Positions 1 to 64,000 of a stretch of DNA of 64,000 nt are shown here, one piece after another (the first letter of the stretch is position 1; the number at the start of each line of letters is the position of its first letter). Made by a program: the position numbers and the translations under genes. The stretch covers positions 930,001 to 994,000 of the forward strand of contig NC_009659.1 in the NCBI RefSeq assembly GCF_000013625.1, read 5' to 3'. Origin of the DNA: Janthinobacterium sp. Marseille (GTDB lineage: Bacteria > Pseudomonadota > Gammaproteobacteria > Burkholderiales > Burkholderiaceae_D). The notes under the pieces were generated by a model. It had not been told where the DNA came from and did no database searches. It was given only the letters and a program-made list of their open reading frames with translations.

Positions 1-167
1 AGGTGAATCGCCAGGCCGGTCGGTACCAGATGGGTCTCACCCGGTTTGATGGTGATAGGCGCATCGAGGCAGGCACGCAAATCCAGGCCGGCGCTGCCCG
101 CGGTGGCATAGGCTGGCAATTGTTCTTGCATGCGGGGATCAAGGATTTTTACTTCGATAGTCTTCAT
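1..167 (-). CDS. dut: dUTP diphosphatase, N-terminal part (runs off window)
   Basis: The first 55 codons of a minus-strand gene whose 3' part lies outside the window. The translation begins [13 protein letters not shown] and continues through the dUTPase motif [10 protein letters not shown] to a TGLAIHL-like segment. This is the classic trimeric dUTPase N-terminus. The family hydrolyses dUTP to dUMP and pyrophosphate, keeping uracil out of DNA and feeding dTMP synthesis. The start ATG at 165-167 lies 45 bases behind the coaBC stop, so the gene is the last visible member of the ribF-ileS-lspA-coaBC-dut run. The coaBC-dut order is widespread in proteobacteria. Identification is firm for the visible part; the completeness of the gene cannot be judged. 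Confidence 0.9.
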
Positions 168-212
168 GGGCTGGAATATACGGATGATGGAGATGGTTGG
201 ATATGGCGGTGA

Positions 213-1406
213 TCAGGGCAGGCGCTGTGCGATTTCACGCACCAGCTGGCGTGCCAGTTTCTGCTTGTCTGCCAGCGGCAAGGCGGTATGCCCTTTGTCG
301 TCGAACAGTACGAGCTCGTTCTGGTCCTGGCCGAAAGTCTGGTGGCCGATATTGCCGACCAGCAGCGGGATATTCTTTTTCTTGCGCTTGGCTTCGCCGT
401 ATTCGAGCAGGTTTTCCGATTCGGCGGCAAAGCCGACGCAGTACGGCGCATTTTTCAATGCGGCAACAGCAGCCAGGATATCGGTGTTTTGTTCGAAAGC
501 CAGCGATGGTGCATCACCGGCTGCATTCTTTTTCAGTTTCTGTGCGCTGACATTGGCGACGCGCCAGTCGGCGACTGCAGCCACTGCGATGAAGATGTGT
601 TGTGCGCTGATGCGCGACATCACGACATCGTGCATTTGTTCGGCGGTCTGCACATTGATGCGTTGTACGCCGTACGGAGCATCGAGTGCGGTCGGGCCGG
701 ATACCAGCGTGACGTCGGCACCGGCTTCGCGCGCGGCACGGGCAATCGCATAGCCCATCTTGCCGGACGAGAGGTTGGTGATGCCGCGTACCGGGTCTAT
801 CGGTTCGAAGGTTGGTCCGGCGGTTACCATCACGCTTTTGCCGACCAGCAGGTTGGGCTGGAAGGATGCAATGATTTCTTCCAGCAATTGTTCCGGTTCC
901 AGCATGCGGCCCATACCGGTTTCGCCACAGGCTTGCTCACCGGCGTCAGGGCCGAGTACGGCAATGCGATCTGCTTTCAGTTGCGCCACGTTACGACGTG
1001 TAGCCGGGTTTTGCCACATCTCTACATTCATGGCCGGTGCTACCAGCAAAGGCAGTGTGTCGGGACGGGCCACGCATAAAGTGGAGAGCAGGTCGTCGCA
1101 TGCACCATGCGCGAGCTTGAAGATGAAGTCGGCGGAGCAGGGTGCGATCACAATCGCATCCGCATCACGTGTCAGGTCGATGTGCGGCATATTGTTGGCT
1201 ACGCGCGCATCCCATTGATCGGTGACGACCGGATGGCCGGACAGTGCCTGCATGGTGACCGGTGTGATGAAGTGGGTGGCGGCATTCGTCATGACCACCT
1301 GCACTTGCGCGCCGGCCTTGCCGAGCGCGCGTGTCAGTTCTGCCGCTTTATAACAGGCGACGCCGCCGGTTAATCCCAGTACGATTTTTTTACCAGCAAG
1401 ATCCAT
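213..1406 (-). CDS. coaBC: Bifunctional phosphopantothenoylcysteine decarboxylase / phosphopantothenate-cysteine ligase
   Basis: A 397-residue bifunctional enzyme of coenzyme A synthesis, of usual family length. The N-terminal flavoprotein half (CoaC, about residues 1-185) shows the TGGVACYKA start, His75 in NNMPHIDL, PAMN at 124-127 and Cys160 in ACGETGMG; these are the known catalytic positions of the FMN-dependent decarboxylase. The C-terminal half (CoaB, from about residue 190) begins at VMVTAGPTFEPIDPVR and uses CTP to join cysteine to 4'-phosphopantothenate. The ATG at 1404-1406 fits the family start. It lies downstream of lspA and upstream of dut on the same strand, probably in one transcript. 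Confidence 0.97.
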   Translation of the reverse strand: MDLAGKKIVLGLTGGVACYKAAELTRALGKAGAQVQVVMTNAATHFITPVTMQALSGHPVVTDQWDARVANNMPHIDLTRDADAIVIAPCSADFIFKLAHGACDDLLSTLCVARPDTLPLLVAPAMNVEMWQNPATRRNVAQLKADRIAVLGPDAGEQACGETGMGRMLEPEQLLEEIIASFQPNLLVGKSVMVTAGPTFEPIDPVRGITNLSSGKMGYAIARAAREAGADVTLVSGPTALDAPYGVQRINVQTAEQMHDVVMSRISAQHIFIAVAAVADWRVANVSAQKLKKNAAGDAPSLAFEQNTDILAAVAALKNAPYCVGFAAESENLLEYGEAKRKKKNIPLLVGNIGHQTFGQDQNELVLFDDKGHTALPLADKQKLARQLVREIAQRLP

Positions 1407-1461
1407 GAAGGACTCTCCTGAAAGATGTGCGGGCTAGTGTATCAGCTTGCGCGCGGCAGGC

Positions 1462-1959
1462 TCATTTTCCGACGCGTCGCAGCTCGTCGTAGATAAACAA
1501 TACGGCACCGATGCAAATCGCGCTGTCGGCGATGTTGAAGGCAGGCCAGTGCCAGCCGCCGATATGGACATCGAGGAAATCGATGACATGGCCGTACAGT
1601 ACACGGTCGATCACATTGCCGATGGCACCACCGAGTATCAGGGCCAGCGCCCAGCAAAACAGGCGTTGCCCGGCATGCTTTTTCAGCAGGTAAATGATGA
1701 AGATGGCTGCGCCTATCCCCATTATTGTAAAGAAGTAACGTTGCCAGCCGGTTTCTGATGCGAGGAAGCTGAAGGCAGCGCCCTTGTTATACACCAGTAC
1801 CAGGTTGAAGAAAGACGTCACCGCATGCGATTCGCCATAGACGAAGAGGCGGGTAATCGTGATTTTGGTGATTTGATCGAGCAGGACCAGGACGGCGGCG
1901 ATGCCTAGCCATGGAAGCATGCTGCTGGAGGATGAGAAGTAACGTTTATTGGAAGCCAT
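1462..1959 (-). CDS. lspA: Lipoprotein signal peptidase (signal peptidase II)
   Basis: A 165-residue polytopic inner-membrane aspartic protease that cleaves the signal peptide of prolipoproteins after lipidation of the +1 cysteine. Four hydrophobic segments are visible. The two catalytic aspartates are in GNVIDRV and FNIADSAI, and the conserved [10 protein letters not shown] block is present. It lies directly downstream of ileS, the common proteobacterial ileS-lspA arrangement, with 90 bases between them. One likely substrate in this window is the small lipoprotein at 59744-60004, which has an LGGC lipobox. Confidence 0.97.
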
Positions 1960-2049
1960 CGCTATCTTTGCCGGTAAGTGTCGTAAAAATCGCTCCGGCC
2001 GCAGCCGGAGCGAGGTGTGCGCAAATCAATGATGCCGTTTGCGTCAATC

Positions 2050-4926
2050 TTATGCAAAACGACGTGCTTCGCCCTTGCCGAACAGGTTGGCGACGCAACG
2101 GCCACACAAGCCTTCATGTTCCGCATGCGAACCGACATCGGCGCGATAGTGCCAGCAGCGTTCGCATTTCTGGTAAGTCGAAGGTGTGACCACAACGCTT
2201 TCTTCTTCAGCGCTGGCAACCTGGCTGACGCCGGCTTGCGAAGTGATCAGCACGAACTTCAAATCATCATCGAGGCTGGCGAGTGCGGCAAATTTGTCAC
2301 CGCTGGCTTTCAGTTCGACTTCTGCCTGCAGTGAAGAACCGATACCGCCGGCGACGCGCACTTCTTCCAATTGCTTGGTGACATCGTTACGTACTTCGCG
2401 CAGCAGCGTGTACTTGGCGAGCAGGGCTGCGCCATCGCTGACTTCCGGCAATTGATAGAAGGTGTGCGTGAAGATGGTGCCGTCGGTATTCACATCCGGG
2501 CTGGCGAATACGGCCCATGCTTCCTCTGCAGTGAAGGAGAGGATAGGTGCCATCAGGCGCAGCAGCGAATGCGTCAGGTGCCAGATCGCGCTTTGCGCCG
2601 AACGGCGTGCATGCGAAGTAACGCCGCTGGTGTACAGGCGATCCTTCAGGATGTCGAGGTAGAAGCCGCCAAGGTCTTCCGAGCAGTACATCTGCAGTTT
2701 CGAAACCACCGGATGGAATTCGTAGACTTTGTAATGCGCGAGGATCTCTGCTTGCATCGCATTCATTTGTGCGACGGCATAGCGATCGATCTCCAGCATG
2801 TCGGCTACCGGTACCAGGTCTTTCGCCGCATCGAAGTCCGAAGTGTTCGACAGCAGGAAGCGCACCGTGTTGCGGATACGGCGATAGCTTTCGGTCACAC
2901 GCTTGAGGATTTCATCCGAGATCGACAATTCACCGGAGTAATCGGTGGAAGCGATCCACAGGCGCAGGATGTCGGCGCCCAGGGTATCGGAAATCTTTTG
3001 TGGCGCCAGCGTATTACCGAGCGACTTCGACATTTTCTTGCCTTCGCCATCGACCGTGAAGCCGTGGGTCAGCAATGCCTTGTAGGGTGCGCGACCATTC
3101 ATCATCGATGAAGTCAGCAGCGACGAATGGAACCAGCCGCGATGTTGGTCCGAACCTTCGAGGTAGAGGTCGGCCGGGAAAGCCAGTTCTTCCTTGTGCG
3201 AACCGCGCAAGACGGTTTGATGGGTACAACCCGAATCGAACCAGACGTCCAGCGTGTCCTTGTTCTTCAGGTACATATCCGCATCCGCTCCGAGCAACTC
3301 TTTCGGGTCCAGTGTCAGCCATGCTTCTATGCCGTCTTTTTCGACGCGTTGCGCAATCTGTTCCAGCAGCTCAGGTGTACGCGGATGCAGGTCGCCGGTT
3401 TCCTTGTGGACAAAGAACGCCATTGGCACGCCCCATTGGCGTTGGCGTGACAGCGTCCAGTCCGGACGATTGGCGATCATGCCGTGCAGACGCGCCTTGC
3501 CCCAGCTCGGGAAGAATTCGGTTTCTTCGATTGCCTGCAATGCGGTTTCACGCAGGGTTGCACCCTGGTTCTTCGGCATCACGTCCATACCGGCAAACCA
3601 CTGCGAAGTGGCGCGGTAGATGATAGGTGTCTTATGACGCCAGCAATGCATATAGCTGTGGTCGAACATGACCAGTTTGAACAGCGAGCCGACTTCATCC
3701 AGCTTGGCGCAGATCGGCTTCGATGCTTCCCAGATGGTCAGGCCGCCGAACAAAGGCAGCCACGATGCGTATTTGCCGTCGCCCATGACCGGCGCGATGA
3801 TCTCATCGTCGCGCATGCCGTGCGATTTGCAGGAAATAAAATCTTCGATACCGTAGGCAGGTGCCGAGTGCACGATGCCGGTACCGCTGTCCGCAGCAAC
3901 ATAGGTTGCTAAATAGATAGGTGACTCACGATTGTAGCCTGGGTCGAGATCGGCGAATGGGTGTTTGAAGCGGATGCCTTCCAGTGCTGAGCCTTCACAG
4001 ATTGCGATCGTTTCACCAGTAAGGCCGCAACGCTGCAACACAGTACCCACTAAATCAGCAGCTAGTATTAATAGTTGAGGAACGCCATTGCGGACGACAT
4101 TCACGAGTGCATAGGGTAGGTCACCATGCACATTAAGCGCCTGGTTGGCCGGGATGGTCCACGGGGTGGTGGTCCAGATGATGGCGTAACCTTTGTTGGT
4201 CGGCAGCTTCGCCAGGCCAAACGCTTTCGCCACTTTTTCCGGTTCCGCAAACGGGAAGCCGACGTCGATTGCCGGATCGCGTTTGTCCTGGTATTCGACT
4301 TCCGCTTCGGCCAGTGCCGAGCCGCAATCGAAACACCAGTTGACCGGTTTCAGGCCGCGATAGACATACCCTTTTTCCAGCAGGCTGCCGAGTGCGCGCA
4401 ATTCATCGGCTTCATTGCCGAAGTCCATGGTCTTGTATGGCTTGTCCCATTGACCGAGGACGCCGAGACGGATGAAGTCTTTCTTTTGGCGTTCGACTTG
4501 TTCGTTCGCATAAGCGCGTGCCTTGGACAGCACTTCTGCGGTTGGCAAATTCTTGCCGAATTGTTTTTCGATCTGGATTTCGATCGGCATGCCATGGCAA
4601 TCCCAGCCCGGCACGTAAGGTGCGTCGAAGCCGTCGAACTGGCGCGTCTTGACGATCATGTCTTTCAGGATCTTGTTGACCGCATGACCCAGGTGGATAT
4701 CGCCATTCGCATACGGCGGACCGTCATGCAGGATGAATTTCGGGCGGCCTTTGGAAGCCTTGCGGATTTTTTCGTAAACCTTTTGATCCTGCCATTGCTT
4801 GACCCATTGCGGTTCGCGTTTGGCGAGGTCGCCGCGCATGGGGAAAGGTGTATCGGTCATATTGACCGGATATTTGCTTTGCGGTTTTGCTGCCGGCTTG
4901 CCAGGTTTGTTTTGATTGTCAGACAT
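2050..4926 (-). CDS. ileS: Isoleucyl-tRNA synthetase
   Basis: A 958-residue class I synthetase that charges tRNA-Ile and edits Val-tRNA. The HIGH-type motif is in [13 protein letters not shown], the KMSKS motif in [10 protein letters not shown], and the zinc-binding C-terminus shows CERCWHY followed by [11 protein letters not shown]. Length and architecture (Rossmann fold, CP1 editing domain, anticodon domain, zinc finger) are those of the bacterial eubacterial-type enzyme. The gene sits between ribF and lspA. Around 3900-4110, inside the editing-domain coding region, codon use changes sharply: five rare CTA, TTA and ATA codons fall close together, while the rest of the gene prefers CTG, TTG and ATC (see findings). 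Confidence 0.98.
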
Positions 4927-4984
4927 AATATTTTTTCGAAGGTGGTCGGTGAAACAACGGTCGTGATACTTCAGCGGGCCATCG

Positions 4985-5965
4985 TCAAATTCGGTCAGTC
5001 GCGGAAGTAGCCGCGTCGGTCAGTTGCTTGAAATAGGCACGTGCCTCTATCGCATCGCGGTTGATCGCGGCAGTCAGGGTCGGCAGGTCTATATATTTTT
5101 CTTCGTCGCGCAGTTTTTTGAGGAATTCCACGCGGATCAGGCGGCCATAGCATTGTTGCGAGTAGTCGAACAAATGCGTTTCCAGCAACACGCGGCCGCT
5201 GTCGTCGACGGTCGGGCGCACGCCTATGCTGGCGACGCCGGGCAATGGCTGCTCATCGAGGCCATGCACCTGCACTATATATATACCGGACAGGGCAGGA
5301 TGCTTGTGTGCGACACGTACATTCAGCGTCGGGAAGCCTATCGTGCGTCCCAGCTTTTTGCCGTGGATGACATGGCCGGACATCGCGTACGGATGACCAA
5401 GTAATTCTTCAGCGCGGGCAAAGTCGCCATGCAGCAAGGCTTCACGCACTGCCGATGACGAGATGCGGGTGCCGGTGCTGCTGGTCACGGTAGGCTGCGA
5501 CTCAACATGGAAACCGTATTGCTTGCCGGCTTCGATCAGGGTCGCGACGTTGCCGGCGCGTTTGGCACCGTAGCAAAAGTCATCGCCGACGATCAGCCAT
5601 TTGACGTGTAAGCCTTGCACCAGGATTTTTTCAACGAATTCCTGGGGCGACAATGAAGCAAAGTGCGCATTGAAATGTTCGACGATGACGCGATCGACAC
5701 CGGCTTTTGCCAGCGACTGTAATTTGTCGCGCAGGCTGGCGATGCGGGTTGGGGCCTTGGATGGATCACCGGCACGCGCGGCAAAGAATTCACGCGGGTG
5801 CGGTTCGAACGTCATCACGGCTGATTCCAGCCCCATTTTCGACGCGACTTCGCGCAAGCGTGCCAGCAGGGCCTGATGGCCACGATGCACGCCGTCGAAA
5901 TTGCCGATTGCCAGCGCGCATGGCGCACGGGAAGCAGCATTGGGAAGTCCGCGAAATACCTTCAT
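4985..5965 (-). CDS. ribF: Bifunctional riboflavin kinase / FAD synthetase
   Basis: A 326-residue enzyme converting riboflavin to FMN and FMN to FAD. The N-terminal nucleotidyltransferase domain shows [13 protein letters not shown] and [11 protein letters not shown]. The C-terminal flavokinase domain begins near [15 protein letters not shown] and contains an LLETHLFDY block. It is the first gene of the minus-strand ribF-ileS-lspA-coaBC-dut run, with 58 bases to ileS. The ATG at 5963-5965 is the only start that keeps the family's N-terminus. Its FMN product is also the cofactor of the CoaC half encoded downstream. Confidence 0.97.
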
Positions 5966-6106
5966 GTAATGAGTGAGTGAAACTGTCGCAAAACCTTGAA
6001 TTATAAATGCTTTCGTCGGGTTTCCCTGCGACTAAGATCGTCGGGCGGGGCAAACCGCTGCGCGGAAAGCTGATTTTCCGCATAAGGACGCGGGCGGAGA
6101 CGCTTG

Positions 6107-6832
6107 CTACATCTCGCCCCAGACCGCATTCAGGGCTGCCAGCGCCGACAATCCGGCGGTTTCGGTGCGCAGCACACGTGGCCCCATGGATAGCATTAAT
6201 GCGCCTTGCGCCAGCGCAAGGTCTTCTTCCTTGTCGGTAAAGCCACCTTCGGGCCCTATCATCAAGGCCACCGATTGTGGCGGATGATGGCGCGCCCAGT
6301 CAGACAAGGATTGCTCTGCACGCGGGCTGAGCAGGATGCGCTTATGTAAATCCTTTTGCTGCACCCACTGATTGAAATCGACCGGTTCGGCCAGCGCAGC
6401 CAGGCGATTGCGCCCGCTTTGTTCGGATGCGGCGACGATGACACCTTGCCAATGCTGCATCTTTTTGGCTGCGCGTTCGGCCGATAACCGCACCACACAA
6501 CGTTGTGAGGCGAGCGGCTGGATGGCATGGACACCGAGTTCGACCGCTTTTTCGATGATCCAGTCCATTTTGGATGCTTCGGGTAGTGCCTGCGCCACGG
6601 TCACCGCGTACGGCAGTTCGACCTCGCGCGGGGTAAACAGCTTGATTTCAGCTGTCACCCGTTTTTTTTCTATGGTGGTGATGGTGGCGGTGTATTCGCC
6701 GCCTTCGCCGTTAAACAGGGTGATATGGTCACCGCTACCCAGGCGCACCACCTGGATATGGTGGGCGACATGGTCCGGCAGGGTGATTACCGCGCCGATG
6801 GCGAGCGGCTGCGGGCAATAAAAACGAGGCAT
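6107..6832 (-). CDS. rsmE: 16S rRNA (uracil(1498)-N3)-methyltransferase
   Basis: A 241-residue SPOUT-fold methyltransferase that methylates U1498 of 16S rRNA using S-adenosylmethionine. The N-terminal PUA-like part starts MPRFYCPQ. The knotted C-terminal SAM site shows MIGPEGGFTDKE and LRTETAGLSAL. An in-frame start 57 bases upstream exists, but the internal ATG at 6830-6832 matches the conserved MPRFY opening and was chosen. It is transcribed away from tkt, and the 229 bases between the two starts must hold both promoters. Confidence 0.95.
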   Translation of the reverse strand: MPRFYCPQPLAIGAVITLPDHVAHHIQVVRLGSGDHITLFNGEGGEYTATITTIEKKRVTAEIKLFTPREVELPYAVTVAQALPEASKMDWIIEKAVELGVHAIQPLASQRCVVRLSAERAAKKMQHWQGVIVAASEQSGRNRLAALAEPVDFNQWVQQKDLHKRILLSPRAEQSLSDWARHHPPQSVALMIGPEGGFTDKEEDLALAQGALMLSMGPRVLRTETAGLSALAALNAVWGEM

Positions 6833-7061
6833 CTGTGATCCGTTGCTTGTCTTTTCGACATGGTTTTGCGACAAAATAGGGCGTCGCAATGTTTAATTTA
6901 GGTGAAACTTCGGCCAAACGCCGGAATTCGATTTTAGTCTGGGCGCGCCACTCTGGTAAAATATGCGGCTTCGCAGCAAAGAGTTTTTTATTTGCTTGTG
7001 CATCAGTATTTTGTTCCGGATTTGATTCTATTCCATTCGACTCGCCATCTACACAAATCAC

Positions 7062-9056
7062 ATGACTTCCACGCTCCCGACTACCAAAATGGCCAACGCA
7101 ATCCGTGCGCTGGCAATGGATGCAGTACAAAAGGCCAATTCCGGTCACCCCGGTATGCCTATGGGGATGGCAGATATTGCCGTCGCTTTGTGGGCCAATC
7201 ATTATTCGCACAATCCGGCCAACCCTAAATGGGTCAACCGCGATCGCTTTGTGTTGTCGAACGGTCATGGTTCGATGTTGCATTACGCCTTGTTGCACCT
7301 GACCGGTTACGACCTGTCGATGGATGAAATCCGCAACTTCCGCCAATTGCACTCGAAAACCCCGGGCCACCCTGAAGTTGACATCACGCCAGGTATTGAA
7401 ACCACTACCGGTCCATTGGGCCAGGGCATCACCAACGCCGTTGGTATGGCATTGGCGGAAAAACTGCTCGCGGCTGAATTCAATCGCCCGGGCTTTGACG
7501 TTGTTAACCACCACACTTATGTTTTCCTCGGCGACGGTTGCCTGATGGAAGGCATTTCGCACGAAGCATGCTCGCTGGCCGGTACCTTGCGCCTGTCCAA
7601 GCTGATCGCTTTGTATGACGATAACGGCATCTCGATCGACGGTCACGTTGAAGGCTGGTTCACCGACGATACCCCTAAACGTTTTGAATCCTACGGCTGG
7701 AATGTCATCCGCGCAGTGGACGGCCATGACGTCAACGCAGTTGATGCAGCGATCAAGCAAGCCAAATCTTCCGACAAGCCAACCCTGATTTGCTGCCGTA
7801 CCGTGATCGGTAAAGGTTCGCCGAATATGGAAGGCACGCACAACGTGCACGGCGCGGCCCTGGGCGACAAGGAAATCGCCGCTACCCGCGAAGCGGTGGG
7901 CTGGACCTACGCACCGTTCGACGTGCCTGCTGATGTCTATGCAGCATGGGATGCAAAAGAAAAAGGCCAGGCACTGGAATCCAACTGGGATACCTTGCTG
8001 AAATCGTATAGCGAAAAATTCCCGCAGGAAGCAGCAGAGCTGGCGCGTCGTATGGCCGGTGAATTGCCGGGCGACCTGAACAAGGCGGTCGACGCTTACA
8101 TCGCTGCATGCGTAGAGAAAAAAGAAACCATCGCCACCCGCAAGGCCAGCCAAAACGCCATCCAGGCGCTGGCACCGGTATTGCCGGAATTCCTCGGCGG
8201 TTCGGCCGATCTGACCGGTTCCAACCTGACCAACTGGAAAGAATGCGTTGCAGTCCGCGCTGACCAGGCCGGTAACCACATCAACTACGGTGTGCGTGAA
8301 TTCGGCATGAGCGCAATCATGAACGGTATCGCCCTGCATGGCGGTTACATCCCGTTCGGCGCGACCTTCCTGACCTTCTCCGATTACAGCCGTAATGCAT
8401 TGCGCATGGCGGCACTGATGAAGCTGCGCTCCATCTTTGTATTCACACACGATTCGATCGGTCTCGGCGAAGACGGCCCGACCCACCAATCGGTTGAACA
8501 CGTTTCCAGCCTGCGCCTGATCCCTAACCTGGATAACTGGCGTCCATGCGATACCGTTGAATCGGCAGTGGCATGGGAGCAAGCGGTCAAACGCAAAGAC
8601 GGTCCAAGTACACTGATTTTCTCGCGCCAGAACCTGCCGTTCCAGGAGCGCACTGCAGAACAAATCGCCAACATTAAACGCGGCGGCTATGTCTTGCGTG
8701 ACGCGCCGAATGCCAAGGCGATCCTGATCGCGACCGGTTCCGAAATCGAGCTGGCAACCAAGGCAGCGGATGAACTGTCCAAGCACGGTGTCGCAGTGCG
8801 CATCGTCTCGATGCCATCGACCGATGTCTTTGATCGCCAGGATGCAGCCTATAAAGCCGGCGTCCTGACCAAAGGCGTGCCACGCGTGGCAATCGAAGCC
8901 GGCGTGACCAGCTTCTGGTACAAGTATGTCGGCCTCGAAGGCGGCGTGATCGGTATCGACACCTTTGGCGAATCGGCCCCGGCCGGCGTGCTGTTCAAGC
9001 ACTTCGGCTTCACGGTCGAAAACGTCATCGCAGCCGTCAAGAAGACACTGGCGTGA
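7062..9056 (+). CDS. tkt: Transketolase
   Basis: A 664-residue thiamine-diphosphate enzyme of the pentose phosphate and Calvin-type pathways, moving two-carbon units between sugar phosphates. The ThDP-binding region is visible as [18 protein letters not shown] starting near residue 157. Other conserved blocks are [23 protein letters not shown] and [14 protein letters not shown]. The family length is usual. Its stop overlaps the GTG start of the acetyltransferase gene, and gap follows 584 bases later, so carbon-metabolism genes are grouped here. Only one transketolase gene lies in the window. Confidence 0.98.
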
Positions 9057-9595
9057 CCGAGATCACTTTCCGCCGCGCGACGGCCAACGATGCCGAGGCT
9101 ATTGCAGCCTTGCGCGTAGACAGCTGGCGCACGACTTACCGTGGTGTGATGCCGGATGCCTATCTGGATAGCATGCGTGCGGAAGAAAGTGCTGCGATGT
9201 GGTCGCAGGTATTGCTGGCCGATTTGCCGACGATTTCGATTTTCGTGGCGGAAGCCGGTACTGAACTGGTTGGCTTTGCCGCCGGCATGTACCTGATGCC
9301 GGAGAAGCATGAGATGAATGCCGAATTGACGGCGATTTACCTCAAGCCGATTGCCCAGCGTGGCGGTGTCGGTCGCCGTTTGCTGGCGCTGGTGGCGGAA
9401 GCATTGCAAAAGCAGGGTGCACACAGTTTGCTGGTGTGGGTGATTGCCGGCAACCAGGGTGCCCGCCAGTTTTACGAACAACTGGGCGCAGAGTTGCTGA
9501 TTGAACAGCCGTTCACATGGGACGGCCTGGATTTGATGGAAGCCGGTTACGGCTGGCGCGATCTGCCTGCACTGCGGCAGGCTTGTGCTGAATAA
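9053..9595 (+). CDS. GNAT-family N-acetyltransferase
   Basis: A 180-residue protein with the GCN5-related acetyltransferase fold. The acetyl-CoA pyrophosphate-binding motif A reads RGGVGRRLL near residue 104, followed by the [15 protein letters not shown] segment typical of motif B. The start is GTG at 9053, and its 4-base overlap with the tkt stop indicates translational coupling. The substrate cannot be deduced. Families of this size acetylate protein N-termini, antibiotics, polyamines or amino acids. Insertion between tkt and gap gives no clear functional clue. Confidence 0.85.
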
Positions 9596-9640
9596 CTACT
9601 GAATATTTTTGTTTGCTGTTGAATTTTTCTGGAGAAAAAG

Positions 9641-10651
9641 ATGACCATCCGCGTTGCAATTAATGGCTACGGCCGTATCGGCCGCAACATCCTTCGTGCA
9701 CATTACGAAGGTGGCAAAAAGAATGACATTCAAATCGTTGCGATCAATGATCTCGGCGATGTTAAATCGAATGCCCATCTGACCCGTTATGACACCGCGC
9801 ATGGCAAATTCCCAGGCACCGTTGAAGTTGACGGCGATTACATGGTGGTCAATGGCGACAAGATCCGCGTATTCGCGCAACGCAACCCGGCAGACATCGG
9901 CTGGGGTGAGTTGAATGTTGACGTCGTGCTGGAATGCACCGGCTTCTTCACCACCAAGGAAAAAGCCTCGGCCCACCTGAAGGGCGGCGCCAAGAAAGTC
10001 ATTATCTCGGCACCAGGCGGCAAAGACGTGGACGCAACCATAGTGTTCGGCGTCAACAACAATGTCTTGAAATCCACCGACACCGTGATTTCGAACGCAT
10101 CGTGCACCACCAACTGCCTGGCACCACTGGTCAAGCCTTTGAATGACAAGATCGGTGTGGTTAACGGCCTGATGACAACCGTCCACTCTTACACCAACGA
10201 TCAAGTCCTGACCGACGTGATGCATGAAGACTTGCGTCGTGCCCGTTCGGCGACCCAGTCGATGATCCCGACCAAAACCGGTGCAGCCGCAGCGGTTGGC
10301 CTGGTCTTGCCTGAGCTGAACGGCAAGCTGGATGGCTTCGCAATCCGCGTTCCGACCATCAATGTTTCGCTGGTTGATCTGTCTTTCATCGCTGCACGCG
10401 ACACGACTGTTGAAGAAGTCAACGCGGTCATGAAGGAAGCGTCGGAAGGTTCGTTGAAAGGTATCCTGACTTACCAAACCGAGCCGCTGGTTTCGGTCGA
10501 CTTCAACCACAATCCGGCTTCGAGCAACTTCGATGCGACATTGACCAAAGTGTCGGGCCGTTTGGTGAAAGTGTCGTCGTGGTATGACAATGAATGGGGT
10601 TTCTCGAACCGTATGCTGGATACTACGGTTGCATTGATGACTGCCAAGTAA
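9641..10651 (+). CDS. gap: Glyceraldehyde-3-phosphate dehydrogenase, type I
   Basis: A 336-residue glycolytic/gluconeogenic enzyme oxidising glyceraldehyde 3-phosphate with NAD and phosphate. The N-terminal Rossmann motif [11 protein letters not shown], the active-site [13 protein letters not shown] with Cys155, and the C-terminal [13 protein letters not shown] are all present. A strong ribosome-binding site (TGGAGAAAAAG) precedes the ATG. It lies downstream of tkt and the acetyltransferase and ends at a clear intrinsic terminator. Confidence 0.98.
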
Positions 10652-10671
10652 TTTCAGGTTTTAGTCTTATT

Positions 10672-10701
10672 AAAAACGCCCCGGGATTCGGGGCGTTTTT
10701 T
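10672..10701 (+). terminator. Intrinsic terminator after gap
   Basis: A perfect GC-rich stem, AACGCCCCG / CGGGGCGTT, with a short loop is followed by a run of T. It lies 21 bases behind the gap stop codon. Confidence 0.93.
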
Positions 10702-11021
10702 ATTGGTGGTTTGGTAGCGTGTTGATGTTGCTGATGCTGTTCTTTCTTCGTGGAGAAGTGCGTTGCCGGGGGTGGCCCGGCGGCCACTCACTTTCTTTGC
10801 TTCGCCAAAGAAAGTAAGCAAAGAAAGGCGACCGCGAAGCCGCAGCCCCTGCGGGATTCCCGTCTGTGCAAGTCAAAAAATGGGAAGGGGACGAAACTCG
10901 CTTCGCTCAGACAACATCCCCTTCTTTTTCCATTTTTTGCCCCGCACAGACGGCAGCGTCAAAGCGGGTAACAACCAAAGCCTCTTAGCTTTGCCTTATC
11001 AGTGCACTGACAGGGAGGATA
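10702..11021. repeat. Intergenic inverted-repeat element between gap and glnE
   Basis: The gap between gap and glnE (370 bases including the terminator) has no convincing gene. It holds two nested palindromic units. A short one pairs CTTTCTTTGCTT (10791-10802) with AAGCAAAGAAAG (10816-10827). A long one pairs CCGTCTGTGC (10860-10869) with GCACAGACGG (10944-10953), and inside it a run AAAAAATGG (10875-10883) faces CCATTTTTT (10930-10938). Several reading frames cross it, but none has a ribosome-binding site, and their Arg/Ser/Pro-rich translations look spurious. From memory, similar CTTTGCTTCGCCAAAG-type elements are dispersed between genes in beta- and gammaproteobacteria, where they often generate false small ORFs. 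Copy number in this genome is unknown. Confidence 0.65.
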
Positions 11022-13742
11022 TTACCCAAATACTGCTTTCCATAAAGCTTCAACGTCGGCAATTTCCTTGGCAACCCGTTCCGTCTCAACCCGGGCCCGC
11101 TCCGCCCCCTGCAGACGTATCTGATGCTGCATTTTGCGGAAGGTGCGGTAAGCATCCGCCACCTTGCCAGACAGGTTTTGATCAATCAGCCCCAGTTCGC
11201 CACACAGCTTCAACAAGGCAATATTCCCGATATCACCGGTCAGGCGTGCATGCTGCGCCGAGTCGCGCAAGACTAAAAATTGGACGATGAATTCGATATC
11301 GATCATGCCGCCGTTGTCATGCTTGAGGTCGAACAGGTCGCTGCGGTTCGGATGCGCATCATGCAGTTTCTTGCGCATATCCAGCACATCACTCTTCAAC
11401 TTCACCGGATCGCGCGTCTGGCGCAGGACATTGACGCGTATCGCCTCAAAGCGTGCGCCGATGTCGGCGTCGCCAGCGCAGAAACGGGCGCGGGTCAGGG
11501 CTTGGTGTTCCCATGGCCAGGCCGAGGTGGACTGGTATTTCTCAAAAGAGGAAACCGTCGACACCAGCAAACCGCTGGCGCCGTCAGGCCGGAGCGCGAT
11601 GTCGACATCGAACAGGATGCCGGCCGGGGTATGCGCGGTCATCCAGGTGATGAAGCGTTGTGCCAGCTTCGCATACAGCGCCGGTGCTTCCTGGTCATCA
11701 TCATCGTAGAGGAAGATGACATCAAGGTCCGACGCATAGCCGAGCTCCTTGCCGCCCAGCTTGCCGTAGGCAATCACCGAAAACTTGGGATCTTCGCGAT
11801 GGCGGGTCGGCAGCGTTTTCCAGATGGCGTGTATGGTTTCGGCCACCAGCTTGTCCGCCAGCTCCGATAAATGATCGGCCAGGCGTTCGACGCTGAGGTC
11901 GCCGACCAGATCCTGTGCCAGCAGGCGTATCAATTGCGCATGGTGCATTTCGCGCAAGGCATCCATTTGCCGTTCGGTATCTCCCGGCGTTTCATCCAGG
12001 CGTCGGCGGCAGTCACGGGCAAAGGCATTCCAGTCCGGTGCCGCTTTCAATGTACGGTCATCCAGCAATTCATCGAGCAGGATGGGATGGCGCGTCAAAT
12101 ACTGAGCAGCCCAGTCGCTGGCGGCGATCATGCGGATCACGCGTTCCAGTGCATGCGGGTATTCGGTCAACAGGGCCAGATAGGCTGCACGCCGTGCAAT
12201 TGCTTCAAAGAAATTCAATAAGCGATTCAGCGCCAGCGAACGGGTTTCGGTGACTTTGGCGACGATGGGCAGGGAAGCGTTGACGAGTGCAACCAGCTTG
12301 TTGCGGCTGGCTTCCGGCAAGGATTGCAGGCGTGGCGAGTGCCAGGTCGATAGCAGGCGCTGCGCAGAATCGGCCGCGTGGTCGAAGGACAGGGTAGTCA
12401 GATAGGTTTCTATCGCTTCCGCATTGTCGCTATCGCTCAGGACCGCACTCAGTTCTGCATTGACGTTTTCATCTGTTGCATTATCGCTGGCCTTGTCGCT
12501 GAAGATTTCATCGAACTGCGTCGCCACCAGCTTGCGTTGTTCTTCCAGCGCTGCCAGCAGCGATGCGACATCGTTGTAACCCATCATTTGCGCGACGATC
12601 AGGCGATCTGCTTCATTCGCCGGCAGCGTATGGGTTTGCGCATCGTCCAGGTATTGCAGCCGGTGTTCCAGGTTGCGCAGGAAGGTATAGGCATGCAGCA
12701 ATTGCTCGACCACTTCGGGTTTGAATAATTGCTTTTCGGCCAGGATACGCAGTGTGCGACGCGTCGAGCGGTCACGCAACGCGGCATCACGGCCGCCGCG
12801 TATTAACTGGAATACCTGTGCCAGGAATTCGATTTCGCGGATGCCGCCGCGGCCCAGCTTGACGTTGTTGCTGCGATCCGGGTGGCGCGCTTCCTGCCGT
12901 GTGACTTCGGCACGGATTTGCGCATGCATATTGCGGATCGCATCAATCGAGCCGTAATCCAGGTAACGGCGATAGACGAAGGGGCGGATGATTTTTTCCA
13001 GTGCTTCGATATCGGCCGGTTTGCCGGTCAGCGCACGCGCCTTGACCCAGGCATAGCGCTCCCATTCGCGGCCTTGCACGATCAGGTATTCCTCCACCAT
13101 GCCAAAGCTCGCGGCCAGCGGGCCGGACACGCCGTTAGGCCGTAAAGCCATGTCGACGCGGAAGGTAAAGCCGTCTTCGGTGATTTCGGACAGGGCGGCG
13201 ATCAGCTTCTTGCCGAGCCGTGTAAAGAACTCATGGTTGGACAACTGGCGCTGTTCCGGCGTGGTGGTGACGGTTTCGCCATCTTCCGGATAGACGAAAA
13301 TCAGGTCGATATCTGAAGAAACGTTCAATTCGCCGCCACCCAGCTTGCCCATGCCGAGCACGATCATTTCCTGGGTTTCGCCTGATTCGGCTCCCACCGG
13401 CGTGCCGTGGATAGCCACCATATCCGCCATGACCGCAGCCAGGTGCTGCTGTACCGCGAAGTCGCCGAAGGCGGTCATGGTATCGACCACTTCCGCCAGG
13501 TCGGCCTGGCCGCTGAGGTCGCGCCGGATCAGGGTCACGATCACCAGATTGCGCAAGCGCCGCATCGCGGCCGGCAGTGAAGCACCGCTATCTGTTTCGT
13601 TTTGTAAAATCCGAGCGAAAACCTCGGGGTTCAGGGATAATTTGCCGACTTCGGCTACCTTTTGTGCGCGGGATTCATCCGCGTTAATCCATCGGGTATA
13701 AAACCGGGATGCAGCAACTTGGGTCAAAGGTATGTTCGTCAC
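11022..13742 (-). CDS. glnE: Bifunctional glutamine synthetase adenylyltransferase / deadenylase
   Basis: A 906-residue enzyme that adenylylates and deadenylylates glutamine synthetase in response to PII and glutamine. Two nucleotidyltransferase domains are visible. The first has GGGELNVSSDIDLIFVY at about residues 135-150; the second, near residue 660, has GGKELGYASDLDVIFLY. In the characterised E. coli enzyme the N-terminal copy removes and the C-terminal copy adds AMP. Length is slightly below the E. coli 946 residues. It is transcribed divergently from the YhdP-type gene, with 132 bases between starts. No glnA or glnB is in the window. Confidence 0.96.
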   Translation of the reverse strand: MTNIPLTQVAASRFYTRWINADESRAQKVAEVGKLSLNPEVFARILQNETDSGASLPAAMRRLRNLVIVTLIRRDLSGQADLAEVVDTMTAFGDFAVQQHLAAVMADMVAIHGTPVGAESGETQEMIVLGMGKLGGGELNVSSDIDLIFVYPEDGETVTTTPEQRQLSNHEFFTRLGKKLIAALSEITEDGFTFRVDMALRPNGVSGPLAASFGMVEEYLIVQGREWERYAWVKARALTGKPADIEALEKIIRPFVYRRYLDYGSIDAIRNMHAQIRAEVTRQEARHPDRSNNVKLGRGGIREIEFLAQVFQLIRGGRDAALRDRSTRRTLRILAEKQLFKPEVVEQLLHAYTFLRNLEHRLQYLDDAQTHTLPANEADRLIVAQMMGYNDVASLLAALEEQRKLVATQFDEIFSDKASDNATDENVNAELSAVLSDSDNAEAIETYLTTLSFDHAADSAQRLLSTWHSPRLQSLPEASRNKLVALVNASLPIVAKVTETRSLALNRLLNFFEAIARRAAYLALLTEYPHALERVIRMIAASDWAAQYLTRHPILLDELLDDRTLKAAPDWNAFARDCRRRLDETPGDTERQMDALREMHHAQLIRLLAQDLVGDLSVERLADHLSELADKLVAETIHAIWKTLPTRHREDPKFSVIAYGKLGGKELGYASDLDVIFLYDDDDQEAPALYAKLAQRFITWMTAHTPAGILFDVDIALRPDGASGLLVSTVSSFEKYQSTSAWPWEHQALTRARFCAGDADIGARFEAIRVNVLRQTRDPVKLKSDVLDMRKKLHDAHPNRSDLFDLKHDNGGMIDIEFIVQFLVLRDSAQHARLTGDIGNIALLKLCGELGLIDQNLSGKVADAYRTFRKMQHQIRLQGAERARVETERVAKEIADVEALWKAVFG

Positions 13743-13874
13743 GGGCTGGGAGAGAGTATCCTAGGGGTTCTTGATGATTGCGGTGTAAGTCCGCGCTGTT
13801 GTCGGCTTATGTCAGTTTTTGGCCTGCCGGCTGTTTTATTCTACGCGAAGTCGACTCACCGACCTTTTTGATTG

Positions 13875-16800
13875 ATGCCTACAGATCAACGTCCACCAGA
13901 ACCGAGCCAGGCTGCGCATTCGTTGCAGACCGGCTGGCGCTCGATCCAGGCATGCCTGAGCTATGCCAACCGGGCCAGCTTTAATGCGCTGTGCTGGTTG
14001 GGCAAGCTGTTGCTGGTGGCTTATTTTATATTCTGTGTGCTCTTCCTCGGTTTGCGCTATGTGGTCTTGCCGCAAATCTCCAACTACCGTGTCGATGTGG
14101 AAAATGTCGCGACCAAGGCGATCGGGCGTCCGGTCACCATCGGTTCGATCGATGCATCCTGGCACGGCTTGCGTCCTTTCCTCTCGCTGGACAATGTCGC
14201 GATTTATGACAAGGGTGGGGATGTCGCCTTGCGCCTGCCCAAAGTCTCGGCCACCGTGTCGTGGTGGTCGGTCATGGTGGCCGACCTGCGCCTGCATAGC
14301 CTGGAGATAGACAAGCCGGACATGGATGTCGAACGCGACGCCAATGGCAACTTCTATGTAGCCGGCATGCTGATTGATATGCAAAAGGATGGCGACGGCA
14401 AGGCTGCCAACTGGATACTGTCGCAGCGCGAAATCCGCATCAAGGACGGGCAACTGCGCTGGCAGGACAAATCGCGGCAGGCACCGGAACTGTTGCTCAA
14501 CGATGTGAATGTGGTCTTGCATAATGAAGGCCGGCATCATCAGTTCGCTTTGAAAGCGACGCCGCCGGCTGCCATAGCTGCGCCGCTGGATGTGCGTGCG
14601 GCGTTCGACCACCCTTATTTTTCCAAGAAGATTTCCGACGCCACGCGTTGGACCGGCACCATTTATACCGCGGTACGCGATACCGAACTGGCGGCCTGGA
14701 AAACCTATATCGACTTCCCGTTTGAGTTGCAGCAAGCCAAGGGTTCCCTGCGGGCGTGGCTGAGCTTCGACCATGCGCGTATCGCCGACCTGACCGCTGA
14801 CCTGGCCTTGTCCGATGTGTCGGCGCAATTGCGCAAGGATTTGGTGCCGCTGGAACTGACTTCGGCAAATGGCCGTATTGCGATCAGCGAGCCATTGGAC
14901 ACGAGTCCGCGCGACGGTAAGCCGACTTTCGGCGCGCAGGGTTATACGATTTCGCTGATGAATTTCTCGCTGCTGACGCGCGACGGCCTGGTTTTGCCGA
15001 GCACCACCTTGAGCAAGCGCTATGTGGCGGCGAAGAAAGACGTGCCGGAACATGCGGAAATCCTGGTCAAGCAACTGGACTTGCAAGCCTGGGCCAATTT
15101 TGCCGGTCGCCTGCCGCTGCCGGAAGAGCAGTTGCGCATGATCAGCGATTTTGCGCCGCGTGGTGTGTTGAAGGATTTTTCGGCGCAGTGGGCCGGTGCT
15201 TATCCGGAGATTGCTTCCTACAAAATCAAAGGTGATTTTGCGAACCTGTCGATGAATGCGCAGCCGGCCCGTTCGGCCCGTGCCGCCACTGCGACTGCGC
15301 CGGCGCAAGCGGCAATCCCGGCGATTCCCGGCTTTGAGAATTTATCCGGACGGATAGATGCGAACAGCCAGGGCGGCAATATCGTGCTGGCATCCGACCA
15401 GCTCAAGCTGGCCTTGCCGACCTATTTTTCCGAACCTGAAGTGGCGTTCGATACCTTCAATATGGATGCGCAGTGGGCTTTCCAGAAGAACGATCAATTC
15501 CTGCTTAGCGTGAAGGGCCTGAATTTTGTGCAGCAGGGTTTGACCGCTTCCCTGTCCGGTACGCATCTGATGCCTTTACACAAGAAGGCCGGGCATGACC
15601 TCGGTACGATCGATGTGACAGGCAATATCTCGGGACTGGAGCTCAACAAGATAGGCAATTACCTGCCTACCGCAATGAATGCCGATTTCCGTACCTGGCT
15701 TTCACATGCCCTGATCGCCGGTACCTTGCGCGATGCCCGCATCAAGCTGAAAGGCGACCTTGCGCATTTCCCTTTCCATACGACCAAGCCGAATGAAAAA
15801 CCGAAAGGTGAATTTACCTTTGGTGGCCGGATTGATGATGGTGGCCTGAATTACGCGCCTGACATGTTCGCCAAGGATGGCAAGAAACCGATGTGGCCTT
15901 TGCTGGAAAAAGTGAAGGGCACCATCCTGTTCGACCGCACCCGCATGGAAATCAAGGGTGAAAGCGGCAAGACCAATGGCGCGGATGTATCGAATGTAAA
16001 AGCCGTGATCCCGGATTTGCTCGCCGACAATCCTGTGCTGGAAATTGACGGCAATGCAGCCGGTACCCTGCAGACCCTGGTGCAGTACACGCTGGATAGC
16101 CCGGTAGCGGAATGGATAGACCACTTCACTGATGAGACCAAGGCCAGCGGCAATGCGACGCTGGGACTCAAGTTGCAATTACCGCTGCACAAAATGATAG
16201 ATGCCAAGGTGCAGGGCATATTGAAATTCAATAACAATAATGTGACCTTGCAAAATGTGATCCCGATGATGTCGGGTACCACAGGCCAACTGGAATTCAA
16301 TGAAAAGGGTTTGACGCTGAATGGCATCAAATCGACTTTCCTGGGTGGCCCGCTGACAGTGACTGGTGGCACGCAAAAAGACGGCAATATCCTGATCAAG
16401 GGTGACGGCACGCTGACTGCTGCGGGCTTGCGCAAAAACTATCCATCACCGGCGATGCAGAAGCTGGTGGACAAGATCAACGGCAGCACGCGTTTCGGTG
16501 TCACGATCGGCGTGCGCAGCAAGCGCGTTGATGTCGTGGTGGATTCCAATTTGCGTGGCCTCGGCCTGGATTTCCCGGCACCTTTGAACAAGGCGGCCAA
16601 AGATGCCTTGCCGCTCAAGTTCGAACAACTGAGCCTGGCGCCTGATGCGACGGGCCTGATGCGGGACAACCTGAAAGTGGCACTGGGACCGGCCATCGTC
16701 GCTAACTATGCACGTGAAAAGAATACCAGCGTCGCGAACCCGGAGTGGCGTGTCGTCTACGGCGGCATCGGCGTGAACACACCGGCTCCTGTGCCGACGA

Positions 16801-18065
16801 GCGGACTGGCGCTCAATATCAGCATGCGTTCGCTGAATGTCGACGACTGGCTGAAAGTGATGTCGACCGATGCCGTCGATCCAAAGAAGAAGGTAGCGGC
16901 TGATCCCTTAAGCGCGCTGAATATGTCGCAGTATGTGGAACCGACCAGTATTGCGGTGCGCGCGACGGAATTGAATTTGCTGGACAAGAAATTCGATAAT
17001 GTCGTGCTCGGCGCAACCCATGATAAAGGTGCGTGGCAAGCCAACGTCGATGCCGCGCAAATGTCCGGTTATTTGACTTGGATTGAATCGTCATCGGGAC
17101 GCGGCCTCGGCAAGGTGACGGCAAGATTGTCATCGCTGACTGTACCGAAGACGGCGAATACCGAAGTCAAGAATCTGCTCGACGGCGTTGATACCGCAAC
17201 GGAAATGCCGGCACTCGATGTGATCGCCGATAATTTTGAATTGATGGGCAAGAAACTCGGCCGCCTCGAATTGCTGGCACATTATGTGCGCGCTACCGAG
17301 GGCAGGGAATGGCGTATCCGCAATTTGTCGCTGAGCAATCCGGATGCAAGCCTGAAGGCCAGTGGCAGCTGGCTGGCGAAGAAGAGCGGTAATAGTTCCA
17401 GCCTTGATTACAGTATGAACATCAATAACGCGGGCAATCTGCTCGGCCGTTTCGGCTTTGCTGACGTCGTGCGTAGCGGCAAAGGAAAAATGGAAGGCAC
17501 AATCAGCTGGAAGGGACTGCCATTCTCCATCGATTACCCGAGCTTGTCCGGCAATATCAACCTGGATATGGCGTCCGGCCAGTTCCTGAAAGTTGAACCG
17601 GGTGCGGCGAAACTGCTGGGCGTACTCAGTCTGCAATCGATACCGCGCCGCCTGACCCTGGATTTCCGCGATGTGTTTTCTGAAGGCTTTGCCTTCGACG
17701 GCATCACCGGCAGCGCCAACATCAACAATGGCGTGGCGTCCACCAATAACCTGAAAATGCGCGGTGTCAGCGCGACGGTCTTGATAGACGGCTCGGCCGA
17801 TATCGACAAGGAATCGCAAAACCTGCGCGCAGTCGTGATCCCGGAAATCAATGCTGGTGCGGCCTCGGTCGCTTATGCGCTGGCGGTCAATCCAGTGATT
17901 GGTGCCGGTACCTTCCTGGCGCAACTCTTCCTGCGTGAACCATTGATGCGCGCGTTTACGTTTGAATACATGATTACCGGACCGTGGAAGGATCCGAACG
18001 TCACCAAGGTGGAACGCAAGACGGAACAATCGTCAACACCGGCACCGGCCGCAACGCCCGGGTAA
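13875..18065 (+). CDS. YhdP/AsmA-like family envelope protein (DUF3971 type)
   Basis: A very large protein (1396 residues from the ATG; a TTG lies one codon upstream). A single N-terminal membrane segment around residues 39-60 (LLLVAYFIFCVLFLGL) is followed by a long beta-rich region without further membrane spans. The opening after the membrane segment (VENVATKAIGRPVTIGSIDASW) and the C-terminal AsmA-like part, ending with a hydrophobic GAGTFLAQLFLREPLM segment, match the YhdP family. E. coli YhdP is one of the bridge-like proteins implicated in moving phospholipid between inner and outer membrane. Residues after about 1380 are Pro/Ala/Thr-rich. The nitrilase-family gene follows 49 bases later and tldD after that, an order I recall as common in Burkholderiales. 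Confidence 0.88.
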   Translation: MPTDQRPPEPSQAAHSLQTGWRSIQACLSYANRASFNALCWLGKLLLVAYFIFCVLFLGLRYVVLPQISNYRVDVENVATKAIGRPVTIGSIDASWHGLRPFLSLDNVAIYDKGGDVALRLPKVSATVSWWSVMVADLRLHSLEIDKPDMDVERDANGNFYVAGMLIDMQKDGDGKAANWILSQREIRIKDGQLRWQDKSRQAPELLLNDVNVVLHNEGRHHQFALKATPPAAIAAPLDVRAAFDHPYFSKKISDATRWTGTIYTAVRDTELAAWKTYIDFPFELQQAKGSLRAWLSFDHARIADLTADLALSDVSAQLRKDLVPLELTSANGRIAISEPLDTSPRDGKPTFGAQGYTISLMNFSLLTRDGLVLPSTTLSKRYVAAKKDVPEHAEILVKQLDLQAWANFAGRLPLPEEQLRMISDFAPRGVLKDFSAQWAGAYPEIASYKIKGDFANLSMNAQPARSARAATATAPAQAAIPAIPGFENLSGRIDANSQGGNIVLASDQLKLALPTYFSEPEVAFDTFNMDAQWAFQKNDQFLLSVKGLNFVQQGLTASLSGTHLMPLHKKAGHDLGTIDVTGNISGLELNKIGNYLPTAMNADFRTWLSHALIAGTLRDARIKLKGDLAHFPFHTTKPNEKPKGEFTFGGRIDDGGLNYAPDMFAKDGKKPMWPLLEKVKGTILFDRTRMEIKGESGKTNGADVSNVKAVIPDLLADNPVLEIDGNAAGTLQTLVQYTLDSPVAEWIDHFTDETKASGNATLGLKLQLPLHKMIDAKVQGILKFNNNNVTLQNVIPMMSGTTGQLEFNEKGLTLNGIKSTFLGGPLTVTGGTQKDGNILIKGDGTLTAAGLRKNYPSPAMQKLVDKINGSTRFGVTIGVRSKRVDVVVDSNLRGLGLDFPAPLNKAAKDALPLKFEQLSLAPDATGLMRDNLKVALGPAIVANYAREKNTSVANPEWRVVYGGIGVNTPAPVPTSGLALNISMRSLNVDDWLKVMSTDAVDPKKKVAADPLSALNMSQYVEPTSIAVRATELNLLDKKFDNVVLGATHDKGAWQANVDAAQMSGYLTWIESSSGRGLGKVTARLSSLTVPKTANTEVKNLLDGVDTATEMPALDVIADNFELMGKKLGRLELLAHYVRATEGREWRIRNLSLSNPDASLKASGSWLAKKSGNSSSLDYSMNINNAGNLLGRFGFADVVRSGKGKMEGTISWKGLPFSIDYPSLSGNINLDMASGQFLKVEPGAAKLLGVLSLQSIPRRLTLDFRDVFSEGFAFDGITGSANINNGVASTNNLKMRGVSATVLIDGSADIDKESQNLRAVVIPEINAGAASVAYALAVNPVIGAGTFLAQLFLREPLMRAFTFEYMITGPWKDPNVTKVERKTEQSSTPAPAATPG

Positions 18066-18114
18066 TATATACAAAAATGCTTGTGTCTGAATACTGCAAA
18101 CAGAAAGCTGAACC

Positions 18115-18924
18115 ATGACGAACCCCCTCTCGCGCGTGGCCGCGATCCAGATGGTTTCCACTCCATCGATAGAAGAGAATATCGCTACCGCCAAACGTCT
18201 GATTGCAGAAGCTGCACAGCAAGGCGCGCAATTGGTCCTGCTACCCGAGTACTGGGCGGCGATGGGCATGCAGGAAACCGATAAGCTGGGCTATGCCGAG
18301 CAAGTCGATATCGGACCGATCCAAAGCTTTATGGCGGCTACCGCGCGCGAACATCAAATCTGGCTGATAGGCGGCACTTTGCCGCTGGCGGCCGATGTTG
18401 CAGATAAAGTCTTGAATACGATGATGGTGTACAACCCGGCAGGCGAGCGGGTCAAACGCTATGACAAGATCCATCTGTTCAGCTTCACCAAGGGTGAAGA
18501 ATCCTATGATGAAGCGCGTACCATCGTGCATGGCAATGAGGTCACCACCTTCGATGCGCCTTTCGGCAAAGTCGGCTTGTCGGTTTGCTATGACCTGCGC
18601 TTTCCCGAGCTATACCGTGCAATGGGTGATTGCACATTGATCGTGGTGCCGGCGGCATTTACCTATACAACCGGCAAGGCGCACTGGGAAATCCTGCTGC
18701 GCGCACGGGCGATTGAAAACCAGTGCTACGTGCTGGCGGCGGCGCAGGGTGGTCGCCATAAGAATGGCCGTACAACCTGGGGCCATAGCATGCTGATCGA
18801 TCCCTGGGGTGAGGTCAAAACCGTGCTGGCAGAGGGCGAAGGCCTTGTAATCGGGGATATTGAACCCCATCATCTATCAGGTATCCGGGAAAATCTTCCT
18901 GCGTTGAAACATCGCAAGCTGTAG
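18115..18924 (+). CDS. Carbon-nitrogen hydrolase (nitrilase superfamily, Nit-type amidase)
   Basis: A 269-residue amidase with the complete Glu-Lys-Cys triad: Glu45 in LLPEYW, Lys118 in RYDKIHLF and Cys158 in LSVCYDLRFPELYR. The LRFPELYR block is characteristic of the Nit1/Nit2 branch, whose studied members hydrolyse deaminated glutathione or alpha-keto amides such as 2-oxoglutaramate. The exact substrate is inferred only at branch level. It lies between the YhdP-type gene and tldD on the same strand, with short gaps. Confidence 0.9.
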   Translation: MTNPLSRVAAIQMVSTPSIEENIATAKRLIAEAAQQGAQLVLLPEYWAAMGMQETDKLGYAEQVDIGPIQSFMAATAREHQIWLIGGTLPLAADVADKVLNTMMVYNPAGERVKRYDKIHLFSFTKGEESYDEARTIVHGNEVTTFDAPFGKVGLSVCYDLRFPELYRAMGDCTLIVVPAAFTYTTGKAHWEILLRARAIENQCYVLAAAQGGRHKNGRTTWGHSMLIDPWGEVKTVLAEGEGLVIGDIEPHHLSGIRENLPALKHRKL

Positions 18925-19010
18925 TAGTTGGGGGCGAATACGGCCATATGCTCTACAATTCGCTTATCCGAATCAATTTTTGCGCTTGACGCGTGAATAG
19001 CAAAGACACA

Positions 19011-20471
19011 ATGACTCCATTTGAACCAAATCTTAAAACGCTAGCCGTCGCCCGCGATGTGTTGTTGACGCCTTTTGGCCTGGATGAATCCATCCTGATC
19101 AAAACACTGGGAACGATGTTCACGCATCGCGTCGACTATGCAGATTTGTATTTCCAGTTCACCAAGAGTGAAGGCTGGAGTCTGGAAGAAGGCATCGTCA
19201 AGACCGGCAGCTTCTCCATCGACCAGGGTGTCGGTGTGCGTGCCGTGTCCGGTGACAAGACCGCATTCTCGTATTCGGATGAAATCTCCGAACGTGCGTT
19301 GCTGGAAGCGGCATTGGCAACGCGCACCATTGCGCGCCAGGGTGCAGGCAAGGTCAAGGTTGCTTCGGCGATCCAGGCCGGCGGCGGTCGTTCGCTGTAC
19401 CTGCCGCATGACCCGCTGACTTCGCTGGATGCCACCGAAAAAGTAAAGCTGCTGGAAAAGATAGAACGTATTGCACGCGCCAAAGATCCGCGTGTGGTGC
19501 AAGTCATGGCCGGCCTCGCCGGTGAATATGATGTGGTGTTGGTGGTACGCAGCGATGGCGTACTGGCAGCCGATATCCGTCCGCTGGTACGCGTGTCGAT
19601 TACCGTGATCGCCGAACAGAACGGTCGTCGTGAAATGGGTTCCAGCGGTGGCGGTGGTCGCTATAGCTATGCTTACTTCGACGATGAACTGCTGGAAAAA
19701 TACGCGAGCGAAGCGGTTGCTTCGGCGCTGGTGAACCTCGAAGCGCGTCCGGCACCTGCCGGTCCGATGACCGTGGTGCTTGGCCCCGGCTGGCCTGGCG
19801 TGCTCTTGCACGAAGCGATTGGTCATGGCCTGGAAGGTGATTTCAATCGCAAGGGTTCCAGTGCATTCTCCGGTCGCATCGGTGAACGCGTCGCGGCCAA
19901 AGGCGTGACTGTAGTCGATGACGGCACCATTGCTGATCGTCGCGGTTCGCTGAATATCGATGATGAAGGCAATCCGACGCAATGCACGACGCTGATCGAA
20001 GACGGCATCCTGAAGGGCTATATCCAGGACACCATGAATGCGCGCCTGATGAAGATGCCGGTTACCGGTAATGCGCGCCGTGAATCGTTCGCGCACCTGC
20101 CTATGCCGCGCATGACGAATACTTATATGCTGGGTGGCGACAAAGATCCGGCAGAAATCCTGGCATCGGTAAAGAACGGTTTGTATGCGGTGAACTTCGG
20201 CGGCGGTCAGGTCGATATCACCAACGGCAAATTCGTGTTCTCGGCCAGCGAGGCTTATATGATTGAAGACGGCAAGGTAACTTACCCGGTCAAGGGTGCC
20301 ACCCTGATCGGTAACGGCCCTGACGTTTTGAATCGCGTATCGATGATAGGTAACGATATGCGCCTCGACAGCGGTGTCGGTGTGTGCGGCAAGGAAGGCC
20401 AGAGCGTGCCGGTAGGCGTCGGTCAGCCTACCTTGCGCATAGATGGCGTAACAGTGGGCGGTACGGCTTGA
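19011..20471 (+). CDS. tldD: Metalloprotease TldD
   Basis: A 486-residue zinc protease subunit. The [16 protein letters not shown] block carries the HExxxH zinc motif, about residue 267. The [18 protein letters not shown] and [11 protein letters not shown] blocks follow the E. coli TldD sequence closely to the end (TVGGTA). With its partner PmbA/TldE it degrades unfolded peptides and trims modified peptides such as microcin B17 and CcdA; no partner is in the window. An in-frame GTG at 18993 would add six residues. Neither start has a strong ribosome-binding site, and the ATG at 19011 was preferred. Confidence 0.95.
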
Positions 20472-20528
20472 TAGTGTTGGTATTCAAGCCATAATTGCCA
20501 TATCTGCCACGCCTTTTTACCGTTTTAC

Positions 20529-20557
20529 TTGCGAAACCGGCTGATTTATTGCACTAT
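20529..20557 (+). promoter_or_regulatory. Possible promoter of the aroG leader transcript
   Basis: TTGCGA at 20529-20534 and CACTAT at 20552-20557 are separated by 17 bases. They would place the transcript start about 25 bases before the leader-peptide ATG. The -10 match is only three of six, so this is a weak inference supported mainly by its position. Confidence 0.35.
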
Positions 20558-20589
20558 TGCTGACAGATAACTGCATTACACGTGAAAAC

Positions 20590-20661
20590 ATGACTTCCTC
20601 GCGCTTCCAATTTTACTTTTACTTTAGCTATTCCAGCCCAACGGCGGTGGAGAAGCGGTAA
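20590..20661 (+). CDS. Phe/Tyr-rich leader peptide of the aroG attenuator
   Basis: A 23-codon reading frame (ATG at 20590, TAA at 20659-20661) whose centre reads FQFYFYFSY: four Phe and three Tyr codons in nine positions (20605-20631). Such a density of the end-product amino acids is the hallmark of a transcription-attenuation leader peptide. It is followed by a rho-independent terminator (20697-20726) and then aroG, encoding DAHP synthase, the first step towards Phe and Tyr. The ribosome-binding site is weak. Ribosomes stalling at uncharged tRNA-Phe or tRNA-Tyr would leave 20643-20648 free to pair with the terminator's 5' arm. The frame is too short for normal ORF calling. Confidence 0.85.
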   Translation: MTSSRFQFYFYFSYSSPTAVEKR

Positions 20662-20726
20662 GCGCGCAGGTAAAAAAAGCTTAGACCGAAATTCTTTAAA
20701 AAACCGCCCGCGATGGCGGTTTTTTA
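20643..20726 (+). promoter_or_regulatory. aroG attenuator: antiterminator and terminator
   Basis: The terminator stem pairs ACCGCC (20703-20708) with GGCGGT (20715-20720), followed by TTTTTATTTT. An identical GGCGGT copy at 20643-20648, inside the end of the leader-peptide frame, can pair with the same ACCGCC and so prevent the terminator. A second possible pairing joins CGGT (20656-20659) with ACCG (20685-20688). The geometry is correct: a ribosome reaching the leader stop at 20661 would cover 20643-20648 and allow termination, while one stalled at the aromatic codons would expose it. The layout is that of classical Phe/Trp attenuators, but no experiment is known to me for this gene. Confidence 0.82.
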
Positions 20727-20759
20727 TTTTTGCAGAACAGATTTTGACTGGAGAAAAAC

Positions 20760-21827
20760 ATGCCACGCACAGATGATTTACGGATTCGAGAAATGAAAGA
20801 ACTGACGCCACCATCACATTTGATTCGCGAGCTTGGCATCTCCGACAAGGCAGAAACGACCGCAGCGAATGCGCGTATCGCACTGCACCGCATTTTGCAC
20901 GGCCAGGATGACCGCCTGATGGTGGTGATTGGACCGTGCTCGATACATGATCCAAAAGCTGCAATGGAATACGCGAACCGCCTGATCAAGGAGCGCGAGC
21001 GTTATGCCGGCGAGCTGGAAATCATCATGCGCGTCTACTTCGAGAAGCCACGCACCACGGTCGGCTGGAAAGGCCTGATCAACGATCCTTTCATGGACAA
21101 CAGCTTCCGCATCAATGACGGTTTGCGGATTGCGCGCGAACTGCTGTTGAACATCAATGAACTCGGCCTGCCGGCAGGTACCGAATTCCTCGACGTGATC
21201 AGCCCGCAATACATCGCCGACCTGATCAGCTGGGGCGCGATTGGCGCACGTACCACCGAATCGCAAGTGCACCGCGAACTGGCGTCGGGTTTGTCGTGCC
21301 CGGTCGGCTTCAAGAACGGTACCGACGGAAATGTGAAGATCGCAGTGGATGCGATCAAGGCCGCATCGCAGCCCCATCACTTCCTGTCGGTGACCAAGGG
21401 CGGTCATTCCGCCATTGTGTCGACACTTGGTAACGAGGATTGCCACATCATCCTGCGCGGCGGTAAAACGCCTAACTACGATGCTGCCAGCGTCGAACAG
21501 GCATGCAAGGACATCGCTGCAAACGGGCTGGCTTCGCGCCTGATGATCGATACTTCGCATGCCAACAGCTCGAAGAAACCGGAAAACCAGATCCCGGTCT
21601 GTGCCGATATCGCCAAGCAGGTTGCCGGTGGTGACACCCGTATCGTCGGCGTGATGGTTGAATCGCACCTGGTCGGCGGTCGCCAGGACCTGATCCCGGG
21701 CAAGGAACTGGTCTATGGCCAATCCGTGACCGACGGTTGCATCAACTGGGAAGACAGCCTGGGCGTATTGGAAGGCCTGGCGGAAGCGGTCAAACAACGC
21801 CGCCACGTCAAGGATCCGGACGCTTGA
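20760..21827 (+). CDS. aroG: 3-deoxy-7-phosphoheptulonate synthase (DAHP synthase, class I)
   Basis: A 355-residue enzyme condensing phosphoenolpyruvate and erythrose 4-phosphate, the first step of the shikimate pathway. Conserved blocks include VVIGPCSIHDPKAAMEYA, KPRTTVGWKGLINDPFMD, GTEFLDVISPQYIADL, the SVTKGGHSAIVSTLGN segment and the DTSHANSSKKP metal-site region. Length and sequence match the AroF/G/H family. A TGGAGAAAAAC ribosome-binding site precedes the ATG. The erythrose 4-phosphate substrate comes from transketolase, encoded earlier in the window. The gene is preceded by a Phe/Tyr leader peptide and terminator, so it is probably regulated by attenuation according to Phe/Tyr supply. 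Confidence 0.97.
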   Translation: MPRTDDLRIREMKELTPPSHLIRELGISDKAETTAANARIALHRILHGQDDRLMVVIGPCSIHDPKAAMEYANRLIKERERYAGELEIIMRVYFEKPRTTVGWKGLINDPFMDNSFRINDGLRIARELLLNINELGLPAGTEFLDVISPQYIADLISWGAIGARTTESQVHRELASGLSCPVGFKNGTDGNVKIAVDAIKAASQPHHFLSVTKGGHSAIVSTLGNEDCHIILRGGKTPNYDAASVEQACKDIAANGLASRLMIDTSHANSSKKPENQIPVCADIAKQVAGGDTRIVGVMVESHLVGGRQDLIPGKELVYGQSVTDGCINWEDSLGVLEGLAEAVKQRRHVKDPDA

Positions 21828-21846
21828 GTTAATTAAGCGAAAAGCA

Positions 21847-21880
21847 AAACGGGCACTGAATTCAGTGCCCGTTTTTTATT
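21847..21880. terminator. Bidirectional terminator between aroG and the aspartic protease gene
   Basis: AAAACGGGCACTGA pairs with TCAGTGCCCGTTTT around a centre near 21863. T-runs lie in both directions, so it can end the converging aroG and minus-strand protease transcripts. Confidence 0.93.
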
Positions 21881-21902
21881 GTCGTGAATTTTACGGATAG
21901 CT

Positions 21903-22535
21903 TCAAAAGCGTTTGGTCAGCATCATTTGTTCGCCTTCGCGCCTCATCTCGGTGCGCTTGAGGAAGGACATGCCGAGCAGCGCAAAACCCAGGTCGTTTT
22001 CCTGCACCAGTGCATCAACCTGGTTGAGCACGATGTCGCCGACCTTCACCGTATTCAAGATGACGTGGTAAGCGGGGACGGTACCGTTCGCCGTGTTGAC
22101 GTAAGCCGGGCGGCCTTTCTTGTAATCGATGCCGAGTCGACGGGCATCGGCGGCGGAGAGGGAGATCATCGAGGCGCCGGTATCCACCAGCATGCGCATG
22201 GTGCCGCCATTGATTTGGCCCTGCACCAGGAAGTGCCCGCGGGCGTCGGCTTGCAGTGTGACGCTGCTGGAGCCGGATGAGGCTGCACGATTGACGTGGC
22301 CGCCAATATCGATACGCTGCTTTTTACCGTTGGTCTCGAAGGTGGCGGTGGTCTGGTTCACATCGACCAGCGTGACACCGGAGGTCACGGTATTGCCGAC
22401 CGAATAGGTTTTGGGTGCACCGCCATCAATCACCAATACAGCCTTGCCGGGAAACAGGCCGACGACGCTGATGTCAGCCGCCTGTACCTGCCAGGCGCTG
22501 AGACTGAGCAGGGCGGCAAGCAGTGTAGTTTTCAT
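21903..22535 (-). CDS. Exported retropepsin-like aspartic protease (clan AA, TIGR02281 type)
   Basis: A 210-residue protein with an N-terminal signal peptide (about residues 1-19, ending WQVQA). After a linker comes a single retropepsin-like domain with the active-site motif LVDTGAS (Asp118) and a second hydrophobic GFALLGMSFL motif typical of the fold. Such single-domain proteins are expected to act as dimers, like viral retropepsins. The TIGR02281 family is widespread in proteobacteria with unknown substrates. The position in the periplasm is inferred from the signal sequence. It lies 43 bases upstream-to-downstream from yajQ on the same strand, so co-transcription with yajQ is possible. 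Confidence 0.85.
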   Translation of the reverse strand: MKTTLLAALLSLSAWQVQAADISVVGLFPGKAVLVIDGGAPKTYSVGNTVTSGVTLVDVNQTTATFETNGKKQRIDIGGHVNRAASSGSSSVTLQADARGHFLVQGQINGGTMRMLVDTGASMISLSAADARRLGIDYKKGRPAYVNTANGTVPAYHVILNTVKVGDIVLNQVDALVQENDLGFALLGMSFLKRTEMRREGEQMMLTKRF

Positions 22536-22578
22536 GGATAGCCTGGGCTGGAATGAACTGCTTGCCGGTCGGGGATGA

Positions 22579-23064
22579 TTAGTCGCGGAAGTTATTGAAT
22601 TCGAGTGGCAGGTCGGCTACTTCCTTGCGCAACATCGCCATCGCGGCTTGCAGGTCGTCACGCTTGGCACCGGTAACGCGTACGGCGTCGCCCTGGATGC
22701 TGGCTTGCACTTTCATCTTGCTGTCCTTGATGATGCGTACGATTTTTTTCGCAGCTTCGGTTTCGATGCCGTTTTTGATCTTGATGACTTGCTTGACCTT
22801 GTCGCCACCGATTTTTTCAATCTTGCCGCGGTCGAGGAAGCGGACGTCGACATTGCGTTTGACCAGCTTGCCGGTCAGGACGTCGAGTACCTGGTTCAAC
22901 TGGAATTCGGAATCGGCATAGGCGGTCAGGTCACGGTCTTTTTGTTCGACGCGGGCATCGCTGCCCTTGAAATCGAAACGTGTGCTGATTTCCTTGCCGG
23001 CCTGGTCGACGGCGTTTTTTACTTCGACCATATTGGCTTCGGATACGGTATCAAATGATGGCAT
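22579..23064 (-). CDS. yajQ: YajQ-family nucleotide-binding protein
   Basis: A 161-residue protein beginning [21 protein letters not shown] and continuing with [10 protein letters not shown] and [30 protein letters not shown]. These are hallmark blocks of the YajQ/DUF520 family. Members bind nucleotides; in Xanthomonas a homologue binds cyclic di-GMP and acts with a transcription factor. The window also encodes a GGDEF protein with a product-binding site (37556-38638), but a link is only speculation. The gene is divergent from murB. Confidence 0.95.
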
Positions 23065-23186
23065 GGCGGTTTCCTTCTTGCTTGGCTCGCGGCAGGTAGC
23101 CGCGAAAGCCTGTTGTTCATTGGTTTGGCTGCCATTCTAACGGACAAAAAACCGGGCAGCTAGTGCTGCGATTATAATCGCCCACT

Positions 23187-24215
23187 ATGACTCATTCCTT
23201 GCCCGTACAGTACAACTTTTCCTTGCGCCAGCTGAATACCTTCGGCGTGGCGGCGAGTGCGCAAGCCTATCTCCCCGTAAGCAATGTGGCGCAACTGGAG
23301 CAAGTGCGGCAGGATGCCGCGCTGGCTGCCTTGCCGCGCTTGGTGCTGGGTGGTGGCAGCAATATCCTTTTGACACGCGATTTCCCCGGCCTGGTATTGC
23401 ATATCGGTATCAAGGGCATAGAAATCGTCGGCGAGGATGATAGCGCTACCTATGTCCGTGCCGCCGCCGGTGAAAACTGGCATCAGTTTGTGCAATGGAC
23501 GCTGGCACAGGGCCTGGGCGGACTGGAAAACCTGTCGCTGATCCCCGGTAGCGTGGGTGCTGCACCTATCCAGAATATCGGTGCCTACGGCGTCGAGATC
23601 AAGGATAGTTTCCACTCGTTGACACTATTCGATTTCGAGACCGGCGAACAGCTGGTACTGGATAAGGAAGCCTGCATGTTTGGCTACCGCGACAGCGTGT
23701 TCAAGCACCGCCTGCGCGACCGCGCGGTGGTGCTGGACGTAACCTTTGCCTTGCCCAAGCAATGGCAGCCCAATTTGCGCTATGCCGATGTCACGCAGGA
23801 ACTGGCGGCGCGTTCCATCAGCCAGCCGACGCCGCAAGATATCAGCGCCGCTGTCATCGCGATCCGCACCCGTAAATTGCCGGACCCTGCAGTGGTCGGC
23901 AATGCCGGCAGTTTCTTCAAGAATCCGGTGGTGACAACAGAACAGCGTGATGCCTTGCTGCAGCGCTATCCACAGATGGTGAATTATGCCCAGCCGGATG
24001 GCAGCGTGAAGCTGGCAGCAGGTTGGCTGATCGACCAGTGCGGCTGGAAGGGCAGGACGGCAGGCGCCGCTGGTGTCTATGAAAAACAGGCACTGGTGCT
24101 GGTGAATCGTGGTGGTGCCAGCGGAGCCGAAATTGCGCAACTGGCAGCGGCCATACAGGCCGATGTGGCACAACGCTTTGCGGTGCAGCTCGAGCCTGAA
24201 CCCATCTTCCTTTGA
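23187..24215 (+). CDS. murB: UDP-N-acetylenolpyruvoylglucosamine reductase
   Basis: A 342-residue FAD enzyme (E. coli length) reducing UDP-GlcNAc-enolpyruvate with NADPH to UDP-MurNAc in peptidoglycan synthesis. The FAD-binding [12 protein letters not shown] motif, [26 protein letters not shown] and the catalytic [11 protein letters not shown] block are present, as in type I MurB. The 122-base gap to yajQ must carry both divergent promoters. The DUF1294 gene follows 16 bases behind its stop and is likely cotranscribed. Confidence 0.97.
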
Positions 24216-24231
24216 TGCACTGGAATACCGA

Positions 24232-24549
24232 ATGGATACGAAAATCTTATTGCAGGTAGCGGGCAGCTATCTCGCGCTCAGCCTGTTGTCTTTCGCCGCG
24301 TATGCCATCGATAAATCAGCGGCGCGCAAGGGTAGCTGGCGCATCAGTGAAAGCAATTTGCACATGCTGGATTTCCTGGGCGGCTGGCCCGGTGGCTGGG
24401 TGGCGCAAAAATTCCTGCGGCATAAAACCAGCAAGCCTTCATTCCAGCGTATCTACTGGGTGACGGTGGCACTGCACTGTGCTGTGGTGGGCTGGTTCTT
24501 TTCGCCTTATGGCAGCAATATGCTGAAGGCCATGGGAAGTGCCGGATAA
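24232..24549 (+). CDS. DUF1294 family small membrane protein
   Basis: A 105-residue protein starting at the ATG at 24232 (MDTKILLQVAG), 16 bases behind murB; a longer in-frame extension into murB was rejected. Two to three hydrophobic segments are visible: LALSLLSFAAYAIDKSAA near the start and VTVALHCAVVGWFFSPYG near the end. The central HMLDFLGGWPGGWVAQKFLRHKTSKPSF block is the signature of DUF1294. Some longer family members carry a cold-shock domain; this one does not. Function unknown. Confidence 0.85.
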   Translation: MDTKILLQVAGSYLALSLLSFAAYAIDKSAARKGSWRISESNLHMLDFLGGWPGGWVAQKFLRHKTSKPSFQRIYWVTVALHCAVVGWFFSPYGSNMLKAMGSAG

Positions 24550-24560
24550 AATCGTCATGT

Positions 24561-24587
24561 AGTACCGACCCTGATCGGGCCGGTACT
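24561..24587. terminator. Hairpin between convergent genes (DUF1294 and HDAC-type)
   Basis: AGTACCG (24561-24567) pairs with CGGTACT (24581-24587), with CCC/GGG inside. There is no clear T-run on either side, so this may be a weak or factor-assisted convergent terminator. Confidence 0.6.
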
Positions 24588-24600
24588 GATTCAGATTTCC

Positions 24601-25905
24601 TTACTTGGACAGGTAAATATCCTTGTCCTTGTCTTGCAGGAAGACTTGCGTGTAGCGGCCGACAGTCGCATTCGCGTATTGCTCTTCACCATAGCTGCGG
24701 CAAGGGGCGCACGCGTAGCGCGGGATTTGTACCGCGAGGATGTGGTTACGCGTATCGTCGCAGCGCGAATCGATCACCACGGTGCCGCCGCAATCCGGAC
24801 ACGAACGCACGGTTTCATTGATGTTTTCGCGGATACCGTCGGTATCGTAGTAGACATCCATGCTGCGCTTGTGGAATTCCTGCTCAGGATAAACCTGTTC
24901 ACGCAAGGCGTGGCGGTTGTTCCAGTGATAGAAAGTCGCTTCCTTCAATTTTTCCAGATAGGCAGTAATGTTGGCCGGCTGCTTTTGGCTTTCCGCATCG
25001 TAGTCCGGTTCCTGGATGTGGCTGAAATCCATGCCTGCCATCGCCAGGATGATGCCGGTATTGATGTAGGGCAGTGCGGTTTCGATTGAGTAACCGCCTT
25101 CCAGCACTGCCAGGTCCGGCTTCAGGCGCTGGTTTAGTACTGCATAACCATGCGCGGTGAATTTCATATTGGTGATCGGGTCGGAGTAGTGATTGTCCTG
25201 TCCGGCCGAGTTGATGATCAGGTCTGGCTTGAATTCATCCAGGATAGGCATGACGATTTCATCCAGCACATAGAGGAAACCTTCTTCGCAGGTATCCGGC
25301 GGCATCGGCAGGTTGATGGTGGTGCCGAAGGCATTCGGGCCGCCGAGTTCATCGGCAAAACCGGAACCCGGGTAAAGCGTGCGGCCGTCCTGGTGCATGG
25401 AGATGAAAAGTGTATTCGGGTCGTGCCAGAAAATATCCTGGGAACCGTCGCCGTGATGGCAATCGGTATCGACAATCGCGATTTTCTTCACACCGTATTT
25501 GTGGCGGATATATTCGACCATAATCGCTTCCATGTTCAGCGTGCAAAAGCCACGGCTGCCATGAACGACGCGATAGGAGTGGTGGCCGCAAGGACGCACC
25601 AGTGCGAAGGCATTATCGACTTCCTTGGTCATCACCTTGTCTGCTGCGGTAATGCAGCCGCCTACTGCGATCAGGTGCGAGGCATGCACGATCTCGTCGA
25701 TGCCGGGCACGCAGAAGTGCACGCGCTGGATATCTTCCGCGGTGGCGACGCCGGGTTTGAATTCCTTGATATTGTCGAAGTCCAGCAGACCTTCTTCGAA
25801 TACCTGGTCTTGCGTGTACAGCAATCGCTCTTCACGTTCCGGATGCGTGGGTGAAATCGCATAATCAAATGCGGGGAAGAATACCAATCCTGTTTTTTTC
25901 GTCAT
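24601..25905 (-). CDS. Histone-deacetylase-fold amidohydrolase with C-terminal zinc ribbon
   Basis: A 434-residue protein of the arginase/deacetylase superfamily. The tandem histidines are in RPCGHHSYR (108-109). Zinc ligands are Asp148 and His150 in VDTDCHHGDG and Asp242 in NHYSDP, and the catalytic Tyr is in LEGGYS (Tyr272), so the site looks intact. Bacterial members remove acyl groups from polyamines, acetoin-pathway proteins or small amides. Unusually, residues 369-402 form a second metal-site candidate with two CxxC pairs (C369/C372 and C399/C402). The gene starts 10 bases behind the hydantoinase-type gene, so the two form an operon. The substrate is unknown; an amide or acylated amine is the best guess. 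Confidence 0.85.
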   Translation of the reverse strand: MTKKTGLVFFPAFDYAISPTHPEREERLLYTQDQVFEEGLLDFDNIKEFKPGVATAEDIQRVHFCVPGIDEIVHASHLIAVGGCITAADKVMTKEVDNAFALVRPCGHHSYRVVHGSRGFCTLNMEAIMVEYIRHKYGVKKIAIVDTDCHHGDGSQDIFWHDPNTLFISMHQDGRTLYPGSGFADELGGPNAFGTTINLPMPPDTCEEGFLYVLDEIVMPILDEFKPDLIINSAGQDNHYSDPITNMKFTAHGYAVLNQRLKPDLAVLEGGYSIETALPYINTGIILAMAGMDFSHIQEPDYDAESQKQPANITAYLEKLKEATFYHWNNRHALREQVYPEQEFHKRSMDVYYDTDGIRENINETVRSCPDCGGTVVIDSRCDDTRNHILAVQIPRYACAPCRSYGEEQYANATVGRYTQVFLQDKDKDIYLSK

Positions 25906-25915
25906 GATGTGTTCC

Positions 25916-27577
25916 TCAAACTTGTTCTTGCTTGATCAGGCCGGGTTTGATCTGCAACCGGACGCGAATATTTTTGCCTGTGGTCGAATAACCGTGGATG
26001 ACATTGAAGGACTGGCAGTCGGCGACTTCGATTTCGAGGTCTTCGTCACGTGCACCTGCAGCCTTGGCGATCTCCAGCAATCTTTCCTTGCCGGCTTCGA
26101 CCACATCATCGACCGTGGCGCGCGCCGAGATTTGCATCTTGCGACCATCTTCGGCAAAGGTCAGCTGCTGCGATTCGGTATCGGCCAGCAGATTCAATTC
26201 AACCGTGGTGCGCGCCATTGCGGCACCGCTGGCATTGATTACTTCCGAGTCCTGCGGCACCAGTGCCGGCAAGGCCAGTAATGCGCCTACCTGTTCGGCG
26301 ATATACGGGGCAGGGCCGCCGACCGCGATCAATTGCTGCGGATTAAGCACTTTGCCTTCCAGCAGTTCATGGATGGTGTAGACCGGCTTGCTGTTGACCT
26401 CTGCAATCATTTGCGTGACCTTGGCGGCGATGCTGGCGCACATGCTGTCAACGATGGCTTGTGCGACTTGCTGCGGCGTTTGCTTCAATGCGGTCGCCAG
26501 GCTTTCCATTGCCTGCAGCGCTTTGGCCTTGTCGCCGATAGCGGCCAGGCCGAGGGTGATCAGCGCATCGGTCGGGGTTGGTACCGGGCCGTCGAATGCC
26601 ATCGCCGAACCCTTGCGTTCCGGGCCTATCTGCAATGCACCATTGACTACCTGCACATGGCTGTCGCCGCCGAGCGCCATCGAATGCGTGAGCAAGCCGC
26701 GGATCAGGGTCTTGTGCCCTTCGATCTCGACACCTTGCGGTTCCAGCAAGGGTGCACCATCGGCGAACAGTGCGATGTCGGTAGTGGTGCCGCCGACGTC
26801 TATCGATACCGAATCCTGGGTCGACGAGACGAAAGGCAGCACGCCCATGATGGTGGCGGCCGGTCCGGACAGGATGGTTTGTACCGGATAGTTGCGCGAT
26901 TGCTGTATGCCTATGGTGCCGCCGTCCGCCTTCAGTATGAAGAGTGGCACGTCGACCGCGAGTTCCTGCAGGTAGCTGGCAAGCTGGTCGACCATGCGGC
27001 TATGCAAGCGCCAGATCGCAGAGTTGAGGTAGGTCGTGGCAATGCGGCGCGGGAAATTCAGTACGCCGGATTGGTGGTGGCCGAGTGAAACATGGCTGGA
27101 CTGATCCGCGAACCAGGCAGCGACTTCCTGTTCATGCACCGGATTGCGCGTGGAGAACTTGCCGATCACGGCCAGGTTCTCGATCTTGTCTGCGCGGAAT
27201 TGCTGTTTCAGTGCTTCCAGCTCATCATCTTCCAGCGCTTCCGCTTCTATGCCGCGATGGTTCATATAGCCGGCGATCAGGTGGGTCTGGTCAGCCAGCG
27301 GCAAATCCTTCGGCGACACGCCGGGGCCGTTCATGACGATGAGGCCGACCGGATCGAGCTGGTTTTGTGCCACGGCATTGGTGGAAATCGTGGTGCTGAG
27401 TACGATGCGCTGCAGCTGTTTGATATCTTCAGGCGTGGCGACAGCCTGGGTCGCACGCATCACGCAAGCCAAAATATCATTTTTGTCGGTCAGTACTTTT
27501 GACTTGCGGATGATTTTGCGGTTTTGCATCAATACCGAATCGGTATGGGTGCCGCCGACATCAATTCCAAGAATCAT
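25916..27577 (-). CDS. Hydantoinase/oxoprolinase family ATPase (HyuA-like)
   Basis: A 553-residue protein. It begins with the sugar-kinase/actin-like phosphate loop MILGIDVGGTHTDSVL of the Hydant_A_N family, followed by the Hydantoinase_A core, where SIDVGGTTTDIALF near residue 254 forms the second phosphate loop. The family couples ATP hydrolysis to opening cyclic amides (5-oxoproline, hydantoins) or to carboxylating ketones. Most systems have a separate HyuB-like partner, and none is visible here. Instead the partner gene, 10 bases downstream, encodes a histone-deacetylase-fold amidohydrolase. Length is shorter than the usual ~680-residue HyuA. Function is inferred only at family level. Confidence 0.82.
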   Translation of the reverse strand: MILGIDVGGTHTDSVLMQNRKIIRKSKVLTDKNDILACVMRATQAVATPEDIKQLQRIVLSTTISTNAVAQNQLDPVGLIVMNGPGVSPKDLPLADQTHLIAGYMNHRGIEAEALEDDELEALKQQFRADKIENLAVIGKFSTRNPVHEQEVAAWFADQSSHVSLGHHQSGVLNFPRRIATTYLNSAIWRLHSRMVDQLASYLQELAVDVPLFILKADGGTIGIQQSRNYPVQTILSGPAATIMGVLPFVSSTQDSVSIDVGGTTTDIALFADGAPLLEPQGVEIEGHKTLIRGLLTHSMALGGDSHVQVVNGALQIGPERKGSAMAFDGPVPTPTDALITLGLAAIGDKAKALQAMESLATALKQTPQQVAQAIVDSMCASIAAKVTQMIAEVNSKPVYTIHELLEGKVLNPQQLIAVGGPAPYIAEQVGALLALPALVPQDSEVINASGAAMARTTVELNLLADTESQQLTFAEDGRKMQISARATVDDVVEAGKERLLEIAKAAGARDEDLEIEVADCQSFNVIHGYSTTGKNIRVRLQIKPGLIKQEQV

Positions 27578-27708
27578 GCTTTTCTTTCTTAGTTAAAACA
27601 CAGCGGCTAAGTCGCGCGATGTAAGTTAATTCAAACTGGCAGAGGGCAATCTTTAACAGCGTCATTATGGTGGAAGGCATGCAAGGCCGTCCAGACCGCA
27701 CCTTTTAT

Positions 27709-27745
27709 GAAAAAGCCCGGCTTCATGACAAAGTCGGGCTTTTTT
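27709..27745. terminator. Bidirectional terminator downstream of trpS
   Basis: AAAAAGCCCG and CGGGCTTTTTT form a stem around TCATGACAA-type loop bases. U-runs exist on both strands, and the element lies 28 bases behind the trpS stop. Confidence 0.85.
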
Positions 27746-27772
27746 GTTGCTTATGCAATTAAACAGAATGCC

Positions 27773-28807
27773 TTAGTCAAAGTAGTTCAGTCCCATGGAC
27801 GCGTTGACTTCAGACAGTGTTTTTGCTGCGACTGCACGTGCGCGTTCGGTGCCGCGTTTGAGCATGGCGAGTACTTCGCCTTTATCCTGCGCATACGCTT
27901 CACGGCGGGTGCGTATCGGTTCTATCATGGCTTGCAGCTGTGCTTCCAGGCGACGCTTCACCACGCTATCGCCCAGGCCGCCACGGCGATAATGTGCTTT
28001 CAGTTCTTCCACTGCGGCCTTGTCTTCGTCAAAGGCATCGAGGAATGAAAACACGACATTGCCGTCGACCTGGCCCGGATCTTCCACCTTCAGGTGATTC
28101 GGGTCGGTGTACATGGCATTGACGGCTTTTTTGATCTCTGCAGCAGTAGCGCCCAGTGCGATTGAATTGCCGAGTGACTTGCTCATCTTGGCCTTGCCAT
28201 CGATACCTGGCAGGCGGCTGGTCGCCGACAGCAGCTCTTTGCATTCGACCAGGATATCTTTGCCGACCACGCTGTTGAATTTGCGCACCAGCTCGTTGGT
28301 TTGTTCGATCATAGGCAACTGGTCGTTACCGACCGGTACCAGGGTCGCCTTGAACGCGGTGATGTCAGCGGCCTGGCTGACTGGATAAGTCAGGAAGCCG
28401 GCAGGGATATCGCGTTCAAAATTGCGCAGGCGTATTTCTTCCTTGATGGTCGGATTGCGCTCCAGGCGCGACACCGTCACCAGATTCAACAGCACCATGG
28501 ACAGTTCATACAGTTCAGGTATCTGGGACTGGATGAAGATCGTGGATTTTTCCGGGTCTATGCCAACGGCCAGATAATCGAGTGCAACTTCGAGTACGTT
28601 CTCGGTCACGCGTTGATGACGGCCGACGTTATCCGTCATGGCTTGCGTATCGGCCAGCAGGATGAATTGCTTGTGTGTGTCCTGCAGTTCCAGACGCGAC
28701 TTCAACGAACCTATGTAATGGCCGAGATGCAAGGGACCGGTTGGGCGGTCGCCGGTCAGGACGATCGCAGGGGAAGTGGCTGCTGCCGATGGGGCGTTCG
28801 AAGACAT
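27773..28807 (-). CDS. trpS: Tryptophanyl-tRNA synthetase
   Basis: A 344-residue class I synthetase charging tRNA-Trp. The HIGH-type motif is in [14 protein letters not shown] and the KMSKS motif in [12 protein letters not shown]. The start was set at the ATG at 28805-28807 ([11 protein letters not shown]), because the 15-residue upstream extension runs through an unlikely MCFFAGR sequence. The N-terminus is Ala/Ser-rich before the catalytic core starts at [11 protein letters not shown] hairpin separates it from ppnP, so it may be expressed partly from its own promoter. Confidence 0.96.
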
Positions 28808-28840
28808 GTTTACTCCGTGATATGCGACTATGCGTCCGGC

Positions 28841-28878
28841 AAAAAAGCACAAAGACCGGTTGGTTTATCCGGTCTTTG
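28841..28878 (-). terminator. Terminator after ppnP
   Basis: CAAAGACCGG (28850-28859) pairs with CCGGTCTTTG (28869-28878). On the minus strand it is followed by a U-run (28841-28846), separating ppnP from trpS. Confidence 0.85.
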
Positions 28879-28901
28879 TCGCTTGCGTCAGACGAAATTT
28901 T

Positions 28902-29216
28902 TTAGACGAAGTGGCAAACGTAGTCCAGGGTATCGATGGTTTCGATATCGAAGCTGGAGTTGGCCGGTACGTTGAATTGCTGACCACCTTCATAGGTTTC
29001 CCAGTCAGTTGCGCCAGCCAGGCGGATGCGGCATTTGCCGGCATTCAATTCCATGATTTCTGCTGCGCCGGTGTTGAACTTCAGCGTCGACGGGAAGATT
29101 ACGCCGATGGTTTTTTTGGTGCCGTCAGCGAACAGGACGCTGTGCGATACGCATTTACCATCGAAGTAGATATTGGCTTTCTTGATGACGCTGACTTGGT
29201 CGAATTGTGTGCTCAT
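28902..29216 (-). CDS. ppnP: Pyrimidine/purine nucleoside phosphorylase (YaiE/DUF1255)
   Basis: A 104-residue cupin-like protein starting [20 protein letters not shown] with the [12 protein letters not shown] and ANSSFDIET blocks of PpnP (formerly YaiE). The E. coli protein phosphorolyses adenosine, guanosine, uridine, thymidine and other nucleosides to base plus ribose 1-phosphate. Length matches the family (about 94-105). It lies downstream of argG on the minus strand with a 32-base gap; the link with arginine synthesis is not obvious. Confidence 0.93.
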
Positions 29217-29248
29217 GGATAGGCTCTGATATGTAAATAAATTAAAAA

Positions 29249-30628
<1,380 letters not shown>

Positions 30629-30663
30629 TCAGTGGTGACTGAGCGGATAAATGATGTCCTGGC

Positions 30664-31578
30664 TTATTCGAGCCGGCCGAGGACCAGGTATTCGAGCAGC
30701 GCTTTTTGCACGTGCAAACGGTTTTCTGCTTCGTCCCAGACTACCGATTGCGGGCCGTCTATGACTTCGGCGGCCACTTCTTCGCCGCGATGGGCCGGCA
30801 GGCAGTGCATGAACAGGGCATCAGGCTGCGCCCGTTTCATTTTTGCGGCATCGACGATCCAGCCATCGAAGGCTTTCAGGCGCGCTGCGTTTTCTTCTTC
30901 GAAGCCCATGCTGGTCCAGACATCGGTCGTGACCAGGTGTGCGCCGGCACAGGCGTCGGATGGTGAAGCGTACAAGGTGTAATGCGTATTGTCCTGTGCT
31001 ACCAGCGTCGGATCGATTTCATACCCTTTCGGCGTCGAGACATTGACGTGGAAGTCGAACACTTGCGCCGCCTGCAGCCACGAGTACAGCATGTTGTTGG
31101 CATCGCCGATCCAGGCCACAGTCTTGCCTTTGATCGAACCGCGTTGTTCGATGTAGGTAAATACATCGGCCAGTACCTGGCAGGGATGGTGTTCATTGGT
31201 CAGGCCGTTGATCACCGGCACGCGCGAATTGGCAGCGAAGCGCTCGATGATTTCCTGGCCGAAGGTACGGATCATGATGATGTCGCACATGCGGGACATG
31301 ACTTGTGCCGCATCTTCTACCGGTTCGCCGCGACCCAGCTGGCTATCACGGGTATTGAGGTAAATCGCCGCGCCGCCGAGCTGGTGCATGCCGGCTTCAA
31401 AGGACAGGCGGGTACGGGTGGAATTCTTTTCGAACACCATCACCAGCGTACGGTCGCTGAGCGGATGGTAGGGCTCGTAGTTCTTGAATTTGCGCTTGAT
31501 GACACGGGTACGTTCGATAACGTGCTCGAATTCATCCAGCGTTAAATCGGAAAACTGCAGAAAGTGTTTGATTGCCAT
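30664..31578 (-). CDS. argF: Ornithine carbamoyltransferase
   Basis: A 304-residue enzyme forming citrulline from ornithine and carbamoyl phosphate. The carbamoyl-phosphate motif STRTRLSFE, the HPCQVLADVFT block, the ornithine-side DVWTSMGFE segment and the catalytic HCLPAHRGEEV are present. Length and motifs are standard for the anabolic trimeric enzyme. It is upstream of argG in the same direction, and both are probably arginine-repressed, though no ARG box was identified. Confidence 0.97.
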   Translation of the reverse strand: MAIKHFLQFSDLTLDEFEHVIERTRVIKRKFKNYEPYHPLSDRTLVMVFEKNSTRTRLSFEAGMHQLGGAAIYLNTRDSQLGRGEPVEDAAQVMSRMCDIIMIRTFGQEIIERFAANSRVPVINGLTNEHHPCQVLADVFTYIEQRGSIKGKTVAWIGDANNMLYSWLQAAQVFDFHVNVSTPKGYEIDPTLVAQDNTHYTLYASPSDACAGAHLVTTDVWTSMGFEEENAARLKAFDGWIVDAAKMKRAQPDALFMHCLPAHRGEEVAAEVIDGPQSVVWDEAENRLHVQKALLEYLVLGRLE

Positions 31579-31687
31579 AATTGAAAACGGCGGCTAGGTT
31601 GGCGCCTGCCGCCGATTGTTGTAACTGCTTCAATTATAAGGGATTTCCATCTAAAAGCCAGCGCTAAGGCCCTTGCCCACCGCTTCT

Positions 31688-32578
31688 TTAGTACAGCTTT
31701 TGTGATGATTCATGCAATAACTGCAGGTAGAGCGCATGCCGCATGGGGGCAATGGCACCGGCCGCAACGGCAGTGCGGATCGCACATTCAGGTTCATTCG
31801 AATGATGGCAGTTATAAAACTTGCAGTGCCCCAGGTACGAGGCAAATTCCGGGAAAGCCCGTTCCAGCATGCCTTCGGTCAGATGATAGAGGCCGAATTC
31901 CTGGAAGCCGGGCGAATCGATAATCGATGTTTCTTCATCGATCACATACAAGCGCGTGAAGGTGGTGGTGTGCTTGCCGGTATCGAGGGCGGCCGAAATT
32001 TCACGCACCGCAATGTCGGCGTCCGGCACGATCAGGTTGATGATCGACGATTTACCCATGCCGGACTGGCCGATCAGGATAGTCGAATGTCCTTTTAATA
32101 ATGGCAAGAGCGCGGCGCAGGTCGCTTCCGGCTGCGTGGTGGCCGATACTTCATGTACCGGATAACCTAGCCCGGCATAGAAGGCGACGCGCTGCCGGGT
32201 TTTTTCCAGTGAAGCGACCACGTCTATCTTGTTGAGGATGATGTGGACCTTGACGCCGGCCGCTTCCGCCGCCACCAGTGAACGCGAGACCAGGTCGTCG
32301 GAAAAGCCCGGTTCGGTCGCGACCACGATAAAGAGTTGGGTGACATTCGCCGCCAGCAGCTTGGATTTGTACTGGTCGGAGCGATACAGCAGGGTTTGCC
32401 GTTCGGTGATTTCTTCAATCACGCCCTGGTTGGCAGACGTTAACTTCAGTTTGACGAGGTCACCTACGGCGACGTCGCTCTTCTTGCCGCGCGTGACGCA
32501 TTGCAGCTTGGCGCTTTCGGTCTGGACCAGGTAATGACGGCCATGGGCGGCAATGACGGTGCCTGTAATGAGTTCCAT
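31688..32578 (-). CDS. rsgA: Ribosome small subunit-dependent GTPase RsgA
   Basis: A 296-residue circularly permuted GTPase that matures the 30S subunit. After an N-terminal OB fold the G motifs come in the permuted order: NKID (G4) first, then the P-loop [13 protein letters not shown] near residues 169-180, then [10 protein letters not shown] (G3). The C-terminal zinc site is [15 protein letters not shown]. The ATG at 32576-32578 overlaps the stop of the preceding dehydratase gene by one base, indicating translational coupling; a TTG one codon upstream is also possible. Confidence 0.96.
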
Positions 32579-32940
32579 CAATTCACATTCCGTGGCACGG
32601 ATTGCGCGTAAATGGCATCCAGTTTGGCGGCACAGATGAAATCATTCTGCGACAGGCCGCCTTTGCCTGCATTGACCGAATGCGTGTCGTACTTCACCAG
32701 ACACTGTTTATAGGTGATGACAAGTTCTGGATGATGGTCTTCGGTATGTATCGTGTAAGCGATGGCATTCACGAAGGCCAGCGTCAGATAGTAATTTTGG
32801 AAGGAATACTCACGGACGATTTTGCCATCCTGCAGTTTCCATTCAGGCAGTGCCTGCAAGCCTGCCGCAACTTCGTCTGCAGACGATGCCAGCACTTGCG
32901 GCTGGCATCGTTGCAGGCGTAGTTCGGCGGCGCTGGTCAT
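32578..32940 (-). CDS. Pterin-4a-carbinolamine dehydratase-like protein
   Basis: A 120-residue protein with the family signature [31 protein letters not shown] split over its second half, including the tandem histidines and the YDTH motif. The family dehydrates 4a-hydroxytetrahydropterin after aromatic amino-acid hydroxylation and also occurs in bacteria without phenylalanine hydroxylase. The ATG at 32938-32940 has GGAACTC just upstream; an in-frame TTG would add five residues. It lies in a tight M48 peptidase-dehydratase-rsgA operon. No phenylalanine hydroxylase gene is visible, so the role here may differ. Confidence 0.88.
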
Positions 32941-32951
32941 GAGTTCCGGCT

Positions 32952-34211
32952 TCAACCGGCCGCCAGCAGTTTATTGATACGCACGGTGGCCGGCGGATGC
33001 GAATCGTAGAAGGCCGAATGCAGCGGATCCGGTGTCAGGGTCGATGCATTGTCTTCATACAGTTTGACCAGGGCAGAAACCAGGTCTTGTGAATTGGTGT
33101 GCTGGGCGGCAAAGGCATCGGCTTCGAATTCATGTTTGCGCGAGCTGAGCGAAGTCAGTGGCGAGAGCAGGAAGGCGAAGACCGGCAAGACCAGGGCAAA
33201 CAGGATCAGCGCCATTGCGTCATTGCTGGCACCCATCATCGGTTCAACGCCGAGGCCGGTATAGAACCATGCCTGGTTTTTCAGGTAACCGAGCAGGGCC
33301 AGGAAGGCGAGCGAAGCGGCAAACATGACGACGATGCGCTTGACGATATGCTTCAGTTTGAAGTGGCCCAGCTCATGTGCCAGCACTGCTTCAATTTCAT
33401 TCGGAGCCAGGCGTTCCAGCAGGGTGTCGAAGAAAACGATGCGTTTCGCCGCGCCGAAGCCGGAGAAGTAGGCATTGCCGTGTGCGCTGCGCCTGGAGCC
33501 GTCCATCACGAACAGGCCGCTGGCCTTGAAGCCGATGCGCTGCATCAGGTTTTCGATGCGGGTGCGCAGGTTTTCATCTTCCAATGGTTTGAATTTATTG
33601 AACATCGGTGCGATGAAGAGCGGTACCAGGACCAGCATCAGCATCTGGAACGAGCACCAGAGTATCCATGCATACAGCCACCACAGGTCGCCGGATTTTT
33701 CCATCAGGATGATGGTGATCCAGACTAGGCCGAGGCCGAGTGAAAGCGAGATGACGGTGCTTTTCATCAAATCAGTGAAGAACAGGCCCGGCGACATGCG
33801 GTTAAAACCGAAGCGCGCTTCCAGCACGAATTGACGGAAGTAATCAAATGGCAGTTCGATCAGGCCGGAGATCAGTGCGAATGACAGCACCAGCGCCAAT
33901 TGATAGCGGTAGCCCGGGCCGAAGATAAACAGCGAGCCTTCCGCCAGCCATTGCAAGCCGCCCATCAGCGTGAAGCCGATCAGGGTGGCGGCATTCAGGA
34001 TGACGACGAAAAGGGCGAATTTGGTTTTGGCGACCGAGTAGTCAGCTGCCTTTTGATGCGCTTCCAGCGGGATTTTGCCGGCGAACTGTGGCGGTACCGC
34101 GGCCCGATTGGCCATGATGTGGCGGACATGGCGCGAAGCCAGCCAAAAGCGTACCAGCAGGCTGATAATCAGAAAAGTGACAAACAAAACGGTAAACGCG
34201 AGGGATGACAT
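32952..34211 (-). CDS. M48 family membrane metalloprotease (Ste24/CAAX-protease type)
   Basis: A 419-residue polytopic membrane protease. The zinc motif VLAHELGHFKLKH lies near residue 279, and the third-ligand glutamate is in RKHEFEADAFAA near residue 359. Several hydrophobic spans precede the active site, as in eukaryotic Ste24p and its bacterial relatives. The start was placed at the ATG at 34209-34211 (MSSLAFTV), because the longer frame would run into the promoter region of the divergent orn gene. Probably acts in inner-membrane protein quality control; true CAAX prenyl substrates are not expected in bacteria. Confidence 0.92.
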   Translation of the reverse strand: MSSLAFTVLFVTFLIISLLVRFWLASRHVRHIMANRAAVPPQFAGKIPLEAHQKAADYSVAKTKFALFVVILNAATLIGFTLMGGLQWLAEGSLFIFGPGYRYQLALVLSFALISGLIELPFDYFRQFVLEARFGFNRMSPGLFFTDLMKSTVISLSLGLGLVWITIILMEKSGDLWWLYAWILWCSFQMLMLVLVPLFIAPMFNKFKPLEDENLRTRIENLMQRIGFKASGLFVMDGSRRSAHGNAYFSGFGAAKRIVFFDTLLERLAPNEIEAVLAHELGHFKLKHIVKRIVVMFAASLAFLALLGYLKNQAWFYTGLGVEPMMGASNDAMALILFALVLPVFAFLLSPLTSLSSRKHEFEADAFAAQHTNSQDLVSALVKLYEDNASTLTPDPLHSAFYDSHPPATVRINKLLAAG

Positions 34212-34261
34212 TCTTTTCCTGTGAGAAAATGGCGGATTGAGCAGGCTAAAGGAAAACAATT

Positions 34262-34849
34262 ATGTCACAAGCTACTGAATTAGAGTCGTCATCCGCAGCC
34301 CCAATCCGCCCGAACGAGTTCAATCTGGTCTGGGTCGATATGGAAATGACCGGGCTCGATCCAGACAAGGACCGCATTATCGAGGTTGCCGTGGTGGTGA
34401 CGGATGCGAATTTAAACATACTAGGCGAAGGCCCGGTATTTGCAATCCATCAATCGGATGAAGTGCTGGATGGCATGGATGCGTGGAATAAAGGGACGCA
34501 TGGCCGTTCCGGCCTGATTGATCGTATCAAGGCGTCAACTGTGACTGAAGCCGAGGCGGAAACCGCGCTGATCGAATTCCTGAAGAAATACGTACCTAGC
34601 GGCAAATCACCGATGTGCGGCAATACGATTTGCCAGGATCGACGCTTCATGGTGCGTGGCATGCCGAAACTGGAAGCCTTCTTCCACTACCGCAATCTCG
34701 ACGTGTCGACGTTGAAGGAACTGTGCCGCCGCTGGAAGCCGGAACTGGTGAACGGTTTCAAGAAGCATCAAAAGCACACCGCATTGGCCGATATCCTCGA
34801 GTCGATCGAAGAGCTGCGTTACTACCGCGAACACTTCATCAAGGAATAA
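34262..34849 (+). CDS. orn: Oligoribonuclease
   Basis: A 195-residue DEDDh 3'-5' exoribonuclease that finishes RNA decay by degrading di- to short oligonucleotides, including the pGpG product of cyclic di-GMP breakdown. Exo I is in [20 protein letters not shown]; later acidic residues and the [18 protein letters not shown] segment match the family. N-terminal residues 1-18 are Ala/Ser-rich. It is divergent from the M48 peptidase gene, 50 bases away. Confidence 0.96.
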
Positions 34850-34885
34850 GGGCTGTGGGCGGCGCTATGCCGCCCGGCCTGACGT

Positions 34886-34916
34886 AAAAAAGCCGGCTAT
34901 TGCCGGCTTTTTATTT
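34886..34916 (+). terminator. Terminator after orn
   Basis: AAAAAAGCCGGC pairs with GCCGGCTTTTT and is followed by further T bases. It lies between the convergent orn and YecA-type genes and may serve both. Confidence 0.9.
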
Positions 34917-34927
34917 GAGGTCGGTGT

Positions 34928-35632
34928 TTACTCCGCTCCGCCTTCGGTGGCGGCACCACAGCATTTCTTGTACTTCTTGCCGCTACCGCATGAACATTCG
35001 TCATTGCGGCCGATTTTTGGTTCTTCGCGCTGTACGGTTTTGACGGCGGATTTGCGATGCGGCAGCCAGAACTTATGGATTTCCGGGATCGCCGATTCGA
35101 TTTCAATCGTCAGCTTGTGGCATTTAATCGGATTGTCGACCAGGACGATTTCTTCTTCTTCGATTTCTTCTGCACCCAGCAAATAGATAGGGCGCATCAG
35201 CGGGGCGATATTCGAGCTATTGATAGGCTCCCATGCTTCAGCGCGCAAACTCATGCCGAGGTTAAAGCCCCAGGCCCAGGCTTCGCCATCCAGTACCGGC
35301 TTGCCTTCCCATTCATGTTCGCAGAATAGCGGTTCGTATTCTTTCGGTGCGACTTCCAGCGTGATGGCGATTTCATTCATGAAACGTGCGATCAGGCCGA
35401 CGATGCGTTCGTATTCCTTGTCGTTCTTGAATTTCGGGATTGCTTCCGCGTTTTCACCCCATACATGCGGCAGCCATTCGGCCAGCGGCACTTCTTCCGG
35501 GCCGACCACCAGGGCGGTCAGGTAGCCGTGCAGCGAATCCATCGCCATGCAGTCGTCTGCAGTGCGGTCGGAAAGCAGGAATTTGTCGAGTTCGTCGAAT
35601 TCCTTGTCGGAGAGGGGCTGGTCGAGATGCAT
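34928..35632 (-). CDS. YecA/UPF0149 family protein with SEC-C zinc motif
   Basis: A 234-residue protein. Residues about 1-180 form a UPF0149/YecA-type helical domain ([30 protein letters not shown]). The C-terminal 25 residues are a SEC-C zinc-binding motif, [19 protein letters not shown], like that of SecA. E. coli YecA binds ribosomes through such a domain. The start at the ATG at 35630-35632 (MHLDQPLSD) was preferred over a 30-residue upstream extension with no family likeness. The function is not established. Confidence 0.9.
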
Positions 35633-35763
35633 GGCGGGATTTTCTTCAATGATGATCAGGGCGACAGTGTAACAGTACGCCTTTGTCGAAGCGATGCTTG
35701 GGCAGCAATGAAATCTATTCAATCAGGCGGCGGCAGGTGGGCATCGCACCGTACAATGCTCAA

Positions 35764-36756
35764 ATGAATGATTCCACTCCCTTGTCTTTTTCTACACTTA
35801 CGCCGGACTGCGTACTGGATGCGCTGGAAAGCGTCGGCCTGTATAGCGATGGCCGCTTGCTGGCCCTGAACAGTTATGAAAACCGCGTGTACCAGGTCGG
35901 TATGGAAGACGGGCCGCCTTTGGTTGCCAAGTTTTACCGGCCGGCACGCTGGACCGATGCCGCCATCCTGGAAGAACATGCTTTCGTACATGAGTTGGTG
36001 GAAAGCGAAATCCCGGTAGTACCGGCGACTACCCTCGCAAACGGCAAGACCCTGCATGAATTTGCCGGTTTTCGCTTCGCGGTATTTGCGCGGCATGGCG
36101 GACGCGCGCCGGAGCTGGATGATCCGGCGACCCTGGAGTGGCTGGGTCGTTTCATCGGCCGCATCCATGCAGTCGGCGCGTTGAAAAACTTTGAACACCG
36201 GCCGGCATTGAATATCCAGACCTTCGGTGAAGAGCCGCGCGACTATCTGCTGGCGCATAATTTCATCCCGCCGGATTTGCTCGAAGCCTATCGCAGCGTG
36301 GTGACGCAGGCGCTGGATGGAGTGCGCCGCTGCTACGACAGGGCGGGAGATGTCCGCAGCACGCGCCTGCATGGCGACTGTCATTGCGGCAATGTATTGT
36401 GGACCGACGCCGGCCCGCACTTTGTCGACTTTGACGATAGCCGTAGCGGACCGGCGATCCAGGATTTATGGATGCTGCTGTCCGGCGAGCGGCGCGATAT
36501 GGTGCGGCAATTTACCGATTTGCTGGTCGGCTATGAGGATTTTGCCGAATTCGATACGCGTGAATTGCACCTGATCGAAGCCTTGCGTACCTTGCGCCTG
36601 ATCCATTACGCGGCCTGGCTGGCGCGGCGCTGGGACGATCCGGCGTTCCCGGTGGCTTTCCCCTGGTTCAATACGCAACGCTACTGGCAAGACCGGATCC
36701 TGGAATTGCGCGAGCAGGTGGCGCTGATGGATGAAGCGCCTTTGTGGACCAATTGA
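35764..36756 (+). CDS. srkA: Stress response kinase A (YihE/RdoA-like Ser/Thr kinase)
   Basis: A 330-residue kinase of the choline-kinase-like fold. The catalytic loop reads RLHGDCHCGNVLW and the metal-binding FVDFDDSRSGPAIQDLWMLL, both diagnostic of the YihE/SrkA family. The E. coli protein protects against MazF-linked death under stress. The N-terminal YENRVYQVG and LVAKFYRPARW (ATP lysine) blocks are intact. The start at 35764 gives MNDSTPLSF; a 27-residue extension was rejected. The permease gene follows at once. Confidence 0.92.
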   Translation: MNDSTPLSFSTLTPDCVLDALESVGLYSDGRLLALNSYENRVYQVGMEDGPPLVAKFYRPARWTDAAILEEHAFVHELVESEIPVVPATTLANGKTLHEFAGFRFAVFARHGGRAPELDDPATLEWLGRFIGRIHAVGALKNFEHRPALNIQTFGEEPRDYLLAHNFIPPDLLEAYRSVVTQALDGVRRCYDRAGDVRSTRLHGDCHCGNVLWTDAGPHFVDFDDSRSGPAIQDLWMLLSGERRDMVRQFTDLLVGYEDFAEFDTRELHLIEALRTLRLIHYAAWLARRWDDPAFPVAFPWFNTQRYWQDRILELREQVALMDEAPLWTN

Positions 36757-36763
36757 AGACCTG

Positions 36764-37510
36764 ATGGATTCAATCTACATTTTTATCATTGTCGGTGGTA
36801 TTGCCGCCGGCTTCGTCCAGGGTTTATCAGGTTTTGCATTTGGCATGACGGCCATGTCATTCTGGGCATGGGGCATGGATCCGGTGATTGCCGCATCGCT
36901 GGCGGTGTTTGGTGCATTGACCGGTCAAATCATTGCGGCATTCACGGTAAAGCGCGGTTTTGACTGGCAGCTGTTACTGCCTTTCTTTGTCGGTGGCGCA
37001 ATTGGTATTCCGGTGGGCGTCCTGCTATTGCCACTGCTGGATATGGATATGTTCAAGGCCTTGCTGGGTGCGATATTGATTATCTGGTGTCCTTCCATGC
37101 TCTTCGTTTCCCGCTTTCCCAAGCTTCAACCGAAAGGGCGCATCGCAGATGGTCTTATCGGTCTGATCGGTGGCGTGATGAGTGGTTTTGGCGGATTTGC
37201 CGGGATCGTGCCGACTTTATGGTGCACACTGCAGGGTATGGGCAAGGACAAGCAGCGTGTCATTATTCAAAACTTTAATTTGGGCGCGCTGATATTCACC
37301 ATGCTTGCCTATCTGTACAAGGGCATTATCACGGTCACCATGCTGCCTTATTTTGCAGTGCTGGCTCCGGCCATGCTCATACCGTCCTTGCTCGGAGCAC
37401 GGCTGTATCATCGCATTTCCGACGTGGCGTTCCGGCGCCTGGTGTTGAGCTTGCTCACGCTCTCCGGTATTGCGTTATTGAGTTCGTCCTTGCCCAAATT
37501 GTTAGCCTAG
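36764..37510 (+). CDS. TauE/SafE family membrane transporter
   Basis: A 248-residue protein made almost entirely of hydrophobic segments (about eight). It starts with IIVGGIAAGFVQGLSGFAFG, the repeated half-motif of the TSUP (TauE/SafE) family, and contains GLIGGVMSGFGGFAGIVPTL, the second copy. Family members export sulfite, sulfoacetate or related organic anions. No sulfur-metabolism gene is nearby, so the substrate is open. It begins 7 bases after srkA, suggesting cotranscription. Confidence 0.88.
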   Translation: MDSIYIFIIVGGIAAGFVQGLSGFAFGMTAMSFWAWGMDPVIAASLAVFGALTGQIIAAFTVKRGFDWQLLLPFFVGGAIGIPVGVLLLPLLDMDMFKALLGAILIIWCPSMLFVSRFPKLQPKGRIADGLIGLIGGVMSGFGGFAGIVPTLWCTLQGMGKDKQRVIIQNFNLGALIFTMLAYLYKGIITVTMLPYFAVLAPAMLIPSLLGARLYHRISDVAFRRLVLSLLTLSGIALLSSSLPKLLA

Positions 37511-37555
37511 AAGCTGGCTTTAATAAAAACCACGATGAAGAAGATGGTCTGATCT

Positions 37556-38638
37556 ATGCAAAGGTTTCGTTGGTTATCCGGTCTTTCCCCGCAACCGTCC
37601 GCGATCGGTACTGAACTTGGCCAGGCCAGGTTTCGCGTCATCAATGTCACACCTTTTTGTCTCTACCTAATCCTCGCCTGGTATTTCAAATGGCATGCCG
37701 TGTCGACCAGCGTCGTGATCGGTGCGGTCGGCTATATCGCTTATGCCGTGATTTGGGTTTTTATCGTGCGTTTTTCCATCTTCAATAGCAGCTTGCGCCG
37801 CACTATCGCGACCATACTGGACCAGGCTTTACCGGCCTTGGGCATGTATCTGGCGGGCTTTCTCGCCGGACTGGTGGCATGGGTGCCGGCCCTGGGTTCC
37901 ATCGGTAACGGCTTGCGTTTCGGTACGCGCTATACCTGGTTGTCATCGGTGGTAGGCGGTTCGCTGATGGCAATCGCTTTTTATTTTTCGCCGGACTGGA
38001 GCACGATACCCGGGGTCGCCACCGGCATCATGCTGTTCAATGTACTGGTGCCGCTATACGTGGTGGTATTGGTCAAACGGCTGGAACAGGATAAGTACGC
38101 GTTTGAACAACGTGCCGCGCACTTCGAGGAAGCAACCAAGCATGATCACCTGACCGGCCTGTTGAACCGGACCGGTTTTGCCGATGTGTTCGAGGAATTA
38201 TTCCGCTCGCTGAAGTCACGCGTGGAGCACCGGGAAATCAGCGCCGTATTATTGCTGGACCTGGATGGCTTCAAGGCAATCAATGACGGTTGCGGTCATG
38301 CGGCCGGTGATGAAACCTTGCAAAAGGTTGCACACGCACTCAGTGGCTGTGTGCGTGCGTCGGACCGGGTGGCACGACTGGGCGGTGATGAATTCGGCAT
38401 CCTGTTGCGGCATATCAGCCAGGACCGGGACGTCGAATTGGTGGCGGAAAAGATTCTGGCGGCGATTGCCGAAGTGACTGCACCGCGCAGCGATTTGCGC
38501 CTAGGCGCCAGCATAGGGATATGCGTGTTGCCGCATCCGGAGTTGCAGACCTACGATGAGATCCTGAAAGCAGCGGATCGCCTGATGTATGAAGCGAAAG
38601 CGGGCGGGAAAAAGCAATTCCGCAAAATGGCGGCCTGA
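37556..38638 (+). CDS. Membrane-bound diguanylate cyclase (GGDEF)
   Basis: A 360-residue protein. Residues about 25-180 contain five to six membrane segments. A short helix leads to the GGDEF domain, which starts at HDHLTGLLNRTGF (about 199). The active-site GGDEF at 276-280 is intact, and the product-inhibition site RASD (267-270) sits exactly five residues before it, so the enzyme is likely active and self-limited. It makes cyclic di-GMP from two GTP. The membrane part resembles no named sensor that I can identify. Confidence 0.92.
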   Translation: MQRFRWLSGLSPQPSAIGTELGQARFRVINVTPFCLYLILAWYFKWHAVSTSVVIGAVGYIAYAVIWVFIVRFSIFNSSLRRTIATILDQALPALGMYLAGFLAGLVAWVPALGSIGNGLRFGTRYTWLSSVVGGSLMAIAFYFSPDWSTIPGVATGIMLFNVLVPLYVVVLVKRLEQDKYAFEQRAAHFEEATKHDHLTGLLNRTGFADVFEELFRSLKSRVEHREISAVLLLDLDGFKAINDGCGHAAGDETLQKVAHALSGCVRASDRVARLGGDEFGILLRHISQDRDVELVAEKILAAIAEVTAPRSDLRLGASIGICVLPHPELQTYDEILKAADRLMYEAKAGGKKQFRKMAA

Positions 38639-38666
38639 TTGCCAGGCTGGATCGGCCGCCGCCGCT

Positions 38667-39005
38667 TCAAATCTTTTGTACTTTGGCTGCCAGCGCGTCC
38701 AGCCTGGTAATGACCTGGTCCACATCCTTGTCGCTATTTGCGATCATCACAGCAGTCTCTATCGCATCATCGCGCTTGGTGGGGGCAAAGTAGGCCAGCA
38801 GGTAATCACCGTTTTCCGTTTTTGATACGTTGCGGCTGTCATCCTTGGCCAGGCGGCGGGCATACCAGACTGCATAACCGTTCGACTCTTCACAGCAATA
38901 CACTTCTGCCGAATGATGCGGGCCGAGCGGATAGACTTCCGGATCGGTGTACCAGATCGTCTTGCGCCACAGGTGGTTCTTTTTCGATTCAGGGATAGGA
39001 CTCAT
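38667..39005 (-). CDS. Hypothetical protein
   Basis: A 112-residue soluble protein starting MSPIPESKKNHLW at the ATG at 39003-39005; an AGGAG lies 11 bases upstream, and a further in-frame ATG at 39032 would add nine residues without a ribosome-binding site. It has a Trp/Tyr-rich first third and the segment ESNGYAVWYARRLAKDDS. The C-terminus is helical with Asp/Val repeats. I do not recognise a family. It converges with the GGDEF gene, ending 28 bases from its stop. Codon use is like the neighbours, so it is probably a real gene. Confidence 0.65.
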   Translation of the reverse strand: MSPIPESKKNHLWRKTIWYTDPEVYPLGPHHSAEVYCCEESNGYAVWYARRLAKDDSRNVSKTENGDYLLAYFAPTKRDDAIETAVMIANSDKDVDQVITRLDALAAKVQKI

Positions 39006-39160
39006 GTGCGTACTTGCTCCGGCTTGTTTCATCGTAAGTTCAATATTGTGTGGCTATTGTAGTGATATGCGGCGCTGTGCAGGAATAGAAATGCACAGCC
39101 GGCGGCAGATATATGTGCTTTGTGTTGCAGTCGGGATAGTGCGCCGATAGGCGAATGCGA

Positions 39161-40735
39161 TCAAAGTTTATTGTGGGCACCTGGTGGCAGTTCGATATGC
39201 GGTACCGTGCGCGCCAGCATCTCGCGCAGTTTTTTGTCTATGCGCGCATATTCAAGTTCGATTTCGGTGAGGCGCAAGGTCGCGTCACCGAGGATATTGT
39301 TCTTCGCACGGATTTCCAGTTCGCGGCACAAGGCGGCCAGCGTCGTCGCACCTATCGATGAGGTACTGCCACACAGCACATGGGCGAACTTGGCGACCGT
39401 CAATGCATCATTGGCGAGAATCGCTTCGTGCAGGAAGACGAAACGCTTCGGGCTATCAGTCAGGAACAAATCCACCAGTTCGGCAAAGTCGGCACCAAAC
39501 ATCGCCTGCGTGGCTTCCAGGTCATCATCATTACGTACCATCGAACGCTCCGTGGAGGCCGGCTTCAGCCAGCGGCTCAGCATGTCGCTCAGCGGGCGCA
39601 TGCGTATCGGTTTAAAAATAAAATCATCCATGCCGATTGCCAGGCAGGTATCGCGCTCGCTGCGGTTGACGCCTGATGACCAGCCGATGATAGGCACGTG
39701 CTCATCGCCGGTTTCCGCGGCGCGTAGCAGGGCGGTGGTTTGGTAGCCATCCATATTCGGCATCTGGCAATCCATCAGGATCAGGTCGTAATGCCGCACA
39801 TGCACCATGCGTAAAGCCTGTTGCCCGTCGGATGCGGTATCGACCTGGCAGCCGAAGCGGGCCAGCATGCGTTCCGCGATTTGCAGGTTGACCGGGTTGT
39901 CGTCGACCGCCAGCACGCGGGCGTGGGTGAAGGCATGTGCATTGTCGGACACCACATGCTCGGCATTTAAATGCACGCCGGCACAGACGAAGCGCGGTGC
40001 ATCCTTCTTTGCGATGCAAGTGCAGAGCATTGCCAGCGTATCCAGCAACATGGCTTGCTGCAGTGGTTTTGGCAGCCAGGCGGAGAAGCCGGCTTGTGCC
40101 AGGCGGTCTGCGTCGTGACGTGTATGTTCATTGCTGATCAATACGACCAGGGTGTCGCGGTACAAGGGTGAGCTGCCGATGGCGGTGCCCAGTGTTTCGC
40201 CATCGATGCCGGGAATGTTTTGATCGAACAGGGCGATACGGTAGGGATCGCCGGCAATCGCCGCGCTTTCGAGTGCCGCCAGCGCCACTTTCGGCACCTC
40301 GAAACCTTCGATGCGCGCGCCGCGCTGCTGCAATTCGCGCACCACATGGCTGCGGCTTTCTTCATTGGCGTCTATCAACAGCATGCGTATGCCGCTAAGC
40401 GAGCCCATGGCGCTGTCGGCGGCCACCTGGCCGATACCAAGGTCGGTATTCGATTCCAGTAATTGTTCGATATTCAGCAGTAGATTGTCGGCGCTGCTTT
40501 GTGCCAGATGGATCATTTCGCGCTGATCAGGAGCGAGGTCGTTTTGCCGGATCATTTCCAGCGCCCCGACGATGCCGTTCATCTGGCTGTTGACCACGCG
40601 TTGCAGGTCGTCGAGCAAACGCTCGTCCAGCTGTGTATTAGTCAGGCTGCTGTTCTGGTGTTCGCGGCGCCGCGCTATCCGCAGGCGTTGCGCCTTACTT
40701 AGTTTTTTTATTGTAAAGGGCAGATATGAAGACAT
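39161..40735 (-). CDS. Degenerate-kinase REC-REC-Hpt phosphorelay protein
   Basis: A 524-residue protein. Residues about 35-100 look like a HisKA dimerisation helix pair, but the catalytic His is replaced: where active kinases have [11 protein letters not shown] it has LQRVVNSQMNG, with Arg46 in the His position. No HATPase domain follows. REC1 (about 115-230, Asp171 in ALFDQN), REC2 (about 270-385, VDDN motif and Asp322 in LMDCQMP) and a C-terminal Hpt domain (HVLCGSTSSIGA, His452) remain. It therefore cannot autophosphorylate by itself but could relay phosphate between REC and Hpt. The first REC lacks part of the acidic pocket (LLIDANEE). Partners are not obvious; the two kinases at 45-52 kb are candidates. 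Confidence 0.85.
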   Translation of the reverse strand: MSSYLPFTIKKLSKAQRLRIARRREHQNSSLTNTQLDERLLDDLQRVVNSQMNGIVGALEMIRQNDLAPDQREMIHLAQSSADNLLLNIEQLLESNTDLGIGQVAADSAMGSLSGIRMLLIDANEESRSHVVRELQQRGARIEGFEVPKVALAALESAAIAGDPYRIALFDQNIPGIDGETLGTAIGSSPLYRDTLVVLISNEHTRHDADRLAQAGFSAWLPKPLQQAMLLDTLAMLCTCIAKKDAPRFVCAGVHLNAEHVVSDNAHAFTHARVLAVDDNPVNLQIAERMLARFGCQVDTASDGQQALRMVHVRHYDLILMDCQMPNMDGYQTTALLRAAETGDEHVPIIGWSSGVNRSERDTCLAIGMDDFIFKPIRMRPLSDMLSRWLKPASTERSMVRNDDDLEATQAMFGADFAELVDLFLTDSPKRFVFLHEAILANDALTVAKFAHVLCGSTSSIGATTLAALCRELEIRAKNNILGDATLRLTEIELEYARIDKKLREMLARTVPHIELPPGAHNKL

Positions 40736-40880
40736 GGTTTCCCGACGGGTTGTCCTGCATCGTGAGCGAAATCAGCAATGGCTTGATGCACTGCAAGAAT
40801 ATATCAAAGCACGGCGTCAAGCATAAACCCTTTATGAATTGCTAAAAGCACATTTTTTCATGTAGTCTTGCGAAAGTTAT

Positions 40881-41063
40881 TTTCCGTGCGGAAATGCTAT
40901 TGAAGGAAAAGATAGCAATTGCCTGTGCCGGATCGGGGCCGGTATGCCACACAGCGTACCGAGCATAGGGCCAAAGTAGCCCGCTGCCGACGGATGCACA
41001 GACATGTTTGGTAAAGCGAGCGCATTTGGTATGCGGCGGCGTACCTGTGCGCTTTTTTATTTG
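40881..41063 (+). ncRNA. Structured leader or small RNA upstream of the peroxidase cluster
   Basis: Most of the 353-base gap 40736-41088 has no gene; this part is rich in self-complementary segments. In order: TTTCCG/CGGAAA (40881-40894); TGCTAT/ATAGCA (40895-40917); a hairpin GGTATGC (40941-40947) / GCGTACC (40954-40960); and a second hairpin with identical arms, GGTATGC (41028-41034) / GCGTACC (41039-41045), extended by AGCGCA (41019-41024) / TGCGCT (41048-41053) and a T-run to 41058. Either arm of one hairpin can pair with the other. The terminator lies 30 bases before the first gene of the cluster, and no plus-strand gene lies upstream for over 2 kb. It is thus either an attenuating leader or an independent small RNA. 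It matches no riboswitch class that I recognise. Confidence 0.6.
41019..41058 (+). terminator. Intrinsic terminator in the leader of the peroxidase cluster
   Basis: A 13-base-pair interrupted stem with loop GGCG (41035-41038) is followed by six T. It lies 30 bases upstream of the ATG at 41089. Confidence 0.85.
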
Positions 41064-41088
41064 AGCTGCTGCAACAAGGGGAAAATGC

Positions 41089-41709
41089 ATGTCCAATATT
41101 GCTGGAAAAGCATATGCCATGAATGTGATCACGCCGATCCGTTGGTATATGACTTGGATTAACAAGATAATTTTCTGGGTGGCACTAAGGAAGCCGGCCA
41201 CCCTCAAGGGTTTGATTACCCTGTCACTGATTCACTATGCACGCTGGGTCATCATCGGCAAGAACCAGTTTCCGCACCTGGATGAACGGCAGCCGAAGGA
41301 AAAGCTGAATTACGCGTATATGCTGTTTTTCAGTAATTTCAACGGCAGCTGGGCGCAATACGTCGATTCCTTCACGTTTGCGATTCCAAGCGGGCTGGAC
41401 CTGTTCTGGAAATGGAATATCCGTTATCCCAAGTCAGTCCCGCTGACACCCTTCCATTCCTATATCCAATTCAACCAGGTCCAGACTGATCACTATTACA
41501 ACGCCTATCCGATGGCGGCTGCGAACGATGTGAAGGCGGCGAAAACATTGAAAGCCGAATTGATCGCTTTCGATGCGAAGTTCGGCAATGCCGAACCGGA
41601 GCAATTCCTCAAACAGTACAAGACCCTGTTGCGCAGCCTGCAGCATGACCTCGGCGATATGCAACCGACGCCGATTGTCAGCCTGGCCGACCAGGCGAAA
41701 GGGGAATAA
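41089..41709 (+). CDS. Unknown protein 1 of the Dyp-peroxidase cluster
   Basis: A 206-residue protein with a good ribosome-binding site (AAGGGGA). No family is recognised. The N-terminus has the pattern N-I-x3-AYA-x5-PI (residues 3-17), which recurs with identical spacing in the next gene. A central FSNFNGSWAQYVDSF block also has a counterpart there. Two moderately hydrophobic stretches occur (WINKIIFWVAL, TLSLIHYARWVIIG), perhaps for membrane association. The C-terminal 50 residues are charged and helical. Its position as first gene, two bases before the second unknown gene and followed by the peroxidase, suggests a role with that enzyme. Confidence 0.75.
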   Translation: MSNIAGKAYAMNVITPIRWYMTWINKIIFWVALRKPATLKGLITLSLIHYARWVIIGKNQFPHLDERQPKEKLNYAYMLFFSNFNGSWAQYVDSFTFAIPSGLDLFWKWNIRYPKSVPLTPFHSYIQFNQVQTDHYYNAYPMAAANDVKAAKTLKAELIAFDAKFGNAEPEQFLKQYKTLLRSLQHDLGDMQPTPIVSLADQAKGE

Positions 41710-41711
41710 GC

Positions 41712-42407
41712 ATGGGGAATGTCAGCAATAATGCCTATGCCATCACCTGTTTGTGTCCGATCCAGAAAGGCCATATCGGCGGTACTGCATATAGCGATGA
41801 AGTGCGCCGGCGCTTGCAGGACTGGGGCCTGAATGAAATGAGCCCGATGGCGAAGGTGCCGCAAACTTATTTGTGCCGTTACTTCGTGCTCGACGATGTC
41901 TACTACGAATCGCTGCCCGGTACTGACTTCGGCGGCACCTGGTACGACTTCCTGTCCATCTTCTCTGATCGTTTCCGCCGGGCCGCCTTGCCGGAAGAAG
42001 ACCACCTGCAATCGAAATACCTGGTCTGGTGCTGCAATATCCACGGCGACCCCGATACCTACCTGCGCGAGATGTGGCAAGCCATCAGTGATGACATCCG
42101 TCACCTGTGGGGTTTTTGCTATGGCTTCGAACATGTATCGGATGCCGACAGCTTCGTTGCCTATATCAAGAAATGCCAATTGAAAGCCGCCTTGTTCTTC
42201 GTCGGGTCCAACGACGAACCGCTACCGGAACAATTGAAGGGACTCTACCTGAAGCAGGAGTTCTCGCGTTTCGTGACTGCACATCAGGGCTTGCCGGCCG
42301 TCGAGCTGCAACAGGCATATCAGGAATTTATCCAGCGGGTTGACCCGGGCAATTTACAGGAGCCGACATGGCTTCCCGGTCAATCCACTGTCAATAAACA
42401 ATCGTAG
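41712..42407 (+). CDS. Unknown protein 2 of the Dyp-peroxidase cluster
   Basis: A 231-residue protein, two bases behind unknown protein 1 and 12 bases before the peroxidase gene. It shares with its neighbour the N-V-x3-AYA-x5-PI N-terminus and a TDFGGTWYDFLSIF block aligning with SNFNGSWAQYVDSF. Overall it lacks clear membrane segments and has several Cys (CLCPI, WCCNI). Alternating beta and helix with a repeated motif would suit a ferredoxin-like alpha/beta fold as in Dyp peroxidases, but this is inference. It could be an accessory subunit or a distant peroxidase-fold relative without the haem residues. Confidence 0.75.
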   Translation: MGNVSNNAYAITCLCPIQKGHIGGTAYSDEVRRRLQDWGLNEMSPMAKVPQTYLCRYFVLDDVYYESLPGTDFGGTWYDFLSIFSDRFRRAALPEEDHLQSKYLVWCCNIHGDPDTYLREMWQAISDDIRHLWGFCYGFEHVSDADSFVAYIKKCQLKAALFFVGSNDEPLPEQLKGLYLKQEFSRFVTAHQGLPAVELQQAYQEFIQRVDPGNLQEPTWLPGQSTVNKQS

Positions 42408-42419
42408 AAGGATCTTCTT

Positions 42420-43949
42420 GTGAGCAAAGTTCTGGACTTGATGGATATCCAAGGCAACGTGATCCGTGCCTATGGTCGTTACAATTTTCCCTATGCACGC
42501 TATGTGTTTTTGAATATCCGCGATGGTGCACGCGGACGCGAGTTCGTGCGCAAGGTGACCGAACAGGTCACGACAGCGGTGAATTGGGGGCAGGGGCCGA
42601 ATCCGATTGAAAAACCGATGTCGACCGTGAATGTCGCCTTCACCTATCCCGGCCTGAAGACGCTGGAGTTGCCGCGTGCATCGCTGATCGGCTTCCCGAT
42701 GGAATTCGTGATGGGGATGAAGAAGCGTGTCGATATCCTCGGCGATGACAAACGCAGCGCCCCCGACTACTGGGATCCGATCTGGAAAGAAAGCCGCGAA
42801 CATGACCGTCATAAGGACGTGCATGTGTGGATTTCGATCAATGGTCAAACGCGTGAGGCCATGCAGCAAAGCTATGAGTGGCTGCAAAAGATAGTGCATG
42901 ACAGCGCCGGCGGTGTCGCCATCCTGTCCGGCCATCGCGGTGACGACGGTGCCGAACACCTGCCGTTCCAGGATGTGCATGCGGTATTCGAAAACGGTAA
43001 GGCGACCAGCAAGGAGCACTTTGGCTATACCGACGGTATCGGCGATCCGGTCTTCGAAGGTTTGCCGGGCAAGCCGGAGCGTGTGGTCGGACGCGGCAAG
43101 CAACTCAAGGGTGGCAAATGGGCGCCGCTGGCAACCGGTGAATTTATCCTCGGACATAGGGATGAGGCGGAAGAGTATCCGATCGCGCCGGCACCGCAGT
43201 TATTGTCGCGCAACGGTACCTTCATGGTGTATCGCAAGTTGCATGAAAACGTCGGTACCTTCAATGCCTACCTGGAACAGGAGGGTGCGAAGTACCCGGG
43301 CGGCAAGGAATTGCTGGCAGCGAAGTTCGTCGGCCGCTGGCGTGACAATGGCGCACCTATCGTGTCGGCACCGGATGTCGCGAGCAAGGCGCAATGGGAT
43401 GCCAAGTTCGCAGCCGCCACGCCGGCTGAACGTGATCGCATGTTGAGCGGCTTTACTTTCGATGACGATATGGATGGTGCCAAATGTCCGTTCAGCTCGC
43501 ATATGCGCCGCATCAATCCGCGTGCTTCGCTGGAACTGACGCCGAATGCCTTCGATACCCCGGGTGCACTGGCAAATCGCCGTCGCGTAATACGACGCGG
43601 CTTGCCATATGGTGAAGTGAAGGATCCGGCGCGTGATGACGGTAATCACGGCATCGTCATCATGATGCTGAACTCCAGCATCAATCGCCAGTTCGAGTTC
43701 GTGCAGCAGCAGTGGATCAATTATGGCAATGATTTCCGTGCTGCCAATGACAAGGAAATCATCCTCGGCAACCACGATGACGAGCATCCGAGCAAGGCGG
43801 TATTGCAGGTCGAAAAGGATAGTGATGAAGCACCATACTTCCTGTCGAAGATTCCACGCCTGGTCGAAACGCGTGGCGGTGATTACTTCTTCATTCCGAG
43901 CATGACGGCATTGCGCATGATTGCGAAGGGTATCGTCGATCCGACCTGA
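42420..43949 (+). CDS. Dyp-type haem peroxidase
   Basis: A 509-residue enzyme starting with GTG at 42420 behind an AAGGA site. The distal GxxDG motif is HFGYTDGIGDP (Asp205). The proximal haem ligand is probably His361 in SSHMRRINPRAS, and the RRGLPYG segment near 393 carries the distal Arg. No signal peptide is present, so it is cytoplasmic or cargo-loaded. The sequence is longer than the roughly 300-residue class A/B enzymes and fits the longer class C/D type. These enzymes oxidise dyes, phenolics and lignin-like compounds with hydrogen peroxide. It is cotranscribed with two unknown genes and converges with a catalase-like gene. Confidence 0.9.
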   Translation: MSKVLDLMDIQGNVIRAYGRYNFPYARYVFLNIRDGARGREFVRKVTEQVTTAVNWGQGPNPIEKPMSTVNVAFTYPGLKTLELPRASLIGFPMEFVMGMKKRVDILGDDKRSAPDYWDPIWKESREHDRHKDVHVWISINGQTREAMQQSYEWLQKIVHDSAGGVAILSGHRGDDGAEHLPFQDVHAVFENGKATSKEHFGYTDGIGDPVFEGLPGKPERVVGRGKQLKGGKWAPLATGEFILGHRDEAEEYPIAPAPQLLSRNGTFMVYRKLHENVGTFNAYLEQEGAKYPGGKELLAAKFVGRWRDNGAPIVSAPDVASKAQWDAKFAAATPAERDRMLSGFTFDDDMDGAKCPFSSHMRRINPRASLELTPNAFDTPGALANRRRVIRRGLPYGEVKDPARDDGNHGIVIMMLNSSINRQFEFVQQQWINYGNDFRAANDKEIILGNHDDEHPSKAVLQVEKDSDEAPYFLSKIPRLVETRGGDYFFIPSMTALRMIAKGIVDPT

Positions 43950-43966
43950 TACAGGTCCCGGCAAGC

Positions 43967-43998
43967 AAAAGGGAAGCCAAAGCGGCTTCCCTTTTTTA
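43967..43998. terminator. Terminator between the Dyp and catalase-like genes
   Basis: AAAAGGGAAGCC pairs with GGCTTCCCTTTT, with T-rich tails on the plus strand and A-rich on the other side. It serves the converging transcripts. Confidence 0.92.
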
Positions 43999-44024
43999 TT
44001 TCAGCTTGCGGCTTGAATGACGGT

Positions 44025-45035
44025 TCAGATTTCCCAGCTGCCCGGTTCTTTGCGTGTCACCTTATTGTATTCGTGACGGAAGGTGGAGATCGCGTCGTAG
44101 ACGATTTTTCGGGCGCGGTTGATGCCGCCCAGCGGACGGTGTGCCGGCAGGCTGTGCCATGGCGTAAACGACAGGTTTTCGCCAAATACACGTTGTGCTT
44201 CGCTGTCGAATTCCTGTTGCAGGATGCGTATCGTCGCCACTTTGCGGAATGGCGATTCGCTTTCCTTCCATTCCTTGCCCGGATCTTCGATCGGCATATT
44301 CTCGGCGTTTGTTTGCAGCTGTACCGTGAAGTCGAACCTGGCTTCGCCCTGGCCCAATTGCCGCACCATGGCCTGGCGCAGGTAATCCGGCCCCGGATTC
44401 GGTGGCATCGCATCCGGGTGCGGGACATGCGGGATTGCCGAGTATTTGACGGCGGTGTCGCCGAATAAATAAGGTGTGGTGCTCCAGTAGCGCATTTGCA
44501 ATGGATTGGCGAACTTCTTCAGCGAAGTCACGAGGTTCCAGATCACGCGCCAATGGGTCGCGAAGAAGCCGATCTTGGCCCATATGCTGCCGGTCATGGC
44601 TTTGATCAGTGCATCGAATTCCTCGACGTTCCTGGTCACGAAGACATTGGTGCTGATGACGATGAAGTCCTGGGTTTGTTCGTGGCGCTCGCTGTCCAGC
44701 AATTTATCGCCGGGTACGCCCATCAGCTTGATCGCCATGCCGCGGATGTCGCGCGCCTTGTCTGCCTGTATCGTGCCATCCTGGTTGGAGAAACGGATCC
44801 AGGCCTGGTAGCTGCGTGGCTCGGCGAAAATACCGACGCGCAGTTCGGGTGCCAGATTGCTTTCAACTGTAAATTCCGCCTTGACCACGCCATGCATTTT
44901 TGGGTGCGCATCGCGGCGCATAATGCCGGTCGGGTTGTCGCGGATGATCTTGGCTTTGAGGCGGGCGGCGAGGTCTTCGGTGTATTGCTGTTCCCCAACC
45001 GGAATGCATTCTTGCGCGAGTGTGTTGTCTGACAT
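44025..45035 (-). CDS. Catalase-like haem protein (y4iL-type)
   Basis: A 336-residue protein of the catalase-fold superfamily without the full catalase length (about 480-750). His48 in KMHGVVKAEF is the distal His, Asn130 in STNVF the distal Asn, and the proximal tyrosine is in RKIVY (Arg309-x3-Tyr313). SNQDGTIQADKARDIRGMAIKL is a family block. Relatives of this type are annotated as catalase-like or as associated with lipid peroxide metabolism, and their activity is mostly untested. It is transcribed towards the Dyp gene and starts 121 bases from the kinase-cluster promoter region. Together with the Dyp peroxidase it suggests a peroxide or lipid-hydroperoxide function. Confidence 0.85.
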   Translation of the reverse strand: MSDNTLAQECIPVGEQQYTEDLAARLKAKIIRDNPTGIMRRDAHPKMHGVVKAEFTVESNLAPELRVGIFAEPRSYQAWIRFSNQDGTIQADKARDIRGMAIKLMGVPGDKLLDSERHEQTQDFIVISTNVFVTRNVEEFDALIKAMTGSIWAKIGFFATHWRVIWNLVTSLKKFANPLQMRYWSTTPYLFGDTAVKYSAIPHVPHPDAMPPNPGPDYLRQAMVRQLGQGEARFDFTVQLQTNAENMPIEDPGKEWKESESPFRKVATIRILQQEFDSEAQRVFGENLSFTPWHSLPAHRPLGGINRARKIVYDAISTFRHEYNKVTRKEPGSWEI

Positions 45036-45114
45036 AAATTAATTGTAGATTTGATACCACATCATGGCCGCGCACTAGAGGATTCAGCTATATTACGCGG
45101 GGCGGTTGAGCGAA

Positions 45115-45140
45115 TAACAGTTGCCTATAATTAACTGTAA
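45115..45140 (+). promoter_or_regulatory. Possible promoter/operator upstream of the sensor kinase
   Basis: A perfect TATAAT (45126-45131) lies between the inverted arms ACAGTT (45117-45122) and AACTGT (45133-45138). No good -35 is at the usual distance. The symmetric arms around a -10 box could be a repressor site. A transcript starting about 45138 would first meet the ATG at 45157. Confidence 0.4.
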
Positions 45141-45271
45141 TTAATTTTTTTGCAAGATGAACTGGCACCCTTTGTCGCCAATTTGCGATCAAATCGGAGC
45201 ATCAAATCAAATTCCCACAGCAATCTGCCTGGTCACCATTAGCGAAGCGCTCAAGCCAGACGCAAGTCAGC

Positions 45272-48200
45272 TTGCACCGCACGATGTTTTTCCGTGCGTC
45301 CGCGATTTCGGATGAGGCGGAAGAGCCGGTTGATATTCCTGTTTACGACCTGAATGCCGCCCTGCATTTATTCGTTGCCCTGATCGAGGGTTTGAGCGAA
45401 GTGCATAAACGCGTCGACCTGCATCAGGCAGTGTGCATGGCCAACCTGCGCCTGCTGCATGACGGTTCGGTTGAATTCCGTAATGATGCGACAGTACCGC
45501 TGGCCTATAGCTCGCCGGAACAAACCGGTCGCATGAACCGCCAGGTCGATTACCGCAGCGATTACTATTCACTCGGCATCGTGTTGTATGAACTCCTGAG
45601 CGGGCATTTGCCTTTCGAGTCGGATAGCGTGATGGAGCTGGTATACAGCCATATTGCGAAGAAGCCGCTGCCACCGAGCCGCTTCAATCCGGCGATTCCG
45701 GAAACGGTAGGCAATATCGTCCTTAAGCTGCTGGCCAAGAATGCCGAGGATAGATACCAGAGCCTGGAAGGCTTGCTCAGCGATATAGAGCAATGCCGGG
45801 CCGCCTTGCAGGAAAGCGGCATCATTCCGCCTTTCCCATTGGCGCAACATGACGTCTGTGACCGCCTGCAAATTTCACAAAAATTGTATGGCCGCGAGTG
45901 CGAATATGCGCGCTTGCTGAATGCATTCAAGAATGTAACGGCGGGTACCACCGAACTGCTGCTGGTGACCGGTTACTCGGGCGTCGGTAAATCCTCGCTG
46001 GTGAATGAAATCCATAAGCCGGTGGTCGCGCAGGGTGGTTACTTCATCTCCGGTAAATTCGACCAGTTCAAGCGCACTATCCCGTACTCCGCGTTTAACC
46101 AGGCTTTCCGCGAATTGATGCGGCAAATCCTGACTGAAAGCGAAAGCCGGATTGCCGAATGGCGCGTCAAATTATTGAAAGCGCTGGGCCCGAACGGGCA
46201 ATTGATCATCGATGCGATTCCGGAACTGGAATTCATCATCGGCAAGCAGCCACAGGTGCCCTTGCCGAGTGCCACGCGCAATAGCTTCAACTACGTGATG
46301 CAAAACTTCGTCAGTGTGTTTACACGTGTCGAACATCCTATCGTCCTGTTCCTCGATGACTTGCAATGGGCCGATGCCGCGTCGCTGAAACTCATCAGCC
46401 TGCTGATGCGGAATCTGAACGATCCCTGCCTGCTCCTGATCGGGGCTTACCGCAGCAATGAAGTCGATATTGCACATCCGCTGAACCTGACGCTGGACCT
46501 GATCCGCAAGGACGCCAACGTCACGACCATAGAGCTGAACCCCTTATCAGACCTGAGTATCCTCGAGATGGTGGCGGATACGCTGCAATGCGAAGAAGCG
46601 GAAGCGATTTCACTGGCCAGCCTGATTTATCGCAAGACGCTGGGTAATCCTTTCTTCATCGGCCAGTTCATCAAGAGCCTCAACAGCGATGGTTTCCTGT
46701 TCTTTGAAAACGGTCGCTGGCGCTGGAATATCGCGCAGATCGAAGAACTCAACATCACCGATAACGTGGTCGACCTGTTGACCAAGGAATTACGGCGCCT
46801 GCCGGAATCCACGCAACGCCTGTTGACGATTGCAGCTTGCATCGGCAGCCGTTTTGATTTGCAAACGCTGGAAACCGTCAGCCAGCGCAGCAAGCAGGAA
46901 ATCGGCGAACTCTTGCACGATGCGATCCAGACCGGCCTGGTGTTGCCGGCCGAGCATACGGTGGCAGCCACCGCCTTGGTGTCTTACGTTTACCAGTTCC
47001 GGCACGATAAGGTGCAACAAGCGGCCTATGAAGGTATCGCCAAGTACGAAGCCGATGCGATCCATCTGGAAATCGGCCGCCTGCTGCTAAATAGTCTGAC
47101 AGAAGAAGAGAAAGAAGAATCCATTTTTGAGCTGGTCGATCACCTGAACCAGGGCCGCTCCTTGCTGACGCAGCACAGCGAAAAAGAAACGCTGGCGGAA
47201 TTGAATCTGCAGGCGGCGAAGAAGGCGCGCAAATCGGCGGCTTTTGACGTGCACCGTGATTGCATCAATATTGCCAGCGAATTCGGCAGCGTACATATCT
47301 GGCGTGAAAAACAGGTTTTCATGCATGAGCTGTACATGGAAAAAATCAATGCCGCCTTCGCCCGCGCCGACTACAAGGAAATGGAAAAACTGTGCCAGAT
47401 CGTCTGTGAGCACAGTGAAACACCAGGCGAAATCATCGCCGCCAAGAATTACCTGATACGTTGCTACGGCGCGATCTACAAGCCGCAAGAGCTGATGAAG
47501 ACCGGCATCGAAATGCTGGAAATTGCCGGCATCAGGATACCGGCCAACCTGAATGAAAAACATATCCTGCTGGCACGCCTGAAGCTGAAAGTGGCGATGC
47601 GCGGACGTGACCCGCTGGAGCTGGAACACCTGCCGCCGGCAACTGATCCGGGCTACCTGCTGCAATTGCATGCGACCATGGCCTTCCTCGGCTACGGCTT
47701 CACCTACCTGGCAGGTTCGAATGCCGTGCTGTGGGTCGCGCTGGAAATGGTTAGGCGCTCGATCCATTACGGCTCATCGCCGCATTGCGCGTACGCCTAT
47801 GCAGTCTGGGGCCGCACGCTGGTGGGCAAGCTGGGCAAGATCGTCGACGGCTATAAATTCGGCAAGGTCGCGGCGCAACTGGGTGGTGACAAGATATCGC
47901 TGGGTGCGGCCGGGATTTTCCACGGCATCATCCGGCACCATCGCGAACACCTGCGCCTGTCGCTGGAACCACTGATGGATATTTACGTCAAGGCGATGGA
48001 AACCGGCGACCGGCCGGGCGCGATGGTGGCGCTGTCCTTCTCCGACGCGATCCGTTTCCAGTCCGGCGGCAATGTGCAGGAAGCGCTTCAGACGATACGC
48101 AAGGATCTCGATATCTATCGCAAGATGGATTATGCCGCTTTGCTCGGCGTCATGATTCCATGGGCCTTGCTGTTCTCGCGCCTGGTCGGTGAATCCATCA

Positions 48201-50287
48201 CCGACATCACGCAAGGCCGCGACCAAGAGGATTATGTGCAGTCGCGCAAGAATGCTGCCGATCCCTGGGGCATTTTCTATGTGCGCACGATACAGGCTAT
48301 CGGTGAGTACTACTTCGGCGAATTCGTCAAAGCACGCATGCATGCGGCGGAAGCGATGGAATTGCCGGGCTTTCATTTTGGTACGCCGTCATCCGGTTTC
48401 CTGATGTGGGTACATTCGCTGTCGGAATTGGCGTTGTGCCGTCCTTACGATGCACACGCATCGAGCGCGCTGGCACGGGTCAGGGTTTGGCAGCATCAGT
48501 TCAAGGCATGGGCCGATCATGCACCTATGAATTACCGGCATAAATGGCAATTGGTCGAAGCTGAGCGGTATCGTGTGAGCGACCGGAACAGGCAAGCCGA
48601 GCAAGCTTATGAACAGGCAATTTCCGGTGCACGCAAATACGGCTTCATCAATGATGAAGCGCTGGCACATGAATTGACCGGTAAGTATTATCTGGGGCAG
48701 GGCAAGGACATCAATGCACGCATGCACCTGGAACAGGCACATGCTCGCTATGAAGAATGGGGTGCATTCGCCAAGGCGAGGCAGATGGAAGAAGCGTACC
48801 CGATTTTGCTGGCACGGGTGATTACGCGCCGTCGTCAGAATAGCCGGGACCTCGAAGATGCGCGCGAACGGCAGGTCGATATACAAACGGTGATCAAGGC
48901 ATCGCAGACGCTATCGGGTGAAATCCAGCTCGATAAATTGCTTTCCAAGCTGATGCGCCTATTGATTGAAAATGCCGGTGCACAAAAGGGTGCGTTGCTC
49001 TTGATGGAGCACGGCCGCCTGTTTATCCAGGCCGAAGTCAGTGCGGACGGCACCATCGTCGTCGAGCAGGAATTACCGCTGGAAAAAAGCACGACGCTGG
49101 GCCTGGCCGTCATCAATTATGTGAAGCGTACACACGGCAACGTGGTGCTGGGTGATGCCGGGAATGACAGCCAATTCAACGGCGATCCCTATATAGAACG
49201 CGAGCGACCGAAATCGATACTGTGCCTGCCTTTGCAAAAGCAGGGGCAATTGATCGGCGTGCTGTATATGGAAAATAATCTGGCGGTCGATGCCTTTACG
49301 CCGGAACATACGGAACTGCTCCAAATCCTGTCGACGCAGATCGCGATTTCACTGGAAAACGCCGGCCTGTATAACGACCTCGAACAAAAAATCGAAGCGC
49401 GTACGCAAGCCCTGATTCAAAAGAATACCGAATTGCATGACACGCTGAACTCCCTGCGCCGCACGCAAAAGCAATTGGTCGAATCGGCCAAACTGGCTTC
49501 TCTGGGCCAATTGGTGGCCGGGGTTGCACATGAAATCAATACGCCGCTGGGCGTCGGCGTCACCGGCGCTTCAACGCTGGCGGAAGAAACGGCACGATTG
49601 AAATCATTATTCCAGAGCGGTGCGATGAAGCGCTCCGACCTGGATGCCTATGTCGGTACTGCAGGGACTATCAGCAAATTGCTGCTGTCGAATATGGAGC
49701 GCGCCGCGACGCTGATACAAAGCTTTAAGGATGTAGCGGTCGACCAGACCAGCGAAGAGCGGCGTACCTTCCGCCTCAAGGCTTATATCGATGAAATCCT
49801 GTCCAACCTGAGTCCGATGTTGCGTCGCTCCGAGCACAGGGTGGCGGTCGATTGCGATGAGGCGATAGAGGTCGATACCTATCCCGGTGCCTTGTCGCAA
49901 GTCATTACCAATCTGGTCATGAATTCCTTGCTGCATGCATTCACTGACCATGTGCCGGGTGAGATCCTGATCGTCGTGCGCAGTGTGTACGAACAGGGAC
50001 AGGAAACCGATATGATCGAGCTCAGCCTGTCCGATAACGGTCAAGGTATCCCGCAGGAAAACCTGGCCAAGATCTTTGATCCTTTCTTCACGACTACACG
50101 CGGTCGTGGCGGCAGCGGCCTGGGCCTGAACATCGTGCACAATCTGGTCACTAGCAGTTTGCAGGGCCAGATTGCGGTGGAAAGCCAATTGGGTGTGGGT
50201 ACCACTTTCATCCTGCGTTTCCCGCGCAGCCCGGTCGAAGCGGTAGCGAACCAGGAAAACGATAGTGGCGGACCAGGCCATGTTTAG
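45272..50287 (+). CDS. Multidomain sensor: degenerate Ser/Thr kinase, AAA ATPase, GAF, histidine kinase
   Basis: A 1671-residue signalling protein. Residues about 25-170 are the C-lobe of a Ser/Thr kinase ([37 protein letters not shown]), but the glycine loop, ATP lysine, HRD and DFG motifs are missing or altered, so it is a pseudokinase or truncated. Residues about 207-500 form an AAA-type ATPase with Walker [10 protein letters not shown] (about 232) and Walker [11 protein letters not shown] (about 358). A long helical region leads to a GAF domain (about 1210-1365) and an active histidine kinase (AHEINTPL, His near 1417; HATPase N, G1 and G2 boxes to 1655). The TTG at 45272 has no ribosome-binding site; the ATG at 45284 is an alternative. 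An upstream frame (45157-45312) may be its true N-terminus (see findings). The hybrid kinase follows in 8 bases. Confidence 0.85.
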
Positions 50288-50295
50288 GATGCGCG

Positions 50296-52404
50296 ATGTT
50301 TGACGACTTTTCATTTGCCCCGGAAAAAGAAGGTGCCAGCGGCGATAGCGGCGTGCCGTGGAAAATCCTGATTGCCGATGATGAAGAGGAAGTGCATCAA
50401 GTCACTGCCGTCGCGATGATAGATGTGCGTTTCAAAGGGCGTCCGCTGGAATTCCTGCATGCATATTCCGCGGCGGAAGCACGCGAAGTATTGAAGCAAC
50501 ATCCGGACATGGCCATCATCCTGCTTGATGTGGTGATGGAAGACGAAGATGCCGGCCTCAGGCTGGTACGTTACATCCGCGAAGAAATGCGTAACCGCAG
50601 CCTGCGCATCGTGCTACGCACCGGGCAGCCGGGCCAGGCGCCGGAACGCGACGTCGTGATCGATTACGACATCAATGATTACAAATCCAAGACTGAACTG
50701 ACGCGGCAAAAACTGCTGACTTGCGTGATTTCGGCACTGCGTTCCTACGAAGATATCGTCTTGCTGGAAAAAGGGCGCAACGGCCTAGAACACGTGGTGA
50801 ACGCCGCCTCAGCCTTCCTGCAAACACCTTCCGAACAAGCTTTTGCGATGCAAATCCTCAAGCAGGTAAACCTGCTGATCCAGCATCCGCTCGATGGTTT
50901 GGTGATGCGACGCACCTTGGATAGCGAAGACATGCGGGTGGTCACATCGGTCGGCAAAATCATACGAACCGAAGCTGCGGTGCTGGATACCGTGCAAAAA
51001 GTATTGGCGGCGCAAAAGAATATCTATAGCGACCAGCATATCGGCCTGTATATACAAACGCTGAACGATGCGAATGAATATGTCATCTGTTGTCCCTTGC
51101 AGCGCGCTTTATCGGAGATAGAGCACAGGCTGATCGATGTCATGTGCACCAATATCTCGGCCGGCCTGGCGAATGTACAACTCTATGAATCGCTGCTGAA
51201 CCTGAGCCGCAACCTGGAACACCAGGTGGTGGAGCGCACACGCGACTTATCGATAGCGAAGGATGAGGCGGAGTCGGCGAACCGCGCGAAATCCGAATTC
51301 CTTGCGGTCATGAGCCATGAAATCCGCACGCCGATGAATGGCATGCTGGGCATGATGCAATTGGCGCTGGCTGAAACTTCGGACCGCACCCAACGCGAAC
51401 ACCTGGAAACCGCGCAGTATTCTGCCGAAGCCTTGTTGAGCATACTGAACGACATCCTGGATTTCTCCAAACTGGAATCCGGTAACCTGCAATTTGAAGC
51501 TGCACAGTTTGATTTGCTCAAAACCATGGATAGCGTGATTAACCTGATGGCTTCGCGCAGTTGCGATGCCTCCCTGGCGCTGGCGGTCGAATGCCCGGCC
51601 GAGATCCCGCGCATGCTGGTTGGTGATGCGAATCGCTTGCGCCAGGTTTTGCTGAACCTGATCAACAATGCGCTCAAGTTTACCGAGCAGGGCGGCGTCA
51701 CCCTGAAGGTCGCATTACTAAACCTGAATGCGGGCCAGGCGCGTATGCGCTTTAGCGTGATTGACAGCGGCATCGGCATTGCACCGGAAGCGCAGGCGCG
51801 TTTGTTTCAGGCCTTTTCGCAGGCGGATAACTCGATTTCACGGCGTTTCGGCGGTACCGGCCTCGGTTTGTCTATCTGTAAAAAGATCGTTGATATGCAG
51901 GGTGGCAGCATTGGTGTGCACAGTGCCGAGGGCAAGGGCAGCGAGTTTTGGTTCGAGCTGCAGTTTGGTGTCGGCGGTGAAGTGGAGGTGACGCCGGAAG
52001 TGCTGGCCGCACCGGCCAAAAGCACGCGCCAGTTGCGCATCCTGCTGGCGGAAGATAATGAAATCAACCAGAAAGTCGCCGCTACCTTGCTGAAAAAAGC
52101 CGGGCATACGGTGGAAATCGCGCAAAACGGACTGGAAGCGGTGCAAGCTGTGCAGAACAGTGTTTTTGATGTGGTCCTGATGGATATGCACATGCCGGAA
52201 ATGGATGGTTTGGCCGCTACCCGTGCCATCCGCAATATGAGCGGCCCGGCTGCGACGCTGCCGATCGTGGCGCTGACAGCAGCCGGGGCATTGTCAGATA
52301 TACAAATATGCATGGATGCGGGGATGAACTACTTCCTGGTAAAGCCATTCCGCATGGAGCGCCTGAGCAGCATCCTGCACGAACTCTCGATCACCCCGCG
52401 CTAG
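50296..52404 (+). CDS. Hybrid sensor kinase/response regulator (REC-DUF3369-HisKA-HATPase-REC)
   Basis: A 702-residue cytoplasmic hybrid kinase with no membrane segment. REC1 ([10 protein letters not shown], phosphoacceptor in [13 protein letters not shown]) is followed by a DUF3369 domain (about 150-310), a short coiled coil, HisKA with [17 protein letters not shown] (His near 339), an ATPase with full N, G1 and G2 boxes, and a C-terminal REC ([11 protein letters not shown]; acceptor Asp in [12 protein letters not shown] near 629). It begins eight bases after the large sensor gene; presumably the large sensor phosphorylates REC1, which controls this kinase. No DNA-binding output domain is present, so a further partner must exist. 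Confidence 0.93.
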
Positions 52405-52606
52405 TCATTAATGCGGGATTAACGCCTGTTAAGCCCGGCAGTTCCGCCCCTGGTGGGCCCATCCTTCATTGCATATCGCCGAAATGACTCGGCTTTCCCC
52501 CTCTTTTTCAGGCCTGATTTGCCGGCCATCCCTTGATAATGCCTATTAAGAAATTCCGGCCAAAGCGGATAAAAAGCAGCCGGAAACGATATTCAAACGG
52601 GGATCC

Positions 52607-55600
52607 ATGATGGAAACGAACCAGGCACTGCGCAAAAATCTTTCTCTGTCAGCGACAGCGGCGGAGAACGACGACGTGATCGACAGCACAATTGATGTGC
52701 CGAAAAGTGGTGCACGTGTCGGTGGCATGGATCTCAAGGCAATCCGCGAGGCGATCGCCCGCGTAGAGGCGGAAGCCAAGGCCACCGTAACAGCTGAAAA
52801 CCGCGCCTATGCCGAGGCGCATGCCCGTTCGCTGGCGGAAGACCGGGTGCAGACTGATGCGGCGGCGATTGCCGAAGCCAATAAACATGCGCGTGCAGCA
52901 GAAGAAGCAATTGCCGCCAGCCGCTCCCGCCTGGAAGCGGAACGCCAGGCACGTGCCGCCAGTGAAGCGCGCACTATTGCCGTCAACAAGGAAATCGCCG
53001 AACTGCGTGCCCGCACCGAAGCCGATACCCAATTGGGCATCATCGCCATCGGTCGCGCCAAAGCGGAACAACTGGCACGCAAGCGTACTGTCGAGCAAAT
53101 CGCCGAAGAATCCGAACTGAGCGCACGTGCGGCCGCCGCCGCCGAGCAACTGGCGCAAGAAACCGAAGACATGCGTCGCCAGGTGGCTGAACGTATCGCC
53201 GCTACCGAAATTGCAACCCGTGCCGCGCAGGAAGATGCGGAAGAGCGCGCTCGCCTGGAAGCGCGTGTCGCCGACCTGGCACGTGAACATGCACGCCGCG
53301 AAAAGCTGGCGCTGGAAACCAATAAGGCGCTGATCAGCACACGTCGCGATGCGGTCATGCTGAGCCAGCAACGTGAAGAAGCTGACAGCAAGGCACTCGC
53401 CACCATGCTCAGCCGCATGCCGGCCGAAGTGCGCGCACGTGAAGAAGCGAAAGCGCGCGCGGCAACCGAGCAGGAGCAACATAGCATCGCGCAAGCGCGT
53501 ATCGAATCCGAACAGCGTGCACTGGAAGCGATCCAGATGCGCATGCAGGCCGAAACCGAAATGCAGGCAGCGGCAGCGCGCCGTGAACATGTGGAAAAAA
53601 TGGCGGCGGTGGCCGCCCAATCGCGCCGTGAAGCGGAAGAACGTATCCGTGTCGCGACTGAAGCGCGTATCCAGGTCGAGAAAGAATTGCAAAGCTCCGC
53701 TGTCGCGCGGATGGAAGCCGAACACCAGGCGGATGAACAAGTGCGTGCCCGCATTGCGGTAGAAGCACGTGGCGAGGAAGAAGCACGTCAGCGCGAAATC
53801 GCCGAACAACAGGCAGTAGCAGCAGCCCGTGTACGCACCGAAGAAGAGTTGCGTGCACGTGAACTGGCAGAGCAACGGGTCGCGATGGAACGTGCGGCAG
53901 CCGCCATGGCAGCAGCGCGCGTCGCGTCAGAAAAAATTGCTCTGGATCGCGCTGCAGAACGCCTTGAGCTACAACAGCAGATGGCCGAAACCGCTTCGCA
54001 AAAAGCCGAAGAAGCGCTGGCCCTGGCCAATGCGGAACGCGAACATGCGGCTGCCGAACAAGTTGCGCTGGCAGCCTTGCAAGCTAAAAAGCAGGCGGAA
54101 GAAGCCGTCGCCGCCAGTGTCGTCGCGAATGCGGAAGCGGACCAGGAACAAGCGGCCTTGTTGCGCCTGAAAGAAGAAGCGGAACAGCAAAACCTGTCGG
54201 CCAAGGAAGCCGAAAGTGCCGCCATCAAGCTGACGCTGGAACAAACCGTCGCCGAAGCGAACCACAAACGTGCGGCAGCCGATGCCGCCCTGGCGCAAGC
54301 GCATGAAGCGGTGAAGCTCGCCAAGCTGCAGGAACAACGCCTGCAGGATGAACAAAAAGCGCTGCAGGTCATGCAGGAAAAACTGGCTGCGGAACGCGCG
54401 CATGCCGATGCCGTGCAAAAGGAATTGCTCAGCCATCGTCAAAGGATAGCGAAGGAACAGGCGGCCAAGGCAGCCTCCGAAGCGCGTGACCGTGCGAACC
54501 AGGAAACTGCAGCACTGCTGGAAGCACAAGCGCAAGCCGATCAGGAATTGCGTGCGGCGCGCGAGGCAGAACAAATGGCCAAGCAGCATGCATTGGCACA
54601 AACCAGGGCGCAGACCGAAATGCAGCGCAAGGCAGCGCGTGCCGAACTGGAAAAAACGCGCCAAATGGTTGAGCTGACACGCGCCGAACGTGAACGTGCA
54701 GAAGCTGAAGAGCTGGCAGTGCAGGCACTGGAAGAAAAGCGCCAGATCGAAGCAGCCGCACAAGCGGAAGCTGAAGCACGCACTGCAGCGGAATTGCAAA
54801 AGATGGAAATGCTGCGCGAGCGTGAATTGCAAGAGCGGAAAATCCGTGAAGCGAGCGAAGCGGAATGTACCGCGACCCGTGCGACGCTGGAACAAACCAG
54901 GGCTCGTGCAGAATTCCAGCAAGCGGCAGCGCTCGCATCGGAACAACTGGCAGCGCAAGCACTGGAATTGGCGCAGCAGGAACAGGCACGCAGCGCAGCC
55001 GAACAACAGGCGCTGGCAGCGATACAGCAAAAACTGGCATTGGAGCAAAAAGCACGCGTAGAAGCTGAGGCGCGCATTTTGCTCGAGCATGAGCAAGCCA
55101 ATACGCTGCAAGCGCGCAGCGCTGCAGAAGAAGCATTGCGCGCATCCAGCGCCTTGCGCCTGGCTGCCGAAAAACAAACACTGGAAGCGGCCGAGCAACA
55201 AGCCGAACTGCAACGCAAGGCCGCTGCTGCTGCAGAAGTACAGGCAAAGCAGGCGCTGGAACTGGCAAAAACCGAAAGGGTACGTGCCAACCTTGAGCAG
55301 CAGGCGATGAACGCGATTGAGAAAAAATTGCAGGCCGAGCAGCAGCGCGCGAATGCTGCAGCATCGCTGTTGCAAGCGACGCAGGAAAAACTGCAGGCGG
55401 AAGAAGCTGCGCTGACAGCATCCGAAGCGCGCGCCCGTGCCGAACAGGAACAAACCAGCATCCTGCGCAGCCGTGAACAAGTGCAGGCGGCTCTGCGTGA
55501 AGCGACCGAAGCCGCCAACGCTGCAGAAAAAGAATTGCTTGAAAAAGAAATGCAGCAAGCGGAAGCACAGCGCATCCTGACCGAGCTGGCGGAGCGCAAG

Positions 55601-56335
55601 GCACTGGAAGCCAGCGAACTGGCGGAAATCGAAGCGCAACGCATCCGCGCCGAACAGCAAGCGGTGGCCATGCTGGAAGAACAGCAGCAACTGGAATTGC
55701 AAAGAGCGGAAGCCAGTGAAATCGCCCTGACCGCGATGCAGGAAAAATTATTGGCCGAGCAACGTGCATGTACGGAAGCCGAACAATGTGCGATTGCCGA
55801 GCTGGAAGAAGCAGAGCTGGCGAACCAGCGTTTGGCGGCAGAAACCGAAACACGCCTGGCGCAGGAAGCGCAGCTGGAAGCGGAACGCATCGCACTCGGC
55901 TATGCGCAGGAACAGGCAAAATCGGCGGCAGCTGCACTGGAATTGTCGAAAGCGAACCAGGCACGCCTGGAACGTGAGCAAGCCGAAGCGCAAACTGTCG
56001 CGCACGAACTGCTGGTCCGTATCAGCGAGCAGGGCGAGCAAAATGAAGAATGGCGTATGCGGGCCGAAGCGGTATTGGCGGAAGCCTCTGTGGCACGTCC
56101 GGTGAAATCACGCACCGGTGCATGGCTCGCCGTTGCCGCAGGCTTTGCTTTGTGTGCCGGTCTCGCCGGCTGGGCAGTGCAGGGCAATGGTTTGCAGATG
56201 TTTGCTGCGCAGCCGGTAGCGCAGGTTGTGGTCGCACCGCTGCCTGCCACCACGGCAGAGGAGGCCGTGACGCCGGTCGCCAACCTGCAAATGTCCTACG
56301 CCCTGACCACATTGCCGGCACCGGCAGCGAAATAA
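52607..56335 (+). CDS. Giant coiled-coil membrane-anchored protein
   Basis: A 1242-residue protein in which residues about 45-1160 are an almost uninterrupted Ala/Glu/Gln/Arg-rich heptad region (repeats of the EAEARARAEQE kind). Near the end a single hydrophobic segment (about 1171-1193, WLAVAAGFALCAGLAGW) is followed by a 50-residue Pro/Ala/Val-rich tail. With no signal peptide, a tail-anchored or N-in topology is likely, so the coiled coil would be cytoplasmic. Such an array could be 100 nm or more in length, as in polar organisers or cytoskeletal filaments, but no known family is recognised. The start (ATG at 52607, second ATG at 52610) has GGGGA five bases upstream. It lies 202 bases behind the hybrid kinase. 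Long minus-strand ORFs over it are codon-bias shadows. Confidence 0.85.
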   Translation: MMETNQALRKNLSLSATAAENDDVIDSTIDVPKSGARVGGMDLKAIREAIARVEAEAKATVTAENRAYAEAHARSLAEDRVQTDAAAIAEANKHARAAEEAIAASRSRLEAERQARAASEARTIAVNKEIAELRARTEADTQLGIIAIGRAKAEQLARKRTVEQIAEESELSARAAAAAEQLAQETEDMRRQVAERIAATEIATRAAQEDAEERARLEARVADLAREHARREKLALETNKALISTRRDAVMLSQQREEADSKALATMLSRMPAEVRAREEAKARAATEQEQHSIAQARIESEQRALEAIQMRMQAETEMQAAAARREHVEKMAAVAAQSRREAEERIRVATEARIQVEKELQSSAVARMEAEHQADEQVRARIAVEARGEEEARQREIAEQQAVAAARVRTEEELRARELAEQRVAMERAAAAMAAARVASEKIALDRAAERLELQQQMAETASQKAEEALALANAEREHAAAEQVALAALQAKKQAEEAVAASVVANAEADQEQAALLRLKEEAEQQNLSAKEAESAAIKLTLEQTVAEANHKRAAADAALAQAHEAVKLAKLQEQRLQDEQKALQVMQEKLAAERAHADAVQKELLSHRQRIAKEQAAKAASEARDRANQETAALLEAQAQADQELRAAREAEQMAKQHALAQTRAQTEMQRKAARAELEKTRQMVELTRAERERAEAEELAVQALEEKRQIEAAAQAEAEARTAAELQKMEMLRERELQERKIREASEAECTATRATLEQTRARAEFQQAAALASEQLAAQALELAQQEQARSAAEQQALAAIQQKLALEQKARVEAEARILLEHEQANTLQARSAAEEALRASSALRLAAEKQTLEAAEQQAELQRKAAAAAEVQAKQALELAKTERVRANLEQQAMNAIEKKLQAEQQRANAAASLLQATQEKLQAEEAALTASEARARAEQEQTSILRSREQVQAALREATEAANAAEKELLEKEMQQAEAQRILTELAERKALEASELAEIEAQRIRAEQQAVAMLEEQQQLELQRAEASEIALTAMQEKLLAEQRACTEAEQCAIAELEEAELANQRLAAETETRLAQEAQLEAERIALGYAQEQAKSAAAALELSKANQARLEREQAEAQTVAHELLVRISEQGEQNEEWRMRAEAVLAEASVARPVKSRTGAWLAVAAGFALCAGLAGWAVQGNGLQMFAAQPVAQVVVAPLPATTAEEAVTPVANLQMSYALTTLPAPAAK

Positions 56336-56640
56336 ACCGTCGCCGGTAACCCGGAAGAAGGAGATGCAGCCATACAGCTGCCTCTCCTTTTTTCTTGTGT
56401 AAGGGCCTCTTATTGGCAGCGTAATTACCGGCAGCTTCTGCCGCCATCTCGCTTGCAGCTGTCAATTAAATCGCGCAAAATCGACGCCGCCCTCGAAATT
56501 GTCCTTCCGCTCGCGATAAAACCCCGCTTAACGTAGTCATACAGCCACATTTCCATGTAGCAATCGATTGGGGAAGCCGAGCTGTTTGTCGTACTATATC
56601 GGGTGTGCGCATTTACCCCACAACCATAATAAGGAAAACC
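56336..56640. other. Gap between the coiled-coil gene and the TPR gene
   Basis: A terminator occupies 56358-56394. The rest (about 56395-56640) holds the presumed promoter of the TPR/L,D-transpeptidase operon; no clear -35/-10 pair was seen. A short minus-strand frame near 56425-56560 looks faintly protein-like but has no ribosome-binding site and was not accepted. Confidence 0.5.
56358..56394 (+). terminator. Terminator after the coiled-coil gene
   Basis: AAGGAGATGCAGC pairs with GCTGCCTCTCCTT (one mismatch) and is followed by TTTTTT. Confidence 0.88.
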
Positions 56641-57795
56641 ATGTTCTTTGCGTCGCGTCGCACCCCTCATTCAGGCCTACGCCACGCGTTGAGCCGCGCT
56701 CTCGTCTCTATCGGTTTTGTTGCAGGTGTATATGCTTCTTCGGCGATGGCCGATGAATTGGCAGATGTATCGCAGTTATTGCGCGCCGGCCAGCATGCAC
56801 AGGCCTTAACCAAGGCTGATGCCTTCCTCAGCAAGAATCCGCGTGACGCGCAAATGCGTTTCCTCAAGGGTGTGATCCTGACCGAGCAAAACAAGTCGGC
56901 AGAAGCGATCACCATTTTTACCAAGTTGACAGAAGATTACCCAACCCTGCCTGAGCCGTATAACAACCTGGCCGTGCTGTACGCATCCAGTGGTCAATAC
57001 GACAAGGCGCGCACGGCGCTGGATATGGCGATCCGTACCAATCCTACCTATGCGACCGCCTATGAAAACCTGGGCGATGTACATGCTAAATTGGCAAGCC
57101 AGGCTTATGACAAGGCTTTGCAGCTCGATAACAGCAATACCGCGGCAAAATCCAAATTGACGATGGTGCGCACCCTGGTGGGCAATACCACCGGCGGCAC
57201 CAATCCAAAAGTGGCGGTAGTGGCGGCAGCGCCGACACCTGCGCCGGCACGGGTCGAACCGGTGAAGCCGGAACCTGTTCCGGCACCAAAGCCGGTAGTC
57301 AAGGAAACGCCTAAGGTCGAAGCCAAGCCGGAACCGAAGCATGATCCGAAGGCAGAACAATTAGCCGAACAAAAAGCAGCACAGAAGGCAGCGCAAAAAG
57401 CGGAAGCCGATGCCAAGCGTGAAGCCAAGGCAAAAGCCAATGCCGCTGCTGATGCTGAGCGCGAACAAGTCATGAGTGCAGTCAATGCCTGGGCCAAGGC
57501 CTGGAGCGCACGTGATGTAAAAGGCTATCTGAATGCCTATGCCGGCGACTTTGTTTTGCCGGCCGGACAGTCACGCAAGGATTGGGCGGATGAACGTCGC
57601 GCGCGTATCGAAGACAAGGGCCGCATCAGCGTGAAGATAGAAACACCGCAAGTCAGCGTGACGGGTAACACCGCTACTGTAAAATTCCGTCAGATTTACG
57701 ATTCTGATCGTACCAAAGCCAATAGCCGCAAAACCTTGGTCATGACCAAGCAAGGCAATAAATGGCATATCAAGCAGGAGCGTTCGGGTAGCTGA
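56641..57795 (+). CDS. Exported TPR protein with NTF2-like C-terminal domain
   Basis: A 384-residue protein. The ATG at 56641 is preceded by AAGGA (six bases upstream), so the longer GTG frame was rejected. A signal peptide ends near residue 37 (YASSAMA, then DELADV). Three to four tetratricopeptide repeats follow (AEAITIFTKLTEDYPTLPE, YNNLAVLYASSGQYDKA, YATAYENLGDVHAK). Then comes a Pro/Lys/Glu/Ala-rich linker (about 210-285) and a C-terminal NTF2/SnoaL-like domain (VNAWAKAWSARDVKGYLNAY to the end). Its stop overlaps the start of the L,D-transpeptidase gene (TGATG), so the two are coupled. It probably scaffolds an envelope complex in the periplasm. Confidence 0.88.
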   Translation: MFFASRRTPHSGLRHALSRALVSIGFVAGVYASSAMADELADVSQLLRAGQHAQALTKADAFLSKNPRDAQMRFLKGVILTEQNKSAEAITIFTKLTEDYPTLPEPYNNLAVLYASSGQYDKARTALDMAIRTNPTYATAYENLGDVHAKLASQAYDKALQLDNSNTAAKSKLTMVRTLVGNTTGGTNPKVAVVAAAPTPAPARVEPVKPEPVPAPKPVVKETPKVEAKPEPKHDPKAEQLAEQKAAQKAAQKAEADAKREAKAKANAAADAEREQVMSAVNAWAKAWSARDVKGYLNAYAGDFVLPAGQSRKDWADERRARIEDKGRISVKIETPQVSVTGNTATVKFRQIYDSDRTKANSRKTLVMTKQGNKWHIKQERSGS

Positions 57796-59051
57796 TGGTT
57801 TGTTTGTGCACACAGTTGCGATTTATCGCACGTCGTATCGGATATAAGGCAAGTAGTACTGCTTTAGGGATGTTGGTTGCCGCCAGTGTTATGTCGACGC
57901 CGGCTTTGGCCAATGGCAGCAAGCCAGGGGTACCGGCACGCCTCGATCCGGAAATCATGCTGATCGACGTTTATAAGGCATTGGCGGCGAATCGCCTGCG
58001 TGATGCACAAGCCAAGGCCGATGCTTTGGTGGCCGCTTATCCGACTTTCCGTCTCGGTCATCTGGTGCGTGGCGATTTGCTCCTGCTGCACACCCGTCCG
58101 ATCAAAACCTTTGGTGCGGCACCGAATGCCCCGGCCGACCGCCTCGATAATTTGCGTGACGAAGCAATCGTCCGCCTCAAGTCCTTGCGCGAACGTCCGG
58201 ACCCTGACATGGTGCCGCGTGCGATCCTGCAAATGCGCGAAGACCAGAAGAATGTCTTGCTGGTCGATGCCAAACGCTCACGCCTGTATGTCTATCAACG
58301 CGTCAACGGCCAATTCAAGCTGACCAGCGATTACTACATCAGCCAGGGCCGTCTCGGCGTTAACAAATTCAAGGAAGGCGATCAAAAGACGCCGCTCGGT
58401 GTGTACTACATCACTGCGCGTTTGCCCGGTGCGCGCCTGCCCGAGTTCTACGGTCCGGGTGCCTTGCCTATCAATTATCCGAATGAATGGGATAAGGCGA
58501 ATGGCCGCAGTGGTTCCGGCATCTGGTTGCACGGTACGCCTTCCGACAGTTACAGCCGCCCGCCATTGTCGTCTGATGGTTGTGTCGTGTTGACGAATCC
58601 GGATTTGAAAGAATTGTCGGCCTCGGTCGAGATCGGCAATACACCGGTCATCATCAGTGAAGATTTGAAGTTCGTCAGCAAGGCCAAATGGGAAGCGGAC
58701 AAACTGGCTGCCAACAAAATGCTGGAAGCCTGGCGCGCTGACCTGGAAACCACGGATCCGGAATCGCTGCGTCGGCATTACTCGCGCAACTTCAAAGCGA
58801 TGCGCGGACAAAACCTGAGCAACTGGCTGGATAAAGTGCAGCAATCGAACCTGGGTGCGCGCAAAATCAGCGTGAGCCTGCGTGATGTGACGCTGTTCCG
58901 TTACCCTGACCAAAAAGACCAGAAAGAATTAATCGTTGCCGCTTTCACACAGGAAGCAACCATAGGCAAAGGTAAGCACGTTACGCGCAAGCGCCAGTAC
59001 TGGGCCAAGGAAGGCGCGCAATGGAAGATTGTTTCCGAAGTTAATCTCTGA
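57795..59051 (+). CDS. L,D-transpeptidase (YkuD family) with NTF2-like C-terminus
   Basis: A 418-residue exported enzyme. After a hydrophobic signal segment (about residues 20-39) comes a helical tetratricopeptide-like region. The YkuD domain follows, with KTPLGVYYITARLP, the His246 region IWLHGTP and the catalytic cysteine motif LSSDGCVVL (Cys263). It forms or exchanges 3-3 crosslinks in peptidoglycan or attaches proteins to it. The last ~110 residues (MLEAWRADLETTDPESLRRHYSRNF and following) form the same NTF2-like domain as in the upstream TPR protein. The ATG at 57795 overlaps the previous stop. The longer-than-usual architecture suggests a specialised enzyme rather than a simple ErfK type. 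Confidence 0.9.
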   Translation: MVCLCTQLRFIARRIGYKASSTALGMLVAASVMSTPALANGSKPGVPARLDPEIMLIDVYKALAANRLRDAQAKADALVAAYPTFRLGHLVRGDLLLLHTRPIKTFGAAPNAPADRLDNLRDEAIVRLKSLRERPDPDMVPRAILQMREDQKNVLLVDAKRSRLYVYQRVNGQFKLTSDYYISQGRLGVNKFKEGDQKTPLGVYYITARLPGARLPEFYGPGALPINYPNEWDKANGRSGSGIWLHGTPSDSYSRPPLSSDGCVVLTNPDLKELSASVEIGNTPVIISEDLKFVSKAKWEADKLAANKMLEAWRADLETTDPESLRRHYSRNFKAMRGQNLSNWLDKVQQSNLGARKISVSLRDVTLFRYPDQKDQKELIVAAFTQEATIGKGKHVTRKRQYWAKEGAQWKIVSEVNL

Positions 59052-59299
59052 TTTATTTCCTGATTCTGTTGTCCTCCTGAATCAGATACGGATGTTATTT
59101 CCATATCATTCGACTACTCCACCGACATGCAATCGCCAGGCCTCAATGCCTGGTGTGCTGCGTGTTGTCTTCATACTTCTTTACAATTGTAAAAGACTAT
59201 TTCCCTCGTGGATTTTACGCAGCCGATCTATATAGTGATTCCATGACGTAGCGAGTTTGAAGCCAAACCTGGCTTCCGCGACGGATAAAAGGAAGCGCC

Positions 59300-59713
59300 A
59301 TGTTGCATAAGAAATTGATCGGTATTGCCCTGATAGCGACTGCTGCAGTGTCGACCACTGCTTTTGCAGACAATCGTGGCGTCAATACTGCACTCGGTGC
59401 AGTGGTGGGTGCCGTCATTGGTAACAGCATAGGCGGACAGGATGCAGCGATTGTCGGTGGTGTGCTCGGTGCAGTAGTAGGTGCGAGCGCTTCTTCCGGA
59501 CATCGTGATGATCGCTACTACGGCCGTCAGCCGCAAGCGTATTACCAACCGCAACAATACTATCGCCCGGCACCACGCCCGGTACAGGTTTACCAGCGTC
59601 CTTACTACCGCGACAGCTATGCCCAGCGTGATCAGTATCGTGGGCAGTATTACCGCGGCAATGAACGGCGTGTTGATTACGAGCCATATGGCCGTGATTA
59701 CTATCGTCGTTAA
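59300..59713 (+). CDS. Glycine-zipper 2TM-type exported protein
   Basis: A 137-residue protein with AAAAGGAAG upstream of the ATG. A signal peptide ends near AFA. Residues about 28-60 (NTALGAVVGAVIGNSIGGQDAAIVGGVLGAVVG, in two blocks) form a glycine zipper typical of outer-membrane-associated SlyB/RcsF-like proteins. The second half is extremely rich in Tyr, Arg and Gln (YYQPQQYYRPAPRPVQVYQ). It is likely an envelope protein interacting with the cell wall or outer membrane; no more specific role can be given. Another small exported protein follows 30 bases later. Confidence 0.85.
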   Translation: MLHKKLIGIALIATAAVSTTAFADNRGVNTALGAVVGAVIGNSIGGQDAAIVGGVLGAVVGASASSGHRDDRYYGRQPQAYYQPQQYYRPAPRPVQVYQRPYYRDSYAQRDQYRGQYYRGNERRVDYEPYGRDYYRR

Positions 59714-59743
59714 GTCTGAATTGTTTAGAGAAAGGTGTTTGAG

Positions 59744-60004
59744 ATGAAATCATTTACACCAGGCATGGCGAAACGCCTCACAATTTCGCTGCTGGCGCTT
59801 GCCGCACTTGGTGGTTGTGCGGTGGTGCCGTATAACGATGGTTATTATGCTCAACCCGGCTATGTCAGCGGGCCGGTGTACGCCGCACCTGCACCTGTCT
59901 ATGTGACGCCATCGATTAACCTCGGCTTCCAGTACCGCTCGCGTGGCTACTATGGCCCGCGTTACCACGGCGGTTACGGTCGTGGATATCGTGGCTGGAG
60001 ATAA
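59744..60004 (+). CDS. Small Tyr/Gly-rich lipoprotein
   Basis: An 86-residue prelipoprotein starting at the ATG at 59744 behind GAGAAAGG. The lipobox LALAALGGC places cysteine 25 or so as the modified residue. The mature part is Tyr/Gly/Pro-rich (YNDGYYAQPGYVSGPVYAAPAPVYV; GYYGPRYHGGYGRGYRG) with no recognised domain. No retention signal Asp at +2 is seen (Ala follows), so sorting to the outer membrane is possible. It ends at a strong terminator. Confidence 0.8.
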   Translation: MKSFTPGMAKRLTISLLALAALGGCAVVPYNDGYYAQPGYVSGPVYAAPAPVYVTPSINLGFQYRSRGYYGPRYHGGYGRGYRGWR

Positions 60005-60032
60005 GGCCGTCACGACAACGGAAAGGCCAAAT

Positions 60033-60069
60033 AAAAATGGCTAGCCTTTGCAGGCTAGCCATTTTTTTT
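60033..60069 (+). terminator. Terminator after the small lipoprotein gene
   Basis: AAAATGGCTAGCCT pairs with AGGCTAGCCATTTT over a very short loop, followed by a T-run. As the next gene converges, it may act both ways. Confidence 0.93.
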
Positions 60070-60096
60070 ATGCTGTAACTATCTGATCGCTGCGTG

Positions 60097-60480
60097 TTAA
60101 CGATGACCGTGGTTGCCACGGTAGCCGCCATGATAATGGCCCGAATTGCGGTAATAAACGTTGCCACCATAATATGGGTAATAACGTGGCGCGCTACGAT
60201 ACACGACGACCGGTGGCGGTGCGTAATAGACTGGTGGTGGCGGTTGATAGACCGGTACCACATTGCCATACACCACCGGCGGTGGTGCGTAAGTCACGGG
60301 TGGCGCATAGTAGACCGGTGGTGGCGCGTAGTAGCCGCCATACCCACCGTAACCGCCGCCACCCAGGCCGACGCCGACATTGACGGACCAGTGACCACCG
60401 CCCGCCATTGCCGGCGCTGCAGCCAGCAAGGCTGCACCTGTTATCAGGCCGGCAAGGGAAAGCTTCATAATATTTTTCAT
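60097..60480 (-). CDS. Exported Pro/Tyr/Gly-rich small protein
   Basis: A 127-residue protein beginning MKNIMKLSLAGL, with a signal peptide ending near APAMA. The mature region is low complexity: Gly/Tyr repeats (GGGGYGGYGGYY) and PPPVYYAPPV-type repeats, ending His/Gly/Arg-rich (HYHGGYRGNHGHR). A longer frame starting at 60534 was rejected because the ATG at 60478-60480 fits the signal peptide. It converges with the small lipoprotein gene. Function unknown; probably an envelope or extracellular matrix protein. Confidence 0.75.
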   Translation of the reverse strand: MKNIMKLSLAGLITGAALLAAAPAMAGGGHWSVNVGVGLGGGGYGGYGGYYAPPPVYYAPPVTYAPPPVVYGNVVPVYQPPPPVYYAPPPVVVYRSAPRYYPYYGGNVYYRNSGHYHGGYRGNHGHR

Positions 60481-60591
60481 GGCAATCTCACTAATGATGA
60501 TTGTATTTAACGCCCAATCAGGCCGTACTGCCACCGCTTATTGGTAAAGACTGTAACAAGATGTTTCGATTGGCTGTTTCAGTGTCGTAAA

Positions 60592-61044
60592 TTAATTTGG
60601 ATCGCTTGCCACCAGCAGGCTGCAGCGGATTTTTTCGACCAGCAGCGCATCGGTGGAGCCACGCCACCAGCGCATGGCCAGCGATTGCTGGCGTGAATGC
60701 CCAACGATCACCAATTCAATCCCGAGTTTATCGACCAGGTCTGAAATCATCGGCACCGGTTCACCGACTTCAAGATGCGGCTGCACATTCAAACCGGCAT
60801 CGCGCAAATGATTCAAGCCGATGTTCAGCTCGTCTTCCATCTTTTGTCTTTCCGCCGCGATTTCCTCTTCAACGCCGAGCATGGAAACCATTGCATATTC
60901 GCCGATGACGACTGATTGCGGTGGGCTGACGACGACCAGCAAATGCACCTCGGTAGCAGGAGTCGGAGCCAGCCTTACACATTCCTGCAAGGCGGAACGG
61001 CTTTCGGCCGTGCCATTGTAAGCGACCAGAATTTTGCGATACAT
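60592..61044 (-). CDS. Universal stress protein (UspA family)
   Basis: A 150-residue single-domain Usp. It begins MYRKILVAYNGTAESRSALQE and has the late segment VIVGHSRQQSLAMRWWRGSTDALL, where the nucleotide-binding GxxG-type loop is altered but recognisable. Family members bind ATP and help survive growth arrest and redox stress. A 9-base inverted repeat (TCAGTATCA/TGATACTGA) lies in its upstream region at 61070-61125. Confidence 0.93.
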   Translation of the reverse strand: MYRKILVAYNGTAESRSALQECVRLAPTPATEVHLLVVVSPPQSVVIGEYAMVSMLGVEEEIAAERQKMEDELNIGLNHLRDAGLNVQPHLEVGEPVPMISDLVDKLGIELVIVGHSRQQSLAMRWWRGSTDALLVEKIRCSLLVASDPN

Positions 61045-61069
61045 ATAGCCTCCTGATAAGCAATAGTGT

Positions 61070-61125
61070 TCAGTATCAGTATATCGCTTACGACATTTGC
61101 CGCAAGCAAATCACTCTGATACTGA
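61070..61125. promoter_or_regulatory. Inverted repeat upstream of the Usp gene
   Basis: TCAGTATCA (61070-61078) and TGATACTGA (61117-61125) are exact inverted copies 38 bases apart, with GCTT/AAGC nested inside. It might bind a regulator or fold in RNA; there is no T-run. Confidence 0.4.
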
Positions 61126-61140
61126 CATGTCGCTACTGTC

Positions 61141-62349
61141 TCAGGTCTTCGCTTTGAGCCGGCTGAAATTGAGTCCGGTCAGCAGTACGCCGATGGCACC
61201 TATGCAGATCACGGTGGTGGTGCCTATGAAGCCGACCATCAGGCCGGCGATGCCAACCCCGACCGATTGCCCCATATAAAAGCAGGCGGCAAAGGTGGAA
61301 ACCGCTGCGCCGCGTCGTTCCGGTGCCATCTGCGTCGCATTGATCTGCAGGGTGTTGTGCAGCATATAGAAACCGAGGCCAGCGGCAAAACAGCCGGGGA
61401 TTGCCCACCACCAGGAAGGTGCCAATCCTATGGTCAGGAAGGACGCGGCAATCACGACACAGCCCCAGCGCGCCAAGCCTTTTTCACCGAGGTCGCGTAC
61501 CAGGCGCCGCGAAGTGCCCGCGTACAGCAAGCCACCGAGGCCGAACAGCATGACTAGTGACGCGGCATTGGTCAACGATAAATGGTGGACATGATGCAGG
61601 TGGGTCGCGATGAAGGCAAACGCACCGTACAGGAAACCGCCTTCGAGGAAGACCGTAAACAAGACCACACGCGCCCAAGGTGTCGACAAGACCTGCGCGA
61701 ATTCATTGATCATGCGGCGTATCACCGCGCCTTCCGCCTTGTGCTTGGTCAAGGCATACGCCGGCAAGCGCCGGTTGAAGGAAAACAGCGTGATGCTGAT
61801 AAGTACAAAACAGGATGAAATACCAAAGAAGGGTACGCGCCAGCTGAAATAGTCGGCTGCCAGCCCGCCGAACAGGACGCCGGCGGAAATCCCGACAATC
61901 TGTCCAATCAGGAATTGCGCGAGTACCGGCTGTCGTTCGTCATACGGCACCACATCGCCTATCCACGCCATTGATAGCGGAATAATCGCGGCGGCGGTGG
62001 CACCCGCCATCAGGCGTGCGACCAGCAGCAGCGGATAGCTGGGTGCCAGTGCGCACAGCAGCGAAGTCAGGGCGCAGGCAACGCAGGCGCAGGCGACCAC
62101 GAAATATTTGCCGAAGCGGTCGCCGACCGGACCGAAGAATAGCTGTGAGATGCCGTAGGCAATCGAAAAAGCGGTAATAACGTAGGAAACATTCCCCAGG
62201 GAAATGCTGAATTCCTGTGCCAGGCGCGGTAGCAGCGGATCGGTCACGCGCAGCGATATCGCGCTGCCAAAGGCGGCCAGCGATAGTGCGGGAATGGCAA
62301 GTTTGGGAATGGCTGCAGTGGTCTTAACAGATGTTTCGTCGTTAGGCAT
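61141..62349 (-). CDS. Major facilitator superfamily transporter
   Basis: A 402-residue, twelve-segment membrane transporter. The N-terminus FGSAISLRVTDPLLPRLAQEFSISLG and the loop motif FGPVGDRFGKYFVV (motif A of the drug:H+ antiporter-type MFS) are visible, as is a GLGGLLYAGTSRRLVRDLGE second-half copy. The start is the ATG at 62347-62349 (MPNDETSV); an upstream start would add nine residues. The substrate is not predictable; drug or metabolite efflux is common in this group. Confidence 0.9.
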   Translation of the reverse strand: MPNDETSVKTTAAIPKLAIPALSLAAFGSAISLRVTDPLLPRLAQEFSISLGNVSYVITAFSIAYGISQLFFGPVGDRFGKYFVVACACVACALTSLLCALAPSYPLLLVARLMAGATAAAIIPLSMAWIGDVVPYDERQPVLAQFLIGQIVGISAGVLFGGLAADYFSWRVPFFGISSCFVLISITLFSFNRRLPAYALTKHKAEGAVIRRMINEFAQVLSTPWARVVLFTVFLEGGFLYGAFAFIATHLHHVHHLSLTNAASLVMLFGLGGLLYAGTSRRLVRDLGEKGLARWGCVVIAASFLTIGLAPSWWWAIPGCFAAGLGFYMLHNTLQINATQMAPERRGAAVSTFAACFYMGQSVGVGIAGLMVGFIGTTTVICIGAIGVLLTGLNFSRLKAKT

Positions 62350-62684
62350 GGTGCGTGTCGAGTAAGTACCGGGCAAGTTAGTCCTGACTCACAAGCCTAC
62401 AGGAAATTGACAATGGATTTGACGGCTATAGACGAAATTACCAAAAGACAACAGGAGGCTTGACAGCTGTCATCCAATGGCATCTGACATATCGTATTTA
62501 TGGCAGAAAGTTTGCATTCCTTCATCTTTTCCTACACGAACTCGCGCTTCTGTCCTATATGAGCCCTTACAGCCTCCGGCTACGATACTGATACCTAGCC
62601 GGAACTATATGGCAGGGTAGGGACGGTGAATGCAGGGTTCTGAATAAGGGTTGAATCAGAGAATAAATCGGATCAGAGGTGATC
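62350..62684. other. Divergent intergenic region upstream of the MFS gene
   Basis: No gene was seen. It carries a perfect 12-base palindrome TGACAGCTGTCA (62461-62472), which overlaps a TTGACA (62460-62465). Ribosome-binding bases AGAGGTGATC lie just before the ATG of the next gene. Confidence 0.5.
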
Positions 62685-63116
62685 ATGTCCATTCTTCCAG
62701 GCACAGCAGGCGAGACATCGACGATGTTCAAGCAGATTATCGCCGAGCGTTTGGGCGACATCGAATGGCCGGGTTATATCAACGCGCGCCAGGAAAGTGT
62801 CGAACATCAGACTGAACGAACCGAAAAAATCCTGAAACGAAAACGAATTGAAGCTTTGCGTTATTTGGGCAACAAGATCCAAAACGAAGGCTATGCATAT
62901 AACAAGACCGAACCAAGCATCTTTACGCCGGAGTTCGTGCACGCATTAGGCGAGGAAAATTCCCTGCAACGCAAGAAACGCAATCCATGGTTGGGGAAGA
63001 AGCAAAAGATGAGCCGAGACAGCAATGAAAAAGCATGGCATACACATGCCAATATTTTGGCTTTCGGGCCGCAAATTACAGTAGGTAGTGATCAGATTAT
63101 CAGCACCTTGCCGTAA
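62685..63116 (+). CDS. Hypothetical protein
   Basis: A 143-residue protein starting MSILPGTAGETSTMFKQII (ATG at 62685 behind AGAGGTGATC; an in-frame GTG lies two codons upstream). It is hydrophilic and Lys/Glu-rich, without signal peptide or membrane segment. A basic middle part (HQTERTEKILKRKRIEALRY) suggests a helix, perhaps nucleic-acid or protein binding. The end (ILAFGPQITVGSDQIISTL) may form strands. I do not recognise a family. Codon use is a little less GC-rich than the neighbours. Confidence 0.65.
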   Translation: MSILPGTAGETSTMFKQIIAERLGDIEWPGYINARQESVEHQTERTEKILKRKRIEALRYLGNKIQNEGYAYNKTEPSIFTPEFVHALGEENSLQRKKRNPWLGKKQKMSRDSNEKAWHTHANILAFGPQITVGSDQIISTLP

Positions 63117-63151
63117 TTCTGTGACTCCATTTTTTGAATCGAGGATCAACC

Positions 63152-63322
63152 ATGAGAAAACTTCACTACACCTTGGCGGTGTGCGCCATCACCGTGATCG
63201 GTGCCTTATTCATCATTACGCACGCACGGCAGGCCGCAGCTGAAAGCAATCCGGGTCACTTCGCCGAACAAACGCAAATCAATGAACTGGTCAGCATCGC
63301 GATTCCGCCATACAAGTGGTAA
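63152..63322 (+). CDS. Small exported peptide, unknown
   Basis: A 56-residue protein (ATG at 63152; GAGGATC ribosome-binding site). The N-terminus is a signal peptide or anchor (LHYTLAVCAITVIGALFIITHA) with possible cleavage after AAA. The mature part of about 25 residues ends IAIPPYKW. No family is recognised. It ends at a strong terminator, supporting a real, transcribed gene. Confidence 0.6.
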   Translation: MRKLHYTLAVCAITVIGALFIITHARQAAAESNPGHFAEQTQINELVSIAIPPYKW

Positions 63323-63354
63323 ATCATCGGCTACCCAGGCCGCGGCGTTGAAAT

Positions 63355-63390
63355 AAAAAATCGGATGTGCAGTGATGCACATCCGATTTT
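63355..63390 (+). terminator. Terminator after the small exported peptide gene
   Basis: AAAATCGGATGTGCA pairs with TGCACATCCGATTTT around GTGA. It lies between convergent genes. Confidence 0.92.
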
Positions 63391-63413
63391 AATTGTGGGC
63401 GGTTATCTCGGTT

Positions 63414-63620
63414 TTATTGCAGGCGTATCTCGCCGTCAAAGTCTACCTTCAGTTTGAGTCCGGCAATTTCCAGCGTGACTTTGGCCGGGAAAGATTCGGT
63501 GCCCGCCACACTGCCATTGGCGATCGCCGCAGCCACCGCTTTTTCAATCTCGTGTTGTGAACTGACACCCACCATCTTCAAAAACTTGCGCATGCTGAGG
63601 TTGAAATTTTCTTCGTCCAT
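63414..63620 (-). CDS. DUF6494-type small protein
   Basis: A 68-residue acidic protein beginning MDEENFNLSMRKFLKMVGVSSQHEIEKAV. A helix-rich first half is followed by a beta-like half (AKVTLEIAGLKLKVDFDGEIRLQ). This pattern is what I recall for the DUF6494 family, common in alpha- and betaproteobacteria; function unknown. It is on the same strand as the TenA gene, 109 bases behind it. Confidence 0.75.
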   Translation of the reverse strand: MDEENFNLSMRKFLKMVGVSSQHEIEKAVAAAIANGSVAGTESFPAKVTLEIAGLKLKVDFDGEIRLQ

Positions 63621-63729
63621 GTCGAACTCCTGTCTTGTGGTGAGGGAAATAATGTCAGCGTCCTTGCTGCAATCAAGCCCTTAGTCTACCTCTTCCTGCC
63701 TTGCAAAAGGTGAAGTTGGGCCCGGCAGC

Positions 63730-64000
63730 CTAGACCGGCCATTGCTCCAGGCGATAAGCAGAATCCCAGAACATCCATTCCAGCTTCGCTGCATGCGTAT
63801 AGGCAATATGCATATCGCGTCGCGTCTCTTCGCTTGCCACGGATGCCACGCGATCCACGGTAGCGATCACACCGCGTACTGCCGTATGGAACTCTTCACC
63901 GGCGTAGGTGGCAATCCATGAATCGTAAGGATTGTTCTTGGCGGCACGGCCGATGATGTCACGGCCGATCTCGGCATAAATCCAGAAGCAGGGCAGCAAA
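63730..64000 (-). CDS. TenA-family protein (thiaminase II type), C-terminal part
   Basis: The last 90 codons of a gene whose start lies beyond the window. The block LPCFWIYAEIGRDI and the YDSWIATYAGEEFH segment are characteristic of TenA/thiaminase II, where the Tyr/Glu near YAGEEF take part in pyrimidine binding. The family salvages aminopyrimidines (hydrolysing 4-amino-5-aminomethyl-2-methylpyrimidine) for thiamine synthesis. The end reads AKLEWMFWDSAYRLEQWPV. Thiamine diphosphate is the cofactor of the transketolase encoded at 7-9 kb. Confidence 0.9.
   Translation of the reverse strand, partial: LLPCFWIYAEIGRDIIGRAAKNNPYDSWIATYAGEEFHTAVRGVIATVDRVASVASEETRRDMHIAYTHAAKLEWMFWDSAYRLEQWPV

Follow-up and report, generated by a model that had tools for sequence, protein, structure and literature searches.

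A predicted structured RNA leader, found in four close species, upstream of a probable DyP-type peroxidase operon

A structured leader of ∼180 nt is present at about 40875–41058 of the window, the 64,000-nt stretch of the Janthinobacterium sp. Marseille genome analyzed here. Judged from the sequence, it lies between a probable promoter and a DyP-peroxidase operon. The fold of the leader, its terminator, and its position before the operon are all conserved. A DNA comparison covering 60 genomes found the leader in four of the 13 genomes of the genus, including its own; the remaining 47 gave no match. The four RNA-bearing genomes are the source genome itself (G000; 4,110,251 bases in one contig), Herminiimonas arsenitoxidans AS8 (G001), and two further species (G004 and G011). 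The initial annotation had proposed a structured RNA that belongs either to the leader of a peroxidase cluster or to a stand-alone small RNA; both the predicted fold and its conservation in four species support a structured leader. We tentatively regard it as probable that the leader is a cis-acting, lineage-specific transcription attenuator, in which termination is the default and read-through into the DyP-peroxidase operon is regulated.

Three plus-strand genes follow the leader. Gene 1 (41089..41709) encodes an unnamed conserved protein of 206 amino acids and gene 2 (41712..42407) an unnamed protein of 231 amino acids; neither product matches a Pfam or NCBIfam family. A search of the protein collection gave 2581 relatives of gene 1 (E ≤ 0.001), and the AlphaFold model of its product is unusable (mean pLDDT 43). 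The product of gene 3 (42420..43949, 509 amino acids) is a DyP-type peroxidase that matches PF21105 (E 7.7e-11) and the PDB entry 8re3, “Peroxidase, putative” (E 1.3e-46), as well as other DyP entries; its score of 86.1 bits against TIGR01413 falls under the cut-off of 100.5. The spacing of genes 1–3 suggests that they form an operon. A four-gene peroxidase region had originally been described. Only three of the genes are co-directional (41089–43949), whereas the fourth, a catalase-like gene on the minus strand (44025–45035), is convergent to gene 3. A strong, terminator-like hairpin with a T-run (GGGAAGCC...GGCTTCCCTTTTTT) follows gene 3 at about 43970 (interval about 43960–43995) and separates the peroxidase gene from the convergent catalase-like gene.

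On its upstream side, the leader adjoins a divergent minus-strand gene (39161–40735) for a multi-domain response regulator/Hpt protein. A plus-strand frame at 40572–40826 runs mostly across this gene. The assertion that no evident plus-strand gene upstream would need the terminator is therefore correct, since the upstream neighbor is divergent. Beyond the catalase-like gene, the plus strand carries a very large regulator (45272–50287) that combines a Ser/Thr kinase remnant, an AAA ATPase, a GAF domain, and a histidine kinase. Its kinase domain covers only profile positions 155–254 of 263. As a stop closes the frame upstream at about 45160, this domain apparently lacks its N-terminal half. The response regulator/Hpt protein and this sensor kinase possibly constitute one phosphorelay that flanks the peroxidase operon.

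The leader begins with a 5′ segment (40876..40918, plus strand, as are all parts described here) that is predicted to form hairpin H1 followed by hairpin H2, the latter with a purine-rich loop. H2 is fully paired in two of the four species; G011 has a mismatch and G004 a deletion. The predicted folds of the four species then share a three-way-junction domain (40921..41003) composed of helix P1 (40921–40928/40996–41003), an internal loop, helix P2 (40933–40936/40987–40990), and the inner hairpins P3 (40940–40947/40954–40961) and P4 (40968–40971/40979–40982). P3 is a variable arm and corresponds to the first of two hairpins in the initial annotation (40941..40960). The two halves of the internal loop, CGGA (40929..40932) and CGGAU (40991..40995), are invariant in all four species, as is the loop of P4. 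Fold z-scores are −2.36 (G000), −2.54 (G001), −3.15 (G004), and −3.46 (G011), and only −1.31 for the longer interval that had been suggested for folding (40860–41090).

Base-pair changes among the four species are consistent with the junction domain, particularly in P3. In a model-based alignment, 96.9% of cells are paired and six pairs are changed on both sides, all six in one species (G001) and in an alignment fitted to the structure. Neither value was reached in any of 500 shuffles, the number of pair types was reached in 162 of 500, and structures slid along the alignment gave up to four double-changed pairs. Compensatory changes occur in P1 and P3, and in this alignment five of the eight P3 pairs of G001 are changed on both sides. 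A plain alignment of the remaining helices yields only two such double-changed pairs, a number that 60 of 500 shuffles reach. Double changes are few outside P3 because those helices hardly vary.

A comparison with G001 reveals which parts of the leader are held most firmly. Fourfold-degenerate sites are identical at 43 of 75 positions in gene 1 and 49 of 86 in gene 2. The internal loop (9/9), P2 (8/8), and P4 with its loop (15/15) are fully identical, and the 5′ segment agrees at 40 of 44 positions where fourfold sites are 57% identical. Identity is lower in the linker (10/13), the terminator (27/37), P1 (12/18), and the P3 region (10/31). Conservation far above that of synonymous sites indicates strong selection on the loops, P4, and the 5′ segment. 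By the same comparison, P3 is kept by structure only.

The feature that originally drew attention to this leader was a pair of hairpins 87 bases apart with the same arms, GGTATGC and GCGTACC. Both are present as described, at 40941–40960 with a 6-nt loop and at 41028–41045 with a 4-nt loop. A census of the whole window for hairpins of seven pairs (G-T allowed, loop of 3–8) lists 513, among which this is the sole pair less than 200 nt apart that has both arms in common. No pair sharing both arms arose in 40 first-order resamplings of the window, in which pairs with a common 5′ arm alone occurred at a mean of 0.15; the duplication is therefore real and unusual for random sequence. The interchangeable arms had been taken to indicate a possible switch, in which the 5′ arm of P3 would pair with the 3′ arm of the terminator hairpin. 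The exact duplication in G000 favors this mechanism, as does the reverse cross-pair between the terminator 5′ arm and the P3 3′ arm, which is kept in the three closest species (8 of 8 pairs in G000, G011, and G004).

The comparison with relatives does not sustain the proposed switch. Among 71 loci, the exact arrangement GGTATGC-loop-GCGTACC occurs twice in G000 only and once in G011, so conservation of both repeated arms, which the initial annotation had named as a test, was not found. Pairing of the P3 5′ arm with the terminator 3′ arm falls from 7 of 8 in G000 and G011 to 5 in G004 and 1 in G001, and the reverse cross-pair is likewise lost in G001 (1 of 8). Each hairpin nevertheless maintains its own pairing at 7–8 of 8 in all four species. 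In G001, P3 has been rewritten with paired changes, still pairs 8 of 8, and has nothing in common with the terminator, whose stem is of different sequence. Because cross-pairing is lost in G001, arm exchange is not a mechanism common to the four species, and we consider it highly improbable as the function of the leader. As a general caution, two hairpins of a single genome may share their arms by coincidence, which becomes apparent once relatives are compared.

The proposal that the second hairpin is a terminator is well founded. This hairpin forms part of a predicted intrinsic terminator (41018..41058, plus strand) in which the stem is lengthened by GAGCGCA/TGCGCTT and runs into six T residues (41053–41058). 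A G+C-rich stem followed by a T-run is found in all four species, and the best terminator hairpins have energies of −23.2, −23.6, −23.6, and −21.5 kcal/mol in G000, G011, G004, and G001. In the same order, the hairpin ends 34, 31, 31, and 31 nt from the ATG of gene 1, just before the ribosome-binding site. Among 26 upstream regions that lack the RNA, that of G003 (L010) has a weaker terminator candidate at the equivalent place (−10.3 kcal/mol, 30 nt) and that of G006 (L013) a weak candidate at 57 nt. The small number of further candidates listed are at least 71 nt away.

Transcription of the leader would begin from an inferred sigma-70-type promoter at 40839..40868 (plus strand; TTGCTA, 18 nt, TAGTCT), whose –10 hexamer is weak. 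The corresponding pattern, TTGnnn-16/19-TARTCT, was drawn after inspection from the same sequences in which it was then counted, and occurs in 10 of 30 gene 1 upstream regions (expected 0.385; maximum 3 in 200 resamplings), the carriers being seven genus members and three of one other genus and so not independent. The four RNA-bearing species have it 215–220 nt upstream of the start codon, three sister species 207–313 nt, and the three members of the other genus 36–93 nt. A promoter downstream of 41058, which the initial annotation would have taken as evidence against its proposal, was not seen between 41058 and 41089. The consensus scan, a weak guide here because it also misses the inferred promoter, lists one site, inside gene 1 (41142–41171). 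Since the promoter pattern also precedes gene 1 in relatives without the RNA, and the scan lists nothing promoter-like in the stretch from the terminator to gene 1, the operon probably has to be read through the terminator. In the simplest history suggested by these sequences, the promoter is the older element, and the RNA was acquired later between it and the operon. Three regions from genus members without the RNA (L011, L012, and L014) have in common a palindrome, GTAAACACCAT...ATGGTATTGC, ∼110 nt before the gene 1 start, which from its sequence is a possible protein-binding site for the peroxidase operon.

Gene 1 is far more widespread than the leader. It is present in 49 of 343 family genomes (E ≤ 0.001), in 42 of them at E ≤ 1e-50, and the upstream regions were read for 30 of these 42. 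Within the genus, gene 1 was not found in one of the 13 genomes (G009), and eight genomes hold gene 1 and lack the leader. Each RNA-bearing genome has one credible copy of the RNA, always before gene 1, and genes 1 and 2 follow it directly in all four; the position of gene 3 was looked at in the source genome only. The leaders of four sister-clade genomes exhibit no significant fold (z of +0.82, +0.87, −0.38, and −1.54 for G002, G003, G006, and G010) and do not match the covariance model with filters off.

Wider searches gave a similar picture. A covariance model of the core recovered only the four species from 343 family genomes, with a next best E of 0.003 per genome, under stricter filters that are able to lose weak matches. 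When G001 was included in the model, 399 genomes of the order and 398 of the phylum yielded no credible match beyond the source genome; the order, phylum, and family sets overlap. The best remaining match in the order and phylum sets (32.5 bits, E 2.9e-4 in one genome) is inside a 446-codon frame. A scan of the GTDB-220 genome set for a pattern that requires exact CGGATCGG, AAGTAG, and CCGNCGGATG returned two Herminiimonas, together with four stretches that fall within long frames, and neither AS8 nor the source genome; records of the source or a very near genome may be left out of this set. Altogether, 31 loci beyond the four species were obtained, 27 by covariance (16 from the family set, and seven and four from the order and phylum sets) and four by pattern outside Herminiimonas; matches without a locus (8 of 28 listed for the family set and 4 of 12 listed for the order set) are left out of this count. 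Each of the 31 falls inside a frame that is open from stop to stop over 101–1023 codons, and all are taken as chance matches. Phage records gave no match to the leader, plasmids gave one 30-base match only (E 0.6), and viral contigs contained neither a gene 1 relative nor the pattern. Among the genomes searched, the leader is thus a lineage-specific element confined to four close species.

If the leader is a cis-acting attenuator, RNA polymerase would start near 40875 and first make the 5′ segment and the three-way-junction domain, P1–P4. It would then meet the strong intrinsic terminator, 31–34 nt upstream of the first codon of the operon. The default product would be a terminated RNA of ∼180 nt, and a fraction of transcripts would extend past the terminator into the operon. 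Together, the P4 loop and the invariant internal loop are the likely parts of a putative binding site for a small molecule, protein, or RNA that would alter read-through. As candidate antiterminator, CGGAUGC (40991–40997), which comprises the invariant core and the start of the P1 3′ strand, may pair with GCAUUYG (41022–41028) of the terminator 5′ arm; this pairing can form in all four species.

In folding predictions at equilibrium, the terminator prevails over such an antiterminator in each of the four species, with probabilities of 0.954–0.984 for the lower stem and 0.999 for the upper, and the two conserved alternative pairings cost 9.6–20.0 and 7.3–14.8 kcal/mol. In nascent RNA that ends before the terminator 3′ arm, CGGAUGC/GCAUUYG exceeds the optimum by 1.4, 2.2, 8.1, and 2.4 kcal/mol in G000, G011, G004, and G001, with predicted probabilities of 0.063, 0.011, 0.0, and 0.027, respectively. 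In the nascent RNA of G000, the probability of P1 itself is only 0.029. These nascent-state energies make a kinetic switch no more than possible, and we therefore prefer a cis attenuator with default termination.

In every one of the four genomes that carry it, out of 13 in the genus, the RNA directly precedes genes 1 and 2, which argues for an attenuator acting in cis. Against it stand the moderate conservation of P1 and the terminator relative to G001 (12/18 and 27/37), the eight genus members that hold gene 1 without the RNA, the origin of all six double-changed pairs in G001, and the cost of either antiterminator at equilibrium (7.3–20.0 kcal/mol); in nascent RNA, the better of the two has a predicted probability of at most 0.063. 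The main rival, for which we reserve a minor but real share of belief, is that the leader is an independent small RNA of ∼180 nt that acts in trans, is transcribed from a promoter and ended by a terminator of its own, and is located before the operon by chance. A strong terminator that acts by default, the degree to which the 5′ segment and loop bases are conserved, and the absence of the RNA from most relatives with gene 1 would all fit such an RNA. However, its promoter pattern also precedes gene 1 where the RNA is missing, its terminator hairpin is 31–34 nt from a start codon with no promoter-like site between them, and its only credible copy in each genome is always before gene 1. It is also conceivable, albeit doubtful, that P1–P4 represents a narrow new riboswitch class for a redox- or heme-related signal, which would sequester CGGAUGC from the terminator 5′ arm, switch the operon, and have been inserted or grown recently between an older promoter and the operon. 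If so, the origin of a riboswitch would be traceable inside one genus.

Simpler functions for the leader were also weighed. A fixed attenuator or insulator, in which the terminator reduces expression of the operon in an unvarying proportion and the domain before it serves just to stabilize the RNA, has the appeal of a simple architecture and agrees with the lack of a favorable alternative structure common to the four species. Yet the unpaired core is among the best conserved parts of the leader (internal loop 9/9, P4 with loop 15/15), beyond the need of a stabilizer, and we consider this explanation unlikely. Ribosome-mediated attenuation through a translated leader peptide might be considered, because a 24-codon frame starts at a conserved ATG (40896) in the source genome. 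This frame, the one to which the comparison applied, measures 24, 26, 27, and 18 codons in the four species and suffers a one-base deletion in G004, which makes a peptide very hard to credit. An antisense gene across the leader is conceivable, but nothing favors it: from stop to stop, the first listed antisense frames span 129, 117, 110, and 33 codons in G000, G011, G004, and G001, with another G001 frame of 146, phases left unmatched through indels, and one G011 value that is an artefact of a cut segment.

If read-through is regulated, the cis attenuator would be a structured leader outside every Rfam family that precedes a peroxidase operon, the first two proteins of which are themselves without Pfam or NCBIfam matches. 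Since sister species without the RNA retain gene 1 and a similar promoter pattern, the birth of a new RNA regulator could be addressed directly.

The leader does not correspond to a described RNA in the sources consulted. The statement that no known riboswitch could be matched agrees with a search of Rfam 15 (4227 families), in which the window has no match at the gathering threshold. At E ≤ 10, the interval 40730–41100 has two sub-threshold matches only: HTH-XRE (18.9 of 49.8 bits at 40770–40889), whose overlap with the leader is limited to the initial bases, and S15 (15.6 of 39.5 bits at 40756–40808), which lies outside the leader. No description of the leader was found in the accessible portions of the literature on Herminiimonas small RNAs and riboswitches, Janthinobacterium sp. 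Marseille, and Minibacterium massiliensis, nor in those on DyP riboswitches and clusters and surveys of structured noncoding RNAs, the coverage of which excludes a survey of 224 motifs. The main text of PMC11109978 and PMC8632094 has none of the sought terms.

Compared with known systems, the leader resembles leader-peptide attenuators in placing a terminator between promoter and first gene, and differs from them in having no conserved reading frame. RsmY, RsmZ, and CsrB are bacterial small RNAs that end in terminators, and were compared because of GGA motifs. Like RNAs of this type, the leader is ∼180 nt long, has a promoter-like site and a terminator, and keeps four GGA motifs in four species. 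Unlike them, it has no Rfam match, belongs to the operon's own leader, and occurs in a genome in which a Pfam PF02599 search found no CsrA; the same search was positive in three of 14 control genomes, including Escherichia coli. Because CsrA is not found, a Csr/Rsm sponge is rejected by this test as an explanation for the GGA motifs. Riboswitch-type transcription attenuators differ from the leader in that it matches no Rfam family, is held by only four close species, and has no favorable antiterminator. In other respects the leader resembles them: by sequence, the 5′ leader of the operon contains a conserved structured domain, with a junction built around an invariant unpaired core, a variable P3 arm, and a terminator just before the first gene. 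The leader is best read as a new RNA family of a known kind.
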